A stretch of DNA of 64,000 bases from Hymenobacter nivis. GTDB taxonomy: Bacteria > Bacteroidota > Bacteroidia > Cytophagales > Hymenobacteraceae. Of this stretch, positions 1 to 64,000 are shown piece after piece (position 1 is the first letter of the stretch; every line of letters starts with the position of its first letter). A program made the translations under genes and the position numbers. The DNA lies in assembly GCF_003149515.1 (NCBI RefSeq), contig NZ_CP029145.1, positions 868,001 to 932,000 on the forward strand, written 5' to 3'. The notes beneath the pieces were generated by a model that saw only the letters and a list, made by a program, of their open reading frames with translations, searched no databases and had not been told where the DNA came from.

Positions 1-915
1 GCTACCCGGCACGCCCGTGATGCGGTGCGCTACCAGGCCCCCGGTGCAGCTCTCGGCCGTGGCCAGCGTCAGGCCCCGGGCCAGCAGTAACTGGCCGATG
101 GCGGCCTCCAGCGTGGTTTCTTCCTCAGCAAAAATGTAGGGCCCCGCGCGCTCGCGCAGCGCCGGCAGCAGGGCCAGCATCCGGCCGCGCAGGTCGGGCT
201 GGCCGTCGTCGGTGCCCGTGAGGCGCAGGCGCACGGCCCCCAGGCTGGGCAGGTAGGCCAGTTTGAAATTGGGCGGGAGGGCGTCTTCCCAATCGGCAAT
301 TTTCTCGGCCAGGTACGACTCGCCCAGGCCCACGGTCATCACCACCACGTGCTCGATGGGCGCGATATTGAACCGTTCGCGCAGGCGCGGCAGCACTTCG
401 TCGGCCATCAGCTTCTTCATCTCGAAGGGCACGCCGGGCATGCTCACGAACACCGTGCCCTGGTCCTCAAACCACATGCCCGGGGCCGTGCCCACGGCGT
501 TGAACAGCACCTGGCAGCCCGCCGGCACTAAGGCCTGCTGGCGGTTCACGTCGAGCATAGGCCGGTTGTAGCGCCGGAAAAACTCGGTGACGTGAACCAG
601 CGTGGGCGCGTCCATCACCAGCTCGCTGCCGAAGTAGCGGGCCAGCACGTGCTTGGTCAGGTCATCCTTAGTGGGGCCCAGGCCGCCGGTGATGAGTACC
701 ACCCGGGCCCGCTGCCGGGCCTGGTCGAGGGCCTCCACTATCTCGTCGGCGCGGTCGGATACCGACGAGATCTGGCGCACGCGTAGCCCGATTTTGGCCA
801 GCTCCTGGCCCATAAAGGCCGAATTGGTGTCGACGACCTGGCCGTAGAGCAGCTCGTCGCCAATGGTCATGATTTCAACGTCGGGCGGGGCAGGGCGGGG
901 GGCAGTAGTGGGCAT
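1..915 (-). CDS. cinA: CinA-family protein, C-terminus cut by window
   Basis: Reads leftward from an ATG at 915 and runs off the window edge, so only about 305 residues are visible. The N-terminal molybdopterin-binding-like domain is clear: EIMTIGDELLYGQVVDTNS near residue 14, then ITGGLGPTKDD and MPGVPFEMK. After about residue 255 the nicotinamide-nucleotide amidohydrolase domain begins (LATAESCTGGLVAHRITG, with the Ser of the AESCTGG motif). Family members deamidate nicotinamide mononucleotide in pyridine-nucleotide recycling and hydrolyse ADP-ribose; the old competence link is not supported here. A second ATG at residue 16 is possible, but the upstream ATG gives the usual short leader. It is divergent from the DUF4197 gene. 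Confidence 0.93.
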   Translation of the reverse strand, partial: MPTTAPRPAPPDVEIMTIGDELLYGQVVDTNSAFMGQELAKIGLRVRQISSVSDRADEIVEALDQARQRARVVLITGGLGPTKDDLTKHVLARYFGSELVMDAPTLVHVTEFFRRYNRPMLDVNRQQALVPAGCQVLFNAVGTAPGMWFEDQGTVFVSMPGVPFEMKKLMADEVLPRLRERFNIAPIEHVVVMTVGLGESYLAEKIADWEDALPPNFKLAYLPSLGAVRLRLTGTDDGQPDLRGRMLALLPALRERAGPYIFAEEETTLEAAIGQLLLARGLTLATAESCTGGLVAHRITGVPGS

Positions 916-1051
916 GAACGGGCGGGCGCGGGGCCCTGCGGGGGGAGGAGGAAATGGATTTGGCGGGAAAATTGCGTCACTTTGCAGCCGCGCCGGCACT
1001 ACGACAGCCACACCGGCTACCGGGTTTTCCCGCCGCGCTTTTTTTATTGCC

Positions 1052-1903
1052 ATGTTTACCCGTTTTGTCACCCTTTTGCTAACCGCTGGCCTGCTGGCCG
1101 CCGCCCCCGCCGCCCGGGCTCAGACCACTAAAAAAACCACTAAAACCAAAACCACGGCCACCAAAACGGCCACCGCCAAGGCTGCTGCCGCTAAAGCTGC
1201 CGCGGCTAAAACGGCCGCCGCCAAGGCAGCGGCAACTAAGGCAGCTGCAACCAAGGCTGCCGCCACGCCCGCCCCAGCCCCCGTGGCGCCCCTTACCGAG
1301 GCTGAAGCCAGCGGCGGTATTAAGGATGCCCTTAACAAGAGCGTCACCAAGGCCGTGGAATTTGCCTCGGAGAAGGACGGTTTCAACCTGAACGACGATA
1401 TCCACATCCCCTTTCCGGAAGATATGGTGCTGATGAAGAGCACGCTGGGCCGTATCCCAGGCATGAGCACCGTGGTGTCGACGTTCGAAACCCAGCTCAA
1501 CCGCGCCGCTGAGGCCGCCGCGCCCAAGGCCAAGGGCATTTTCCTGGCCGCCCTCGCCAACATCAGCCTGACCGACGCGCTGGGCTTGGTCACGAGCAGC
1601 TCGACGGACGCGGCCACGCAGTTCCTGCGCAAATCGACCGAGGCGCAGCTCGTAGCGGCCTTCAAGCCCGACATCACCGCGGCCATCAGCCAGGTGGGGG
1701 CCGAGGCCGCCTACACTAAAATGACCACCCAGTACAACCGCATTCCGCTGATGACGCCGGTGCAAACCGACCTTTCGGCCTACACCACCCAGAAGGCCGT
1801 GGACGGCATCTTCATCCTCATGGCCCAGGAAGAGGCCAAAATCCGCCGCAACCCCGCCGCCCGCACCACCGACTTGCTCAAGCGCGTGTTTGCCACTAAG
1901 TAA
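1052..1903 (+). CDS. DUF4197 domain protein with signal peptide and Lys/Ala repeat
   Basis: 283 residues from ATG 1052, chosen because it starts directly with a signal peptide (MFTRFVTLLLTAGLLAAAPA, cleavage near ARAQ). The mature protein opens with a Thr/Lys then Ala/Lys-rich stretch of imperfect AKAAA/TKAAA pentads (about residues 30-75), probably a flexible or surface-binding linker. The remainder matches DUF4197: GGIKDALNKSVTKAV, then PFPEDMVLMKSTL, and a C-terminus ending in LLKRVFATK. DUF4197 proteins are periplasmic proteins of unknown function found widely in Gram-negative bacteria. An upstream in-frame start at 863 would add a non-hydrophobic leader and is rejected. Confidence 0.88.
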   Translation: MFTRFVTLLLTAGLLAAAPAARAQTTKKTTKTKTTATKTATAKAAAAKAAAAKTAAAKAAATKAAATKAAATPAPAPVAPLTEAEASGGIKDALNKSVTKAVEFASEKDGFNLNDDIHIPFPEDMVLMKSTLGRIPGMSTVVSTFETQLNRAAEAAAPKAKGIFLAALANISLTDALGLVTSSSTDAATQFLRKSTEAQLVAAFKPDITAAISQVGAEAAYTKMTTQYNRIPLMTPVQTDLSAYTTQKAVDGIFILMAQEEAKIRRNPAARTTDLLKRVFATK

Positions 1904-1919
1904 GGTCTTATTTAGGGGT

Positions 1920-1976
1920 CCGTCTTACAGAGAAGCTCCAGTTGCACAGCGCAGCCGGGGCTTCTCAGTAGGACGG
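1920..1976. terminator. Inverted repeat between convergent genes
   Basis: Arms CCGTCTTACAGAGAAGC and GCTTCTCAGTAGGACGG pair with few mismatches around a 20-base loop. It lies between the ends of the rightward DUF4197 gene and the leftward acidic gene, where a bidirectional terminator is expected. There is no strong T run, so factor-independent termination is uncertain. Confidence 0.5.
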
Positions 1977-1984
1977 GGGTCCTA

Positions 1985-2350
1985 CTAATAATCGTCGTTG
2001 TCGGAGCTGCGGCCGCTGCGGCCGCGGGGGCTGAAACCGTCGTCCTCGTCCTCATCGTCGCCGAAATCATCGTTTTCGTCGTCGAGTGAGCCGAAGCCGC
2101 TGCGCTCGGCGCTGTCGGCATTATCGGCGTTTTCGGCGGCTACGTGCTCGGCTTCGGTCATGCCGGCCAGGTCCAGGGCTTCGTCGTGGCTTGAGCCGGT
2201 GTCGCGCCACATCAGGTAGTCGGCGTACTTGGCCGAAAGCTGGTCTTCGGGGTTGCCCAACGCCTTGGCCCCGCCTTGGGCGGCGTAGGAATCGAGGGTA
2301 TCGTCGTCGTCGAGCAAGTCGTCGTCCAGGTCGTCGTCGTGGTCAATCAT
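1985..2350 (-). CDS. Small highly acidic hypothetical protein
   Basis: 121 residues, unrecognised. The N-terminus (IDHDDDLDDDLLDDDDTLDS) and the C-terminal third (DDENDDFGDDEDEDDGF) are almost all Asp/Glu, separated by a more ordinary middle segment (QLSAKYADYLMWRDTGSSHDEALDLAGMT split over residues 35-70) that could fold as a helix-turn-helix-like or helical hairpin. No signal peptide or membrane segment. The very low pI suggests a cytoplasmic protein that binds cations or basic partners, but this is inference. It follows the lipid A block in the same direction with about 200 bases between, so it is probably transcribed separately. Confidence 0.7.
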   Translation of the reverse strand: MIDHDDDLDDDLLDDDDTLDSYAAQGGAKALGNPEDQLSAKYADYLMWRDTGSSHDEALDLAGMTEAEHVAAENADNADSAERSGFGSLDDENDDFGDDEDEDDGFSPRGRSGRSSDNDDY

Positions 2351-2554
2351 GGCCGGGGCGGAATAAAATAAGGGTGGAAGGTAAAGGCAGAAACGGCGGC
2401 GAAGATACGCACCGCAGCAAAACGGAGTTCCCTCAGAAAGCGGGTTTGGGGCCCCGGAAGCAATATTACTTTTAGAATAGCCGCATTAGCCGTGCCGTGG
2501 TGGCGGGCAATTGCCAGTTGGGAACAGCCAGCGGCTGGGAAGAAAAATACGCGC

Positions 2555-3193
2555 CTAGCGCGGCCGTACCGCCTGGAAATCTGTCACCAGCAACTCCTCG
2601 TCGCAAAAGGCGTACTCGGCCGGCACGTTGGAGCTGAGCAGCACCGTACGGCCGGTGCGGGTGGCGCGCACGTGCTCCTGGAACCAGGCCGCCCCGGTGG
2701 CATCGAGGTTGGTGGTGGGCTCGTCGAGCAGCAGCAGCGGCGCGTCGGCGTACAGGGCCAGGCCCAGCTTGAGGCGCTGTTTCATGCCCGACGAAAACTC
2801 GCGCACCAGCCGCTGCCGGGCCCCTTCCAGGTACATGATGCCGATGAGGCCATCCAGCGAAACGCCCGGCCGCAGCGGCTTAAACTGGGTGTGGAAGCGC
2901 AGCAGCTCGGTCAGCGTCAGCTCCTCCAGCAGGTCGAGGTAGGGGGCGGCGTAAGCCAGGTGCCGGGGCACGTCCTCCACGGCCAGGGCCCGGCCGGCCA
3001 GGGTGTAGGCCAGGGTGCCCTCGGTGGGTAGCAATTGGCCCGATAAGGTATTAAGCAGTGTGCTTTTGCCGGCGCCGTTGGGCCCCAGCACGGCCGTAGC
3101 GCTGCCGGGCCGAAAGGTGCGCGTGAGGCCCCGGTAAATCCAGTCGCGCTGGTAGCGCTTGCCCAGGCCGGTGGCCGTCAGCTCAATCGGCAC
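2555..3193 (-). CDS. ABC transporter ATP-binding protein (CcmA-like size)
   Basis: 212 residues from a GTG at 3193. This start overlaps the end of lpxA by 11 bases, suggesting translational coupling; the longer frame reads through lpxA coding sequence and is rejected. Walker [10 protein letters not shown] is at residues 37-45, the signature is FSSGMKQR, and Walker B is [13 protein letters not shown]. It has the size of a single-domain exporter ATPase of the CcmA/drug-export type. No permease gene is in the window, so the substrate is unknown. Its place directly behind lpxA in the same transcript suggests envelope-related transport, an inference from context only. Confidence 0.85.
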
Positions 3194-3986
3194 CCTCGTC
3201 GAGGCCTTTTTTGCCGGGGCCCTTGATGATGCCGCGGCTGGCGGCCTGCACAAACGCCACGGCCAGCGCACGCTCGGCCGAAGCAGGTACTTCGGCCTCG
3301 ATGCGGTCGAGGGCTTCCTGGGTGTTCAGCCCGCCCAGGAACAGGATGCGGTACAGGTCCTGAATTTCCAGCACCTGCTGCTCGGAGAAGTTGCGGCGGC
3401 GCAGGCCCACCGAGTTTACCCCGGCGTAGGTAAGGGGCTCGCGGGCGGCCTTCACGAAGGGGGGTACGTCCTTCCGTACCAGCGAGCCGCCGCCAATAAA
3501 GGCGTGGGCCCCCACGCTCACAAACTGGTGGATGGCCGTCATACCACCCAAAATGGCCCAGTCGCCTATCTGCACGTGCCCGGCCAGCTGCACCGCGTTC
3601 GAAATCACGCAGTGGTCGCCCACCACGCAGTCGTGGGCCACGTGCACGTAGGCTTGCAGCAGGCAGTGGGCCCCCACCACGGTGCGGCCGCGGTCCACGG
3701 TGCCGCGGTTCACGGTCACGCACTCGCGCAGCACGGTATAGTCGCCCACGTGGGCGGTGGTGTGCTCGCCGGCAAACTTGAGGTCTTGCGGGATGGCCGA
3801 CACTACGGCCCCCGGGAAAATCTGGCAGTGGGCCCCGATGCGGGCCCCGGCCATGATGGTGACGTTGGGCCCCACCCACGTGCCTTCGCCAATTTCCACG
3901 TCTGCGGCAATGGTCGTAAAGGGCTCAACGGTAACGCCTGGGGCCAGGCGGGCGTCGGGGTGAATGTGGGCGAGGGGTGAAATCAT
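3183..3986 (-). CDS. lpxA: Acyl-ACP--UDP-N-acetylglucosamine O-acyltransferase
   Basis: 267 residues, the normal LpxA length. It catalyses the first step of lipid A synthesis, transfer of a 3-hydroxyacyl chain from ACP to O-3 of UDP-GlcNAc in the cytoplasm. The N-terminal two thirds are hexapeptide repeats forming the left-handed beta helix (from [14 protein letters not shown] onward). The catalytic His lies in VHVAHDC (His118, corresponding to E. coli His125). The C-terminal helical domain contains [11 protein letters not shown]. It is the third of the three lpx genes here (lpxD, lpxC-fabZ, lpxA), all leftward with roughly 100-base gaps, and its stop overlaps the ABC ATPase start. Confidence 0.97.
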
Positions 3987-4082
3987 TTTTTGAGCTATTA
4001 GCTACAGCTGTAAGCCGTTAGCTTTTTTGAGTAATCAACAGCGATGAGCTAACAGCTAAAGGCTGATAGCTAACGGCTGACT
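3987..4082. repeat. Degenerate AGCTAACGGCT-type intergenic repeat
   Basis: The lpxC-fabZ to lpxA gap is built from variants of one word: GAGCTATTAGCTACAGCTGT, CCGTTAGCTTTTTTGAG, GAGCTAACAGCTAAAGGCTG and GATAGCTAACGGCTGA. The parts are partly complementary and could form a hairpin in the operon mRNA. It looks like a low-complexity repeat, not a promoter. Confidence 0.5.
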
Positions 4083-5480
4083 TCAGGTGTTCTCTTTGCG
4101 CACGATGGCGGCGCTCATTTCGGCGTCCATCACCACTTTGCCGTTCACGAAGGCCTGGCCTTTCATTTTGGCAATGCCGCGCTTGACGGGGGCCAGCAGC
4201 CAGCAGTGGAAAATGATGGTGTCGCCAGGGATAACCTTCTTGCGGAAGCGGCAGTTTTCGATGCCCAGGAAGTACTGCCAGTAGTTTTCGGGGTCGGGTA
4301 CGGTGTTCATCACCAGAATGCCGCCCGTTTGGGCCATGGCCTCCACCTGCAACACGCCGGGCATCACCGGGTTGCCGGGGAAGTGGCCCTGAAAGAATTG
4401 CTCGTTCATGGTCACGTTCTTCACCGCCGTCACCATCTGCGAATCCAAGTGAATCACCTTATCGAGCAGCAGAAACGGGTAGCGGTGGGGCAGCACCTGC
4501 ATGATGCGGTTGACGTCCATCACCGGCTCGCGGGTGGGGTCGTACGCCGGTATGGGATTGGAGCGATCCTCCAGCATCTTCTTCTTGATCTTCTTGGCGA
4601 AGGCCACGTTGGCAGCGTGGCCGGGCCGGGCGGCCAGGATCTGGCCCTTCAGCGGGCGGCCCACCAGAGCGAGGTCGCCCACGAGGTCGAGCAGCTTGTG
4701 GCGGGCGGGCTCGTTCTTGTAGCGCAGGTCCACGTTGTTGAGGATGCCTTCTTTCTTGACGCTCACGCGGGGCTTGCCCAGCATTTTGGCCAGGTCGTTC
4801 AGCTCCTCGTCGGCCACCACGCGGTCCACCACCACAATGGCGTTGCTCAGGTCGCCGCCCTTGATAAGGTTGGACTTATACAAGTGCTCCAGCTCGTGCA
4901 AAAAGCAGAAGGTGCGCGAGCTGGCAATTTCGTTGGCAAACTGCCCGATGTCGGCCAGCGTGGCGTGCTGTGAGCCCAGCACCGGCGAGTTGTAGTCCAC
5001 CATCACCGTGAGGCGGTAGTCGGAGAGCGGCAGGGCGGCAATTTCCACGCCCCTCGCATTGTCCACGTAGCGGATGGTGTCCGGGATTTCGTAGTAGTTG
5101 CGCAGCGCGTTCTGCTCCTCCAGGCCCACGCTTTGCAGGGCGTGGATGAACTCGGCTGCCGAGCCGTCCATAATTGGCGGCTCGGGGCCTGAGAGCTGGA
5201 TCAGCACGTTGTCGAGCTGCAAGCCCACCAGGGCGGCCAGCGTGTGCTCCACAGTGTTCACGCGGGCCCCGTTCTGCTCGATGGTGGTGCCCCGCGAGAG
5301 GTCTACTACGTTGTCCACGTCGGCGTCGACGACCGGCTGGCCGGGCAAATCCACGCGCTGAAATTTGTAGCCGTGGCCGATGGGAGCGGGGCAGAAGGTC
5401 ATCGTGGCCTCTACACCGGTGTGCAGCCCAATGCCGCGCACCGTCACGGGCGCTTTGATGGTGTGTTGCTTATCGTTCAT
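4083..5480 (-). CDS. lpxC/fabZ: Bifunctional UDP-3-O-acyl-GlcNAc deacetylase / 3-hydroxyacyl-ACP dehydratase
   Basis: 465 residues, a fusion typical of Bacteroidota. LpxC occupies about 1-305: [15 protein letters not shown] near residue 15, zinc ligands His79 (TVEHTLAAL) and His261/Asp265 ([16 protein letters not shown]), and His288 in RPGHAAN. After a short linker FabZ runs from about 325 to 465, with [13 protein letters not shown], catalytic His366 in [11 protein letters not shown] and Glu380 in [11 protein letters not shown]. The first half deacetylates UDP-3-O-acyl-GlcNAc, the committed lipid A step; the second dehydrates 3-hydroxyacyl-ACP for fatty acid synthesis. The fusion ties the two competing uses of hydroxyacyl-ACP together. 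No frameshift or missing catalytic residue was seen. Confidence 0.97.
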
Positions 5481-5580
5481 TCTGGTGAGTTGTCAGCTGG
5501 TAATTACCAGTTGGGAGGGGTTGTAGCCCGAAAGCTTTGACAACCGACAACTGCTAACGAACAACTAAGGGGGTACAAAG
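5481..5580. repeat. AGTTGTCAGCTGGTAATTACC-type intergenic repeat
   Basis: The lpxD to lpxC-fabZ gap contains the palindromic core GGTAATTACC flanked by CAGCTG and CAGTTGGG, and a further TGACAACCGACAACTGC. Related words recur at about 53860-53900 (ATTACCAATTGACAACCGGT). It resembles a dispersed intergenic repeat; no gene is present. Confidence 0.4.
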
Positions 5581-6621
5581 CTAGGGCTTTTCCGGCGCGT
5601 TTGCTGCCTTTTCGAGGCGTTCGACGCGGTGCAGGATTTCGGGCAGGTTGCGGAACACTACCAGCACCCGCTGGCTTTGCTTGAGGTCGAGGGCGGGGCG
5701 ACCCTGGAGGATGCGGCCCTCGCCCTTCACCGATTTGTGCACGCCGGTTTGGGCCGCAAGGGTGGTTTTGTTGGCCAGCGTGATGTGGCCCACCACGCCC
5801 ACCTGCCCGCCCAGTAAGCAGTAATCGCCAATTTTCGTTGAGCCCGAGATGCCGGTTTGCGCGGCGATAACCGTGTGCTTACCAATTTCCACGTTGTGGC
5901 CCACTTGCACAAGGTTATCGATTTTGCTGCCCTCGCCCACCCGCGTCGTGCCCATGGTGGCGCAGTCCACGGTGGTGTTGGCCCCGATGCTCACGTAGTC
6001 TTCAAGTACTACGTGGCCGATTTGCGGGATGGGGCGGTAACTGCCGTCGGGCTGCGGGGCGAAGCCGAAGCCGTCGGTGCCCACCACGGCCCCCGCCTTG
6101 ACGACGCAAAACCGGCCAATGACCGTATCGGGGTAGATTTTAGCCCCGGCGTGAATCACGCTGCCCTCGCCAATCGTCACCCGGTCGCCGATGTAGGCAT
6201 GCGGAAACACCAGCACGTTGGGCCCCAGCCGGCAATTTTCGCCGATGTAGGAGAAGGCCCCGCGGTAGTGCCCGGGCCCCACGGTGGCCGTGGCGGCCAG
6301 GTACGCGGGCTCCTCCACGCCGCGCTTGCCCATGCGCGTGGCCTGGGCATAAAATTCGAGCAGCTTGGTGAAGCCCGAATACGGGTCGGCTACCCGGATG
6401 AGGGCGGCGGCCACTGGCTGCCGCGGGGCTAAGTCGGGGCCCACAATTACGGCCGAGGCCTGGGTGGTATAAAGGAAGTGCTCGTACTTGAGGTTGGACA
6501 GGAAGGCGAGCGAGCCGGCCCGGGCTTCATCAATTTTGGCCAGGCTAGTTACGCGCCGGGTGGCGTCGCCTTCCACGGTGCCCCCGAGCACCTCCGCAAT
6601 TTGTTGAACGGTAAATTCCAT
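5581..6621 (-). CDS. lpxD: UDP-3-O-(3-hydroxyacyl)glucosamine N-acyltransferase
   Basis: 346 residues from ATG 6621 (MEFTVQQIAEVLGG), the standard start; the open frame extends upstream into a palindrome and is not used. The N-terminal uridine-binding domain contains SLAFLSNLKYEHFL (about 37-50). Hexapeptide repeats run from about residue 110 (LAATATVGPG) to 320, with catalytic His242 in NLVQVGHNVEIGKHTV. A C-terminal helix follows (RNLPEILHRVERLEK). It adds the N-linked hydroxyacyl chain in the third step of lipid A synthesis. It heads the leftward lpx gene set, separated from the HD-domain gene by a perfect 42-base palindrome. Confidence 0.97.
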   Translation of the reverse strand: MEFTVQQIAEVLGGTVEGDATRRVTSLAKIDEARAGSLAFLSNLKYEHFLYTTQASAVIVGPDLAPRQPVAAALIRVADPYSGFTKLLEFYAQATRMGKRGVEEPAYLAATATVGPGHYRGAFSYIGENCRLGPNVLVFPHAYIGDRVTIGEGSVIHAGAKIYPDTVIGRFCVVKAGAVVGTDGFGFAPQPDGSYRPIPQIGHVVLEDYVSIGANTTVDCATMGTTRVGEGSKIDNLVQVGHNVEIGKHTVIAAQTGISGSTKIGDYCLLGGQVGVVGHITLANKTTLAAQTGVHKSVKGEGRILQGRPALDLKQSQRVLVVFRNLPEILHRVERLEKAANAPEKP

Positions 6622-6656
6622 AGGCGGGCAAAAGTAGGTTTTTTTAACTTTTTGCA

Positions 6657-6698
6657 GCGCGCAACCGGGCCGTGGGGCCCCACGGCCCGGTTGCGCGC
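6657..6698. other. Perfect 42-base palindrome between HD gene and lpxD
   Basis: The 21-base arm GCGCGCAACCGGGCCGTGGG(G) is followed at once by its exact reverse complement, with no loop and no mismatch. It sits in the 107-base gap between the HD hydrolase stop and the lpxD start. On the transcribed strand it is followed by an A-rich stretch, not a T run, so it is not a standard terminator for this operon. Confidence 0.85.
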
Positions 6699-6728
6699 GG
6701 GGCCCCGCGGTAGCTAACCGCCGACGGC

Positions 6729-7958
6729 TCAAATTATTTCCTTCGGGTAGCAGATGTAGAACTTGTCGACGCGCTGGCTCAGGGCCCGGATGTTGGGTAG
6801 GTCCGAGGCGTCCATCACGTTCACTACTTCGCCTTTTTTGGTGAGGATGTTGATGGGTTCCTGGCTGCGGGCGTCGTAGGCGCTATTGCTGAGGCGGCCG
6901 GCAATCATGAGCAGGGCGGCCTCGGCGGGCGGCAGCCGGAAGTGCTCGGCAATCAGCTCCTGAATGCCGAGCTTAAAGTCGTCGTCGAATGGCGCGGAGG
7001 CAATCACGATTTTCAGTAAGTTCCGGTTCAACAGGCTTTTGGCCAGGTAGCTGAGCACGACGTCGGGGTGGGTTGCCCAGCCTTTCACCGCCGACCAGAT
7101 GTCGTAGTCGTCCAGCTCCACGAAGCGGCTCAGGATTTTGGGGTCGGCGGCGAAGTCGGCCAGCGTCACGGCCTGGCCCAGGAAGAAGCCCAGGCAACTG
7201 TTGGCCGGCACTGCCACGCCCTGGCGGGTGAGGTCGCGGGCCCGCTGCACGGTGCGAATCACCATTTGCTCGGCGCTGGTCACGGTTTTGTGCAGGTAGA
7301 CCTGCCAGTACATCAGCCGCCGGCTTACCAGAAAGTTCTCGACCGAGTACACCGCTTTCTCTTCCAGCACCAGCTGCTCGTCCACCACGCGCAGCATTTT
7401 GATGAGGCGGTCGGCGCCCGGGCGGCCTTCCTCCACGCCGGTATAGAAGGAGTCGCGGTTGAGGTAGTCGAGGCGGTCCATGTCGAGCTGGCTGCTCACG
7501 AGCTGGTGGAAAAACGGCCGGCCGTAGGTATCCTCAAATATTTCGATGGCTAGCGTGAGCCGCCCGCCGAACGTTTCGTTAAGCCGCTGCATCAAAAATA
7601 GCGAGAGCTGCTCGTGCGGCACGTCCTGGAAAATAGCCGTTTCCAAGGCGTGCGACAGGGGCCCGTGGCCGATGTCGTGCAGCAGGATGGCGGCCAGCGC
7701 GGCCTCGCCCTCGGCGGCCGAAACCGGCACGCCCTTGTCTTTGAGCGTGCGCAGGGCCAGCTGCATCAGGTGCATGGCCCCCAGCGCGTGGTGAAAGCGC
7801 GTGTGCAGGGCCCCCGGGTACACAAACCCCGTGAGGCCCAGCTGCTGGATGCGCCGCAGCCGCTGAAAATACGGGTGCTCGATGAGGTCGAACAGCAGCT
7901 CGGTGGGAATGGTGACGAACCCGTACACGGGGTCGTTGAAAATCTTCTTCTTGTTCAC
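6729..7958 (-). CDS. HD-domain (dGTPase-like) phosphohydrolase
   Basis: 409 residues from a GTG at 7958 (NKKKIFNDPVYGFVTIP follows). The open frame upstream is low-complexity and unlike the family. HD metal ligands are visible: RFHHALGAMHL at about 54-64, ILLHDIGHGPLSHALE with HD at 94-95, and DMDRLDYLNRDS near 159-168. This is the COG1078 type related to dGTP triphosphohydrolases, common next to lpxD in Bacteroidota; the natural substrate is not settled. It lies upstream of lpxD in the same direction and diverges from porX. Confidence 0.88.
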   Translation of the reverse strand: MNKKKIFNDPVYGFVTIPTELLFDLIEHPYFQRLRRIQQLGLTGFVYPGALHTRFHHALGAMHLMQLALRTLKDKGVPVSAAEGEAALAAILLHDIGHGPLSHALETAIFQDVPHEQLSLFLMQRLNETFGGRLTLAIEIFEDTYGRPFFHQLVSSQLDMDRLDYLNRDSFYTGVEEGRPGADRLIKMLRVVDEQLVLEEKAVYSVENFLVSRRLMYWQVYLHKTVTSAEQMVIRTVQRARDLTRQGVAVPANSCLGFFLGQAVTLADFAADPKILSRFVELDDYDIWSAVKGWATHPDVVLSYLAKSLLNRNLLKIVIASAPFDDDFKLGIQELIAEHFRLPPAEAALLMIAGRLSNSAYDARSQEPINILTKKGEVVNVMDASDLPNIRALSQRVDKFYICYPKEII

Positions 7959-8236
7959 AGGCAAAACTGGCGCAATGGGCCCCACAAAAGAACGACGCCC
8001 GGCCCAACTACCGCCGCCAGGGCCCCGGCAGCCGCCCTTTGGGCCCCCCGGGCGCCGGCCGCGCCGGCCCGGTCGAAACAACCTAACTGCCAGTTTTTCG
8101 GTACTGCTGAGCAATTGCGCACCGCACCGGGTACTTATTCCGGCGCGTTTGCCGTTAACTCCTTGCGGGCCGCTGTTGTGGCGCGCGGCAACACCCGCGG
8201 CGGGCTCCAGGGCCCCCGCCCTAGTTCCTATTACTT

Positions 8237-9802
8237 ATGCAAACCACGATTCTCTGGGCCGACGACGAAATTGACCTGCTCAAGCCCCACATTCTGTTTC
8301 TCAAGGAGAAAGGCTACGACGTGACCCCCGTGAATAGCGGGGCCGACGCCATTGAGGAAATTCAGGAAAAGACATACGACTTGGTGTTCCTCGACGAGAA
8401 CATGCCCGGCCTCACCGGCCTTCAAACCCTCACCGAAATCAAGGCCATCCGCCCCACCGTGCCGGTGGTGATGATCACCAAGAGCGAGGAGGAACACATT
8501 ATGGAAGAGGCCATTGGCTCGAAAATCGCCGATTATCTCATCAAGCCCGTTAACCCTAACCAGATCCTGATGTCGGTGAAAAAGGTGCTCGACAACAAGC
8601 GCCTGGTGACCGAAAAAACTAACTCGGGTTACCAGCGCGACTTCCGCCAGCTGGGGATGCAGTTTTCCGACCGCCTTTCGCCCGCCGAGTGGGCCGACGT
8701 GTACAAAAAGCTGGTGTACTGGGAGTTGGAAATCAACGAAACCGAGGGCAAGAGCATGGCCGAGGTTTTCAACATGCAGAAGGATGAGGCCAATACGTAT
8801 TTCGGGCGCTTCATCACCGAGAACTACGAGGATTGGGTGAACGGCGACGACAAGGACGCGCCCCTCATGTCGCACCAGCTGTTCAAGGAGCGCGTGTTCC
8901 CGACGCTGAAGGCTACCGGCGATACGCCCGTGTACTTCGTGCTCATCGACAACCTGCGCTACGACCAATGGAAGGTGCTCGAACCCATTATCAACGAGTT
9001 GTTTACGGTGGATAGCGAGGAGATGTACTACGCCATCCTGCCCACTACTACGGCCTACGCGCGCAACGCCATTTTCTCGGGCATGATGCCGAGCGAGATT
9101 CAGAAAAAATACCCCAACCTGTGGGTGGACGACCAGGACGACGAGGGCAAGAACCTGCACGAGGCGGAGTTCATGGAAATTAACTTCCAGAAGAATAACC
9201 AGAAGTACCGCCACAGCTACCACAAGGTGACCAACTTGCAGGCTGGCAAGGATTTGCTGGGTAAGATGAGCAACCTGCACAACAACTATAAGTGCAACGT
9301 CATCGTGTACAATTTCGTGGACATGCTCTCGCACGCCCGCACTGACATGGCCATGATCCGGGAGCTGGCGGCCGACGAGTCGGCCTACCGCAGCCTCACC
9401 CGCTCGTGGTTCCTGCACTCGCCGCTCTACGAAATGCTGCAAGTAATTGCCGAGAAAAAGGGCAAGCTCATCATCACCACCGACCACGGCACCATCCGCT
9501 GCAAGCGCCCCTACAAAATTGTGGGCGACCGCAACACCAACACCAACCTGCGCTACAAGCACGGCCGCAACCTGGGCTTCGAAGAATCGCGCGACGTGTA
9601 CGTGGTGCGCAAGCCGGAGCGCATTTTCCTACCCCGCGAGAACGTGAGCACTGCCTATGTATTCACCGTCGGCGACTACTTTTTCGCCTACCCGAACAAC
9701 TACAACTACTACGTGAACTACTACAAGGACACGTTCCAGCACGGCGGCATCTCGCTGGAGGAGTGCATCATTCCCTACATAACGCTCACGGCCAAGGGAT
9801 AA
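8237..9802 (+). CDS. porX: PorX: response regulator with PglZ effector domain
   Basis: 521 residues. Residues 1-120 are a CheY-like receiver: acidic pocket Asp9/Asp10, phospho-acceptor Asp53 in VFLDENMPG and Lys near IKPVNPNQ. A helical linker follows, then a PglZ (alkaline-phosphatase-like) domain from about 200: VLIDNLRYDQWKVLEP, PTTTAYARNAIFSGMMP, NFVDMLSHARTDM and ITTDHGTIRCKRP carry its metal-binding Asp/Thr/His positions. This architecture is PorX, a cytoplasmic regulator that with PorY and an ECF sigma factor controls type IX secretion, and whose PglZ domain acts on oligonucleotides. It is monocistronic and divergent from the HD gene. The window also has Por-tailed cargo genes at 54.5-59.8 kb. 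Confidence 0.96.
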   Translation: MQTTILWADDEIDLLKPHILFLKEKGYDVTPVNSGADAIEEIQEKTYDLVFLDENMPGLTGLQTLTEIKAIRPTVPVVMITKSEEEHIMEEAIGSKIADYLIKPVNPNQILMSVKKVLDNKRLVTEKTNSGYQRDFRQLGMQFSDRLSPAEWADVYKKLVYWELEINETEGKSMAEVFNMQKDEANTYFGRFITENYEDWVNGDDKDAPLMSHQLFKERVFPTLKATGDTPVYFVLIDNLRYDQWKVLEPIINELFTVDSEEMYYAILPTTTAYARNAIFSGMMPSEIQKKYPNLWVDDQDDEGKNLHEAEFMEINFQKNNQKYRHSYHKVTNLQAGKDLLGKMSNLHNNYKCNVIVYNFVDMLSHARTDMAMIRELAADESAYRSLTRSWFLHSPLYEMLQVIAEKKGKLIITTDHGTIRCKRPYKIVGDRNTNTNLRYKHGRNLGFEESRDVYVVRKPERIFLPRENVSTAYVFTVGDYFFAYPNNYNYYVNYYKDTFQHGGISLEECIIPYITLTAKG

Positions 9803-9824
9803 GGATGGTACTGAATTGAAGATT

Positions 9825-10091
9825 ATGAAAAACTTCTTGCTCGCCGGGGCCCTGGTGCTGGGCCTGTCGGCCGCGGCCCGGGCCCAAACCGCGCCGCCCG
9901 CCGCCACGCCGCCCACGGCCACCACTACGCCCGCCGCCTCGGGGGCACCTCTCAGCCCTGATGCGTCGTCGCCGGGCCTCGCGTCGGACGACCGGGTGCG
10001 CCTGGGCCAGAAAAAGGACAAAAGTGACCAGCTCCCGAAGCGTAAAAGCCGCCGGGCCAAGGAGAAGGACCTGCCGAAGCCCGGTAACTAA
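9825..10091 (+). CDS. Small secreted Pro/Thr/Ala-rich protein
   Basis: 88 residues from ATG 9825. Signal peptide MKNFLLAGALVLGLSAAARA (cleavage after RAQ), then a Pro/Ala/Thr-rich segment and a basic tail (KKDKSDQLPKRKSRRAKEKD). No recognised domain. It starts 22 bases after porX and ends just before a strong terminator, so it may be carried on the porX transcript. Function unknown; an envelope or cell-surface role is only suggested by the signal peptide. Confidence 0.6.
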   Translation: MKNFLLAGALVLGLSAAARAQTAPPAATPPTATTTPAASGAPLSPDASSPGLASDDRVRLGQKKDKSDQLPKRKSRRAKEKDLPKPGN

Positions 10092-10108
10092 GCCGTTTTG
10101 ATGGTTGC

Positions 10109-10147
10109 AAAAAAGCCCCGCTGCACACTGTGCAGCGGGGCTTTTTT
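10109..10147. terminator. Bidirectional intrinsic terminator
   Basis: AAAAAAGCCCCGCTGCACAC and its complement form a near-perfect hairpin with an A run on the left and a T run on the right. It lies between the end of the small secreted gene and the end of the convergent GH26 gene and can serve both. Confidence 0.92.
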
Positions 10148-10223
10148 GGTAGCCCGGGGCCAGTACTCCGTTGCGTTGGTTGCTGGGCGGTATTTGTTTC
10201 TACGGTGGGCCCCCTGGGGGGGG

Positions 10224-11180
10224 CTACCGTTTCGGCAACTCGTCCAGCGTGAGCACGCGCGGGTCGTTGTAGAGCGTTTGGATGGCTTCGACGGAGTTAC
10301 TTTCCTTCAACAGCTCTGCCCAGGCCATGAAGAACACCCAGCGGGGCTGCGCGGCCAGCACGGTGGGCGTGGGCAGCGCGGCGCACTCGCCGATGGCCAT
10401 GGGTTTTGGCCCCACAATGGGACGAATGTAGTCGTACCACGACGCGTCGTAGCCCTTGCCGTACACGTCGAAAGCAAACACGTCCCAATATTTATCGCCG
10501 GGGTTGTACTGGGCAAAGTCGCGGCTCATGTCCTGCATATCCCACACCCACACTAAGTTGGTGAGGCCCTTGGTGTTTTTCAGGTAGTCGTGGGTGATTT
10601 GGTAGAGGCGGGCCGTGCCCTGGGGCCCCGGGCGGCCGCCCCACCAAAACTTGCCTTGGTTCATCTCGTGCAGCGGCCGGAACAGCACCTCCACGTGCCG
10701 GTCCTTCAGGTATTGCAGGTACACGGCAATGCCGTCCATGCGGGCTTTCCAGGCCTTATTCAGCGGCGTACCATCGGTGATGAGTTCCTGCCACTGCGCG
10801 TCGGTGAGGGGCGCGTTCATCAGGCCGGGGTCCCAGCCGCAGGGCTCGCCGGGGCCCGGCGGGCAGGCGTGCCACATGATATTGACGACCGCGCCGCGGT
10901 GCCACTGCCGCTCGGCCTCCTTAATCATCGTCCAGCGCTGGTCGATATTTTCCTGCTGAAAAAGAAAGTCGCCGCTCCATAGCGCCGGGTACTTGCCGGT
11001 GGTCCGAAACACGTAGTCGGTCCACTTGGTGGGCTCGGCGCTGGGCTCGCGGTTGTGCTGCCCGGCCAGCGTGTAGGTGCCCGAAATGCGCTGCAAGTAG
11101 GCCAGCACCCGGGGCGGCGATTGGGCCGGGCTGCGGGTGGCCAGTAGCGCCAGGAAGAGAAGTAAAACGCGTAGACGCAT
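10224..11180 (-). CDS. Glycoside hydrolase family 26 (beta-mannanase-like)
   Basis: 318 residues with a signal peptide (MRLRVLLLFLALLATRSPAQ). GH26 signatures: the acid/base Glu172 in RPLHEMNQGKFWWGG and the nucleophile Glu265 in PMAIGECAALP, plus WGGRPGP and an aromatic-rich active site (LVWVWDMQDM). Family members cleave beta-1,4-mannans or related beta-glucans outside the cytoplasm. There is no Por sorting tail, so periplasmic or lipoprotein-independent export is likely. A GH3 pseudogene stands upstream in the same direction, suggesting an eroded polysaccharide-use locus. Confidence 0.9.
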   Translation of the reverse strand: MRLRVLLLFLALLATRSPAQSPPRVLAYLQRISGTYTLAGQHNREPSAEPTKWTDYVFRTTGKYPALWSGDFLFQQENIDQRWTMIKEAERQWHRGAVVNIMWHACPPGPGEPCGWDPGLMNAPLTDAQWQELITDGTPLNKAWKARMDGIAVYLQYLKDRHVEVLFRPLHEMNQGKFWWGGRPGPQGTARLYQITHDYLKNTKGLTNLVWVWDMQDMSRDFAQYNPGDKYWDVFAFDVYGKGYDASWYDYIRPIVGPKPMAIGECAALPTPTVLAAQPRWVFFMAWAELLKESNSVEAIQTLYNDPRVLTLDELPKR

Positions 11181-11182
11181 GG

Positions 11183-11277
11183 GTGGAAGCAGAAGAGTGG
11201 GTGTTCGCTAGGGATGAGCTTTTCTTCACCCACTGGTTCGAGATGAAGTGGAAGCAGAAGAGTGGGTGTTCGCTAGG
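11183..11277. repeat. 30-base direct repeat upstream of GH26
   Basis: The 30-base word beginning GTGGAAGCAGAAGAGTGGGT occurs exactly at 11183-11212 and again at 11248-11277, separated by 35 bases. The first copy overlaps the GH26 upstream region. It may be a tandem duplication of the promoter-proximal sequence or a pair of regulator sites. Confidence 0.8.
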
Positions 11278-11349
11278 CGGTCGGGAAATTACTGCGCTCC
11301 CGCCGGATTGGGTCCAGCGGGGGTGTAGAGCGGGCCGGGGCGCGGGCGG

Positions 11350-12451
11350 TTATTTCGCGGCCGCGCTTATTTCCGTGATGGGCCCCTGGGGGGCCAGCAG
11401 CTTGCGGCTCTTCTCCACCGGCGAGGCCTGGGGTACCGGAAGGTAGCTGCCTGCTTGATGGCCAGCGACGAGGCCCCCACGCGCACCGTGTAAGTACCCG
11501 CATCGGCCACCCACGACTCGGTAGCAGTGTTGTACGAGGCCAGGTCGGCGGCGGTGAGGGCGAAGGTGAGGGTTTGCGACTGGCCGGGGGCTAGTAAGCC
11601 GGTTTTAGCGAAGGCTTTCAACTTGATTTCGGGCTTGGCCAGGGCCCCGGTGGGGGCGTGCACGTAGAGTTGCGCCACTTCCTCGCCGGCCACCTCGCCG
11701 CTGTTCGTCACCTGGATGCTGGCCGTGATTTTGCCCGCCAGGGTGGGGGCACTCAGATGGAGCTTGCCGTAGGCGAAGGTGGTGTAGCTCAGTTCGTAGC
11801 CAAACTCATACGCCGGTTTCACCTTGAAGGTGCTGTAGTAGCGGTAGCCCACATAAATGCCTTCCGCGTAGGTGTTTTCCGAAGGCTTGCCCATCAGCGT
11901 GTTGTCGCCGGTGCCGGTGCCGCCGGTCAGTAATTTGCCGGGGAGTCGGCGCTGTAGGGCACGTCCTTGTAGGCCACGGGGAAGGTGGTGGCCAGCTTAC
12001 CCGAGGGGTTGGTTTTGCCGCCGAGCACATCGGCCAGGGCATTGCCGCCTTCCTGGCCGGGCTGCCAGGCCAGTAGAATGGCGTCGGCCTAGTCGCGCCA
12101 GTTGGCCAATTCCACCACATCGCCGGTGTTGATGACGTCAATAACCTTTTTATTTTGAGCGTAAAACGCTGTAGCTACCTGTTTCAGCAGGGCCTGCTCG
12201 GTAGGAGGGGTAAGGGTGAAATCGTCGGTTTCCTTGCGGTCGCCGCCCTCGCCGGTGCTGCGGCCCAGCGTGAGCACGGCCACGTCGGCCACTTGCATGG
12301 CTTGCTGGAGGGCCCCGGCGTCGGCCGCTATCTCGGGAATGACCGGGGCGGGGTCGAGCAGGCCGCGGGTTTTGGGCAGCTTGGCTTCCTCGGCGCGCAG
12401 GTGCTGGGCGTAGGCCTGGCTGAGCGGCGTATTCACGGTGTAGCCGGCGCG
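11350..12451 (-). pseudogene. GH3 beta-glucosidase C-terminal half, broken
   Basis: Only the second half of a GH3 enzyme remains. The GH3 C-terminal domain begins near 12451 (AGYTVNTPLSQAYAQHL, then VADVAVLTLGRSTGEGGDR) and continues through [14 protein letters not shown] and [18 protein letters not shown] to the Fn3-like domain (AEGIYVGYRYYSTF, AYEFGYELSYTTFAYG, VTNSGEVAGEEVAQLYV). Defects: an in-frame TAG at 12089 inside [12 protein letters not shown], a frameshift near 11930 (DSP to GKLLTGGTG, fixed by adding one base in a C run) and another near 11427 before SPVEKSRKLLAPQG. The restored frame ends with TAA at 11350. The N-terminal catalytic barrel is absent; an IS1182-type remnant occupies its place and is fused in frame. 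Confidence 0.85.
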
Positions 12452-13947
12452 GGACAGGCCCATGTAGTGCGAACGGCGCATGCCAAAGCCCCGGACCCCT
12501 TGAGAGAGGGTGCCTTCAATGCCCGCTCGCTGATTATAGCGCAGGGGCCAGTCGGCCTGACTATCTCGTACGCGGGCCGCTTGCAAGGCGTGATACGGGG
12601 CATCGGCTCGCAGCTTAATAGCTCGGCGTTTCGTGCGCGTGCACTGCGCGCGAACGGGGCAGGGCCCGCAGTGCTTACAGGAGAATTTGCTAAACACGCG
12701 GGGCTGGCCTTTTTCCAGCGTGTGAATCCAGGATTGTGACGGATGTCCTTGGGGACAAGTGGCTTGCGGCGCGTCCCAATCCACGTGGAAATCTGCCTCT
12801 GCATACCCCTGCCTCGCCAAAGCCTGCCATTTCTGGTCTTTCCGAGCGGGCCCTACTAACTCCACCTGGTGGATTGCCTGACGCTGAACGAGCAGCTCGG
12901 CGCTCACATAGGCGGTGTCGACCAGCTGCTGAGACGGTAGTAACGAGCTGTCAGCCAATCTTTACTGAATCTGCGGCAAGGTGGTCGAGTCCGCCTCGGT
13001 GCTGACAGTGGTCGCTACCTGCGTGATGAGATGCGGTTGGTCGGTTTCGCAGGTTTCACTCAAATGGACTTTATAGCCCCCCCCCCCACGTCGTGGTGCG
13101 TTTGCGACTGAAGCGGGCTTCTATATCGTAGGGGGAGCTGATGAGCTGCGCGAAGGGGGTAATTCTCCCTGATTCTCCACGCGCCAGTTAAGTTGGCCGT
13201 CCACCACCTGAAACTGCTGGAGCCAGATTCGGCGCAAGATATCAATAGCCGGCAGCTGCCACAGCCAGGCAGCCCGGTCATCCTGTTCTATTCGCTCCAG
13301 TAGCCAGCAGCCGTCCTGACCGACTTGCTGGGCATGGGCCAATCGCTGGGGTTTGGTGTGTGGTAGGCGGTACTCCTCGGTGCGGGGGCCGTACCGGGCG
13401 GCCCACTCCGGTTGGAGATGGCTGGCTAACCAGTTGGGCAGGAGCGTGGCCAAGCTGTTAAGGGTGAAGCGCATGGTCTCCCCCACGCACTCCAACCGGT
13501 TCATGTCCCGGACACGGGCCAGCACGTGGGTCGAGTCTGTTCGTTGTTTACCCCCGGCTTTCAGCCACTGGTGGTCCTGGCAGCAGAGCAGCAGCTGATT
13601 GAGTAGTCGTTCTTCGGCCTTGCCGGCCACTAACCGCTGGCGAAATTCAGACAGGATGCTAAAGTCAAACCCGGCATCGGTCAACTCCAAGCCCAGCAGA
13701 TACTTCCAGTCAATGCGACTGCGCACGGCATCGGCCGTTTGGCGGTCGGAGAGGTTTTCCGCAAATTGCAGCAGCGTCACCAGCGCCAACTGCTAGGGGG
13801 CCTGGGCCGCTTGCCCCCGCGCTGGAAACAGGTCGGCAAAGAGAGTATCGTCGTATAAGGTGCCCAGGGTGTCGCGCAGCTGTAGATAGCGATTGTCACG
13901 TAGCGCGCTTGGAGCGGAACAGGCGTACTGTAGGGGTGCAGGCTCAT
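12451..13947 (-). pseudogene. IS1182-family transposase remnant fused to GH3
   Basis: The IS1182-type transposase can be followed from MSLHPYSTPVP (ATG 13947) through RYLQLRDTLGTLYDD, SDRQTADAVRSRIDWKYLLG, DFSILSEFRQRL, QRTDSTHVLARVRD, a Cys-rich segment (FSKFSCKHCGPCPVRAQC) and GIEGTLSQGVRGFGMRRS. Defects: a frameshift near 13890, Trp to TAG at 13793, a frameshift near 13160, an 11-base C run at 13077-13087 that shifts frame at WVGYKV, and TAA near 12962. The last stretch is open and runs straight into the GH3 domain. The downstream end of the IS is missing. Another palindrome, TCTCGTTTTAACGAGA near 14015, may mark the other IS end. Confidence 0.85.
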
Positions 13948-14102
13948 AAGTAGAAGCGGTTAAGATGCCTCCGAAAATAGCCTTTCTATCCCCAAACCAA
14001 TTCGCCAACAGTATCTCGTTTTAACGAGAACCCCATACCGTGCTTGCCGCCCAGTTTTTGGCTGGTTCGTTACACTTACCCTAATTACGCCGGTCGAAAA
14101 TG

Positions 14103-14141
14103 AAGCAGCCCATGAAATACCGGGTATTTCATGGGCTGCTT
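14103..14141. terminator. Strong hairpin, possible terminator
   Basis: AAGCAGCCCATGAAATACC is followed by its near-exact reverse complement. It is a long perfect stem without a clear T run, in the AT-rich gap after the IS1182 remnant. The rest of 14031-14366 shows no gene. Confidence 0.6.
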
Positions 14142-14366
14142 GCCACCGGAAAGTGGCGGCCCGCTAGCTGAGGTTGCGGAATAAAGAGATAAAGTTAAGG
14201 TGGGTTACGCTTGCAAAGCAATTGGTTACGCGGGTTATAATTTTTTTACGGCAAAAAAAATGACAAAGAGTGCTTCGCTCAGCCCGTTAGGCCAAAAATA
14301 AAATTTGAGAAAAGCAGTGCAAAATAAATTAATATTACCGATGCGTTACCGGGGATAACGATGCCG

Positions 14367-14612
14367 TAATTTTGTATCATGCTTCAACCAAAAAGCCAGT
14401 TGATGAAGCGCGGTATCCTGCTCGGCAGGGAACCGCGGGAGGGCCGGAAGGTCTTCGCTACCGTCGGTTTTTCCAGTTTTGCCGCTGGTATTTCCGCTAT
14501 TTTCTCTGGGTATTGCCCCGCCACCGTTTCGGATTCCGAAACGGTTTTTTTATGTCCATTGAGTTCGTCGGCTACCGCCCCGCAGTCAATTCATATTTCA
14601 TAACCCAAACTC
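14367..14612 (+). promoter_or_regulatory. Putative promoter and attenuator-like leader
   Basis: TAATTTTG at 14367-14374 matches the Bacteroidota -7 word TAnnTTTG, although no good -33 TTTG was seen. About 150 bases downstream, CCGTTTCGG-ATT-CCGAAACGG followed by seven T (14524-14551) is a textbook intrinsic terminator ahead of the ATG at 14613. The stretch before it, in the frame of 14372, encodes a peptide unusually rich in Phe, Tyr and Trp (RRFFQFCRWYFRYFLW), as in attenuation leaders of aromatic amino acid genes. That frame lacks a convincing ATG, and the region is T-rich, so the leader idea is tentative; the terminator is solid. Confidence 0.45.
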
Positions 14613-14744
14613 ATGGACACCAGCACCCTCTCCCCAACTGTAGCTGCTGCCACCATCGCCTCGGCCCACACCGGCGGTCGCAACCTGAGCACCGACCCCA
14701 AGCGCATGGCGGTCATCAAAGTATGGGTGTTGTTAAATAAATAG
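14613..14744 (+). pseudogene. Truncated start of an unidentified gene
   Basis: An ATG at 14613 opens a 43-codon frame (MDTSTLSPTVAAATIASAHT, then GGRNLSTDPKRMAVIKVW) whose high-GC codon use matches the host style, then drops abruptly into AT-rich sequence and a TAG. It has a terminator-bearing leader upstream. It looks like the 5' end of a once longer gene cut off where the pyrB-containing segment begins. I do not recognise the product. Confidence 0.45.
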
Positions 14745-15075
14745 GGTAAAACTTCCGACTCGTAAGCCAATTGGCCTGAACGATTTTGATAAGGTGTAAA
14801 CGCGGTGTAAGAGCATCGAAACCAGATAGTCTTACACGTTCCTTAAGACAGTCGAAATCCGTCAGCGAAAACGGTCGTTTACACAATCGCTCATAACGCT
14901 ACATCACATAATTAATTGATTAACAAAATTTTAGATCATTAAATCAGGTGCCTGCACCCCTGAGTCGGAGGTTTTGCCCTATTTGTTTAACAACACCTCT
15001 TATTGTTCATTTGCCCCCGACTACCTCGATTAACAGCAGTTTTCGGCGCACGCTACTATTTTCCCCAACTCCGGT
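14745..15075. other. AT-rich intergenic region upstream of pyrB
   Basis: 331 bases without a gene. Base composition falls well below that of its neighbours. A small hairpin CAGGTGCCTGCACCCCTG lies at about 14945 and possible promoter words (TTTG, TATTTG) lie near 14980. Nothing else recognised. Confidence 0.6.
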
Positions 15076-16044
15076 ATGGCACGTAAAGACCTGCTCGACA
15101 TCGCATCCCTTCACCGTGAGGAAATCGAGCTCCTGCTCGACCAATCCACGTCCTTTAAAAAACTGTTCACCCGCTCGGTGAACAAAGTCCCGGCCCTCGG
15201 GGGTAAGTCCGTACTCATGCTTTTCTACGAGGCCAGTACCCGGACGCACTCCTCCTTCGAGGTCGCCGCCAAACGCCTCTCCGCAGATGTGACGAATTTC
15301 GACATCGCCCATTCCTCCATCACCAAGGGCGAGTCGGTTCGCGAGACGGTCGAGACGCTCCAGGCCATGCGCACCGACTACATCGTTGTCCGCCATGGTC
15401 GGTCCGGCCTGCCCGGCCTGATTGCCCGCCAAACCAAGGCGTCGGTTATCAATGCCGGCGACGGGGCGCACGAGCACCCAACCCAGGCTCTGCTGGACGC
15501 CTTCACCATCAAAGAAAAGTTTCCCGACCCCAGGGGCAAAAAAGTCCTCATCATCGGCGATATTCTTCACTCCCGCGTCGCACGCTCTACCAGTACCCTG
15601 CTGCAAAAGTTGGGCGTCGAGGTCGCCTACCTCGGCCCGGGGTCGCTGGTGCCCAAGTATGGCCCCGCAACCATCCGCCGCTTCACCGACTATCAAGCGG
15701 CCATGGCTTGGTCGCCCGATGTCGTGTACCTGCTCCGCGTGCAGATGGAGCGCCAGGACGTGCAGTTTTTTCCCAGCCTCCGGGAATACCACCGGCTCTA
15801 CGGCATCACCAACGACCGGCTGGCGGAAATCCAACAACGCGGCCTCTACATTATGCATCCCGGTCCCGTGAACCGGGGAGTCGAACTGTGTGACGCTGTC
15901 ATGGACTATGAGCGCAGCCTCATCACCAACCAGGTCGAAAACGGTATCGTCATTCGAATGGCCGTGCTCGACTGGCTCACGCCGGGTGGGGATGCTCCGA
16001 GAGCAGAACCGACTTTCGGCCGGTCCTATGAACGGTCATGCTGA
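15076..16044 (+). CDS. pyrB: Aspartate carbamoyltransferase catalytic subunit
   Basis: 322 residues. It joins carbamoyl phosphate and aspartate in pyrimidine synthesis. Motifs: carbamoyl-phosphate loop ASTRTHSSFEVA (STRTH at 54-58, His where Arg is usual), HPTQALLDAFTI, GDILHSRVARS and HPGPVNRGVE. The C-terminal tail (APRAEPTFGRSYERSC) is unusual: its last codons and TGA stop lie inside the palindromic repeat at 16032, so the repeat has supplied the end of the protein. Sequence style resembles PyrB of other phyla (Verrucomicrobiota-like to my eye), which would mean transfer, but this needs a tree. pyrC follows after the repeat. No pyrI is present. Confidence 0.95.
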   Translation: MARKDLLDIASLHREEIELLLDQSTSFKKLFTRSVNKVPALGGKSVLMLFYEASTRTHSSFEVAAKRLSADVTNFDIAHSSITKGESVRETVETLQAMRTDYIVVRHGRSGLPGLIARQTKASVINAGDGAHEHPTQALLDAFTIKEKFPDPRGKKVLIIGDILHSRVARSTSTLLQKLGVEVAYLGPGSLVPKYGPATIRRFTDYQAAMAWSPDVVYLLRVQMERQDVQFFPSLREYHRLYGITNDRLAEIQQRGLYIMHPGPVNRGVELCDAVMDYERSLITNQVENGIVIRMAVLDWLTPGGDAPRAEPTFGRSYERSC

Positions 16045-16134
16045 GCTTGTCGAAGCATCTCTACCGCGTAACTAATCCTTTCGATTGAGTTTGCTACTGC
16101 GGTAGAGATGCTTCGACAGGCTCAGCATGACCGT
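16032..16134. repeat. Palindromic repeat copy a (pyrB/pyrC junction)
   Basis: Left arm 16032-16067 (ACGGTCATGCTGAGCTTGTC, then GAAGCATCTCTACCGC) and right arm 16099-16134 are reverse complements with one mismatch (CAGGCTC for CAAGCTC), around a 31-base loop. The same arms recur at 17536, 20578/22451, 40423 and 42643. The left arm contains the pyrB stop. Confidence 0.95.
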
Positions 16135-16219
16135 TCTTTTGGTTTTCTAAATAGCTTTTTCATATCTAATAGCCAGGACCTCCCAACACGCCTGGCCAGT
16201 TTACAGAAATCATTCCTTC

Positions 16220-17497
16220 ATGCTCCTCCTTCAAAACGCCCGCATTGCCTCCGAAAATTCACCCGTGCTTCTCGAGGCCGATGTCCTGATTGTCGAAGGA
16301 AAAATTCAGGACATCGGGAACAACCTAGCCATTCCCGAGGGCGCCCGCGTCATCGACGCGCGTGGTCGGATTCTGATGCCGGCCATGTTTGATGCCCACG
16401 TCCATTTCCGCGCACCGGGATTTGAGGCCAAGGAAACCATTACCACGGGTAGCGAAGCGGCCATCAACGGCGGCATTACTGGCGTGGTTATGATGCCCAA
16501 CACCCGCCCGGCCATCGACTCGGCGATGGTGGTGGCTACCGTGCTGGATAATGCCAAACACCGGTCCCGCATTCCGATTTACACCTCCGGCTGCGTCACC
16601 AAGGACCGCCAGGGCAAGGAACTGGCGGAAATCGACGGGATGCGCGAACTCGGGGTGAAAATGCTAACCGACGACGGGGATACCACCAACGACCCGGCGG
16701 TGCTGCTACGGGCGATGCAGTATGCCACCGAGTTTGGGATGTTTTTCGCCAGCCACTGCGAGGTGCCGGAGCTTGCCGGGCCGCGCGCGCTGAACGAAGG
16801 GGTGATGAGTTACCGGCTCGGCATCAAGGGCTCGCCGGCTTGCGCGGAGGAAATCATCATCGACCGCGACATCCGCCTGGCCCACGCGGCGGGCGCGCAC
16901 GTTCACATCCAGCACGTTTCCAGCAAGCTCGGGATGGAAACCATCCGCTGGTGGAAATCGCGCGGCGATGTGAAGGTCACGGCGGAAGTGGCTCCGCACC
17001 ATCTGTTGTTCACCGAAGAGCACATCGGGAACTACGACACGAACTATAAAATGAACCCGCCGCTGCGGACGCAGGCGGATTGTGATGCGCTGCTCGAAGG
17101 GCTCATTGAAGGCGTACTCGACCTGATTGCCACGGACCACGCGCCGCACACGCCCTACGAAAAAGCACAGGATTTCATCAGCGCGCCCAATGGCATCACC
17201 GGCCTGGACACGGCGCTGGTGTCGCTCTATCACTACTTCGTTGAGCCCGCAAAATTCGGGTGGGACGTGGTGGTAAAACGCTATTCGGCGGAGCCCCGCC
17301 GCCTGATGGGCCTGCCGGTAGCCGCCATCGAAGTCGGCCAGAAAGCCGAGTGCCTCTTGTTCGATACCGAAGCGGAAACAACCTTCACGCGGGAATTTAT
17401 GAAATCTAAATCCCACAACACGCCCTTCCTCGACCAGACGTTGAAAGGCCGGGTGGACCTGGTGATTTTAGGTACGGAAATCCTACTGGAGCGCTGA
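16220..17497 (+). CDS. pyrC: Dihydroorotase
   Basis: 425 residues, class I dihydroorotase, which cyclises carbamoyl aspartate to dihydroorotate. Metal ligands: HVH at 60-62 in FDAHVHFRAPG, a Lys/Asp segment (VKMLTDDGDTT; Asp replaces the carboxylated Lys seen in some relatives, so the metal site may be of the Asp type), His in ASHCEVP and HIQHVSSK, and the catalytic Asp in IATDHAPHTPYEK. NYKMNPPLR and FISAPNGITGLDTAL are also diagnostic. It lies between palindromic repeats a and b. Like pyrB it looks unlike the usual Bacteroidota enzyme, possibly acquired with it. Confidence 0.95.
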   Translation: MLLLQNARIASENSPVLLEADVLIVEGKIQDIGNNLAIPEGARVIDARGRILMPAMFDAHVHFRAPGFEAKETITTGSEAAINGGITGVVMMPNTRPAIDSAMVVATVLDNAKHRSRIPIYTSGCVTKDRQGKELAEIDGMRELGVKMLTDDGDTTNDPAVLLRAMQYATEFGMFFASHCEVPELAGPRALNEGVMSYRLGIKGSPACAEEIIIDRDIRLAHAAGAHVHIQHVSSKLGMETIRWWKSRGDVKVTAEVAPHHLLFTEEHIGNYDTNYKMNPPLRTQADCDALLEGLIEGVLDLIATDHAPHTPYEKAQDFISAPNGITGLDTALVSLYHYFVEPAKFGWDVVVKRYSAEPRRLMGLPVAAIEVGQKAECLLFDTEAETTFTREFMKSKSHNTPFLDQTLKGRVDLVILGTEILLER

Positions 17498-17535
17498 TGG
17501 TTAAATAATCAGAAGAAGTTTTTGCCATTTTTAGA

Positions 17536-17626
17536 ACGTCATGCTGAGCTTGTCGAAGCATCTCTACCGCTTCATATGAGCCGTCCAACGAAGCGGTAGA
17601 GATGCTTCGACAAGCTCAGCATGACG
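17536..17626. repeat. Palindromic repeat copy b (pyrC/purE junction)
   Basis: Arms 17536-17573 and 17590-17626 (ACGTCATGCTGAGCTTGTCG, continuing GAAGCATCTCTACCGCTTC, and reverse complement) are practically perfect, with a 16-base loop. It ends 15 bases before the purE start, so it also makes up the purE 5' region. Confidence 0.96.
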
Positions 17627-17641
17627 ACCAAATATTTTTCA

Positions 17642-18154
17642 ATGAGTACTGTTTCCACCTCCAATACCTCCAAGCCACTTGTCGGCGTTGTAATGGGCTC
17701 CAGCAGCGACTGGGACACCATGCAGCATGCCGTGCAGATGCTCACGCATTTTGGCGTAGCCCACGAAGCGCGCGTGGTGTCGGCCCACCGCATGCCCGAC
17801 GACTTGTTTGCCTACGCCGAACAAGCCGGCCCGCGCGGCTTGCAGGCCATCATCGCCGGCGCGGGTGGGGCCGCCCACCTGCCGGGCATGATGGCCGCCA
17901 AAACCACGCTGCCCGTGCTGGGGGTGCCGGTGGCCAGTCGCCATTTGCAGGGGGTAGACTCGCTGCACAGCATCGTGCAAATGCCCAAAGGGGTACCGGT
18001 GGCCACGTTTGCGATTGGCAATGCCGGGGCGGCCAATGCCGCGCTGTTCGCGGTCAGCATACTGGCCTTGCATGACGCGGGCCTGGCTACTAAGCTGCAG
18101 GCGTTTCGCGCCGAACAAACCGAAGCCGCTCGCGCCATGACGCTGCCACTATGA
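17642..18154 (+). CDS. purE: 5-(carboxyamino)imidazole ribonucleotide mutase (class I PurE)
   Basis: 170 residues from ATG 17642; the upstream in-frame ATG at 17621 lies inside the repeat. It converts N5-CAIR to CAIR in purine synthesis. The motifs [37 protein letters not shown] and [18 protein letters not shown] fit class I PurE of about 160-170 residues. The ATGA overlap with purK shows an operon and translational coupling. The protein style ([20 protein letters not shown]) resembles betaproteobacterial PurE, suggesting transfer of the purE-purK pair. Confidence 0.96.
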
Positions 18155-19401
18155 GCACCACTAGTCAAGTTGCCACGATGACGCCAATTTTCCCAGGCAG
18201 TGAAGATGCCGCTGGCCAGCGGGCCACGCTGGGGGTGATGGGGGGCGGCCAGCTGGGCCGCATGTTTGTGCATGCCGCCCAGCGCCTGGGTTACTTCACC
18301 GCCGTGCTGGAGCCCGACGTGCAAAGCCCGGCTGGGCAGGTGAGTCACTACCATATCCAGACCGATTACAACGACCCGGCCGGGCTGGCGCAACTGGCCC
18401 ACCTGTGCCAGGCCATCACCACCGAGTTTGAAAACGTGCCCGCCCAGGCCCTGCAAACGCTGGCGCTGACCCGGCCCGTGGCACCGGGCGCGGCCGTGGT
18501 GGGCATTGCCCAAAACCGCATCGAGGAAAAAGCCCACTTCGCGGCCTGCGCTAACTTATCAGGGGTGACCTGCGCGCCCTATGCGGTGATTGAAACGCGG
18601 GCCCAGCTGCAGGCCGTCCAGGCCGACCGGGCGGATTTGCTGCCCGGTATCCTGAAAACCGCGCGCATGGGCTACGACGGCAAGGGCCAGGTCCGCGTCA
18701 AGACCGCCGTTCAGCTGGCCGCCGCATGGGCCGAGTTGGGCGGCGCCGCTTGCGTGCTGGAAAAGCTGCTACCGCTAACCGCCGAGTGTTCGGTGCTGGT
18801 GGCGCGCGGCTGGGACGGGCGGGTTGTCAGCTTCGCGCCGCAGCGCAACGTGCATGTCGATGGCATTTTGGCCGTGACCCACGCTTACGAAGGAAATATG
18901 CCGCCCGCCCTGGCCACCAGTGCCCGCGACGCTGCTGTTTCCATCGCGCAGCATCTCGGCTACGTTGGGGTGCTGTGCGTCGAGTTTTTTGTGGTGGACG
19001 ACGGCAGCGCGCACGGCGGCCTAGTTGTCAACGAGATGGCCCCGCGCCCGCACAACAGCGGCCACTACACCCTGGACGCCTGCGACGTGTCGCAGTTTGA
19101 CCTGCAGGTCCACGCCATGGCGGGTTTGCCCTTGCCGCAGCCGCGCCAGCATTCCCCGGCAATCATGCTCAACCTACTGGGTGAGGTGTGGTTTAACGCC
19201 AACGGCCAACCGCAGGAGCCCGACTGGTCCACCGTGCTGGGCCTGCCGGGCACGCACCTGCATCTATACGGCAAGCTGCAGGCGCGCGCAGGCCGCAAAA
19301 TGGGCCACCTGACCATCACCGGCCCGGACGTCGCCAGCGTCAAAACCGTGGCGCGCCGCGCCGCTGGTCTACTCGGCTTGCCGGGGCTAAACGAAACATA
19401 A
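18151..19401 (+). CDS. purK: 5-(carboxyamino)imidazole ribonucleotide synthase
   Basis: 416 residues. It is the ATP-grasp enzyme that carboxylates AIR to N5-CAIR, the substrate of the adjacent PurE. The N-terminal nucleotide fold has [20 protein letters not shown], then [11 protein letters not shown]. The ATP-grasp core has [30 protein letters not shown] and [19 protein letters not shown]. The start ATG overlaps the purE stop (ATGA). Length and sequence style look betaproteobacterial. The stop is followed by a short gap carrying a CCCCCTCTCC/GGAGAGGGGG hairpin. Confidence 0.96.
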
Positions 19402-19443
19402 CTGCCTTAGCATTAATCATTTCTATTCGCACCACTGTTTCCC

Positions 19444-19468
19444 CCCCCTCTCCTTTTCGGAGAGGGGG
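19444..19468. repeat. CCCCCTCTCC-TTTTC-GGAGAGGGGG hairpin
   Basis: A ten-base perfect stem with a five-base loop in the purK/carA gap, followed by GTCGGGGGTGAGG. Short C/G-rich hairpins of this kind are common dispersed intergenic words. It occupies the one junction of this block where the long palindromic repeat is absent. It ends 27 bases before the carA start. Confidence 0.7.
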
Positions 19469-19495
19469 TCGGGGGTGAGGCGCAACATCCGCACA

Positions 19496-20572
19496 ATGCC
19501 CCAAGTAACCCTAACACTAGAAGACGGCACCACAATACAAGGCGAATCCTTCGGCGCCTTCACCTCCACCGCCGGCGAGGTCGTGTTCAGCACGGCCATG
19601 ACGGGCTACCCCGAAAACCTCACCGACCCGTCCTTCGCCGGCCAGATTCTGGTGCTCACCACCCCCATGGTGGGCAACTACGGCGTGCCCGGCGAGCAGC
19701 TCTACGAGTCGATTTCGACCATTTTCGAGTCCGACAAAATCCACATTGCCGGGCTCGTGGTGAACTACTACTCCGAGGAGCACAGCCACTGGAACGCCGC
19801 CAAAAGCCTCGGCGACTGGCTGAAGGAGTACAACATCCCCGGCATCTGCGGCGTCGATACCCGCATGCTCACCAAGAAGCTGCGCGAGAAAGGCGCGATG
19901 CTGGGCAAAATCGTGGCCGAGGACGACGTGCCCTTCCACGACCCCAACCTCGACAACCTAGTGGCGCAGGTAAGCCAGCCCGGTGTGCAGCACTTCGGCA
20001 GCGGCCAGCACAAAATCGTGCTGGTCGATTGCGGCACCAAAACCAACATCATCCGCTGCTTCCTGGAGCGGGATGTGGAGCTGATTCGCGTGCCCTGGGA
20101 CTACGATTTCACGACCCTCGACTACGACGGCCTGTTCCTGAGCAACGGCCCCGGCGACCCCAAAATGTGCGAAGCCACCATCCGGCACCTGCAAAAGGCC
20201 CTAGCGCAGGACAAGCCCATTTTCGGCATCTGCCTGGGCAGCCAGCTCATGGGCCTGGCGGCGGGCGGCGACACCTTCAAGCTGAAATACGGCCACCGCA
20301 GCCATAACCAGCCCGTGAAGCTCACCGGCACCCAGCGCTGCTACATCACCAGCCAGAACCACGGCTTCGCGGTGGATACCGAAACGCTTCCCGCCGAGTG
20401 GCAGATGCTGTTCGAGAACCTGAACGACGGCACCTGCGAAGGCATCAAGCACACGTCCAAGCCGTTTTTCTCCACCCAGTTTCACCCCGAAGCCGCTGGC
20501 GGACCGGAGGATACAGAGTTTCTGTTTGATGATTTTTTAAAAGCGGTGGTTGCTTACAAAGAGGGGAAATAA
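19496..20572 (+). CDS. carA: Carbamoyl-phosphate synthase small (glutaminase) chain
   Basis: 358 residues from ATG 19496 (MPQVTLTLEDGTTIQGESFG). It supplies ammonia from glutamine to CarB. N-terminal CPSase small-chain domain: FSTAMTGYPENLTDPSFAGQ (start of the conserved block), then CGVDTRMLTKKLREKGAM. C-terminal class I amidotransferase: nucleophile Cys in FGICLGSQLMGLAAG (Ser where His is common after CLG) and the His/Glu pair in FHPEAAGGPEDTEF. CarB, its partner, lies downstream in the same direction but is separated by the 1.9 kb composite repeat element. Confidence 0.97.
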   Translation: MPQVTLTLEDGTTIQGESFGAFTSTAGEVVFSTAMTGYPENLTDPSFAGQILVLTTPMVGNYGVPGEQLYESISTIFESDKIHIAGLVVNYYSEEHSHWNAAKSLGDWLKEYNIPGICGVDTRMLTKKLREKGAMLGKIVAEDDVPFHDPNLDNLVAQVSQPGVQHFGSGQHKIVLVDCGTKTNIIRCFLERDVELIRVPWDYDFTTLDYDGLFLSNGPGDPKMCEATIRHLQKALAQDKPIFGICLGSQLMGLAAGGDTFKLKYGHRSHNQPVKLTGTQRCYITSQNHGFAVDTETLPAEWQMLFENLNDGTCEGIKHTSKPFFSTQFHPEAAGGPEDTEFLFDDFLKAVVAYKEGK

Positions 20573-20987
20573 AAGGCCGTCATGCTGAGCGGAGCGCAGC
20601 GAAGTCGAAGCATCTCTACCGCTTCGTTGAATACGTCACTAACCGTTAATTAATAGTATCAACTCTTCATCAATTTCAACATGAAACTATTGAGCTTATC
20701 CGTTTTGATGCTATTGATTTTTCGTAAACATGTGGTGGAAAAGTATGAAGGCGGAAGTCCATACCACTCGCATCTAATTGTAGCGCTGTTCAATGATTCC
20801 ACTTTTACTTACTCAACTTGGTATCACAGTAGTCCCAAGAAAATAAATACTTATAGAGGCGTTTGGCATAAGACTCCGGGGAAATTAGTACTCGATTCTC
20901 AAAAGCGCAACGGTGTATTCCACAATGATAGTTACACTCTTAGAGCGGTTTCCAATTCAATGTACAGAATTTCACGTACCTTCTGTT

Positions 20988-22021
20988 ATGAAAGCGTATT
21001 CGATTGATTTGCGGGAACGGGTAGCGGCGGCATGTGCCGCGCCGCAGGCCCGGATTTACCAAGTGGCGGCGCAATTCAGCGTTTCCATCTCCTTCGTGGA
21101 CAAGCTTTTGCGTCGTCAACGTACGAGCGGTTCGCTGGCGGCCCTGCCCGCGAGCGGCGGCCCGATGCCGCGCCTGGACCCGGCGGGCCAGGACCTGTTG
21201 CGGGCCTGTCTGGTGGCGCAGCCCGACGCGACACTGGCCGAAATAAGCCTCGCCTTGGCCGCCGCCGCCGGCCCGGCCCTGAGCCGCACGAGTACGTGGC
21301 GGGCCGTCGAGCGCCTGGGGTGGGGGCGCAAAAAAAAAGCATCCACGCCGCCGAGCGTGACACCGAACGCGTCGTAGCCTTGCGCCGCTTGTTTTTGGAA
21401 GCCATTCAGCCAGAAGATGTTACCCGTTTCGTATTCGTGGACGAGACGAGCACTAACCTCACCTACTGCCGCCGCTATGGCCGGGCCCCGGCCGGCCAGC
21501 GCCTGGACCAGGCCGTGCCGTTGCACAGCGGCCCGAACGTGACGCTCCTCGCCGCCCTGACCCCGGACGGGCTCGGGGCGTTGCTCAGCGTCAACGGGGC
21601 TGTCAACGGGGCTGTCAACGGGGCTGTCAACGGGGCTGTCAACGGGGCTGTCAACGGGGCTGTCAACGGGGCTGTCAACGGGGCTGTCAACGGCGACGTG
21701 TTTGCCGCCTACCTCGACCAGGTGCTCGGCCCCACCCTGCGGCCGGGCGACGTGGTGGTACTCGACAACCTCTCCGTGCATAAGGTGGACGGGCTGGACG
21801 ATATCGTGCGCAAATACGGGGCACGGCTGCGCTACCTGCCGCCCTATTCGCCTGATTTCAACCCCATTGAACTGGCTTTTAGCAAGCTCAAGACGTGGCC
21901 GCGCACCGCCAAGGCCCCTACCCGCGACCTGCTGGAGGAAGCCATCCGGGCCGCCGCCGAGTGGGTAACCGAACAGGATGCCAAAAATTGGTTTGACCAT
22001 TGTGGATATCATGTACAGTGA
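20988..22021 (+). CDS. IS630 transposase, -1 frameshift at A9
   Basis: The first frame starts at ATG 20988 (MKAYSIDLRERVAAACAA) and carries the helix-turn-helix region. At A9, 21330-21338, a -1 shift joins it to the frame holding the catalytic core: Asp in FVFVDETSTN, Asp in VVVLDNLSVHK and Glu in YSPDFNPIELAFSKLK. Programmed frameshifting on an A run is known for IS630. The core contains eight VNGA repeats (12-base units, 21590-21685) between the beta strand ALLS and GDVFAAYLDQVL. This expansion lies inside the RNase H-like fold and could impair activity. Confidence 0.9.
21590..21697 (+). repeat. 12-base tandem repeat (VNGA x8) inside transposase
   Basis: Eight exact copies of GTCAACGGGGCT are followed by a variant GTCAACGGCGAC. 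In frame they encode Val-Asn-Gly-Ala eight times then Val-Asn-Gly-Asp. The exactness indicates recent slippage expansion. Confidence 0.98.
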
Positions 22022-22150
22022 TTTGGAAACCGCTCTAAGGGTGACACTTTATTTCTCTATACTAAGGAGGATTCTGTGAAAAGTTACAGTTTCTATAAGG
22101 AGTATAAAACCTTAGTTCGCAAGCGGTAGCTATTCACAAAATCATCCAGC

Positions 22151-22441
22151 ATGTACGTCTACATCCTGACTAATCAAACCCAAACCGTTCTGTATATCGG
22201 CGTTACCAATGACCTCACGCAACGGCTCTACGAACACAGCGAAAACCGGGGTAATGCAGCGAAATTCACCGGACGGTATCAAGCTGATTTGCTGGTCTAC
22301 TTTGAAATAGCGCCCGATGCAACGCAGGCCATAGCAAGAGAGAAGCAATTGAAAGGCTGGACCCGCCGCAAAAAAGACGCACTGATTACCGCGTTTAATC
22401 CGACGTGGCAAGCCATTGATTTAGAAACCTGGGAAGGCTGA
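22151..22441 (+). CDS. Small GIY-YIG domain nuclease
   Basis: 96 residues made of a single GIY-YIG module: the YVYILTNQ...VLYIGVTND signature at about 2-23, a catalytic Arg in TQRLYEHSE, and REKQLKGWTRRKKDALI with the conserved region leading to the C-terminus NPTWQAIDLETWEG. This is the stand-alone UPF0213-like group, abundant in Bacteroidota, probably a nicking or cleaving nuclease. The gene lies 9 bases before the right arm of the palindromic repeat, inside the composite unit. The start at 22151 is the only good ATG. A role in repeat spread is a hypothesis from position. Confidence 0.9.
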   Translation: MYVYILTNQTQTVLYIGVTNDLTQRLYEHSENRGNAAKFTGRYQADLLVYFEIAPDATQAIAREKQLKGWTRRKKDALITAFNPTWQAIDLETWEG

Positions 22442-22547
22442 TTACTCCTTCAACGAAGCGGTAGAGATGCTTCGACTCCGCTGCGCTCCGCTCAGCATGA
22501 CGTTCAACTTACTCCGCCTGACGCTCAAAAAGAACAGTACCCTTAGA

Positions 22548-25500
22548 ATGAACAAACCCAACAAAGTACTCATCCTCGGTTCCGGCGCCCTGAAAATTGG
22601 CGAGGCCGGGGAGTTCGATTATTCGGGCTCGCAGGCCCTCAAGGCGCTGAAGGAGGAAGGCATCCGCACCATCCTCATCAACCCCAACATTGCCACCGTG
22701 CAGACCTCCGACGGTATGGCCGACGACGTGTACTTCCTGCCCGTGACGCCCTACTTCGTGGAGGAAGTCATCAAAAAGGAGCGGCCCGATGGCATTCTGG
22801 TGGCCTTTGGCGGCCAGACGGCCCTGAACTGCGCCGTGGCCCTGTACCGCGCCGGCGTGTTCGAGCAGTACGGCGTGCAGGTGCTGGGCACGCCCGTGCA
22901 GAGCATCATCGACACCGAGGACCGGGAGATTTTCAAGGTCAAGCTCGACCAGATTGGCGTGCTCTCGGCCCGCAGCGTGGCCTGCACCACGATGGCCGCC
23001 GCCCTGGCCGCCGGCGAAACCATCGGCTTCCCCATCATCGTGCGGGCCGCCTTCGCGCTGGGCGGACTGGGCAGCGGCTTCGCCAATAACATGGACGAGC
23101 TGCGCCCCCTGGCCCAGCAGGCCTTTACCACGTCCGACCAGATTCTGGTGGAAGAATCGCTGAAGGGCTGGAAGGAAGTGGAGTACGAAGTAGTGCGCGA
23201 CCAGTTTGATAACTGCATCACGGTCTGTAACATGGAGAACTTCGATCCCATCGGCATCCACACCGGCGAGAGCATCGTGGTGGCCCCGTCGCAGACGCTC
23301 AGCAACCGCGAGTACCACAAGCTGCGCACTATCGGCATCAAAACCATCCGGCACCTGGGCATTATCGGCGAGTGCAACATTCAGTACGCCCTCGACCCTT
23401 TTTCCGAAGATTATCGGGTGATTGAGGTGAATGCCCGCCTCTCGCGCTCGTCGGCGCTGGCCTCGAAAGCCACGGGCTACCCACTGGCCTTCGTGGCCGC
23501 CAAGTTAAGCCTGGGCTACTCGCTGGCCGAGCTGAAAAACAGCGTCACGCAGACCACCTCGGCCTTTTTTGAGCCCGCCCTCGACTACGTGGTGGTGAAG
23601 CTGCCGCGCTGGGACCTGGGCAAGTTCTCGGGCGTGAACCGGCAGATTGGCTCGGCCATGAAGAGCGTGGGCGAGGTGATGGCCATCGGCAAAACGTTCG
23701 AGGAAGCCATTCAGAAGGGCCTGCGGATGCTCGATACCGGCAAGCGCGGCTTCGTGGCCAACCGGCCCGACAACGTGGATAAAGATACCATCGACCAGCT
23801 CCTGAGTGAGCCGAACGAGGAGCGCATTTTCGCCATCAACAGCGCCTTCGAAGCTGGCTACACGCTGGAGCAGGTGCATCAACTCACGCGCATCGACCAC
23901 TGGTTTTTGCAGCGCCTGCTCACCATTTTCGAGCTGGGCCAGCAGCTAGCCGCTGGCCGCGCTGCGGGCCTTGATTCTTTAGAAACCAAGTTATTGCGCG
24001 AGGTGAAGAAAGCCGGTTTCTCGGACCAGCAGATTGCCGTGCAGCTGCTGGGCGAGGGTGATGTGAAGGCCGACGAGCTGCGCGTACGCGCCCGCCGCAA
24101 GGCCCTGGGCGTGCTGCCCGTGGTGAAGCAGATTGACACGCTGGCCGCCGAATTCCCAGCCAAAACCAACTACCTCTACACCACCTACCACGGCACCGAA
24201 AACGACCTGACCCGCGAAACCGCGAAGTCCATCGTGGTGCTGGGCTCGGGCGTGTACCGCATCGGCTCGTCGGTCGAGTTTGACTGGTGCGGCGTGCAGG
24301 CCGTGCAAACGGCCGCCGAGGAGGGCTACAAAACCATCCTCATCAACTACAACCCCGAAACCGTTTCGACCGACTACGACGTGAGCGACCGGCTCTACTT
24401 CGAGGAGCTGAGCTTCGAGCGGGTGATGGACATTCTGGATTTCGAGCAACCCGGCGGCGTGATTCTGAGCACCGGCGGCCAGATTCCTAACAATTTAGCC
24501 ATGCGCCTCGAAGAGGCCCACGCACCCATTTTGGGCACCACGGCCGCGCACATCGACGAGGCCGAGAACCGCCACAAGTTCAGTAGTATTATGGACGAGC
24601 TGGGCATTGCCCAGCCCCGCTGGAAGGAGCTGACTTCGCTGGAAACCATGCATGGGTTCGTGCGGGAAGTGGGCTACCCGGTGCTCATCCGACCGAGTTA
24701 CGTGCTGTCGGGCGCGGCCATGAATGTGGTTTCCAACGCCTTCGAGCTGGAAGAATTCCTGAAAGCGGCCAGGGAAGTCAGCGCCGAATATCCGGTGGTA
24801 GTGTCCGAATTCATGCAAGAAGCCAAGGAAATTGAGCTGGACGCGGTGGCCGATAAGGGCGAAATCGTGAGCTACGCCATTTCCGAGCACGTCGAGTTTG
24901 CCGGCGTGCACTCCGGCGACGCCACCATGTACTATCCGCCCCAGCGGGTGTACGTGGGCACCATCCGCAAGCTCAAAATCATTGCCGAAAAGGTGGCCAA
25001 ACGCTACGAAATCAGCGGCCCGTTCAACATCCAGTTTCTGGAAAAAAACGGGGCCATCAGCGTGATTGAGTGCAACCTGCGCGCCTCGCGCAGCTACCCC
25101 TTCGTATCGAAAATCTCGGGTAACAACCTCATCAAAAAGGCCACTCAGGTGCTGCTGGGCAAGGAAGTAATGCGCGACGAAAGCGAGCGAATCTACGACC
25201 TGCCCTTCGTGGGCGTGAAGGCCCCGCAGTTCTCCTTCACCCGCCTGCCCGGCGCCGACCCGGTGATGCGCGTCGACATGGTGAGCACCGGCGAAGTGGG
25301 CTGCCTGGGCGATACCGCCGAGGAAGCCCTGCTGAAATCGATGCTGAGCGTGGGCTACAAAATCCCCGAGAAAACGGTGCTCATTTCCGGCGGCCCCATC
25401 CAGTCGAAAGTGGCGCTGCTCTCTGCCACCGGGCTGCTAGTGAAGCGGGGCTACCAGATTTACGCCACCAAGGGCACCCATCGCTTCTTCGCCGAAAATA

Positions 25501-25778
25501 ACATCCCCAGCAACCTGCTCTTCTGGCCCGACGACCTACAGGAGCCCAACGTGCTGACCTACCTGAAGGAAAAGAAAATTGACCTGGTCATCAACATCCC
25601 CAAAAACCTATCAAAAGGCGAATTAGATAACGACTACAAAATTCGCCGCACCGCCGTGGATTCCGGTGTGCCCTTGCTGACGAATGCACGGCTGGCAAAG
25701 GCGTTTATTAAGGCGTTTTGTACGCTGGAGATGAAGGACTTGAAGATTAAGAGCTGGAACGAGTATAAGGCAATGTAG
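22548..25778 (+). CDS. carB: Carbamoyl-phosphate synthase large chain
   Basis: 1076 residues from ATG 22548 (MNKPNKVLILGSGALKIGEAG); upstream frame lies in the repeat arm. Two homologous ATP-grasp halves: the first with LVAFGGQTALNCAVAL, IIVRAAFALGGLGSGF and IEVNARLSRSSALASKATGY; the second from about residue 555 (SIVVLGSGVYRIGSSVEFDW, then ILSTGGQIPNNLA, IRPSYVLSGAAM and IECNLRASRSYPFVSK). A C-terminal MGS-like allosteric domain follows (SATGLLVKRGYQIYATKGTH). It makes carbamoyl phosphate for pyrimidines and arginine using ammonia from CarA. It looks intact and native. Confidence 0.97.
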   Translation: MNKPNKVLILGSGALKIGEAGEFDYSGSQALKALKEEGIRTILINPNIATVQTSDGMADDVYFLPVTPYFVEEVIKKERPDGILVAFGGQTALNCAVALYRAGVFEQYGVQVLGTPVQSIIDTEDREIFKVKLDQIGVLSARSVACTTMAAALAAGETIGFPIIVRAAFALGGLGSGFANNMDELRPLAQQAFTTSDQILVEESLKGWKEVEYEVVRDQFDNCITVCNMENFDPIGIHTGESIVVAPSQTLSNREYHKLRTIGIKTIRHLGIIGECNIQYALDPFSEDYRVIEVNARLSRSSALASKATGYPLAFVAAKLSLGYSLAELKNSVTQTTSAFFEPALDYVVVKLPRWDLGKFSGVNRQIGSAMKSVGEVMAIGKTFEEAIQKGLRMLDTGKRGFVANRPDNVDKDTIDQLLSEPNEERIFAINSAFEAGYTLEQVHQLTRIDHWFLQRLLTIFELGQQLAAGRAAGLDSLETKLLREVKKAGFSDQQIAVQLLGEGDVKADELRVRARRKALGVLPVVKQIDTLAAEFPAKTNYLYTTYHGTENDLTRETAKSIVVLGSGVYRIGSSVEFDWCGVQAVQTAAEEGYKTILINYNPETVSTDYDVSDRLYFEELSFERVMDILDFEQPGGVILSTGGQIPNNLAMRLEEAHAPILGTTAAHIDEAENRHKFSSIMDELGIAQPRWKELTSLETMHGFVREVGYPVLIRPSYVLSGAAMNVVSNAFELEEFLKAAREVSAEYPVVVSEFMQEAKEIELDAVADKGEIVSYAISEHVEFAGVHSGDATMYYPPQRVYVGTIRKLKIIAEKVAKRYEISGPFNIQFLEKNGAISVIECNLRASRSYPFVSKISGNNLIKKATQVLLGKEVMRDESERIYDLPFVGVKAPQFSFTRLPGADPVMRVDMVSTGEVGCLGDTAEEALLKSMLSVGYKIPEKTVLISGGPIQSKVALLSATGLLVKRGYQIYATKGTHRFFAENNIPSNLLFWPDDLQEPNVLTYLKEKKIDLVINIPKNLSKGELDNDYKIRRTAVDSGVPLLTNARLAKAFIKAFCTLEMKDLKIKSWNEYKAM

Positions 25779-25798
25779 CGCGGACTTTGTAGTTCGCG
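25779..25798. terminator. Hairpin just after carB
   Basis: CGCGGACT-TTGT-AGTTCGCG directly follows the carB stop; an 8-base stem with one mismatch. No T run follows, and the ISKra4-like element begins three bases later, possibly having displaced the tail of a terminator. Confidence 0.5.
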
Positions 25799-26560
25799 TA
25801 TGGGTGTAATTCAAACTTTCGCTTAGCTATTTTTGAGTAGTTGAGTGACGAGGTCGAATTTTCGGCTTTTACAGGCTGTGCGCAGGCGCAGCAGATGGTC
25901 GCAGCCGTGGTTGGCCTAGCGTTGGCCGGAGCGTTTCATGCGTACTTGCAGGACACTTCGGTGGGCGGCTTCGATGGGACCGCTGCCAATGAGCAGGCCG
26001 GCGGCCCGATAAGAGCCGTAGCGCATGCGGTGGTGGTTGGCGTGCAGTAGGTCCCCAGGCGCTGGCGCTCGGCCTGGGGCAGTTGCCGCAGCCCGGCCAC
26101 GTGGGCTTCGACCCGCTCGCTCTCGTCGGCCAGCAGATGTGGCTGTTGGCGCTCAAGCCACGCGGGGCCTTGCGGGGCCTTACGGCAGCAACCGGGCCAC
26201 GGCGGCCAGCTTTTCGACCACGTGGTAGTAGTCAAGAATGTGGGTAGCAGCGGGGTAGGTAGCCGCTAACCAGTTACCAATCCACTCGGCACCGTCGGTG
26301 ATAAATACCTTTTGGGCGGCACTATCGGGCGGCAGCCGCCGCTCAAAGTGGGGCGTGAAACCGCTATAATGGCCTCGATGGGCCACGTATTCGGAAGCTT
26401 GTGGCCCGGCGGGTCCGTCGGCGGGCACGGCGGCGGGCACGCGGCCGAGTTTGGTTTCCTGCCATCCCTGGTCGGTGAAGAGCATACTGCCGTCCACCAT
26501 CCCATAAACCAGGCCCGGGGCCTGCGCTTGCTGCCCAGCCAGCGTGGGGGAGGGCGTACT

Positions 26561-27574
26561 AAAGCTTATTCGGCGTAGTTAGCGAGTTTCGCGTGGACAG
26601 GTGCGCGATAGGCGCGGTGCGGGCTGCGCACGCGCAGGTTGTGCAGCCCACAGGCCACGACCATGACCGTATCGCGCACCCATTCGCCGCGCAAGCGGAT
26701 AGTGCCCTGCACCATGTGCAGGCGCTTGATACCGCTGTGCGCGTGTTCGATAACGACGCGCAACGGACTCAGCAACTGGTTATACAGCTTTTGGGCAAAC
26801 GTCAACTCCCGCTTCGGCGGCTTCTTGTGGGGCATCTCCACCACGACCCCGGTCGGGGCGTGGCCCAGCAAGCCCAAATCCTGCCGTAACACGCAGCCCG
26901 CCGGTAGGTGCAGCGCGTACTCGTCGGCCAGTTTTTTGTCGTGCGCTCGCCCGCTTTCCGTAGCCGAGAGAAAATGCACGTACTGCGTGGAATCGCATAA
27001 GGTCATGTTTTTCACGCGGTGCGCTTTTTTTTGGCGCTGTACTCCTCGGCCTGGGCCTCCCGGTCCGTGTTACGTGGTACGCCCCGCTCGACCCCGTCGT
27101 AGGCAAAGACCGGCTCCGGGTGGTTAGCCAGGCGCTGAGCCAACTCGCCGCCGTCGCGCACGGGCAGCAGCCCGCGCCGGGCCAGCACCTGGTTGAGCAC
27201 GCCCAGCAGGGCGGTAGCCAAGTGGCTGACGCGCGCTTGCGAAATGCCAAAGCTGGCGGCCTGGTGCTCTTGCAAGGCGTTGCTTTTGAGGTAGGTGAGC
27301 AGAAAAAAGAGCTTTATATCGCTGCCCGCCAGCACGGCGTTGGCCCGCTCGCGGTGGGCGGGGAACGCCCGTTTGGTTCCTTCCAGGGTGTGGTAGCGGT
27401 GGTGGCGCTCCCAGGCCGGGGCAAAGTCGGTCAGCAAGTCGTCAAACTCCGCCGCTCGCAGGCTGGTCAGGGCCAGAAACTGGCGGGGCCGCTCGCGCAA
27501 ACTCAGGTAATCCATAGCCAAATTTACGCCTCGCCTACGGGCAGTAACTTAACACACACTTCCGAATTAGCTTT
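26561..27574 (-). mobile_element. IS5-like element copy 1 (1014 bp)
   Basis: Ends AAAGCTTATTCGG and CCGAATTAGCTTT are near-perfect inverted repeats, flanked by the 3-base duplication ACT (26558-26560 and 27575-27577). Its length is exactly that of copy 2. It is inserted in ISKra4-like copy A. Confidence 0.92.
26566..27521 (-). CDS. IS5-like transposase, frameshift at A8 (copy 1)
   Basis: The first frame (27521 to 27012) has MAMDYLSLRERPRQFLALTS, a helix-turn-helix segment (FGISQARVSHLATALLGVL) and the first catalytic Asp in VFAYDGVERGVPR, ending in EEYSAKKK. At the A8 run (about 27028-27035) a -1 shift enters the second frame: ESGRAHDKKLADEYAL, GLLGHAPTGVVVEMPHKKP and the Glu motif VVIEHAHSGIKRLHMVQ. 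Together they form a DDE_4/HARBI-like transposase of about 310 residues. Both frames are intact, so this copy may be active. Confidence 0.88.
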
Positions 27575-28057
27575 ACTGAGTTGCTGCTCGTCGAGCGCAT
27601 CGGCGATGCGCTGGCACTGCCGGTACACCTGGCTCTGGTTGACGCGCAGGCCCAGCAACTGCTCGACCAACCCGGGCACCTGGCCAAAAACGGTCAGTGT
27701 GCTGAGCAGGGCCAGCTTCTCCTGCAGATAGGGGCTGGTACGGCTGCCGAGCACGGGCCGGCTGAAGGCGTGGCCAACGGCTACTTCAATCTTGCCGTAG
27801 CGGCTGTGGATACCGTTTTTTTTCGCTTGTCGGCCGGTACCGGCCCGACCGTCTGCTCCAGCACCTGCCGGCCCATGCCGGTCCAGACCTGGTTAAATTC
27901 TTTCTCAAACGTGTAGAAGTCGGCGTGGCGCGCTAACGCGCAGAGGGCCTCGAAACGGGTTTCAGCCAGGGCCAGGTAGTCCGCTTTGGTCATCCTCATG
28001 GCGGGGAATGGTGTTAGTCAAAGATAGCACCCCCAAACGAAGATTTGAATTACACCC

Positions 28058-28424
28058 ACGTCTCACTTACATCGCATACGCGATAAATGCCAGAAAGTGA
28101 AATGCGTTCTAATAATAATTTAAGGCGGTGGTCCAAAGCAGGATGATACCGGACCTTTAGTTTGTTAATTAAGTCAGCTTAAAAACACGTCAGGAAAGCT
28201 GGAAGGACGAATATTCAGACATCATAAATTGAGTGAAATACCAAAATCATCTCGCTTTGGACCACCGCCTAATTTATTAATTCCTTATCAGCGGTACTGT
28301 TAAACCACGATTGGCCTGCCGCTACAAATTGGCGCCAACAATTCGTGCATTGATAATTTTGCTTGCCATGATGCGTATGGCCGTTCTTCTTAATGTGTCG
28401 GCTTTGACAGTCGGGGCAATTCAT
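28058..28424 (-). pseudogene. IS1 insA remnant (IS1 copy 3), split by a miniature element
   Basis: From ATG 28424 the zinc-finger half of InsA reads MNCPDCQSRHIKKNGHTHHG and YQCTNCWRQFVAAGQSW, then DKELIN. The 146-base miniature element 28124-28269 intervenes. Beyond it the same frame goes on as LLLERISLSGIYRVCDVSET, which is the InsA helix-turn-helix, until cut by the end of ISKra4-like copy A at 28057. No insB remains. IS1 copy 2 inserted just upstream at 28435. Confidence 0.85.
28124..28269. mobile_element. IS1-type miniature element (146 bp)
   Basis: Perfect 16-base ends GGCGGTGGTCCAAAGC and complement, very like the ends of IS1 copies 1 and 2 (GGCGGTGGTCTA...). The interior is AT-rich and non-coding. 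It is flanked by TAATTTAA and TAATTTAT, an 8-base duplication with one change. Excision restores the insA frame on both sides. Confidence 0.9.
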
Positions 28425-29297
28425 ATCGTTTTTTCTCAAAGATGGCGGTGGTCTAAAATAAGATGGCCTACGTATATTGGGGTGTAATTCAAAACTACGC
28501 GTTGGGGTGGTAACTTGGGGTATTCACTACCTGCTTATTCCCAATGACGAAAGAAGCCTACCTGGCGCTGGCCGCCGCCCAATACGACGAGTTGCGCGCT
28601 ATCGGCCAGGAGCCGGATTTTTACACGCTGGAAGAGAAGTTTGACCAGTTGTGGACAGCCCTGGGGCGTTCGGTGCTGGAACAGACGCTGGGGCCGGTGC
28701 CGGCCAACAAGCAAAAAAAAACAGTGTCCAGACCCGGTTCGGGCGCGTAGCCATCGCCAAAACGAACCCGTTCAGCGCCCCGGTGCTGGGCTCGCGCACC
28801 AGCCCCTACCTACAGGCCAAACTCGTGTTGCTGGCCGCTGAGCACGTCTTTGCCCAGGTGCCGCCGCTGGTCGAATCGCTGCTGGGCATCCGCGTGAGCA
28901 CGACCCAGGTTTACCGCCGCACCCAGGCCGCCGCCCAGGCCCTACCCGCTGCCGGCCTGGATGCGCCCTGCCCGGGGGTGAGCGCCGGGCCGGGGCCGGT
29001 CTATGGCATGGTCGACGGCTCGATGCTTTTCACCGACACGGGCTGGCAGGAGGTGAAAGTGGGTCGCGTCTTCCAGCACAGCGCCCCGGCGAGCGCCCCG
29101 GCGAGCGCCCCGGCGAGCGCCCCGGCCGGGACGATGGGACCGTCGCAGTACGTGGCGCAGCGCGGGCCCTTCGCCACCTTCACCCAGCGTTTTGAGCAAG
29201 TCTTGCCGCCGGACGCGGCGGCCGACCAAGTGTTTGTTACCGACGGGGCGCAGTGGATTCACCGCTGGTTACAAGACGCTTACCCCCATGCCACCCA

Positions 29298-30069
29298 GGC
29301 GGTGGTCTATTAGCGAGTGAGGTTGTAAATTAGCGCATGGTTTATACGCAACACTTATGTGCCCGCTGTGGTAGTGAACACATCCGCCGCAATGGCACGC
29401 AGGGTGGTCAGCCTAAATACCAGTGCAAGGCGTGCGGGTATCAGGCACGGTTTATACCAGCGGCCGTGGCCAAGGCGGCACAGTATGCGCAGGTGGAAGC
29501 CTTGCTCACCGAGCGTAACTCCCAACGTAGCATCGTGCGCGCCACCGGCGTGGCACGGATGACCATCGCCAAGCTGATAAAAAAAAGCGGCCTTGGACTC
29601 GCCCCGGCTGCCGCGTCGCCGGACGAAAAAGGCCCAACGCCGGAAACCTGAAGCCCTCGAACTTGACGAAATGTGGACCTTCGTGGGCCGGCGCACGTGC
29701 AAAGTCTGGTTGTGGCTGGCCGTTGAACGGGCCTCGCGCCGCATCGTGGCCTGGGTGCTGGGTTGCCGGGGAGCCGCCACGGCCTGGCGCTTGTGGGCCG
29801 CGCTGCCGCGACGCTACCAACGCCACTGCCGCTACCACACCGACCAGTGGGAAGCCTACGCCAAGGTCTTGCCCGCCCACCAGCATCGGCCTCATCCCAA
29901 AGGCAGCGGCAAAACCAATATTGTTGAGGCTATCAACTGCTCCTTACGCCAGCGCTGCGGGGTATTGGTCCGCAAATCCTGCTCCTTTAGTAAAAGTTTG
30001 CGCATGCACACGGCTCGCATCAAGATTGTGATTGACAATTACAACCTCACTCTTCAATAGACCGCCGCC
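29298..30069 (+). mobile_element. IS1 copy 1 (772 bp), complete
   Basis: Ends GGCGGTGGTCTATTAGCGAG and the inverted ...CAATAGACCGCCGCC, flanked by the exact 8-base duplication GCCACCCA (29290-29297, 30070-30077). Inserted in the transposase gene of ISKra4-like copy B. Confidence 0.95.
29337..30060 (+). CDS. IS1 transposase InsAB' (frameshift at A8)
   Basis: InsA begins at ATG 29337 (MVYTQHLCARCGSEHIRRNG, zinc-finger CxxC...CKAC) and has the helix-turn-helix NSQRSIVRATGVARMTIAKL. At A8, 29579-29586, a -1 shift leads into InsB: ALELDEMWTFVGRRTCKVWL, the Asp in YHTDQWEAYAKVLP and Glu in TNIVEAINCSLRQRCGVLVR, ending NYNLTLQ at 30060. Both parts are intact and the ends and duplication are complete, so this is the best candidate for a recently active element here. 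Confidence 0.9.
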
Positions 30070-30501
30070 GCCACCCACATCCTGGACTTCTACCACGTGG
30101 CCGAAACACTCGCCGCCGCCGCCCAGGCCGCCGCCGCCCAGGCCGCCGACGCGCCCGCCTCTGGGCCGGACAAAGCCCGGCCGTGGAACAGGCCGTGGCC
30201 GGGTTGCCCGGCCTGGCCGCCCCGGTGGCCGCCCAACTCGGCGCCTACCTGGCCACCAACCGGGCCCGCATGCGCTACGACCAGTTCCGCCAACGCGGGC
30301 TGCTCTGTGGTAGCGGGCCCGTCGAGGCGGCCCACCGCACCCTGCTGCAGGTCCGACTCAAACGAAGCGGTCAGCGCTGGTCCAATGGCGGACTCGACCG
30401 GCTCGTACACTTACGCTCGGCACTGAAAAGCCCTCAAATGCACTTGCTCACAGACCTGTTTAAAAAACCAACCGCGTAGTTTTGAATTACACCCGTATAT
30501 T

Positions 30502-31515
30502 AGACCTTATTCGGAAGAGTTGCCGAGACTCAGGGGCGCTTGCGCGAGGTAGGCACGAAGCGGGCTGCACACGCGCAGGTTGTGCAGTCCGCACGCCACG
30601 ACCATCACCAGGTCGCGCACGGGTTCGCCGCGCAGCCGGACTGTATCGGCCACGATACGCAGCCGTTTGATGCCACTGTGGGCGTGTTCAATCACCACCC
30701 GTAAGGGGCTGAGCAAGTGGTTGTATAACTTCTGCGAAAACGACAGCTCCCGCTTGGGCGGCTTTTTGTGGGGCATCTCCACCACCGCCCCGCCCGGGGC
30801 GTGGCCCAGCAGGCCCAGGTCTTGGCGCAAGACGCTGCCGACGGGCAGCGACAGGGCGTACTCGTCGGCCAGTTTCTTGTCGTGCTGCCGCCCACTCTCC
30901 GTCGGGGAAAGGTAATGCACGTACTGGGTCTGGTCGCACAGGGTCATGTTTTTCATGCGGTGCGCTTTTTTTTAGCGCTATATTCCTCGGCCTGGGCTGC
31001 GTAGTCAGCGTTACGCGGCACGCCGCGCTCAACCCCGTCGTAGGCCAGCACGCGCTCGGGGTGGGCAGCCAGGTGCTGGGCCAACGCGCCCCCGTCGCGC
31101 ACGGGCAGCAGCCCGCGCTGGGCCAGCACGTGGTTGAGCACCGGCAACAGCCCGGCGGCCAACTGGCTAACGCGGGCTTGCGAAATGCCGAAGCTGGCGG
31201 CCTGATGCTGCTGCAAGCTGTTGTTTTTGAGGTAGTTGAGCAGAAAAAACAGCTTCGCGTCGCTGCCCGCCAGCACCGCATTGGGCCGCTCGCGGTGGGC
31301 GGCGAACCGCCGCCGCTGACCCGCGAGTGTGTGCCAGCGGTGATGGCGCTCCCAGGCCGGGGCAAAGTCGATGAGCAAGTCGTCGAACTCGGCCACGTGC
31401 AGGCTAGTCAACGCCAGGAACTGGCGCGGCTTCTCGCGCAGGGTCACATAATCCATGTGCAAAACTACGACTGCCTCGCACGGGACAACCTAGTAACCTT
31501 TTCCGAATTAGGTCT
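30502..31515 (-). mobile_element. IS5-like element copy 2 (1014 bp)
   Basis: Ends AGACCTTATTCGGAA and TTCCGAATTAGGTCT, 3-base duplication ATT (30499-30501, 31516-31518). It sits at the right-hand duplication of ISKra4-like copy B within IS1 copy 2. Confidence 0.92.
30507..31462 (-). CDS. IS5-like transposase, frameshift at A8 (copy 2)
   Basis: Organisation as in copy 1 with many substitutions: first frame 31462 to 30953 (MHMDYVTLREKPRQFLALTS, FGISQARVSQLAAGL, VLAYDGVERGVPR, EEYSAKKK), then the A8 run and second frame (MTLCDQTQYVHYLSPTESGR, GLLGHAPGGAVVEMPHKKP, VVIEHAHSGIKRLRIVAD). The divergence shows an independent arrival and not a local duplication of copy 1. Both frames are open. Confidence 0.88.
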
Positions 31516-32159
31516 ATTGTTTATGGTCACGACAATTCACACTTGCGCGAAATGCAGCAGCGCGGATATCCGCCGCAATGGGCACAGCAATGGCCATGCC
31601 CGCTACCAGTGTAAAGCTTGCGGCTACCAGGCGCGGTTCGTGCCGGCCGCCGTGGCCAAAGCCGTGCAGTACGCGCAAGTCGAGGCCCTGCTGGTCGAGC
31701 GCAATTCGCAGCGCAGTATTACCCGCATCACGGGCGTGGCACGCATGACCATTGCCAAGCGGCTAAAAAAAAGCGGCGGCCGCCTCCCCGCCCTTGCCCC
31801 GGTTACGCCCGAAAAAGGCGCAGCGCAAGGAATGGGAAATCCTCGAGTTGGATGAATTGTGGAGCTTTGTGGGCCACAAAAAGCGCAAGGTCTGGTTGTG
31901 GCTCGCCGTCGAGCGGGCCCGGCGGCGGATTGTGGGCTGGGCGCTGGGCAGCCGGGGTGAAGCCCCGTTACGCAAACTTTGGCAGGCCCTGCCTCGCCGC
32001 TACCACCGCCACTGCTGGTATTTTACCGACCAGTGGAAAGCTTACGCCAAAGTGCTGCCCCGTTGGCAGCACCGGCCTTGTCCCAAGGGCGAGGGCCAGA
32101 CCAACAGCGTCGAAGCCATCAATTGCTCCTTACGTCAGCGTTGCGGCGTACTCGTGCGC

Positions 32160-33359
32160 TACTCTACCCTACTAAAAATCGGGCATAAAAACGGGAAGGC
32201 CCGACCTTTGGAGTTCCTCAACTACCAAATGCGCTCCTTCCCGTGAAGCAACGCCTCGTGGTCAAAATTACGACCCTTTTACATTCGGTCCCGCTGGTGC
32301 GGAACCTGGCCCGCAAAAAGTTCGTGGCCCGCTTCGTGCTCGGCCTCTTTAAAAGCCGAAATGTGCAATTCTGCGAGGTGGCGCAGCACCTCAACGACGG
32401 CGTGAAACTGGCCTCGAACGAGACGCGCATCCAAGACTTTTTCCGCGAAGCCGACCTGGATTACGTCGCCTTGGCCGTGTTGCTCGTCGGCCTCTTGCCG
32501 GGCACGGGCAAGCTGCGCCTGTGCATCGACCGCACGGAGTGGGACTTCGGCCGCTGCCAGGTCAACATCCTGCTCGTGACGGTGGGCCGGGGCGATTGCC
32601 ACTGGCCCTTGTGCTGGGAGTTGCTCGACAACCGCAGCGGCAACTCCGGCACCGCCGACCGCACGGCGCTGCTGGATTTTTGCCTGCGGGTGCTGGGCCC
32701 CGACCGCGTGGGGCTGGTGGTGGGCGACCGCGAGTTTGTGGGCCATGCCTGGTTCAAATACCTCAAAGACAAGGGCATATTATTCGTCATGCGTCTGCCC
32801 AAGCACCACCTGCTCACCGACCCCCAAGGCCGTCGTCACGCCGTGGCCGACTGGGGCCTGCGGCCAGGCCAGTGCCGCCAGTTGCCCGTGTGCCAAGTCG
32901 ACGGGGTTTGGGGCGGGGCGCAGGTCACGGCCTTGGCCGGGGGCGAGTACCTCTTCCTCTTCGGCACGGCCAACCCGGCTTTTTTGGGCCAGTTCTATCG
33001 CAAGCGCTGGACGATTGAGGCTTGTTTCCAGAACCTGAAAGGGCGAGGCTTTGCCTTGCGGGCTACGCACCTGCGTTGCCGGGACAAACTCAAAAAACTC
33101 GTGGGCCTGGTGAGTTTGGCCTACGCGCTTTGCGTGAGCGTGGGCACCCGCCTGCACGAAAAAGTGCAACCCATCCCCCAGAAGAACAACGGCTACAAAC
33201 GCGCCAGTTTTGGCCGCCACGGCCTCAACGCCCTGCGCCAGTACACGCGGCCCGGCCGCAGCACCGACCCGGTATTTACCGCCAACATGAATGCTGTGTT
33301 CCGATGGATTATCAATCAACTAACTCATTATAAAGCAACTAAAATAGTAGGGTAGAGTA
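32160..33359 (+). mobile_element. IS4-family element (1200 bp), complete
   Basis: 15-base perfect ends TACTCTACCCTACTA / TAGTAGGGTAGAGTA with 9-base duplication CTCGTGCGC (32151-32159, 33360-33368). Inserted in insB of IS1 copy 2. Confidence 0.95.
32243..33355 (+). CDS. IS4-family transposase
   Basis: 370 residues in one open frame. DDE core: Asp in LCIDRTEWDFG, Asp in LVVGDREFVGHAWF and the YREK-type signature YRKRWTIEACFQNLKGRG near the end. It fits the IS4 group with about 370-residue transposases. The start at 32243 (MKQRLVVKITTLLHSVPLVR) is 84 bases from the left end. The stop TAG overlaps the terminal repeat. It appears intact and, with clean ends, probably functional. Confidence 0.92.
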   Translation: MKQRLVVKITTLLHSVPLVRNLARKKFVARFVLGLFKSRNVQFCEVAQHLNDGVKLASNETRIQDFFREADLDYVALAVLLVGLLPGTGKLRLCIDRTEWDFGRCQVNILLVTVGRGDCHWPLCWELLDNRSGNSGTADRTALLDFCLRVLGPDRVGLVVGDREFVGHAWFKYLKDKGILFVMRLPKHHLLTDPQGRRHAVADWGLRPGQCRQLPVCQVDGVWGGAQVTALAGGEYLFLFGTANPAFLGQFYRKRWTIEACFQNLKGRGFALRATHLRCRDKLKKLVGLVSLAYALCVSVGTRLHEKVQPIPQKNNGYKRASFGRHGLNALRQYTRPGRSTDPVFTANMNAVFRWIINQLTHYKATKIVG

Positions 33360-33497
33360 CTCGTGCGCAAGTCCTGTTCGTTCAGCAAATCGTTGGTCAT
33401 GCACACCGCCCGAATTAAAATAGTCATCGATAATTATAATCGAAATATCATCTTAAATTAGATCACCGCCCTCAAAGATAACAAAGCATTACATTTT

Positions 33498-33662
33498 GGC
33501 AATGGTCTAAACCAAGGTGCTAAACTCGTTATTTAATATAATGATTTTGAGGAAAAATTATTGGATAAATATATTGATAATCAATGGTTTATGCATGAAA
33601 TAAAAATAAATTTCTAAGTCTGATTAATGATTTTGCAAATCACCATAAATTAGACGACTGCC
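33498..33662. mobile_element. Degenerate IS1-like miniature element
   Basis: Imperfect inverted ends GGCAATGGTCTAAACCAAGGTG and the complement of GGCAGTCGTCTAATTTATGG bound an AT-rich non-coding 165 bases. They resemble the ends of the IS1 copies nearby. The right end overlaps the stop of the IS1 copy 4 insB frame, so it could be part of that element's end. Confidence 0.5.
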
Positions 33663-35223
33663 AAAAAATGGAATATAAATAGGGGGATCAATCCATCGTG
33701 GAAGAACTGTTTTTTGGAGAAGCAAATGGTCTTGCGGGTCAGCCTTTTGAGGCGGGTACGCCAGGTCAGATGTTTGCGTTCGAGGCGCTGCATCGGTGCC
33801 TTGCCCGTTTGCCGCTGTTCGACGGGCAAGGCACGCCTCATAGGCTCCCCAGGCATCGGTAAACCACCTGTCTGCGACCCAGCCCGCCGCTTCGAGCACC
33901 GCCGGCAAGCGCCGAAACGTGGCGTGGGTACGCCGCCCAAATACAAAGGCGACCACCTGTCCCGTGGTAGCCTCTTCTATCCACCACAGCCAGCGTTACT
34001 GCTTTTTGCAGCGTACAAACGACCACATCTCGTCGGCGCACAGCCGCCGCTTGGTGCCCGTTTCGGGCGAGTAGGTCGGATGATGCGGCTAGCGCTTCAA
34101 TCTTTTTTTAAGCTCTCCCATGACCGTTTGCGGACTGATGCCCAACACCCTGGCCGTATCCCGTACGCCGCTGCCATTCAGGGCTAAGTCCATGATTTTG
34201 GCCCGCACCCATGGCGCATGTACCTTGTGCCGCTAGTGCAGTTGGAAGGTGCGCCGGTAAGCCGTGCAAAGGTAGCGCTGGGTCCCATCGGTGGCTCTGC
34301 CGTGCCGATAGTGTCTCGTCCGGCTATAGCTATACAGGTGAAGGTGATAATCCGTCCTGCGCTTTACAGGCAGAGATAGTAATCCGAATTGAACTTTACA
34401 GGTAGGTAAGGTAAGTCGCCATTTTCTTTTAGCCGCTTGGACCGTGCGTCAGGTTGGGGCAGGAATGGCCACCGGCTGATAGTAATTTTTCCAGCGCCGT
34501 ACCAGCGGCCCTTCCTGCTCGTGAGCTTGGTTCGGGGTCAGGAAGTCGCAACTGCCGTGCGGGCGCAGCTCGTTGTAGGCCCGCACCGCCCGGCCCACCA
34601 ACGCGTCGGCCTGGGCAAAGCCGGGCAGCACATCGCCCAGGCCAAACTCGTCTTTGAGGATGCCGTTGACCCGTTCGGCCACGGCATTTTCGTACGGGTC
34701 GCCGTTTTGGGTCATGCTCAGGGCCACGCCGTGACTTTCCAGCAGGCCCACGTACTCGCGGGCCGCGTACTGCAAGCCCCGGTCGGAGTGGTGAATCAGG
34801 GGCCGGTGCGGCTGGATGCGGGCGGCCAGGGCTTGGTGAAGGGCACTGAGCGTGCCGCGCACCGACAGGTCGGGGTGCAGGCAGGCACCCACGATTTTGT
34901 GGGAATACAAGTCGGTAATCAGGCTCAGGTAGCTCCAGCCGCTGAGCAAGCGCACGTAGGTGATGTCGCTGACCCAGACCTGTTCCGCCCGGCTCACCGT
35001 CAGGTGCTCAATCAAATTCGGCCGCCGAAACAGGGGCAGACAGGTTTGGGTGGTCACCACGCGCCGTTTGCGACGGCGGATGAGCAGGCCGTGGGCGGCC
35101 AGCAGGGCAAACAGGTAGTCCCGGCCCACGCGCGGCGCGTGCTCGCCGAGTTGCGGCAGCAACCGGAAATACAGCTTGCGCGTGCCCAAGCGGGGCAGAT
35201 CCTCGCGGATGTCAGCCACTAGG

Positions 35224-36240
35224 TGTATAGTCCCGGGGGATGGGAAAGGGGACTTTTGTCGTAGCCTTCAGGCAACTCTATGGAAAAAGTACCACACGGC
35301 TGCGCCACCACAACGCCGGCAACTCGGCGCCTTATCCAGCAAAGTACAGAAGGCGTACAAACGCTAGCCAAGCGCCTGGGCCTGACCCAGGGCACCGTGC
35401 GCAAATGGCGGCGGCGTACCAGTACGGAAGAGGCTGTGCGCGGCCCCAAACCGGCCTCCACCGTGCTCACTCCCGTGGAAGAGGCGGCTATCGTGCTCTT
35501 CCGCCAGCACACGCTGCTGCCACTTGATGACTGCCTCTATGCCTTGCAGGAGACGCTTCCGCACCTGAGCCGCTCGGCCCTGCACCGCTGCTTCCAACGC
35601 CACGGCATCAGCCGCTTACCCCCGGCCGACGAGCCGGCAGCTGGGGCGGGTAAGGCGCTGTTTAAGGCCTACGAGCTGGGCTACCTGCACGTGGATTTTG
35701 CCGAAGTCCAGACCGAAGAAGGCAAGCAGTATTTATTCGTGGTCATTGACCGCACCAGCAAGCTGGCCTTCGCCGAGTTGCAGCCACAGGCCACGCAGGC
35801 GATAGCCACGGACTTCTTGCGCCGGGTCTTGCCGCAGATTCCCTACAAGGTGCATAAGCTATTGACAGACAACGGTATTCAATTCCGAAACTTACCGCAT
35901 CATACGAAAGTCGGTCGCCATCCGTTCGGTCAGCTCTGCGACGAGTGGGGCATCGAGCAGCGCTTTACCAAGCCGGCTCACCCCTGGACCAATGGGCAGG
36001 TAGAGCGGATGAACCGGACGGTGAAGGAGGCCACGATTAAGCAGTTTCACTACGAGACGAGCGCGCAGTTAGACAGTCACTTACAAGCCTTTTTGCTGGC
36101 TTACAACTACGCCAAGCGGCTCAAGCGCTTGAAGGGCCTAACCCCGCACGAATTTATCTGTGCGGAATGGCGAAAAAATCCTACTATCTTTCACCGCGAC
36201 CCAACCCGCGACCCCCTTCCCCATACACCGGTACCATACA
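35224..36240 (+). mobile_element. IS481-family element (1017 bp), complete
   Basis: Ends TGTATAGTCCCGGGGGATGG and the inverted ...CCATACACCGGTACCATACA, with 6-base duplication ACTAGG (35218-35223, 36241-36246). Inserted in orfB of IS3 element 1. Confidence 0.93.
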
Positions 36241-36245
36241 ACTAG
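35280..36245 (+). CDS. IS481-family transposase
   Basis: 321 residues in one frame. N-terminal HTH (TLAKRLGLTQGTVRKWRRR), then the rve core: Asp in GYLHVDFAEVQTEEG, Asp in KLLTDNGIQFRN and Glu in TNGQVERMNRTVKEATIKQ. The stop codon TAG at 36243-36245 lies outside the element, in the duplicated target ACTAGG, so the protein's last residue and stop depend on the insertion site. Apparently intact. Confidence 0.92.
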   Translation: MEKVPHGCATTTPATRRLIQQSTEGVQTLAKRLGLTQGTVRKWRRRTSTEEAVRGPKPASTVLTPVEEAAIVLFRQHTLLPLDDCLYALQETLPHLSRSALHRCFQRHGISRLPPADEPAAGAGKALFKAYELGYLHVDFAEVQTEEGKQYLFVVIDRTSKLAFAELQPQATQAIATDFLRRVLPQIPYKVHKLLTDNGIQFRNLPHHTKVGRHPFGQLCDEWGIEQRFTKPAHPWTNGQVERMNRTVKEATIKQFHYETSAQLDSHLQAFLLAYNYAKRLKRLKGLTPHEFICAEWRKNPTIFHRDPTRDPLPHTPVPYN

Positions 36246-37132
36246 GGCTAGTACCAGCCCGTCGAGCAGGGCCTGGGCCGTGGCCCGGCGCTGGTGGTCG
36301 TAAAATGCGTTTCGGGTCTTGCCAAACAGTCCGCAGAGCGTGCCCACACCCACGTGCGGGTACTTCCGGCGCATTATTTCGACGGCTTGGCACCACCCTT
36401 TTTTCGGATGTCGATTTTATAAGCGGTCTCGGCCTGGTCGATGAGCGTGTGCAGCGCTTCAATCTGCCACTGCGCCTGCCGCAGCTGCGCGGCCAGGTCG
36501 GCGGTACCAGCCGCCTCGGCGGGCGGGTCAGGGGCGGGCGCAGCGGCTACCACCTCGGCGGCGACTTGCGCGGCCACCCACAAGCGCAGGGTCTTCTTCT
36601 CGCGCAGCCCATACTTGAGCAAGGCGTCGGCCTCGGAGAGGAGGCCCGTGCGCAACTCACGCACGATGGCGTGTTTTTGGGCGGACGTGTACACTTTTCG
36701 TTTAAGCAAGGCGTAAGCGGCCGTGCCGTGGCGGCGCAGCCACTCAATTAGCGTAATCGGAGCGATGCCCATCGCCGCGGCCACCACGCGCTGCACTTCG
36801 CCGGCCTCAACGCGGCGCACGGCTTCCAACCGGAACGCAATAGGATAATGAGCTTGTTTGGTTTGCCTGGGGGGAAAGTCATCTAGGGTCATTTACCGGG
36901 AGCTTGGTGTAAAGCTCTGGCCGGACGAGACATAGACCACGTCCGGCTGCTGACAAGCTGGACAGAGAGTGGGTTCTAAAACCATAACCAAAGATACAGC
37001 CCTCTACATACTCAACACACGACCCTAAATAGAATGCCCGAAATTAAGTTGGTAGACCACTAGTGCTCCGACAGCTTAATTTCGAGGTGTTATATTTCTC
37101 TAAAACTTAAATTAATCAAGCACTTGCTTGTA

Positions 37133-38223
37133 AGTAGGTCGGATGAATTAGTTTGCATTAAATGGGCTGAACGTAATAACGAGTTGCTTCCCGAAATTTG
37201 CGAGGCAGCGATTGGTGGCGTAGGCCAAGTCATCGGCCTGGGCGTAGTCCTGGGGTTGGAGCCAACCGCCCTTTAAATGCCGCCATAGGGTTTCGGCCAG
37301 GTTGAGGTGGGGCGAATAGGGCGGCAGAAAAAACAGACGCAGGTCCCGTTGCGCCCAGACCGCCCGCCATTGCTGGATAAGATGCGCCTTGTGGATGCTG
37401 GCATTGTCTAGCACAATAACCGTTGGACCAGCGATTCGCAGTGAAAGAGCGTCTAATTTTTCGGCCACAAAAGCGGCGGCAATGTTCTGGCAGGTGGTGG
37501 CCCAATGGCACTGGTTATCGCGGCTGAAGAGGCCCCAGTAGTTGAGGCGAACACCTTTTTGAGCGGGGATAAACACGTCTTCGCCCGGAAATTGCCAGCC
37601 GTAGGGCACGTAGCCTTGCTGGCAGACGTGCGATTCATCGCCGTAGAACAGGGTCAACTCGCCGGCCTCGGCCAAGGTCTCCAATTCTGCTAAGCGTTCG
37701 ACCGTTTCGGCGTAGTGGAGCGGGTCGGGCTCCTTGGCCGGGCGCCGCCGGATGCGCTGGTATCGGCCACCAAGGCTTTTAAAAAAGCGCGGAAGGCATC
37801 GCGTCCCACGGCCGGTTCCCCCGCCACCCGCTGGCTTTCCCACTCGGCCTTGGCCAAGGCAATGCGCTGGCGATTGGTGGCCACGGCGGCCCGCACGCTG
37901 GCTTGGTCAGCGGCGACCGTGAGCAGGGATTTACGGCCGCGTCCGGGCTTGTTTTCCAGCCCGTTAACCCTTCTTTGCGGTAGCGTTTGAGCCAGCTGTT
38001 GACGCTGACATGACAGAGGCCGACCACTTGACCAACGTCGTGCGAAGTGCGGCCCGTGGCTTTGAGCAGCACCAGTTGGCAGCGCTGCCGCAGGGTATGA
38101 TTCGGATGCTGTTTGTACAACGATTCCAGGGCTGCCCGTGCGGCCTCATCCAACAGGGGAGTGTTAACGCGACTCATAACCCAAAGATACGCCGATAATG
38201 CAAACTATTTCATCCGACCTACT
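37133..38223 (-). mobile_element. IS630-family element copy 2
   Basis: 30-base ends (TA)AGTAGGTCGGATGAATTAGT... are inverted with one mismatch; TA flanks at 37131-37132 and 38224-38225. Inserted into the 110-base miniature element. Confidence 0.92.
37148..38177 (-). pseudogene. IS630 transposase copy 2, two frameshifts
   Basis: From ATG 38177: MSRVNTPLLDEAARAALESL, HTH (TSHDVGQVVGLCHVSVNSWL). A shift near 37960 leads to VRAAVATNRQRIALAKAEWE, and another near 37765 to YQRIRRRPAKEPDPLHYAET. The catalytic core follows: LFYGDESHVCQQGYVP, VIVLDNASIHKAHLIQQW and YSPHLNLAETLWRHLKGGWL. The stop lies in the terminal repeat. Unlike IS630 copy 1 the shifts are not at an A run, so they are probably mutations. 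It belongs to a different IS630 subgroup from copy 1. Confidence 0.85.
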
Positions 38224-38262
38224 TACGGTTTATTACTTGAAATTATGCTGTTGGAGCACTAG

Positions 38263-38740
38263 TTACCCTTGGCTGACGGTACCTGAACCTATCTGTGGGC
38301 GTTTCAGGACGTGGCCAGCCAGTAGGTGCTGGGCTGGCACGTGGCGGCCACTATGCCGGAAGAATTACTCACGACGGCTTTGCAGCGGGCTTTTTGGCCC
38401 AACCGCCTACCCTTGAACTCATCGTTCACTCCGACCGCGGCGGGCAGTACGGTGGCAACGCCTACCAGTAATTGCTGCGCGACCACAAGGCCCGGCGCTC
38501 GCAGAGCCATCGCGGGGACTGCTACGATAATGCCCAAGCCGAAAGCCGCTGGTCGCGCTTCAAAACCGAAGCGCTCGAATGCCGGGAATGACCAGTTTTT
38601 GCCGACTTAGCCGACGCGAAAGCCAGCGCCGCCACCTATTTTGACTATTGTAATCACCACCGTTTGTACGCCAGTATCGGCTACCAAATCCCGCATATTA
38701 CTCACCAACAGCCACTTCAAACTACTACCCTAAACTGTCC
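38263..38740 (+). pseudogene. IS3-family OrfB C-terminal fragment
   Basis: A third IS3-type remnant, unrelated to elements 1 and 2. Across frames and stops one reads LGWHVAATMPEELLTTALQR, LIVHSDRGGQYGGNAYQ (second Asp), SQSHRGDCYDNAQAESRWSR (Glu) and TYFDYCNHHRLYASIGYQ. The first Asp region and OrfA are missing; at least three in-frame stops. The miniature element at 37060-38262 abuts it. Confidence 0.8.
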
Positions 38741-38785
38741 AGCCTGACTCGACTACCTCAGCTGACCTCATGCGGCCGCGTCGGC

Positions 38786-40372
38786 CTAGCCGCCCGCGCC
38801 GGTTTTGTTAGGTTTCATTAAAAACACGAGCGCAACCGAAATGATGCAGGTAAAACCCAGCAGGTAGAAGGCGTCGGTGTATGCCAGGGTGGTGGACTGC
38901 TGCAGCACCGCCCGGTAGATGGCTCCCTGGGCCTGTTGCATGGCATCGCCCGCGCTGGCATTGACCCGCCCAAAAACGGAGGTAGCGAATTGGCGCAGGC
39001 CCGCCGCATAGTCAGGATTGGTGAAGGAGAGGTGGTCAATGATGCGGCTCTGGTGAAACTGGCTGCGGCGGGCAATTACGGTTTCGATAGCCGCGATGCC
39101 GAAGCCGCCTCCTATAGTTTGCACTAGGTTAGTAAACATGGCCACTTGGTTGGTCTTGGACTTAGCCAGGCCCACGTAGGAAGCCACGCTGATGGGGACG
39201 AACAGAAAGCCCAGCCCCAGGCTCTGGTAGACCCGCGCCGTGGCCACCGTGCGAAAGTCAATACTTGTGCTGAGGACGTGCGCGTAATAGAAGCAAGCCA
39301 GCGAGCTGATTACCAAACCAAAGCCAATTAGCCAGCGGGCTTGCACCTTGCCCGTCAGCCAGCCCACAACGGGCATTAGTAAAATTAGCGACAGGCCGCC
39401 TGGCGTGATGGCCAGGCCGCTATCGACGGCCCGGTAGCCCAGCAGGGTTTGCAGAAATTGCGGCAGCTGCGTGGTGCTGCCGTAGAGTAGCGCGCCCACC
39501 ACAAACATGACCAGCATGGCGGCCGTAAACGTGCGATTGCGGAACAAGCTCAGGTCGAGGAGCGGGTTTTTAGTGCGCATCTCCCAAATAATGCCGCCCG
39601 CCAGCAGCAGCACCGCCGCAACACTGAGCAACATAATGGCCTTCGAGCTGAACCAATCGTCGCGTTCGCCCCGGCTCAGCACGTATTGCAATGCGCTAAG
39701 GCCCAAGCCTAATAAGCTTAGTCCAATGTAGTCCACGCTGATGCCCTTGGCCCAGGCATTGGCTTTTTCCTTCACTAGCTCCGGCGGGTCTTTCACCAGC
39801 GCCGTCACCAAAAACGCGGTGATTAGGGCGATGGGCACGTTGACGAAAAATACCCAGTGCCAACTGTAGCTATCCACGAGCCAGCCGCAAAGCAGGGGCC
39901 CCACCGTGGGAGCTACCACCGTGGCCACGCCGAACAGCGCAAACGCCTGCCCCTGCTCCGCGGGCGGAAAAGAATCTTTGAGAATGGCCTGGCCGACGGG
40001 CGGAATAATGCCGCCGCACAGGCCCTGAAAGACGCGCATGACCAGCAGCATCCCCAGCGACGACGACAGCCCGCACAGCAGCGACGAAACCCCGTAGGCC
40101 ACCAGCGCCAGCATAAACAGGCGCGACCGCCCAACGGCCGTGGATAGAAAGCTCGCCGTAGGCAGCATCACGGCCTTGGCCACCAGCAGCACCGTAATTA
40201 CCCAGGTCACATCGTCCTGCGACGTACCCAGGCTGCCGCCGATGTTTTGCAGGGCCACTGATACGCTGGAATTGTCCAGCACGTCCATGAACGTGCCCAG
40301 CGCCACCGTGATGGCAATGGCCCACTTCAGGTTGCCGGCTCCGGCCGCCGACTGGGGGAGGGCTTGCGCCAT
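38786..40372 (-). CDS. DHA2-family MFS multidrug exporter (EmrB/QacA type)
   Basis: 528 residues with about 14 predicted membrane segments. DHA2 signatures: IAITVALGTFMDVLDNSSVS at the N-terminus (motif D1), then VTWVITVLLVAKAVMLP, GRSRLFMLALVAYG (motif A) and FALFGVATVVAPTVGPLLCG (motif C), all antiporter marks. It would exchange protons for drugs or other amphiphiles across the inner membrane. It is the last gene of a leftward set with TolC-like, HlyD/EmrA-like and an acidic protein, so a tripartite EmrAB-TolC pump is likely. The gap before it holds palindromic repeat e. Confidence 0.93.
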   Translation of the reverse strand: MAQALPQSAAGAGNLKWAIAITVALGTFMDVLDNSSVSVALQNIGGSLGTSQDDVTWVITVLLVAKAVMLPTASFLSTAVGRSRLFMLALVAYGVSSLLCGLSSSLGMLLVMRVFQGLCGGIIPPVGQAILKDSFPPAEQGQAFALFGVATVVAPTVGPLLCGWLVDSYSWHWVFFVNVPIALITAFLVTALVKDPPELVKEKANAWAKGISVDYIGLSLLGLGLSALQYVLSRGERDDWFSSKAIMLLSVAAVLLLAGGIIWEMRTKNPLLDLSLFRNRTFTAAMLVMFVVGALLYGSTTQLPQFLQTLLGYRAVDSGLAITPGGLSLILLMPVVGWLTGKVQARWLIGFGLVISSLACFYYAHVLSTSIDFRTVATARVYQSLGLGFLFVPISVASYVGLAKSKTNQVAMFTNLVQTIGGGFGIAAIETVIARRSQFHQSRIIDHLSFTNPDYAAGLRQFATSVFGRVNASAGDAMQQAQGAIYRAVLQQSTTLAYTDAFYLLGFTCIISVALVFLMKPNKTGAGG

Positions 40373-40422
40373 AATCGATTATGAATATTAAACTATAAAT
40401 TATGAATTAGTAATAAACTAGG

Positions 40423-40514
40423 CCGTTATGCGGAGCTTATCAAAGCATCTCTTCCGCTTCATTGAACGGCGCGGCGGAAGTGGTAGAGATGCTTTAACAA
40501 ACTCAGTATGACGT
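40423..40514. repeat. Palindromic repeat copy e (decayed)
   Basis: CCGTTATGCGGAGCTTATCA AAGCATCTCTTCCGCTTC and the inverted GGAAGTGGTAGAGATGCTTT AACAAACTCAGTATGACG are clear relatives of copies a and b but with about ten changes, in the gap upstream of the MFS gene. Confidence 0.85.
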
Positions 40515-40567
40515 TCAACATTAAGCACCTAGCCTTTCTGAGTAGTAGCCTGCCTCTGCCATGTTTT

Positions 40568-41209
40568 CTAACTACCCCCCTTGTGCAGCTGGGTGCGGGC
40601 TAGCCCAATGGCTTCTTTGTAATGCTGCACGAAGTCGTTGAGGATTTCCTCGCGCGTCACGTCCTCGATGCGGCGGTCGTCCTGCCAGGTGCTGAGGACC
40701 TCCATCGTTTTGGTGCGGGTCGGCTCCTCTTCCTTCTGCTTATCGTCGCCGCCCTGGTTATCGCCACCTTTATCGTCGTTGCCTTCGTCAGCGGGCTGGT
40801 CGTCGCTACCTTTATCGCCAGACTTCGGGGCCTGGTCGTCGGGCTGCTTTTCGGGTTGACCCTGCTGCTTGGTTATCGCTTCGGCCAGCTTGTTTTCCTC
40901 AAACCAGCAGTGGATGTAAGGCGTTACGGCCTCGATGCGCACCTCGGCCACCACGGCGTACTGAAACTCGACCTCGCCCGTCAGTTGCCGGATGATGAGG
41001 TAGACGCGCTCTGGGTCGAGGCCGGTTTCGCAGCTGCGGGCGTGAGCGCGCAGGGCCTCGGCGGCGGCTTCCAGGGCGGGTAGGGCCGTGTCGTGGTCGA
41101 AGGCGCTCTGCCGGTTCAGGTTATCAATGTAGGTGTGACTCTCGTGGTCGATAGTGGCGAACAAGTCGTTGAGGTCGGCCTGCCAGTCGCCGGAAACAGA
41201 ATTTTCCAT
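40568..41209 (-). CDS. Hypothetical protein with charged Asp/Gly/Lys linker
   Basis: 213 residues, not recognised. Residues 1-110 look folded and mostly helical (WQADLNDLFATIDHESHTYI, YLIIRQLTGEVEFQYAVVAE). Residues about 113-165 are a disordered charged linker (QPDDQAPKSGDKGSDDQPAD, DDKGGDNQGGDDKQKEEE). A C-terminal helix follows (EEILNDFVQHYKEAIGLA). No signal peptide or membrane span, so probably cytoplasmic. It lies 18 bases after the HlyD gene and before the MFS gene, in the same direction, so it is likely cotranscribed with the pump and might assist or sense it. Confidence 0.7.
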   Translation of the reverse strand: MENSVSGDWQADLNDLFATIDHESHTYIDNLNRQSAFDHDTALPALEAAAEALRAHARSCETGLDPERVYLIIRQLTGEVEFQYAVVAEVRIEAVTPYIHCWFEENKLAEAITKQQGQPEKQPDDQAPKSGDKGSDDQPADEGNDDKGGDNQGGDDKQKEEEPTRTKTMEVLSTWQDDRRIEDVTREEILNDFVQHYKEAIGLARTQLHKGGS

Positions 41210-41227
41210 GTTTTTTAATGCGTTTAA

Positions 41228-42574
41228 CTACTTTTTATCGGGGGGTACCTTATGGCGGACGGGGGAGTCGGTAATGCGGGGGAGGGCTTCGCGATGGGCG
41301 GCTTCCACATTTTGTTGGGTGGGGGCAATGGTAATGTTAACCTCCGGCGTCACCGACATGCCGGGAGCCAGCAGGTGCAGGTCGGGCTGGCCTTCGAACA
41401 CGATTTTGACCGGGATGCGCTGCACCACTTTCACGTAGTTACCCGTGGCATTCTCGGCCGGCAGCAGGCTGAAGCGGGCCCCGGTACCGCGCTGGAAGCT
41501 CTCGACCCGCCCCGCAAACTGCTCGCCCGGATAGGTATCTACCTCCAACTGCACCGGCTGACCCACCCGCATGTGGGTGAGCTGCGTTTCCTTGAAATTA
41601 GCCGTTACCCATAGCTGACCGTAGGTAATGAGGAGTAATTGCTGGCCCATTGAAACGGTCTGGCCCTCGTCCACGGCCTTGCTGGTGATGCGGCCCGCTT
41701 CGGAGGCGTAAAGCTTGGCGTAGGAAAGTTGCAGCTTCGCTGCATCGGCCTGCGCCTGGGCTTGCTTAATCTGCGCATCGTTGACGGTGATTTGCTCCGT
41801 AGACTGGCGGTAGTCGTTGCGGGCCTGGGCTACCACGGCCTGCGCCTGAAGGGCCTGGGCACCGGCGCTTTGGGTGCGGCGTTGGGCGGCGTCGGCCTGG
41901 GCGGCTGAGGCGCGGGCGGTGGTAAGGGCCTGGTCGTAGCGTTGGCGCGACACGGCGTCCGTTTTGTACAACTCAGCGTAGCGCTGCTCGTTGCGGGCAT
42001 CGTTAGCGGCCTGGGCTTGGGCGGCGCGCTCCTCGGCGGCGGCTTGGGCTTGGGTAGCCTCGGCGGCGGCGGCCTGAGCGCGCTGCTGGGTGATGACGCT
42101 GGCCCGCGAACGGGTAGCCTGCTGGGCAGTATTTCGCTGGGCGCGAGCGCTGGTCACGGCCGCCTCGGCCTGGGCCAGCTGCGCCTCGTAGTCGCGCGGA
42201 TCCAGCTCCAGTAGCAGCTGGCCGGCTTTTACTAACTGGTTGTCACGCACGTACACCTTCAATACCTGGCCGGCCAGGCGTGGGCTCACCCGTACGGCGT
42301 GGCCTTCTACAAAGGCATCGTCGGTGGTTTCGTGGTCGCTGGCGTAACGGTAGTAGCGGATGCCCCAAATCAACAGCCCTATCAGTAGCAGCGCCGCCCC
42401 AATCAGAAACCAGGTGCGCCGGTAGATGGGCTTGTGGGTAACCACGGCCGGGTCGTCCTTGGCCTGGGGCACGGTGCGGCGCGCGGGGTCGAGGCGCTGG
42501 TCGGGCGCGTCCGAAGGGGCAGCGACCCGTCGCCGCATCGGGCTGGCAACGGGAGATGGGGGTTTATCGGCCAT
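41228..42574 (-). CDS. HlyD/EmrA-family membrane fusion protein
   Basis: 448 residues. Cytoplasmic N-terminus of about 50 residues, one membrane segment (FLIGAALLLIGLLIWGIRYY), biotinyl-lipoyl-like half (VSPRLAGQVLKVYVRDNQLV), a long Ala/Gln-rich coiled coil (about residues 130-270, QAQAAAEERAAQAQAANDA style), then the second lipoyl half and beta-barrel (ITSKAVDEGQTVSMGQQLLL, LEVDTYPGEQFAGRVESF). It bridges an inner-membrane pump and TolC. EmrA-type partners pair with DHA2 transporters such as the one downstream. It follows the TolC-like gene after a gap containing repeat f. Confidence 0.93.
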   Translation of the reverse strand: MADKPPSPVASPMRRRVAAPSDAPDQRLDPARRTVPQAKDDPAVVTHKPIYRRTWFLIGAALLLIGLLIWGIRYYRYASDHETTDDAFVEGHAVRVSPRLAGQVLKVYVRDNQLVKAGQLLLELDPRDYEAQLAQAEAAVTSARAQRNTAQQATRSRASVITQQRAQAAAAEATQAQAAAEERAAQAQAANDARNEQRYAELYKTDAVSRQRYDQALTTARASAAQADAAQRRTQSAGAQALQAQAVVAQARNDYRQSTEQITVNDAQIKQAQAQADAAKLQLSYAKLYASEAGRITSKAVDEGQTVSMGQQLLLITYGQLWVTANFKETQLTHMRVGQPVQLEVDTYPGEQFAGRVESFQRGTGARFSLLPAENATGNYVKVVQRIPVKIVFEGQPDLHLLAPGMSVTPEVNITIAPTQQNVEAAHREALPRITDSPVRHKVPPDKK

Positions 42575-42642
42575 TGGTATAAATATTTTTGAGGTTCCTG
42601 GTTCAACACACTTACCAGTGGAGCTTTTTAAGTTTTTGTGAA

Positions 42643-42740
42643 AACGTCATGCTGAGCTTGTCGAAGCATCTCTACTGCGTAAGTCATCAATACTGTACAA
42701 CGAAGCGATAGAAATGCTTCGACAAGCTCAGCATGGCTGT
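42643..42740. repeat. Palindromic repeat copy f (TolC/HlyD gap)
   Basis: AACGTCATGCTGAGCTTGTC GAAGCATCTCTACTGCGT and the inverted GAAGCGATAGAAATGCTTCG ACAAGCTCAGCATG, loop about 25 bases. Very close to copies a and b. Confidence 0.94.
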
Positions 42741-42798
42741 TCTTTTAGCCTTTCAATTTATAAATATCGCTAAGTAACCAGTAATCAATAACTTAAAT

Positions 42799-44556
42799 TT
42801 ACAAGCGAAAAGACTGCGCCGTGCCGGTGGCGGCGGCAAAATTGAGGCGAGCCGCGCCGTACTGGGCCAGGGCCTGCACGCGCAAGGCGCGGGCGTTGGC
42901 CAGGCCGGCCTGGGCCTGCAGTACTTCGAGGTTGTCGGCCACGCCGGCCCGGAAGCGCTGGGTAGCCAGGGCTAGTTCGCGGCCGGCAATGGCGAGCTGC
43001 TCGTCGGCCGATTGCACCTGGGCCAGCGATAAATTCCAGGCCAGCAGGGCTTGACGCACGTCCTGCTCTACCTGGCCGCGGGTATTACCGAGCTGCAATT
43101 CGGCCTGGCGCTGCTCGCTCAGGGCCGCTTTCACCCGGCCGCCGATGTAGCCGCCGTCGAAAATGGGTACGCTCAGCGTAACGCCGTAGGTTCGGGTAGC
43201 GTGGTCGCTCTTGAAGGGCGTCACGGCCGATTGCCCGTAGTCGGCGGCGGCCGTAACGATCGGAACGCGGGCGGCGGTGCGGCTCCGGCGCTCCAGGGTG
43301 CGCTGCTCAATGGTTTGCTCCGCGATGCGGGCATCCAAACGGGCGGCCTGGGCGGCGGGCAGAGCGGCGGCCACGGCCGGGATGGCCTCCGGGCGGGCCG
43401 CCAGCGTATCGGTCAGCACCGTGGCGCTGCCCTGGGGCAAGCCCACGGCGCGCTCCAGGTCGAGGCGGTCCTGCATGGCGCTGGCTTCGGCCTGCACCAC
43501 CCGCAGGCGCTGCTGCGCCACCCGCGACTCGGCCCGCACCACGTCGATACCGTTGGCCACGCCCACCTCGCGCTGCTGGCGGGCCAGTTGCAGCAGCGCT
43601 TCGGCCAGCACCAGGTCAGCGCGGGCGGCCCGCACGTCGAGGCTGCCACGCTGTGCTATGAGGTAGGCCAGAGCCACGAAAGTCGCCACTTGCTCGCGGG
43701 CCAGCTGGGCGGTGAGGTCGGCCACCTGCACAGCGGCCTGGATACCCTTATACTGGCGCAGTGCGCTCAGGTTCAGTAACGTCTGCGAGAAATTGAGCCG
43801 GGCATCAAACGTATTAAACGGCCCTACAAAGGAGGGGATAAGCGGGGCCATCCCGCCGCCGGCACTACCCCCCATGCCGCTGCTCATATCCTGGCCGCCG
43901 CTGGGCACCAGGCCCTGCGCCACCAGATTAAGGGTGCGGTTTTGCTGATACGCCGTGCCGAACAGGTTGGGTAACAAAAATGAGCGCACCTGCTGCCGCA
44001 TGGCCCGCGCCTCCAAGGCGCGCTCGGTGGCCAGCAGGGTGGTCAGGTTGTTCTCAATGCCGATGCCGATGGCCTCACCCAGGCTTAGGGTGGCCGGGGC
44101 CATGGCCAGCGTACGGGCCGCGCCAGTGGCCTGGCCCGCGCCTACCATGCCGCCCGCGCTTGGGGAGCTACCAAACTGCGCCTGCGGGGTCGTAGCGCCG
44201 CTGGGCTCGCCCACCATGCCGGTGCCGCCGGGCCCGAGCGATGGTGGGCCCGTGCGCTGGCTGCCCCCGCCACCCGGCTGCCCACCTGGTGCCGGGCTGG
44301 ACGGCCCGGCCGGCATTTGCGGCGGCAGCATACTCTGCTGAATTTGCTGCTGGCGCTGTTGCAACTCCTGCTGCTGCTGCTGGCCCACAGGCGGCCCCCC
44401 AATGCCGCCCTGTTGGCTACTTTGGGCCCCAGGACGAGTGGCTGGCGGGTTGGAATTGGTTTGCGCCGCCGCGCTCAGTGTCGCGGCCAGAAGCCCTATC
44501 CCCGTGGCTGTTATCCGGTAGTTGGCCCGTGCCAGTAAAGGGTGCCTTTTTTGCAT
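42799..44556 (-). CDS. TolC-family outer-membrane efflux protein
   Basis: 585 residues from ATG 44556 (MQKRHPLLARANYRITATGI, signal peptide ending near SAAAQ). An unusually long, low-complexity insert follows (about residues 35-125, Gln-rich QQQQQELQQRQQQIQQS and Pro/Gly-rich). The TolC repeats then begin: LSLGEAIGIGIENNLTTLLA, ... IDVVRAESRVAQQRLRVVQA, and the second repeat TYGVTLSVPIFDGGYIGGRV with AVADNLEVLQAQAGLANARA-type helices (RAGVADNLEVLQAQ). It forms the outer-membrane channel of the pump encoded by the next genes. First gene of the leftward operon. Confidence 0.92.
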   Translation of the reverse strand: MQKRHPLLARANYRITATGIGLLAATLSAAAQTNSNPPATRPGAQSSQQGGIGGPPVGQQQQQELQQRQQQIQQSMLPPQMPAGPSSPAPGGQPGGGGSQRTGPPSLGPGGTGMVGEPSGATTPQAQFGSSPSAGGMVGAGQATGAARTLAMAPATLSLGEAIGIGIENNLTTLLATERALEARAMRQQVRSFLLPNLFGTAYQQNRTLNLVAQGLVPSGGQDMSSGMGGSAGGGMAPLIPSFVGPFNTFDARLNFSQTLLNLSALRQYKGIQAAVQVADLTAQLAREQVATFVALAYLIAQRGSLDVRAARADLVLAEALLQLARQQREVGVANGIDVVRAESRVAQQRLRVVQAEASAMQDRLDLERAVGLPQGSATVLTDTLAARPEAIPAVAAALPAAQAARLDARIAEQTIEQRTLERRSRTAARVPIVTAAADYGQSAVTPFKSDHATRTYGVTLSVPIFDGGYIGGRVKAALSEQRQAELQLGNTRGQVEQDVRQALLAWNLSLAQVQSADEQLAIAGRELALATQRFRAGVADNLEVLQAQAGLANARALRVQALAQYGAARLNFAAATGTAQSFRL

Positions 44557-44571
44557 AATCGCCCAAGTCAA

Positions 44572-44957
44572 GCTTCTATTAATCCGGTTGAACGCAAAAA
44601 TCTCAGAATTGACTAGTCCGTTTCGAAAGAATTGTTGGCTCGCCGTCCATATGCTCCGCCGTAGTTAGCTCTGAAGCCCAACATTAGCTCGCATCAGACG
44701 GGCATGGGTAGCGCAACTGAAATGGTGGAACAGGACCTGAGGTGGTCAAGCGGAAGCGATAGTTCGAAGACCTAATCGAAACCAGCAAGGTGCCCCTTTC
44801 TGATCCCATTGATACGCAGTCAGCTGGCGTTGGTACGCCCCAGTGAGGCGCTACCTACTAGCCATCCGTTTACCTTTTGGACCAACTTTTTACCCAAGGT
44901 CCATCCTCTCCTGTTTTACCCGACCACCTCAGTCGGTCTCAAGATGACCTATCTTGG
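44572..44957. other. Intergenic region, no gene recognised
   Basis: 386 bases between the TolC-family start and the end of the FNT gene. It contains only short frames with no family resemblance and no obvious palindrome. The promoter of the efflux operon should lie at its left end. Confidence 0.5.
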
Positions 44958-45809
44958 CTATCCAGCAGCGTTGTCGTCGGGGTCGTTGGCAACTACCTGC
45001 GCGTTGTTGAGGCCAGCCACCAGCAGTACCCCGCCCAGAATGTTGCCCAGCAGCGCCGGCACTGTGAAGCCGCCCAACGCCTGCCCCCAGGATACCCCAC
45101 CCGACGCGGCCAACGTAAACGCCTCTATTGTACCGGCAATAACGTGGCTGAATTGGCAGATGCCTACGACGTACGTGATAACGATAATCACCCAGATGCG
45201 TCCCGTGTCGGCAAAAGGCAATATCCACACCATCAAGGCAATCATCCAGCCGGCAAAGATGCCGCGTATCAACACGATGCCGAAGCTGGGGGCCAGCACC
45301 TCCTGCCCCATGTGGGCAAACTCGGCCCGGATGGCTGGCTCGAACGTGTCGGTATGCGCCACGACCAGGGCCAAGGCCAGACAGCCCAGCAAATTGGCCA
45401 CCAGCACCACGCCCCACAAACGCAACACGTTCCACAGGCTACGCCAGGTACGCTCTTCCAGCAGCGGCAGAATCGGGGTGAGCGTATTTTCGGTGAACAG
45501 CTGCTGCCGCCCCAGTACCACGACCAAAAAGCCCAGACTATAGCCCAGGTTAGCCACCAGCAGGCGCCCGGGCGAATCAGGCAGGTAATGCATCATCACC
45601 CCCTTCGCTATCATCGACAGGCCCATCGACAGGCCTGCCGCCAGCCCCGACCAGAACAGCGCGGCCGACGTGCGGGCTAGTTCCTCCTGGCCTTCTTTGA
45701 GAATAGCTTCGTGGATAACTTTACTGGACGGCGCGCTACGCTCTTTGGCTTCCTGATGCTCTTCCTGAGCAGTTACTGACGGACTGGTAGAATGAGGGGG
45801 CTGATGCAT
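44958..45809 (-). CDS. Formate/nitrite transporter (FNT) family channel
   Basis: 283 residues. A hydrophilic N-terminus of about 35 residues is followed by six membrane segments: LFWSGLAAGLSMGLSMIAKG, LLVANLGYSLGFLVVVLGRQ with QLFTENTLTPILPLL (the FNT LFTENT signature), LWGVVLVANLLGCLALALVV, FGIVLIRGIFAGWMIALMVW, IIVITYVVGICQFSHVIAGT and the last segment VPALLGNILGGVLLVAGLNN. This is the YfdC-like branch. FNT proteins pass small monovalent anions such as formate, nitrite or hydrosulfide across the inner membrane; the substrate cannot be named. It stands alone and intact among pseudogenes. Confidence 0.92.
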   Translation of the reverse strand: MHQPPHSTSPSVTAQEEHQEAKERSAPSSKVIHEAILKEGQEELARTSAALFWSGLAAGLSMGLSMIAKGVMMHYLPDSPGRLLVANLGYSLGFLVVVLGRQQLFTENTLTPILPLLEERTWRSLWNVLRLWGVVLVANLLGCLALALVVAHTDTFEPAIRAEFAHMGQEVLAPSFGIVLIRGIFAGWMIALMVWILPFADTGRIWVIIVITYVVGICQFSHVIAGTIEAFTLAASGGVSWGQALGGFTVPALLGNILGGVLLVAGLNNAQVVANDPDDNAAG

Positions 45810-45863
45810 AAAAATAAGTGGGTTGGTTAGGAAAAGAATATCTCCGCTACTTAGACCGAAAAT

Positions 45864-46203
45864 TCAGGGGGCAGCCCCATTACCTGGCTCAAGGAGCGTG
45901 AGTTGATTGTTGGCCGGGTCAATCAGGGAGAGGGTGGCCTGGGCCGGCCGCCACTATCCGCCCCTGGTTTTCGCCCGGCACCACTAGGCGGTGCTCAAAC
46001 CGCTGCTGGGCAGCGGTAATGGACTCAACTGGAGGTACGTGTGACCCCGGCCGGGCCTGTTCGGAAAATACTAGCGTACCGGTATTGGATAACCGAAGCG
46101 TCGGCGGGTCAGCCCGCACCGCCTCTGCGGGCAGGTTGAGTACGCCGGTGTACCAGCGCTGGGAAGCCAGTTGGTCGGGGGCGAAAATAAACTGAATGGC
46201 CAT
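45864..46203 (-). pseudogene. VOC/glyoxalase-like protein, frameshifted
   Basis: Begins MAIQFIFAPDQLASQRWYTG, like the first strand-helix of VOC proteins, then TLRLSNTGTLVFSEQARPGS. Near 45945 the frame shifts: the open frame ends GPGHPLPD, while the alternative frame gives ATLSLIDPANNQLTLLEPG, the usual VOC ending, stopping at 45864. Short for the family and lacking clear metal ligands. Probably dead. Confidence 0.6.
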
Positions 46204-46256
46204 GAGCGAAATGAAGAAATGTTAAAGGCCAGAGAAAAGCCAGCCCAGCCGGGCTC

Positions 46257-46779
46257 CTACCCCGCCTGCGCCTCGTGCTGCCGCCGCAGCGGCACGTCCA
46301 GCAGCATGGGCACGCCCTGAATGAGGGCCAGCACTACATATTCGTAGGCCCCCTAGCATCTCGAGGTTGACCAGTAGCAGATCCGCCCCGATCAGGTTGA
46401 GCAGGGCGGCTCCGGCATACGGTCGTTTACGGGAGCTGCCATCCACCACGGCGGCCGTGTATGCAAAGTCGACCGCGTCGAACAGGAACCACAGCGCATG
46501 AAAACTGAAGTGCATCAGCGGCTTGGACTCGGCAGCGTGGGCTCCGAAGTTTTCGACCGTAGCCAGTACCAGGGCCCCTGCCCACACCCAGACCAGGACG
46601 TTGGCCCGACGGCCGAGTAGCAGCGATATGACCACCGGCACAAGCATGGCCCCGGCCCGGGTCCAGAGCACGGCGGCGTGGCCGTAATCCGGGGCATCGT
46701 CGAAGTATTCGGTAAGCAGGTAGGCCCCGGTGACGGTAAGCCCCCACCGCAGCAGCAAGGAGTGACGGGTAAGCTTCAT
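46257..46779 (-). pseudogene. Small membrane protein, frameshifted near C-terminus
   Basis: From ATG 46779 four hydrophobic segments: LLLRWGLTVTGAYLLTEYF, AGAMLVPVVISLLLGRRA, VLVWVWAGALVLATVENFGA and a pair near YAGAALLNLIGADLLLVNLE. After EMLGG the frame is lost near 46350; the alternative frame reads YEYVVLALIQGVPMLLDVPL and ends RRQHEAQAG at 46257. No family recognised. One indel would restore a protein of about 173 residues, so a sequencing error is possible. Confidence 0.6.
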
Positions 46780-47632
46780 GCGGAGATAATCAGGATGAAA
46801 AGCGGTTTGCTGGCCGGCCTCGCGGGCTGGCCAGGTAGCATTAAAACGCGTGCTGGAAGCCCAGCGTAGCCCTAAACTTCTCGGCGTCGGTGCCCAGACC
46901 GGCCGATGCGCCGGCGCTGAGGACCAGCCGTGGATTCATCTGGCGGCGGATGCCGGCCTCCATGGACGAGCCCATTTCGCCCCGGAAGCGGCGCTGCTCG
47001 CGCACGAAATCCAGCACCAGCGACGACTGCGGCGCGATGCGCGTGGAGTAGCCCACAGCAGCGCACAGCAGTTGGGCAGCTTCTCTTTCAGCTGGCCGCC
47101 TTCAGCCCGCACGCCGGGCTGGCTGTTATGGAAGCAGACTACGTTGAAATGCAGGCGGTTAATGGTGACTAGCAAGCTCTTAATGAGGATGAAGCGGCCG
47201 TTGTAGTCGGTGCCCTCGTTGTGCAGGCTGGTGGGCAGCGTGAGGGCCCCGGCCAGGGCCACGGCAGGCAGGTATTTGCCTTCGTTGTTGAAGTTGTAGA
47301 AACCCGACACCTGCACGTCGCTGCTGCCCGACCGGTCGCCGTTGCCTAAGTAAATGGGTACGGCCACGGCCAGCTGCGTGTTGCGGAAAGGGCCAAATTC
47401 GAGGGCGTATACTGCACCAGGTTATCGTCCTGCCGGCTGCGTTGGTAGCGCACGGGCAGCTAGAACTCGCGGTTGCCGTAGGTGGTGGGGTAGGCGTCTT
47501 CGAGGCGGTTAGGCCGGCCGGCATCGAGGTTAATCTGGTCGGACTAGGCGTAGTGTAAGCTTCCCCTTCAGGTGAGCCAGTCAAAACTAGAGAGAAGTAG
47601 TAACTTTTCACTTCTTCTATTTTTAAGTGTTC

Positions 47633-47896
47633 ATGAAAAAGAGTCGCTTTAGCGAGGCCCAGGTTCTGGGTATTTTGCGCCAACAGGACCAGGGTCAGAC
47701 GGTGGTTCAGATTTGCCGGGAGCACGGCATTAGTGAGCCCACGTTTTACGCGTGGAAAAGCAAGTTGGGGGGCATGAGCGTGCGCGAATTGCAGCGCCTC
47801 AAGCACTTGGAAGACGAAAACCGCCGCCTTAAACAGCTCTATGCCGAGTTGAGTCTGGAACACCCGGTTATCAAGGGGGTGTTGCGAAAAAAGTAG
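47633..47896 (+). CDS. IS3 OrfA (element 2)
   Basis: 87 residues from ATG 47633 (MKKSRFSEAQVLGILRQQDQ), with the HTH (TVVQICREHGISEPTFYAWK) and a leucine-zipper segment (LQRLKHLEDENRRLKQLYAE). It ends with RKK and TAG at an A6G site (CGAAAAAAGTAG), where a -1 shift would produce the OrfAB fusion with the downstream integrase domain. IS407/IS2-like subgroup. Intact. Confidence 0.9.
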   Translation: MKKSRFSEAQVLGILRQQDQGQTVVQICREHGISEPTFYAWKSKLGGMSVRELQRLKHLEDENRRLKQLYAELSLEHPVIKGVLRKK

Positions 47897-47924
47897 TTAT
47901 CCCCACCGCCCGGCGTGCGCGCTC

Positions 47925-48680
47925 GTGGGCCTGGCCCGCGGCAGCTACGCCCCGCCCCCAGGTGGGGGCCGTGGGGGAATTCAACCCGCTGAGGACGTAC
48001 TTGTTGCCCGGCTGCGGGCACTAGTGAAGCGGCACGGTGGCTGGGGCTTTTGGAAATACTACTACCACCTGCGCAAACTACGGGTCGTGGTCAATCACAA
48101 GTGCCTGTGGCGTATCTATCAACTCATGAACTTGCAATTCGGCAAGCGGCGGAAAAAGAAACGCCTGCCCGAGCGGGTAAAACGGCCCCTGGAAGTGCCC
48201 ACGCAGCCCAACGTGTGCTGGTCCTTAGACTTTATGAGCGATGCGCTGACCGGTGGCCGCCGCTTCCGCACCCTGAACGTAATCGAGGACTGGAACTGGG
48301 AAGTGCTCGGCATCGAGGTCGATTTTTCGCTGTCCGCCACGCGGGTCGTCGCCTTGCTCACTATGCTGGTCCACCGCCACGGCATCCCGGCCCGCATCCG
48401 GGTCGATAATGGTCCGGAGCTTATCAGCCAGGTGCTCCAGGCCTGGTGTCAGGCCCAGGGGATTGACTTGCACTGGATTCAGCCCGCGAGTCCGATGCAA
48501 AACGCCTACATTGAACGCTTTAACGGCTCTTTTCGCAGGGATCTGCTCAACGCCTACCTCTTCACCAGCCTGCGCCAGGTGCGCGAACAATGCCAGCGTT
48601 GGCAGTACGATTACAACCACCTGCGGCCCCATCAGGCCCTTAACTTCTTAACGCCCATCGAGTTTCGACAAGCTGCCTGA
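47925..48680 (+). CDS. IS3 OrfB integrase-core transposase (element 2)
   Basis: About 251 residues, probably made as an OrfAB fusion from the A6G site at about 47884-47890, since no good start lies at the OrfB beginning. HTH_21 region (ALVKRHGGWGFWKYYYHLRK), then rve core: Asp in WSLDFMSDALTGGRRFRTL, Asp in IRVDNGPELISQVL and Glu in NAYIERFNGSFRRDLLNAYL. C-terminus DYNHLRPHQALNFLTPIEF is typical. The frame between A6G and 47925 looks passable, so the element may be functional. Confidence 0.85.
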   Translation: MGLARGSYAPPPGGGRGGIQPAEDVLVARLRALVKRHGGWGFWKYYYHLRKLRVVVNHKCLWRIYQLMNLQFGKRRKKKRLPERVKRPLEVPTQPNVCWSLDFMSDALTGGRRFRTLNVIEDWNWEVLGIEVDFSLSATRVVALLTMLVHRHGIPARIRVDNGPELISQVLQAWCQAQGIDLHWIQPASPMQNAYIERFNGSFRRDLLNAYLFTSLRQVREQCQRWQYDYNHLRPHQALNFLTPIEFRQAA

Positions 48681-48795
48681 CCTCTAGTTTTGACTGGCTT
48701 ACTTTGAAGGGGAGCTTACAGTAGGCCAGTGGGCCCAGGCCCAGCAGGCAGAGCGCCACCAGCAGCAGGACGCGCAGGATAAGCAGCTTATTACT

Positions 48796-49806
48796 AGAGC
48801 TTGTGCGGATTACTTGTCAAGATTCGTGCGCCCGTGTGCGAGGTGAGCCCGGTGCGGGCTGCGCACGCGCAGGTTGTGCAGGCCGCAGGCTACCACCACG
48901 ACCGTATCACGAAACCAGTCGCCGCGCACCCGCACTTTGTCGCGGACCATGCGCAAGCGCTTGATGCCGCTGTGAACGTGTTCAATGACTACCCGCAAGG
49001 GGCTTAACATTTGGTTGTAAATAAGTTGTGAAAACGTCAACCCCCCTTTCGGGGGCTTCTTGTGGGGCATTCCCACCACGACCCCGGCCGGGGCGGGGCC
49101 CAGCAGGCCCAAATCCTGCCGCAGCACACTGCCCACCGGCAAGTGCAAGGGGTGCTCGGCGGCTATTTTTTTGTCGTGCGTCCGCCCGGATTCGGTGGGC
49201 GAGAGGTAGTGCAGGTACTGCGTGTCGTCGCACAAGGTGTTGTTCAGGGCGTGGACTTTTTTTTGGCGCTGTATTCCGCTTCCTGGCCGGCCCGATCCAC
49301 GTTGCGGGGAATACCGCACGCCACCCCGTCGCAGGTGAAAACCTGGTCGGGGTGCGCGGCCAGGCGCTGGGCCAGCGGGGCCCCGTCGCGCACAGGCAAC
49401 AGGTGCCGGGCGGCCAGTGCCTGGTTGAGTACGCCGAGCAACGGACCCGCCAGGCGGCTGACGCGGGTCGGCGAGAGGCCGAAGCTGGCGGCCTGGGGCT
49501 GCTGCAAGGAATTGGTTTTGGGGTAGGTGAGCAAGAAGAAAAGCTTCGTGTCGGTGCCGGGCAAGGTGGCGTTGGCACGCTCCCCGTGCGCCGGGATGCG
49601 CCGCCGTTCGCCATCGAGGGTGTGGTAGCGGTGGTAGCGTTCCCAGCGGGGGGCAAAATCGGTGCGCAACGCGTCAAATTCGGTGGGCAGCAGACTGGTC
49701 AAGGCCAAAAACTGCGTCGGCCGCTCGCGCAGAGCTAAGTAATCCGTGCCGCAAAATACGACCTCGCCGCACGCATTAGTGCAGCTAAATTTGCCGCATT
49801 AACACT
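48796..49806 (-). mobile_element. IS5-like element copy 3 (about 1011 bp), diverged
   Basis: Imperfect ends AGAGCTTGTGCGG and CCGCATTAACACT; length and gene layout match copies 1 and 2. No clear target duplication. It abuts the outer-membrane pseudogene on one side and the IS701 element on the other. Confidence 0.75.
48810..49747 (-). CDS. IS5-like transposase, frameshift at A8, start codon changed (copy 3)
   Basis: First frame: where copies 1 and 2 have ATG GATTAC, this copy has ACG GATTAC at 49747, so the normal start is lost; a GTG/TTG or internal start (ALTSLLPTEFDALRTDF) would have to serve. It continues FGLSPTRVSRLAGPLLGVL and FTCDGVACGIPRN (Cys for Glu-Arg-Gly motif change). A8 near 49257-49264 leads to the second frame: LSPTESGRTHDKKIAAEHPL, GVVVGMPHKKPPKG and VVIEHVHSGIKRLRMVRDK. 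DDE residues are mostly present, but with the lost start it is probably inactive. Confidence 0.75.
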
Positions 49807-49811
49807 AATAT

Positions 49812-50856
49812 AGGACTTACGCACTCGACTACACAAGTGCTGGAATGAGCGGTTTTTGGAGCAACTGCCGCAGGTAGGGTGCCCCTTGCTGTTGGTGGGC
49901 TTGATAAATGGTTTGCCCCATCCGGCGGGCGTGTTGGCGGAGCGATACCCAAGTCATGTAGCAACAAGTCAAATGGTTGCGCTGTGCTGCGGCCTTGCGG
50001 CACTGGCACTTCTCCGACCTTGAAGCTGCGGTGAAACTCCTCTATCTGCCAGCGTAGCTGCACGGCCTCAATGACTATTTCACGGGTCAGATGAGCGGCC
50101 AAGTGGTTAGTCATGACCCATTCCATGTCGCCGTTCGTGGCCACCAGCTTGAAGCGCTTTATCCCAAAGGGCACTTCTTTGAGGCGTACTTCCACGCCCT
50201 GGCCCCAGCCCCGGGGCGGCGGTTCGAGCGTATCGAGGCCTTGGTAGCCGCTTGCTTGGGCCAGGCTCACCAACCGGTTGCTTCTCAGGGTCGTGAAAAA
50301 CGTCCAGCCCGCGCGGTGCATGCGCTTCAAATGGGTGCTGCCCGCGTACCAGGAATCGAATAAAATCGTGCGGGCCAGCAGCTTGTCTTCCGCCACCACC
50401 TGGTCAACCATGGCCAGGAAGTGGTCGTTTTTCGTCTGCCCGTCGGTATCGGGGGCGTAGACGCGGTAGTCCAGGGGTAAAAAATCGCCCGCCTCCCCGC
50501 TGCTGTGCACCCGGTAGACCAGCCCGATGCCGGTGACCATGCCGTGCACGTTGCCCTGGCGCTTGGCCACGTCGATGAAGCGGCCGTAGCGCTTGTCTTG
50601 GACGCTGTCGTCCACGAGCAGAAAGGCCTCGGGCGAATCGTGGAGCAAGGGCAGAACCAGCTCGCGCAACTAATTGACCGGCAGTTTACTTGTGCGCAAG
50701 AACCGGTTTGCCTGGTCGTGGCTCACGTCGGGCAGATGGGCCGCCAAATGCGTACAGGTGTAGTTCGTGGGCGTACTGAGCAGGTACTCGATGGAAGTGG
50801 TTTGAGTCAGCATGAGCGCGCGCTTTTGCCTAAATTACCTCAAAGTGCGTAAGTCC
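49812..50856 (-). mobile_element. IS701-family element (1045 bp)
   Basis: 14-base perfect ends AGGACTTACGCACT / AGTGCGTAAGTCCT. Flanks are AT-rich (AATAT and ATTAACA) with no clean duplication. Confidence 0.85.
49829..50813 (-). pseudogene. IS701 transposase, one stop and one frameshift
   Basis: From ATG 50813: MLTQTTSIEYLLSTPTNYTC, THLAAHLPDVSHDQANRFLR, then TAG at 50670. Core: FLLVDDSVQDKRYGRFID (first Asp), GIGLVYRVHSS, LFDSWYAGSTHLKRM (second Asp) and RWQIEEFHRSFK (Glu). Near 50010 one base is missing; the correct frame then reads CQCRKAAAQRNHLTCCYMTW, VSLRQHARRMGQTIYQAHQQ and ends at 49829. Both lesions are single changes. Confidence 0.85.
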
Positions 50857-50883
50857 TATTAACATAAACTGTTTACCAACGGG

Positions 50884-52310
50884 TACTTAATGTTGAGCAA
50901 ATGCTCACGCCGCCCATTGGCGGGGGCATAGCCAGCGTCGCGGTGGCCATTTAAGGAGCAGCTGGTATATTTCGCCGAAGTCCGATAGGGCAAGGTGGAG
51001 GGCCGGGTATTCATCTCCTTTGTCATCAGCACCACGGGCGAAGTGAAGGACGTGAAAGTGCTGAAGGGCCTCAGTGCCAGCTGCGACGAAGCTGCCGTGA
51101 ACGCTGTGAAGGTGCTGCCCCGCTTTATCCCCGGCAAGCAAAACGGCCGCCCCGTGGCGGTGGCGTTCACTGTGCCGGTTGCGTTCAAGGAGCCCGACCC
51201 GGGGGCCCCACCGGACCTGGGGCCGCCCCGGCGGGGCCCCCAGCCGGCATCTACACCTACGTGGAGCAAATGCCCGCGCTGCCTAACGCCAAGGCAGCGG
51301 CCCCGGGCAAGGTATCCGAAACTATGGAGGAAAAGCTGAGCGGGGCGTATGCCGCTGGCTAGGTCACCGTGCTGGCTGCCGTGCAAAAAGCCCTGGTGCT
51401 GCCGGCCGGAGTGCTCGACGGCCGCTCCGAAGGTATGGTACAGGCCAGATTCGTGGTGGCGGTCATCGGCGAGGTAACCGACCCAAAAATCATTCAGGGC
51501 CTGTGCCCGGCCCGCGATGCGGCCGTGCTGGCCGCCGTGCGCAAGCTGCTGCGCTTCGTGCCTGGCAAGCAAAACGGCCGTGCCCGTATCCCTGAATGTG
51601 CCCGTAGTCCTACGTTCGCCCAACCACGTGTACCGCAGCTACGAAGCGCCCACGCGCGCTGCTTTCCCGGCCCCCGGCCTCTACGATTTTCTGCGGCGCA
51701 ACGCCCGAGTGCCCACCGTGATGGCCGCCGAAAACCTGCGGGGCCGCGTCCGGGTCGATTTCGTTGTGCGAGCCAATGGCAAGGTGGACGCCGCCGAAGC
51801 CAAAAGCCACCTCTGCGCCAGCTGCGACGCCGAGGCGCTGCGCCTCGTGCGGGCCTTTCCGGCCTGGGTCCCGGCCCGCGCCGCCGGCGGCTAGCCCGTG
51901 GTCATGCACCAGTTCGTTGAGATTTTACTGCCGCTGCCCAACTCCGATGCCCGGCTTACCGATGCCGGAAAGGTGTACACCTACGTTTCGCAAATGCCCG
52001 CGCTACCCGATGGCAGCCGCGATTTTCCGGCGGCCATCGGGCGGGCGCTGCGCTATTCCGACGCGGTGCGGCGCAAAAATATTGCCGGCATTGTCGCGGT
52101 GGAGTTTGCGGTGGAGTTCGCGGTGGAGGCCGGCGGCCTGGTGCGCCGGCCCTGCATCACCCGCCCCCTCTGCGTAAGCTGCGACCAAGCAGTGCGGTGG
52201 CCCTGAGCCGCTTGTGGGTCTTCACGCCCGGCCGCCAAAACGACCAGAACGTGCCCGTGCAGGTGCAGGCCGTGGTGAAGTTTGAGCCCGCGCCCGCGCC
52301 CAAGAAATAG
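50884..52310 (+). pseudogene. Protein with four TonB-type C-terminal repeats, decayed
   Basis: Four related units can be followed across frames: near 50890-51205 (EGRVFISFVISTTGEVKDVK, LKGLSASCDEAAVNAVKVLP, RFIPGKQNGRPVAVAFTVPV), 51247-51610 (YTYVEQMPALPNA, QARFVVAVIGEVTDPKII, LLRFVPGKQNGR), 51618-51910 (GRVRVDFVVRANGKVDAAEA, CDAEALRLVRAFPAWVP) and 51975-52310 (YTYVSQMPALPDG, ending QVQAVVKFEPAPAPKK). Each resembles the TonB_C module of energy-transducer-like proteins. At least six stops or shifts; the 5' end is lost at the IS701. The last unit contains a 12-base in-frame repeat (VEFAVEFAVE). Confidence 0.75.
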
Positions 52311-52332
52311 GGCCCCGGCTTGGCAAGCAAAA

Positions 52333-52698
52333 AGCCCGTCTGGTAGCAGCTTGTCCTTACCCAAATCTTTCGCCGGCATATTTGGATGTTGCGTCAAGGT
52401 CTTTTTTGCTAATTAATGCAGTTTTCAGGTTCGTGTACCGTCTGGTCGTTGCTGGTCCACCAGCCTTTTAAGCCGGCTGAACGCTTGTCGTCAAGGAGAA
52501 CAAATAAAGGCTAGGCAACCGGTCGGCCGGCTGAAAAAGCCGGCGGGCCGGACCGTACACGGACCTGAAAACTGCTCTAACGTCATCCAGAAAGCAGCAA
52601 AATGAGTAGGGAACCGCCCAAAAGAACTCTTCCGGGCATGTGGCCAGAAGGGCTTTCGAGACTTGGGTAAGGACAAGCTGATAGCAGGCGGGCCTTTT
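52333..52698. repeat. Hairpin arms 300 bases apart, split by miniature element
   Basis: AGCCCGTCTGGTAGCAGCTT GTCCTTACCCAA (52333-52364) is matched in inverse at 52663-52693, with A5 before and T5 after, as in an intrinsic terminator of the TonB pseudogene or convergent hypothetical gene. The interior holds miniature element B1 and no gene. Confidence 0.7.
52418..52575. mobile_element. Miniature element B1
   Basis: Ends GCAGTTTTCAGGTTCGTGTAC and inverse, 158 bases, interior GGCAACCGGTCGG...GCCGGCGGGCCGGACC. Homologous to B2 at 53549. Non-coding. Confidence 0.85.
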
Positions 52699-52733
52699 TG
52701 TAGCTGAGCGTTCACGCCCGGGGCCCTAAAACC

Positions 52734-53537
52734 TTACCCCAAAAACATGCGTTGCAGGCCCGGCCAGAGGCGCTTTTTCAGGCTTACGTCGTACTCCACC
52801 ATCTCAATTTCGGCGGCGGCCAAGTAGGAGAGGCCCTGGGCGGCGAATTGCACGGGCTCGTAAATCTGGGTGTTGCGCACGGCGATGTCGAGCAAGTTGC
52901 GGCCAAAGGCCACAACTTGCGTGGCGGCCAGTTCGCGGCGCAGGCTGCTGAGTGCCACCGGCAGGTGCGATTCTACGTTCACCAGCACTACGTCGGCCAT
53001 CACCAGCCCCAACGCCTGCAACATCTTGTTGAGGAACACGTTGCGGTGCAGCTTGTGGAACTGGTCGGGCGGTAGGCGCACCAGCAGCACCACGCCGTCG
53101 GCCCGGCTGCCCAGCGTGGTGAAGGGCGTGAGCTGGGCCGGCGGCACCATTGGCCCAGTGGTTGCCGGGGCCCCAGCGCCCGCTACCGGGCGTGCCGGCC
53201 CGGCGTCCGGCGCCGCTGTGGGTTGCGCCGGGGGCAATACCGGCGCCGTTGCTGAGGCCGCTACTGGGGCGGGCGGTACCGGTACCGCGGGCGCTCCCGG
53301 GGCCCCGGGTACCGGCGCAACCTGGGCGGCGGCCACCTGGGCCGCGGGCACGGCGAGTGGCGCTGCTGTGGCCGCTGCGGGCAGCCGCGCTGGCGGGACT
53401 GGCATGACCGGCGGCGGTGAAGTGGCTGTTTCGGGCGCGGCGGCAGGAGCCCCGGCTACGGCAGCGGGCTCGGCTGGTACGTAGAGCGTGACGTTGGTAT
53501 AGAAATTCTGGAGGAAAGCCAGGGTTTCGGCAGACAT
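52734..53537 (-). CDS. Hypothetical protein with long Pro/Ala linker
   Basis: 267 residues. A short N-terminal helix (MSAETLAFLQNFYTNVTLYV) is tied by a Pro/Ala/Gly-rich disordered linker (about residues 22-135) to a compact C-terminal domain (VLLVRLPPDQFHKLHRNVFL, KMLQALGLVMADVVLVNVES, LSSLRRELAATQVVAFGRNL, IYEPVQFAAQGLSYLAAAEI). The C-terminal domain, with alternating beta strands and helices ending in a K-rich tail, has the look of a small DNA polymerase III psi-like or nucleotide-binding accessory domain, but I cannot name the family. No signal peptide. Leftward, with miniature elements on both sides. Confidence 0.75.
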   Translation of the reverse strand: MSAETLAFLQNFYTNVTLYVPAEPAAVAGAPAAAPETATSPPPVMPVPPARLPAAATAAPLAVPAAQVAAAQVAPVPGAPGAPAVPVPPAPVAASATAPVLPPAQPTAAPDAGPARPVAGAGAPATTGPMVPPAQLTPFTTLGSRADGVVLLVRLPPDQFHKLHRNVFLNKMLQALGLVMADVVLVNVESHLPVALSSLRRELAATQVVAFGRNLLDIAVRNTQIYEPVQFAAQGLSYLAAAEIEMVEYDVSLKKRLWPGLQRMFLG

Positions 53538-53548
53538 GGCAGGGCTTA

Positions 53549-53714
53549 GAACAGTTTTCGGGTTGGGGTACTATGCGGCCCGACGGCGCAGGCTTCAGGC
53601 CGGTTGTTATGCGCGCTGCCTGCGCCAGTCACACGGCCACTATTTCTACGGCAACCGGTCGGATGCCTCCGGCGTCGGACCGGAGCGGGTACCCCAACCT
53701 GAAAACCGCTGTGG
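53549..53714. mobile_element. Miniature element B2
   Basis: Ends GAACAGTTTTCGGGTTGGGG TAC and inverse GTACCCCAACCTGAAAACCG CTG; interior shares GGCAACCGGTCGG with B1. It lies directly upstream of the Pro/Ala-rich gene and may supply its promoter region. Confidence 0.85.
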
Positions 53715-53907
53715 TTGTCAGTTGCGCATGGGCAGTTGTTGGTGAGCCTATAAAGCACTGATCGACAACTAATAACCTGCTTGCTTTTCTACGGCTACTC
53801 AGTTTTCACCTGCGCATTATTTAGTTGCGCTTTGGCATTTGCGCGTTGGTAGTCAATGTGCTATCCATTCATTACCAATTGACAACCGGTAACTGACAAA
53901 AAAAGCG

Positions 53908-54426
53908 CTATTCCAGCGCAAACAAGGCTTTTAGCTCCTGGGCTTCGGTGGGCTTCATGCGGCCGGCCAGTACCAGGCGCAGCTGCCGGCGGCGCAGGGC
54001 CCCGTCGAACAAGGCAATTTCCTCGGGGGTTTCGGGCACGGCTTCGGGCACATCGATGGGCCGGCCCGACTGGTCGACGGCCACGAAGGTGAAGAACGCC
54101 TCGTTGGTTTTGAACTTGGTGCCGTTGGGAATGTCCTCGGCCCACACGTCGATGTGCACCTCCATGCTGGAGGCGAACGCCCGCGTGACCTGGGCCTGGA
54201 GCGTGACCACGTTGCCGAGCCGGATGGCGTCGCGGAACGACACGTTGTCGACCGAGGCCGTGACCACGATGCGGTTGGAGTGCTTTTGGGCAGCAATGGC
54301 GGCGGCGATGTCCATCAGGTGCATCATGCGGCCGCCCATCAGGTTGTTGAGCGTGTTGGTGTCATTGGGCAGCACCAGCTCGGTCATGATGACGAACGAG
54401 TCGGCGACGGGCTTTTGCTTACGCAT
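53908..54426 (-). CDS. Acyl-CoA thioesterase (hotdog fold)
   Basis: 172 residues from ATG 54426. YciA/BFIT-type hotdog: ELVLPNDTNTLNNLMGGRMM (substrate-side N and catalytic Asp context), MDIAAAIAAQKHSNRIVVTA, VDNVSFRDAIRLGNVVTLQA, VHIDVWAEDIPNGTKFKTNE and AFFTFVAVDQSGRPIDVPEA. Such enzymes hydrolyse acyl-CoA thioesters in the cytoplasm. The upstream open frame (to 54639) covers a hairpin-containing gap and is not used. A 97-base copy of its 5' end survives at 59988. The Por-tailed dehydrogenase pseudogene lies upstream. Confidence 0.92.
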   Translation of the reverse strand: MRKQKPVADSFVIMTELVLPNDTNTLNNLMGGRMMHLMDIAAAIAAQKHSNRIVVTASVDNVSFRDAIRLGNVVTLQAQVTRAFASSMEVHIDVWAEDIPNGTKFKTNEAFFTFVAVDQSGRPIDVPEAVPETPEEIALFDGALRRRQLRLVLAGRMKPTEAQELKALFALE

Positions 54427-54542
54427 TGTTCTGGAAGAAGGAAGAAAAAAGGTAATAGTGGAGCGAATCGCCCGCACAAAGGTAGGGCCCCGGTTTAGCG
54501 GGGCCCTACCTTGGCATGAGTGAAAAGCGCACGGCCTGGCCG

Positions 54543-57207
54543 TTACCGGCGCTCTAGCTTGAGGACTAGAGCGTGGGCCCCGGGGAAACCAGGCGCAGGT
54601 AGTACACGCCGGGGGCCTGCATCTCGGCCGAGAAGTCAAAGGCTAAACCAAGGGCGGCGGCTTCCCGCGGGCGGGTGCCTTGGATTAGTACCGCGCCGGT
54701 GGCCGACATCAAGGCGTAGGTTACCTCGCCAGCCCGTGCCGCCGGCAAGGCCACGGTGAACCGGCCGTCGGCCGAGGGGTTGGGGTAAGCCCGGGGTGGC
54801 TCGGCCACCGTCAAATCGGGCACCACCACTGGGGGGGTATGCTTCGCCGCAGCGGTAGCGGCGGCTTGCTGCACAACGGTGAAGTTGACGGTGAGGGCGG
54901 TGCCAGCCGCGCCGGTACCGCCGGGCCCGGCGTAGGGCGTAGCCGTGAGCTTGTAGCTGCCCACCGCCGGTATCCAAGCCGCGTAGCTCCCATTGGCGTC
55001 GCCGAACAGGGCGTAGGGGGCCGTGGTTTCGGTCTGGGTCCGGGCTTGGGCGCCACTCAGGGTGAAGACGACGCTGCCCACCGCCGCGGGGTTGGTGTTG
55101 GCCCGCACGTTGAGTCCTGCGGCGGGCAAAGCCGCCAGGTTGAGCACGGCCCCATCGGCCAGGGGTTGCAGGTCGGGCCCGGTACCGGTGCTCACCAGTG
55201 TGAAACTCGCCAACCGCGACCCGCCCGCAGGGAGAGGGGGGTTGACGGTGACGGTGGTGGTGCTGGGGGCGCTGGGGGTGCCGAGGTTGTCGGTGACGAC
55301 GAGGGCGAAGACGTAGGTACCGGGGGCCAGGCCGCTGACGGTGGGGGCGGCCACGGCCGTATTGGGGCTGAAGGTGGCCGGGGCCCCGGCGGGGCCGCTG
55401 GCCTGGGCCCAGGCGTAGGCGGCGACGGTGGCGCCGGGGGCCCCGGCGCCACCGTCGCCGGTGAGGGCTGCGCTGGTGGCGGGCAGGGTAAGGTCCTGGA
55501 CGGGCCCGGCGCTGGCCACCGGTGGGGCGGTGGCGGCGGACTGGCCCAGGACCTCGATGGCCGAGACTTTGGACTGGTCGAGGCCGCCGGGGTTGCGGGC
55601 GGAGAAGTCGAGGTTGAGCACGCCGTCGGCGACGGCGAAGGTCTCGGTGGTGGCCGTCATGGGCCCCCGCTTTTCGGTAAATATCGCAAGCGCTCAAGAC
55701 CTTGGTGCCCTCGGCCGACACGTCGAAAACGCGCTGGCCGGGGCCTGTCCAGTAGATTTCGGCGAAGTGGAGCACGAGCGTGTAGGCGCCGTTGGCCAGG
55801 GGCAGGGCGTAGCTCAGCAGCCCGTTGGTGCCGTAGCGCCCGCTTTGGTAGAGGCCCGCGTCGGCGGTGCCGGTGATGGCCGCGTTCGTGGCGTACACGT
55901 TGCCGGGGGCGTAGTACCGGTCGGCGGCGAAGGGGCCGCGCGCGGTGGCCAGTCGGCGGGCAGCGGGGTCGGCCCCGTTTTGCTGCTGCGCCACACGCCC
56001 GTCGTGCCGTTGGAGGTGTAGAGGCCCGCGCCGGCCGGGTTGGCCCTGGTGGGATCGGGGTGCCCTCCGTAGTAGCTGCCCGGCGTATACGAACCGAGGC
56101 TGCCGATGTAGTGCAGGCCGTCCAGGTTGTTCACCGGGCCTTCGGTGGCGGTGGCGGTGGTCGAGCCCGGCTCGCCCACGGCGTAGTTGTTGGTGACATT
56201 GGCCGTGCCTTCGTTGGGCGGGTAGCCGCCCCACCCCTGGTTGGCCCCATTGTCGATGGTGTACATCTTCCGGGTCTTAGTGATGACGAGGTCGTAGGGG
56301 TTGCGGAAGCCCGGCGAATACACCTGCACGGGGCCGCCCGGCACAATCTTGGCCTGGTTCAATCCGTTGTTGCCGCCGAACGGATCGAAAGGGTCGGAGC
56401 CATTGGCGGCGTTCACCCGGTCCGGGTCGTCCAGCGTGGGCAGGTCGTACTTGTAGGCGGTGTTGCCGCTGCCCTTGGTCGGCAGGGCGTTGATGGCCGT
56501 CAGGTTGACGGACAGGATCGCCGCCGACAGGACAAACTCGCAGGCGTAGTCGAAGTTGACGGAAGGCGACCCCGCATTGGTATTCCCGCCCTGCGCCACG
56601 TACAGGGTGTTGGTTACCGGGTCTAACTGCATCCCGTTCGTGGAGTGGTTCTCTTCGGAGCGGGGCAGGCCCCGCACCAAATCAATCTTGGCCCACGTGC
56701 CGCCGCTGCGGGTGAGCTGGGAAATGACGCCGGAGTTGGTGTCGAGCGCGGTTTTCCCGCCGGGGCCCCCGATGCGGCTGCCGCTCGACGTTACGTACAG
56801 CAGCGGGGCGGCGGCGGTGCCCATCACCAGCAGGCCCGTCACTTGGCGCACGGCCACGGCCGGGTTGGGCAGGCCGTTATCGTCGTGGTTCGGGATCTGG
56901 TTGATCAGGTCCATGGTTTCCGTGGCCGTCACGGCGTAGTCGTTGGCCTTGTTGCGCTTCACGGTGAAGACCTTGATCAGCCCGTCTTGCTGGGCCACGT
57001 ACAGGCGGCCATCCGGCCCAAACTGCAGCGAGGTTGGGTTGGTCAAGGCCGCGCCGCTCAGGTCGTTCGGCGTGAAGTTGAAGGCGGCCGGGGCCTGGGT
57101 CCGGGCCGGCTGGGGAGCAGCGCCGCGCCGCCAGCCCCGGCCAAAACCAGCAGCATGGTAAACGTTGCCTTTAGGGCTTGCGTGCAGGCGTAGAGCATTT
57201 GTTTCAT
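54543..57207 (-). pseudogene. Secreted sugar dehydrogenase-malectin-PKD protein with Por tail, multiple frameshifts
   Basis: In order: signal peptide from ATG 57207 (MKQMLYACTQALKATFTMLL), shift near 57115; a glucose/sorbosone dehydrogenase-like propeller (LQFGPDGRLYVAQQDGLIKV, GMQLDPVTNTLYVAQGGNTN, YSPGFRNPYDLVITKTRKMY, IDNGANQGWGGYPPNEGTAN); shift near 55960; malectin-like domain (YQSGRYGTNGLLSYALPLAN, YTLVLHFAEIYWTGPGQRVF); shift near 55668; PKD-type segment (LTGDGGAGAPGATVAAYAWA); a module VVFTLSGAQARTQTETTAPY; and a type IX sorting tail (AYPNPSADGRFTVALP) whose last residues LVLKLERR need one more shift and end at 54543. Four lesions make it dead unless they are assembly errors. Confidence 0.8.
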
Positions 57208-57595
57208 GGCAGCTTGTTTGTGGTAGTTGGAAGCGTGGCAGGCAGGGATGGGCAGGCAAGGGAGAAAGGGCCCAAAAACAATCCGAACCCATGCTTCAGC
57301 TGGGTCATCGCCGTTGCACGAGCTGAGCCTTATTACTGCAATTTAAATAATATATTATTTAATATATTATTGATAGTCAATATTATGCGACCATAAAATA
57401 AATTTATTTTATGGTCGCTCTGGTAAGGATTGCCTTAGCGGAGCGGGGAAGGATTGCGTATCTTGTAACGTATAATATTTTATATATATTTATGTTAATA
57501 AATTGATCTAGCCAACCCGCAGCCGGGGCCCCGGCCGCACTAGCGCGTTTCCCCATCCTTTTGCCTGCTGGCCATAAAAAAACTTCTACTTCTTC
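57208..57595. promoter_or_regulatory. Divergent AT-rich region with 32-base perfect palindrome
   Basis: Between the two secreted-protein genes. It contains TTAAATAATATATTATTTAA- like self-complementary AT words and, at 57387-57418, GCGACCATAAAATAAA followed exactly by its reverse complement. The palindrome could be an operator shared by both genes or a hairpin. No gene. Confidence 0.6.
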
Positions 57596-59844
57596 TTGTT
57601 GCTTGCCTGGCTCGTGTTTCCCGGGGCCGTCCGGGGCCAGGACGTAACGTTTTCCAGCACGCGCGGCTTCTACGACGCGCCGTTTCAGCTCGCGTTGAGC
57701 ACGGGCTTGGCGGGCGGCCGCGTATGCTACACCACCGACGGCTCGGTGCCCACGCCCACCGCCGGCACCCTGTACGCGGGCCCCATCGCCCTGACCACTA
57801 CCAGCGTAGTGCGCGCCGTGGCCTACGCTGGGGCCGTGGCGACGCCCGTGGCCACCCACTCGTACTTGTTTCTGAACGACGTGCTGCGCCAGCCCAAAAC
57901 TGTGGCGGGGTGGCCCAACCACGCGTATGCGCTGGGGGCGGGCACGGCCACGGCCGTGCACGACTACGAGATGGACCCGAACGTGGTGAACGCCCCGGCC
58001 TACCGCGCGGCCGCCAAAACGGGCCTCACGGTCATCCCCACCATGTCGCTGGTGCTGAACAAGGACGATTTCTGGGACCTGTACGAGGGCGATGCGTCGC
58101 ACCCCACGTCGGTAGAGGTATTTTACCCCGATGGGGCCAGGGAGCAGTTCAACTGCGCCCTGGGGCCCCATAGCACCAACCGCCTCAAACGCTCGCTGGC
58201 CCTGGGTTTCAGCACCCGCGTGGCGACCCAGCTGCTGCAAAAAGCGCCCTTCAACGGCCCCGGCACGGCCACGACATTTAAGGACACTAAAATTGTGCTG
58301 CGCGCGGGCAACAACCGGTCCTGGGCCCGCAACTGGAACCCCGACCGCACCGCCTACACCCACGACGAGTGGTACCGCGAGTCGCAGCAGGCTATTTCGG
58401 GCGAGGGCGGCCGCGGCACCTTTGTGCACCTCTACGTCAACGGCCTGTACTGGGGCCTCTACAACCCGGTGGAGCGTACCGACGAGGGCATGCTGGCCAA
58501 CTACTTCGGCGGGGCCAATGCGGACTGGATGGCCCTCGACCAGGACAGCATCCGCAGCGGCGACGGCACCCGCTTCAACTACCTCACCACCACGCTCGTG
58601 AACCAGGACCTGCGGGTGCCGGCCAACTATGCCCAGTTCCAGCAGTACCTGGACGTAACCAAGTTTTGCGATTACCTCATCCTGACCTGGATGGCCGGCA
58701 TGGGCGACTGGCCCAACAACAACTTCCACGGCGCCAACCGCAACGCCCCGGCCCAGCCGTTTTGGTACAGTGCCTGGGACTGCGAGTGGTCGTGGGACGT
58801 GACCAACGGCTCGAACCTGGGGGCCTGGGTGCATCCCGAGTTCCGGGTGGCCACGCCGGGCACCTCCACGCTGGCCAAGCTCTGGCACGCGGCCCGGCGC
58901 AACCTCGCCTTCCTGCAGCTCTTCGCCGACCGCGTGTATCGCAACTGCTTCAACGCCGGCGGGCTGACCGACGCCGCCGCCCGCGCCCGCTGGGCCCGGG
59001 TCAACAACTTTATTCAAACGGCCATCGTCGACGAATCGGCCCGCTGGGGCGATGCGCTGGGCGACGGCGTGACGCGCACGCGCGACGGCTACTGGGCCCC
59101 GGAAGTAGCCTGCGTCGATGGGCTAATGAACGGCAACGTGGCCCGGTTGGTGGCGGCGCTGGTGGCCGAGGGCTACTACCCCACGGTGGGGGCCCCCGGC
59201 TTTGGGCAGGAGGGCGGCGCGGTGGCCCCGGGCTTTGCCCTCGTGCTCACCAACCCTAACGCGGGGGGCACCGTGTACTACACCACCGATGGCACCGACC
59301 CCGCAACCGCCGCCGGGGCCGCCGGCGCTACGCCGGCCCCGTAGGCAGCGTGGTCTTCGCCCTAAGTGGCGCCCAGGCCCGGGCCCAAACCGAAACCGTG
59401 GCCCCCTACGCTCTGTTCGGCGACACCAATGGCTCTCACGTGCCGTGGACGCCGGCGCTGGGGGCTTATAAACTCACGGCCACGCCCTACGCCGGGCCCA
59501 GCGGCACAGGTGGCGCCGGCATTCCCCTCACCGTCAGCTTCTCCATCGTGGCCACTCCGGCGGCCCGGGGCGGGGCGCCGGCGGTAGCCGCGGCGGTGGT
59601 TTACCCCAACCCGTCCGGCGACGGCCGGGTGGTGGTGGCGTTACCCGAGGCATTTGCCGGCGAGGTCACCTACGCGTTGGTGTCGGCCATGGGCGCGCGG
59701 GTAGCAACTGGCACATTTGCCTGCCCGGGGCCCGGGGGCACGCAGGCGCTGGATTTTTCCGGGCACATGCCGGCCGCCGGCGTTTACAACTTGTACTTGA
59801 CAGGGGGGCAGGCCCAAGCGCACCTCAAGTTGCTCCGCCGTTAG
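57596..59844 (+). pseudogene. CotH-type secreted protein with chitobiase-like domains and Por tail, broken
   Basis: Signal region: the best start would be an ATA at 57574 (KKLLLLLVACLA in a different frame), so the 5' end also seems damaged; the open frame begins at a TTG 57596. Domains: chitobiase/HEX C-terminal-like repeat (GGRVCYTTDGSVPTPTAGTL), CotH domain from about residue 140 (MSLVLNKDDFWDLYEG, RLKRSLALGFSTRVATQLL, KIVLRAGNNRSWARNWNPD, VHLYVNGLYWGLYNPVERTD, WYSAWDCEWSWD), then a second chitobiase-like repeat cut at GTVYYTTDGTDP. A frame change at 59340 joins VVFALSGAQARAQTETVAPY and the sorting tail VYPNPSGDGRVVVALPEAFA, ending at 59844. CotH proteins are spore-coat-kinase-like phosphotransferases. 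Confidence 0.8.
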
Positions 59845-59987
59845 CCCTGCCGCCCCCGCTTTTTTGGAGATATCTTTTTGGAGCAGGGGTAATTTTGCGC
59901 GGCGTCGCTCCGACGTTTTGGTCCCGAACCAGGTAAGTAGAAATGAAATGGCGGAGCAATATAATCGGGGCGCGGGTGCAAGGCTGC

Positions 59988-60084
59988 GGCCGCCCATTAA
60001 GTTGTTGAGCGTGTTGGTGTCGTTTGGTAGCACCAGCCCGGTCATGATGACGAACGAGTCGGCGACGGGCTTTTGCTTGCGCAT
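59988..60084 (-). pseudogene. 5' fragment copy of the thioesterase gene
   Basis: MRKQKPVADSFVIMTGLVLP NDTNTLNNLMGGR is the first 33 residues of the thioesterase at 53908, with about 90% identical bases, then unrelated sequence. No promoter or remaining domain. It marks a past duplication or recombination between the two Por-tail gene ends. Confidence 0.85.
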
Positions 60085-60133
60085 CAGGCGGCGGGGTAAA
60101 GGGCGAAGTGAGGCCGCAAATACCGGGCAGTCG

Positions 60134-61126
60134 TTACGGGCCCGGCACCAGCATTTTCAGTTTCGCTTCGACGGGCCCCAGCTCGTTGGCGCGCTCCACC
60201 ACCACCACGCCTTGCTGGTCGAGCAACAGGTAGGTGGGGAAGGCCGTGATGTTGTACTGCGCAATCACGCCTTCCTCGCCCTTTAGCTCGGATAATTGGG
60301 TCCAGTTGGCCTGGTGTTTTCGGATGGCCTGGTGTTTTCGGATGGCCTGCTGCCACTGGGGCTTGTCGTCCGCATTTTCCATCCCGATGCCGACCACCGC
60401 CAGCTGCCGGGCGTACCGGGCCTGCACCTCCTTGAGGTGGGGCATTGATGCAATGCACGGCCCGCACCAGTGGCCCCAGAAATCGAGCAGCACCAGCTGC
60501 CCCTTGAAGCGACTCAGGGGCACGGCCACGCCGGCCGTGTCGGGGATGGTGAAGGCCGGGGCCGGGCGGCCCACCACGGGCTGGTTGCGCAGCGCCACCA
60601 GCCGCCGGGCCACTTTGCGGCCCTGTGCGCTGGCCTGCACGGCCGGCGCGAGGCCGCGCAGCAGCTGCTCATACGCGGCCACGGGCAGGTCGTCGTACAT
60701 CGTTTGCATGTAAAGTAAGTCGGCGCTGGTGCGGGCCTGGGCGTGGGTTTTCACGAAGGCCAGGGTGGGCCGCTGCGCAAGCTTGCGCAAGGCCAGGGCC
60801 GAGTCGGGGTGGGCGATGCGGCGCCGCTCGAAGGGCCAGCTAATTTCCTGCTCGGATTGGGTGAGCAGGTCGTTTTCTGGCGTACCGCGTACGGCAATTT
60901 CGCCGGGCACGGCCAGGGCCCCGGCCAACGTGAGGGCCCCCGGCTCGGCCCAAAAGGTGGTGACGCGCCACGGTACAAGCTTCAGGTAGCATGTGCCGTC
61001 GTCCGTCGGCGGCACGGTGTAGCGGAAGCGGCCGCCCGTGGCGCGCACCGTGTAGCGGAAGCGGCCGCCCGTGGCGCGCACCGTGTCGCGGTGCTGCCGG
61101 CCGTGCTGCTCGTAAACGAACACCAC
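60134..61126 (-). CDS. TlpA-like thioredoxin family protein, start unclear
   Basis: C-terminal thioredoxin domain: VVGRPAPAFTIPDTAGVAVP, LLDFWGHWCGPCIASMPHLK (CxxC) and ITAFPTYLLLDQQGVVV with the cis-Pro. The N-terminal half resembles DUF4369 (beta-rich). The frame remains open upstream to about 61250 and encodes a signal peptide (LKAATLCALLGAAAVGAQTP, then YQVSGNIKGLGNKPVVFVYE), but no ATG, GTG or TTG lies before it; the first usable start is GTG 61126, which would lose the signal. So the start may have mutated, or a rare start is used. Two in-frame tandem duplications: 33 bases at 61017-61082 (RATGGRFRYTV twice) and 18 bases near 60311-60346 (RKHQAI twice). Confidence 0.8.
   Translation of the reverse strand: MVFVYEQHGRQHRDTVRATGGRFRYTVRATGGRFRYTVPPTDDGTCYLKLVPWRVTTFWAEPGALTLAGALAVPGEIAVRGTPENDLLTQSEQEISWPFERRRIAHPDSALALRKLAQRPTLAFVKTHAQARTSADLLYMQTMYDDLPVAAYEQLLRGLAPAVQASAQGRKVARRLVALRNQPVVGRPAPAFTIPDTAGVAVPLSRFKGQLVLLDFWGHWCGPCIASMPHLKEVQARYARQLAVVGIGMENADDKPQWQQAIRKHQAIRKHQANWTQLSELKGEEGVIAQYNITAFPTYLLLDQQGVVVVERANELGPVEAKLKMLVPGP
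61017..61082. repeat. 33-base tandem duplication in the TlpA-like gene
   Basis: GTGTAGCGGAAGCGGCCGCC CGTGGCGCGCACC occurs twice without change (61017-61049, 61050-61082), doubling the peptide RATGGRFRYTV. In frame. Confidence 0.95.
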
Positions 61127-61345
61127 TGGCTTATTGCCCAGGCCTTTAATGTTGCCGCTTACCTGGTACGGGTGCGGCGTTTGGGCCCCGACGGCGGCGG
61201 CTCCCAGCAGCGCGCAAAGGGTGGCGGCCTTCAGTATAAGTTGTTGGCTGATAGAAGTAAATCCCGATATAAGTAACGCCGGATTTTGTTGACAGCCGGT
61301 GGGCCAAGCCCCGAAATGCCTTTGCCGAGGCCCTACCTGGCGGCT

Positions 61346-62038
61346 TTACTGCCAGCCACCGGCCCCGAGCAGGGGCACGAAGCGGGCGGGGGCCAGGTCT
61401 TCGCGGGCGAAGGCGTCGGGACCTTCGCGCACCACGCGCACCATGCGCTGTGCCTGCGCCGGGCCCACCGGAATGACGAGCTGTCCGCCCACTGCTAGCT
61501 GGCGCAGCAGGGCCGGCGGCAGCCCCGGGGCCCCGGCCGTGACGAGGATGCGGTCGAAGGGCGCGGCCTCGGGCCAGCCCAGCGAGCCGTCGCCGCAGCG
61601 CAGCCGCGGGGCGGGGCTCCCGGGCGGCAGCAGGGCCCCCAGCCGCCGCTGGGTGGCGACAAACAGGTTGGCGTTCAGCTCGATGCTGTGCACGTGGGGC
61701 GTGAGGCGCAGCAGCACGGCGCACTGGTAGCCCGAGCCGGTGCCCACCTCCAGCACCCGGTGCTGGGGCCCCACCGCCAGCAGCTCCGACTGGTAGGCCA
61801 CGGTGTAGGGCTGCGAGATGGTTTGGCCCTCGCCGATGGGAAAGGCCTTGTCGTGGTAGGCGTGGGCCTCGAAGGCGGGCTCAAAAAACAGGTGGCGCGG
61901 CACGGCCCCCAGCGCGGCCAGCACCCGTTCGTCGCGGATGCCGCGCCCGCGCAGGGCGGCCACCAGGGCCCGGCGCTGGCCGCGGTGGCGGTAGGTGTCG
62001 GCGGCGGTAAAAGCGGAATTGGGGGAGGGAAGCGGCAC
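61346..62038 (-). CDS. pcm: Protein-L-isoaspartate O-methyltransferase
   Basis: 230 residues. It methylates isoaspartyl residues in damaged proteins using S-adenosylmethionine. Motifs: LAALGAVPRHLFFEPAFEAH, GEGQTISQPYTVAYQSELL (family signature), SAM-binding VLEVGTGSGYQCAVL and CGDGSLGWPEAAPFDRILVT. Ends ARFVPLLGAGGWQ, the usual finish. Start at ATG 62038. Divergent from the sugar transferase gene with about 125 bases between. Confidence 0.95.
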   Translation of the reverse strand: MPLPSPNSAFTAADTYRHRGQRRALVAALRGRGIRDERVLAALGAVPRHLFFEPAFEAHAYHDKAFPIGEGQTISQPYTVAYQSELLAVGPQHRVLEVGTGSGYQCAVLLRLTPHVHSIELNANLFVATQRRLGALLPPGSPAPRLRCGDGSLGWPEAAPFDRILVTAGAPGLPPALLRQLAVGGQLVIPVGPAQAQRMVRVVREGPDAFAREDLAPARFVPLLGAGGWQ

Positions 62039-62162
62039 GGGAAAAACGCAAAATAACCGGCCGTGCCGGGTGGGGCCCCGGCTGGCCGGTGGGCCCCGCC
62101 GGCGCTACCTTTGGGGCCGCGCAGGGCGTTGGGCCCGCAAAAATACACCCGTTACCCCCTCT

Positions 62163-63584
62163 GTGCTTCTTCGCCGCCTCCAATACGCCAAGCTTGTGGC
62201 CGCCGATTTTTTGGCGGCGCTGCTGGCCTGGGCCGCGTTCTTCGGGCTGCGCAAGTACCTGCTGAATGAGCTGGCGGGCTACCGCTTCACGCAGGAGGCG
62301 GCCGCGGCGCTGGCGCTGGCCGCCCTGGCCATTGGCCTGGCCTGGACGGCCCTCTACGCCCTGGCCGGGCAGTACCGCAACGTGTTCCGCAAGTCGCGCC
62401 TGTCTGAGGTGCTGCGGTTGCTGCGGGTGTCGGCGCTGGGAGTGGTGGTACTCTTTTTCGTCCTGCTGCTCGACGACCAGGGCGTGAGTAACTACCGCCT
62501 CTACTACCGCACGCTGGCGGCTTATTTTCTGCTGCATTTTTCGTTCACGGTTGTGTTGCGCATCGCCGCCGTGCGCAGCGTGCAGGGCCTGGTGCGGCGC
62601 GGCGTCATTTACTTCCCCACGCTGCTGGTGGGGGGCAGCGCGCTGGTGCTCGACACGGCCCGCGACCTGGCCCGCACCGGCCGCCACCTGGGCCTGCGCG
62701 TGGCGGGCTTCGTGGCCCCCGAAGACGGGCCCGTGGACGGGGCCCTGGCCGCAGCGCTACCCGCCTGCGGCACCTACGGCCAGCTGCCGGCCCTGGTGGG
62801 GGCCCTGCGCATCGAGGAGGTCATCATTGCCATCGAGCCCAGCGAGCACCGCCGCATCCAGGAAATCCTCAACCTGCTGGAGGGCAGTGCCGTGCGCATC
62901 AGCATCCTGCCCGACCTGTACCAAATCCTGCTGGGCTCGGTGAAGGTGAACCACTCGTTCGGTACTCCGCTCATTGAAATCAAGCAGGATCTGCTGCCGC
63001 CCTGGCAGGCGCTCATCAAGCGCTTGTTCGATGTGGCGGCGTCGCTGGGCTTCATGGCGCTGGCCTGGTGGGCGTACGCCATAACGGCCGGCATGGTGCG
63101 GCTCTCCTCGCCGGGGCCCGTATTTTACCGGCAGGAGCGCATCGGCAAAAACGGGGTGCCGTTCGCCATCATCAAGTTCCGCTCGATGTACCTCGGCTCG
63201 GAGCGCCTGGGGCCCGCGCTCAGCTCCGACCACGACCCGCGCGTGACGCCCTGGGGCCGCTTCATGCGCCGGGTGCGCCTCGATGAGCTGCCCCAGTTCT
63301 GGAACGTGCTGCGCGGCGACATGAGCGTGGTGGGGCCCCGGCCCGAGCGCCAGTTTTTCATCGACCAGATTGTGCGCGCCGCGCCCCACTACCGCCACCT
63401 GCACCGCGTGCGCCCCGGCCTCACCAGCCTCGGCCAGGTGAAGTACGGCTACGCCGAAACCGTGCCCCAGATGGTCGAGCGCCTCAAATATGATGTGCTT
63501 TACATCGAAAACATGAGCCTGGCCATGGACTGCCGGGTGATGCTCTACACGCTGAAAATCATCCTCGAAGGTCGGGGCAAATAA
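62163..63584 (+). CDS. Polyprenyl-phosphate sugar-1-phosphate transferase (WcaJ-like)
   Basis: 473 residues from a GTG at 62163 (LLRRLQYAKLVAADFLAALL follows); the upstream open frame overlaps the divergent pcm start and is rejected. Four or five N-terminal membrane segments, a Rossmann-like CoA-binding-type middle domain (LLVGGSALVLDTARDLARTG), another membrane segment and a C-terminal bacterial sugar transferase domain: SPGPVFYRQERIGKNGVPFA, IIKFRSMYLGSE, VRLDELPQFWNVLRGDMSVV and GPRPERQFFIDQI. It starts exopolysaccharide or O-antigen units by linking a sugar phosphate to undecaprenyl phosphate. Confidence 0.93.
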   Translation: MLLRRLQYAKLVAADFLAALLAWAAFFGLRKYLLNELAGYRFTQEAAAALALAALAIGLAWTALYALAGQYRNVFRKSRLSEVLRLLRVSALGVVVLFFVLLLDDQGVSNYRLYYRTLAAYFLLHFSFTVVLRIAAVRSVQGLVRRGVIYFPTLLVGGSALVLDTARDLARTGRHLGLRVAGFVAPEDGPVDGALAAALPACGTYGQLPALVGALRIEEVIIAIEPSEHRRIQEILNLLEGSAVRISILPDLYQILLGSVKVNHSFGTPLIEIKQDLLPPWQALIKRLFDVAASLGFMALAWWAYAITAGMVRLSSPGPVFYRQERIGKNGVPFAIIKFRSMYLGSERLGPALSSDHDPRVTPWGRFMRRVRLDELPQFWNVLRGDMSVVGPRPERQFFIDQIVRAAPHYRHLHRVRPGLTSLGQVKYGYAETVPQMVERLKYDVLYIENMSLAMDCRVMLYTLKIILEGRGK

Positions 63585-63703
63585 CGCTTTGCCGATTGTA
63601 GTAATTAAGATATAAGATACTATTTAATAAGCGTTTATCTGCTGAGGCCAAACGAAGGCTTGAATTAACTGTTACCCGGGCACGTTCCCTATTAAAAGCA
63701 ACC

Positions 63704-64000
63704 ATGTTTACCGGAATTATTGAAGCCCTGGGCACCGTGGTAGCGGTGGCCGCCGACGGCACCAACCGCCAGTTCACCGTGCAGTCGCCGTTTGCAGTGG
63801 AGCTAAAAATCGACCAGAGCGTGGCCCACGACGGCGTGTGCCTGACGGTAGTGGCCGTGGACGCGGCCGCCGGCACCCACGTGGTGACGGCCATCGCCGA
63901 AACCCTGCGCGTGACCAACCTGGGCCAGTGGGCCCCCGGCCGCAAAATCAACCTGGAGCGCTGCCTGGCCGCCAACGGCCGCTTCGACGGCCACATCGTG
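63704..64000 (+). CDS. ribE: Riboflavin synthase, N-terminal part, cut by window
   Basis: 99 residues are visible from ATG 63704 (MFTGIIEALGTVVAVAADGT). First lumazine-binding repeat with QSVAHDGVCLTVVAVD (the Gly-Val-Cys-Leu-Thr motif) and ETLRVTNLGQWAPGRKINLE, then RCLAANGRFDGHIV. It converts two lumazine molecules into riboflavin. The C-terminal repeat lies outside. The 119-base gap upstream is AT-rich and should hold its promoter; no FMN riboswitch was recognised there. Confidence 0.95.
   Translation, partial: MFTGIIEALGTVVAVAADGTNRQFTVQSPFAVELKIDQSVAHDGVCLTVVAVDAAAGTHVVTAIAETLRVTNLGQWAPGRKINLERCLAANGRFDGHIV

Follow-up and report, generated by a model that had tools for sequence, protein, structure and literature searches.

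The window analysed here, 64,000 nucleotides of Hymenobacter nivis (G000:C1:868001-932000, part of a genome represented by a 5,027,597-bp contig, 5.03 Mb), contains the remnant of an IS1 insA gene that is interrupted by a 146-bp segment. What is this segment, and what brought it there? A reading of the sequence alone had taken it for an IS1-type miniature element, a non-autonomous IS1 derivative, at 28124-28269, and these coordinates proved exact. The segment, to which no strand is assigned, is bounded by the 16-bp perfect terminal inverted repeats that had been described: the left repeat (28124-28139, + strand) starts GGCGGTGGTCCAAAGC, and the right repeat (28254-28269, - strand) is the exact reverse complement of GGCGGTGGTCCAAAGC. 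Pairing of the ends stretches to 25 nt at 92% (23/25) when one flanking base per side is included. The 8-base near-duplicate target was also recovered, with TAATTTAA on the left (28116-28123) and TAATTTAT on the right (28270-28277), both unstranded and identical at 7/8 positions. No ORF of 40 amino acids or more was found inside 28124-28269, in agreement with the absence of coding content noted earlier, a weak statement for a length of 146 bp.

The sequence-only reading had proposed a search for more copies with the same ends and interior. Our DNA search of the own genome gave 12 matches, comprising 11 full-length copies (97-100% identity, the window's copy included), which we call family A, and one partial match (L012), which shares the ends and the 146-bp length but has another interior and belongs to family B, described below. 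All 11 copies of family A stop at the same two positions while their flanks differ, far above chance. The case that would have overturned the earlier reading, a larger element with other ends, is thereby ruled out, since both boundaries are common to all 11 copies. Ten copies, including that in the window, are 99-100% identical to the query and L011 is 97% identical; this near-identity suggests that family A was amplified recently. Duplications of 8 bp are perfect at six of the 11 copies (L002, L003, L004, L007, L008 and L009), match at 7/8 positions at the window copy and are absent from the remaining four (L005, L006, L010 and L011). The element at 28124-28269 thus has attributes by which prokaryotic MITEs are recognised: it is short and without coding capacity, and has terminal inverted repeats, a target duplication and multiple dispersed copies.

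The insertion site was examined through the interrupted gene. The 5' part of the degenerate insA, a remnant of the host IS1, lies at 28270-28439 on the - strand, where InsA zinc-ribbon models match. Alignment with a paralogue and the reading frames show the same remnant continuing beyond the MITE at 28057-28123 (- strand; KLLLERISL...), a stretch that includes the left target copy. The remnant scored 54 bits with the NCBIfam IS1/IS1595 zinc domain (above the cut-off of 28), 22 bits with Pfam Zn_ribbon_InsA (below the cut-off of 26.1) and 45 bits with the NCBIfam IS1 transposase model (below the cut-off of 100). Across 120 genomes of the genus only one other place resembled it, at 92%: locus L072 in the own genome (about 4214314-4214545), which aligns with 66 bp to the left of the element at 95% and with 173 bp to its right at 92%. 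L072 is an empty site in which TAATTTAT is present once, and because its octamer is TAATTTAT, the single mismatch of the duplication must sit in the left copy, at its last base, 28123. The 11 copies, the duplications and the empty paralogous site together indicate that a real MITE, and no piece of a larger element, was inserted in a dead insA.

The empty site also bears on what the insertion did. In L072, KELIN and KLLLERISL are in different frames, with stops nearby; judging from these frames, insA was probably broken before the MITE arrived, so the insertion of the window copy probably had no effect at its landing place. It had been suggested that excision would fuse ELIN and LLLERISL into a normal InsA sequence. 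This does not hold: removing the element with one target copy would take away 154 nt (1 mod 3), and a frameshift is present at that place even in the empty paralogue.

Other mobile DNA borders this site. Upstream of the insA remnant, and pointing away from it, lies a 36-bp fragment (28444-28479, + strand) that is similar to the IS1g left end and stops at an ISKra4-type end. The remnant and the MITE are enclosed by 37-nt inverted repeats (81%; 28021-28057 and 28480-28516). These repeats are apparently the termini of two ISKra4-type elements, of which the right was recognised by a weak ISKra4 match below cut-off and the left by eye.

The element is predicted to fold into a strong hairpin (z -6.5 as DNA, -6.6 as RNA), and in a rough scan eight of the 11 family-A copies overlapped no ORF of 80 amino acids or more, although the same was true of only three of 11 in family B. 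Such features could belong to an intergenic repeat that is structured for some host function, as an RNA or a terminator, and is not a mobile element. However, the outer part of the hairpin is the terminal repeat itself, and the duplications and the empty site demonstrate insertion; a host-role origin is contradicted by the empty site. Assignment to an RNA family was also rejected, because the Rfam matches were to microRNA hairpins alone and lay far under the gathering scores. We consider this explanation extremely improbable, while some family-A copies may have been put to secondary use by the host.

IS1 is a textbook insertion sequence, and the PF03400 profile gave 19 matches in the own genome. 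The full-length IS1 elements, with insA and insB, carry the same outer end GGCGGTGGTC as the MITE and make 8-bp duplications; they differ from it in length (772-784 bp, against 146 bp), in having insA and insB, and in their dissimilar interiors. The element that we call IS1a lies in the window itself (29298-30069, + strand), looks intact, is 772 bp long and has a perfect 8-bp duplication. Five 772-bp copies are present, with duplications that are perfect at three and have one mismatch at two; in both of the copies inspected the insA and insB frames are open, and an A8 run lies where the frame changes. At two copies (3854283-3855054 and 3881199-3881970) the duplications differ only at the base beside the + strand left end, which is also the position of the mismatch at the window MITE.

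Resemblance to the IS1 copies, which the sequence-only reading had seen in the ends, is confirmed for the outer 10 bases; over 26 bases the ends of the intact IS1a agree with family-A ends at 15-16, and the subterminal bases differ. IS1a is therefore a possible but poorly matched helper. MITE ends have GGCGGTGGTCYAAA in common with the ends of two other elements, IS1b and IS1g. The best match over 26 bases is the right end of IS1b, with 22/26 to the A right end and 19/26 to the A left end. Scored against the closer of the two A ends, IS1b reaches 21-22 at its right end and 19-21 at its left, and IS1g 21 at its left end and 18 at its right.

Three copies of IS1b were found (3732424, 3772008 and 4424064), one of them without its left end, and an 8-bp duplication was present at one of the two copies checked. 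All three have the same stop in insA and the same stop in insB, from which it seems that the broken form has itself been copied. The copy at 3732424-3733367 exceeds the 784-bp copy by 160 bp and carries a palindromic insert, probably of another repeat family. In IS1g (1727520-1728297) the frames are open and the left end agrees at 21/26; its right end has diverged, and a duplication is absent. Since the ends of IS1a agree at only 15-16 of 26 bases and the better-matched IS1b copies have stops in both frames, no intact helper with well-matched ends was found among the IS1 elements of the own genome. Candidates for the helper are an IS1 since lost, an IS1g-like element, or IS1a acting on unlike ends.

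The description of the element as an IS1 derivative stands as far as its miniature size and IS1-type ends are concerned; descent from IS1 is not supported. When the interior of A was compared with IS1a, IS1g, IS1b and the L072 locus, 76, 57, 176 and 57 of 200 shuffled sequences, respectively, scored as well, and the interiors of families A, B, C and D were all at shuffle level with these four sequences (at best 33/200 as good). An origin by internal deletion of an IS1 of the own genome was accordingly rejected, and we use the name 'IS1-ended' for these elements instead of calling them deletion derivatives of IS1.

A transposase other than that of IS1 could also leave 8-bp duplications. IS1595 is an example: a MITE assigned to this family, with 8-bp repeats, 25-bp ends and a length of 165 bp, is on record from Haloquadratum walsbyi (PMC3852290), and the own genome has one IS1595-family transposase gene. 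In a simple inverted-repeat scan round that gene the only pair found, of 15-of-20, does not resemble GGCGGTGGTC and is not flanked by a duplication, whereas MITE-type ends are carried by the full-length IS1 elements of the same genome. We regard movement by such an enzyme as very improbable. The segment at 28124-28269 is best read as a miniature, non-autonomous element whose ends are of the IS1 type, given these ends, the 8-bp duplications as found on the genome's IS1, the dispersed near-identical copies, the lack of coding capacity and the empty paralogous site. We hold it to be likely, at a probability of roughly 0.9, that the segment belongs to a 146-bp MITE family mobilised in trans by IS1 transposase.

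In such a reaction the IS1 transposase InsAB', made by frameshifting and supplied in trans, would bind both terminal repeats, pair the two ends and link these to a target rich in A+T, staggered by 8 bp; the 8-bp duplications would then arise on repair. The enzyme was presumably borrowed from a full-size IS1 element, and the copies may still be mobile.

Family A is accompanied by other MITEs with the same ends. A 14-base end pattern occurred 49 times in the own genome, compared with twice for the reversed control. These 49 ends comprise 21 of family A, 15 of B, two of C, three of D, four of IS1b or IS1g, one in the fragment at window position 28444, and three outside these families (100473, 1048774 and 3709583). 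Only elements with one exact end or more could be recognised, which makes the numbers for B, C and D minimum values. Family B (146 bp) has at least 11 copies, with perfect duplications at eight, one mismatch at two and no duplication at one. Family C (126 bp) has at least two copies, both with perfect duplications. Family D (147 bp) has at least three, one with a perfect duplication, one with two mismatches and one with none; a further D-like element of 136 bp came from a pattern scan at 90-150 bp. The families with these ends show the same behaviour: when A-D were pooled, 17 of 27 copies had a perfect duplication and 3 of 27 had one mismatch. The duplicated octamers were 78% A+T (125/160), compared with 43% (2319/5400) in flanks 101-200 bp away. 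The left end of IS1g is 8 bp away from one D-family MITE (G000:C1 1728297-1728452), which is flanked on both sides by AGATTTTT.

DNA matches to family A were found in four of the 120 genus genomes, the own genome included. The other three, G025 (146 bp), G034 (146 bp) and G096 (160 bp), have relatives at 76-81% identity; the duplication is perfect in G034, and none is present in G025 or G096. The bacterial family was represented by 204 genomes from six genera; the end pattern at 128-158 bp matched in five of them, all Hymenobacter. With shorter ends at 90-150 bp, 10 of 120 genomes matched; the reversed control matched 5 of 120, so a few chance matches are to be expected, and three of the ten, G093 (95 bp), G095 (95 bp) and G107 (121 bp), were excluded because their core is not followed by AAA and by eye they resemble coding sequence. 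Exact ends spaced 150-210 bp apart occurred in one of 120 genomes, as a single 160-bp copy with an internal near-repeat. The 128-158-bp form was found in five stretches of an 84,980-species collection (from which the own genome is possibly left out), all from Hymenobacter: H. frigidus twice, H. caeli, sp. BT770 and isolate RYN_300. Of the seven distinct elements listed for other genomes, three are flanked by perfect 8-bp duplications. MITEs of 94-154 bp with GGTGGTGGTC ends were found in none of the 204 genomes, and the element matched none of 72,556 plasmid records. On several contigs of G011, a genome similar to that of H. caeli, 13 paired D-type ends, matched by hand from 34 rows, gave lengths of 147 bp (8 pairs), 148 bp (2), 149 bp, 146 bp and 128 bp; by eye these elements are GC-rich double hairpins.

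The lengths of the different types are 146 bp (A, B and E), 145 bp (BT770), 147 bp (D), 138 bp and 126 bp (C and F). The recurrence of 146 bp in A, B and E and of 145 bp in BT770, on elements with the same ends, could mean that all four descend from a single ancient MITE of about 146 bp and did not arise separately. A weak likeness of interiors points the same way for A of G025 and the BT770 element (5/200 shuffles as good; 3/300 when ungapped), and another links C and B (2/200). Many pairs were tested, however, and most between-family comparisons were at shuffle level. D and the 138-bp type are homologous, with related interiors (0/200 shuffles as good); the interior pairs beyond these three were no better than shuffles. 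A common ancestor of A, B, E and the BT770 element is thus conceivable but somewhat doubtful.

The same lengths were compared with the DNA helix. At 10.5 bp per turn, 126 bp corresponds to 12.0 turns, 138 bp to 13.1 and 145-147 bp to 13.8-14.0. A Rayleigh test against this period gave R=0.84 and p about 0.0035 for eight types, p about 0.02 with the 146-bp types counted once, R=0.72 and p about 0.004 with the variants of 128, 136 and 160 bp added, and p about 0.06 for three lengths alone (146, 126 and 147). Lengths near 126, 138 and 145-147 bp are thus a weak hint of helical phasing, which we treat as a hypothesis because the test was post hoc and the independence of the types is doubtful. Helical periodicity has reportedly been seen for short elements in work on IS50. 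On DNA so short, both ends would have to face the same side for synapsis, which could limit lengths to whole turns. That the IS1-ended MITEs of Hymenobacter are constrained in this way, and are moved here by an IS1 with differing subterminal bases, we regard as unlikely.

Short non-autonomous elements with the ends of a full IS are known from other systems. MITEAba12 (PMC6382973) is of this kind, and differs in its length of 113 bp, its 9-bp duplications and its ends, which are identical or nearly identical to those of ISAba12. The MITE of H. walsbyi mentioned above, assigned to ISHwa6 and present in seven copies, is likewise short, and differs in its partner family, IS1595, and in its archaeal host (PMC3852290). 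In the part of that paper's table of new MITEs that was covered, one element has 8-bp repeats and IS1595 as its partner, and none of the rows names IS1. A term search of a 2024 review of prokaryotic MITEs (PMC10969869) gave no instance of the whole word 'IS1', and the passages covered in PMC2246112 contain nothing pertinent. Two further papers link Sulfolobus MITEs to ISC1733 and ISC1058 (PMC3718332) and a 187-nt MITE to ISL3 (PMC11448079). No named IS1-type MITE family was found in the literature searched, which excluded ISfinder and most subscription papers and is no proof of absence; nor did that literature yield a report of Hymenobacter MITEs. IS1-based MITEs therefore seem to be rarely described, as the sequence-only reading had remarked, and the family at 28124-28269 is new as a family and known as a kind. 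With several families of IS1-ended MITEs alongside IS1 elements both intact and dead, this genome is well suited to asking which bases at the ends are required by IS1 transposase, whether a MITE can be mobilised by a partner whose ends differ, and whether the helicity of DNA limits the length of short elements.
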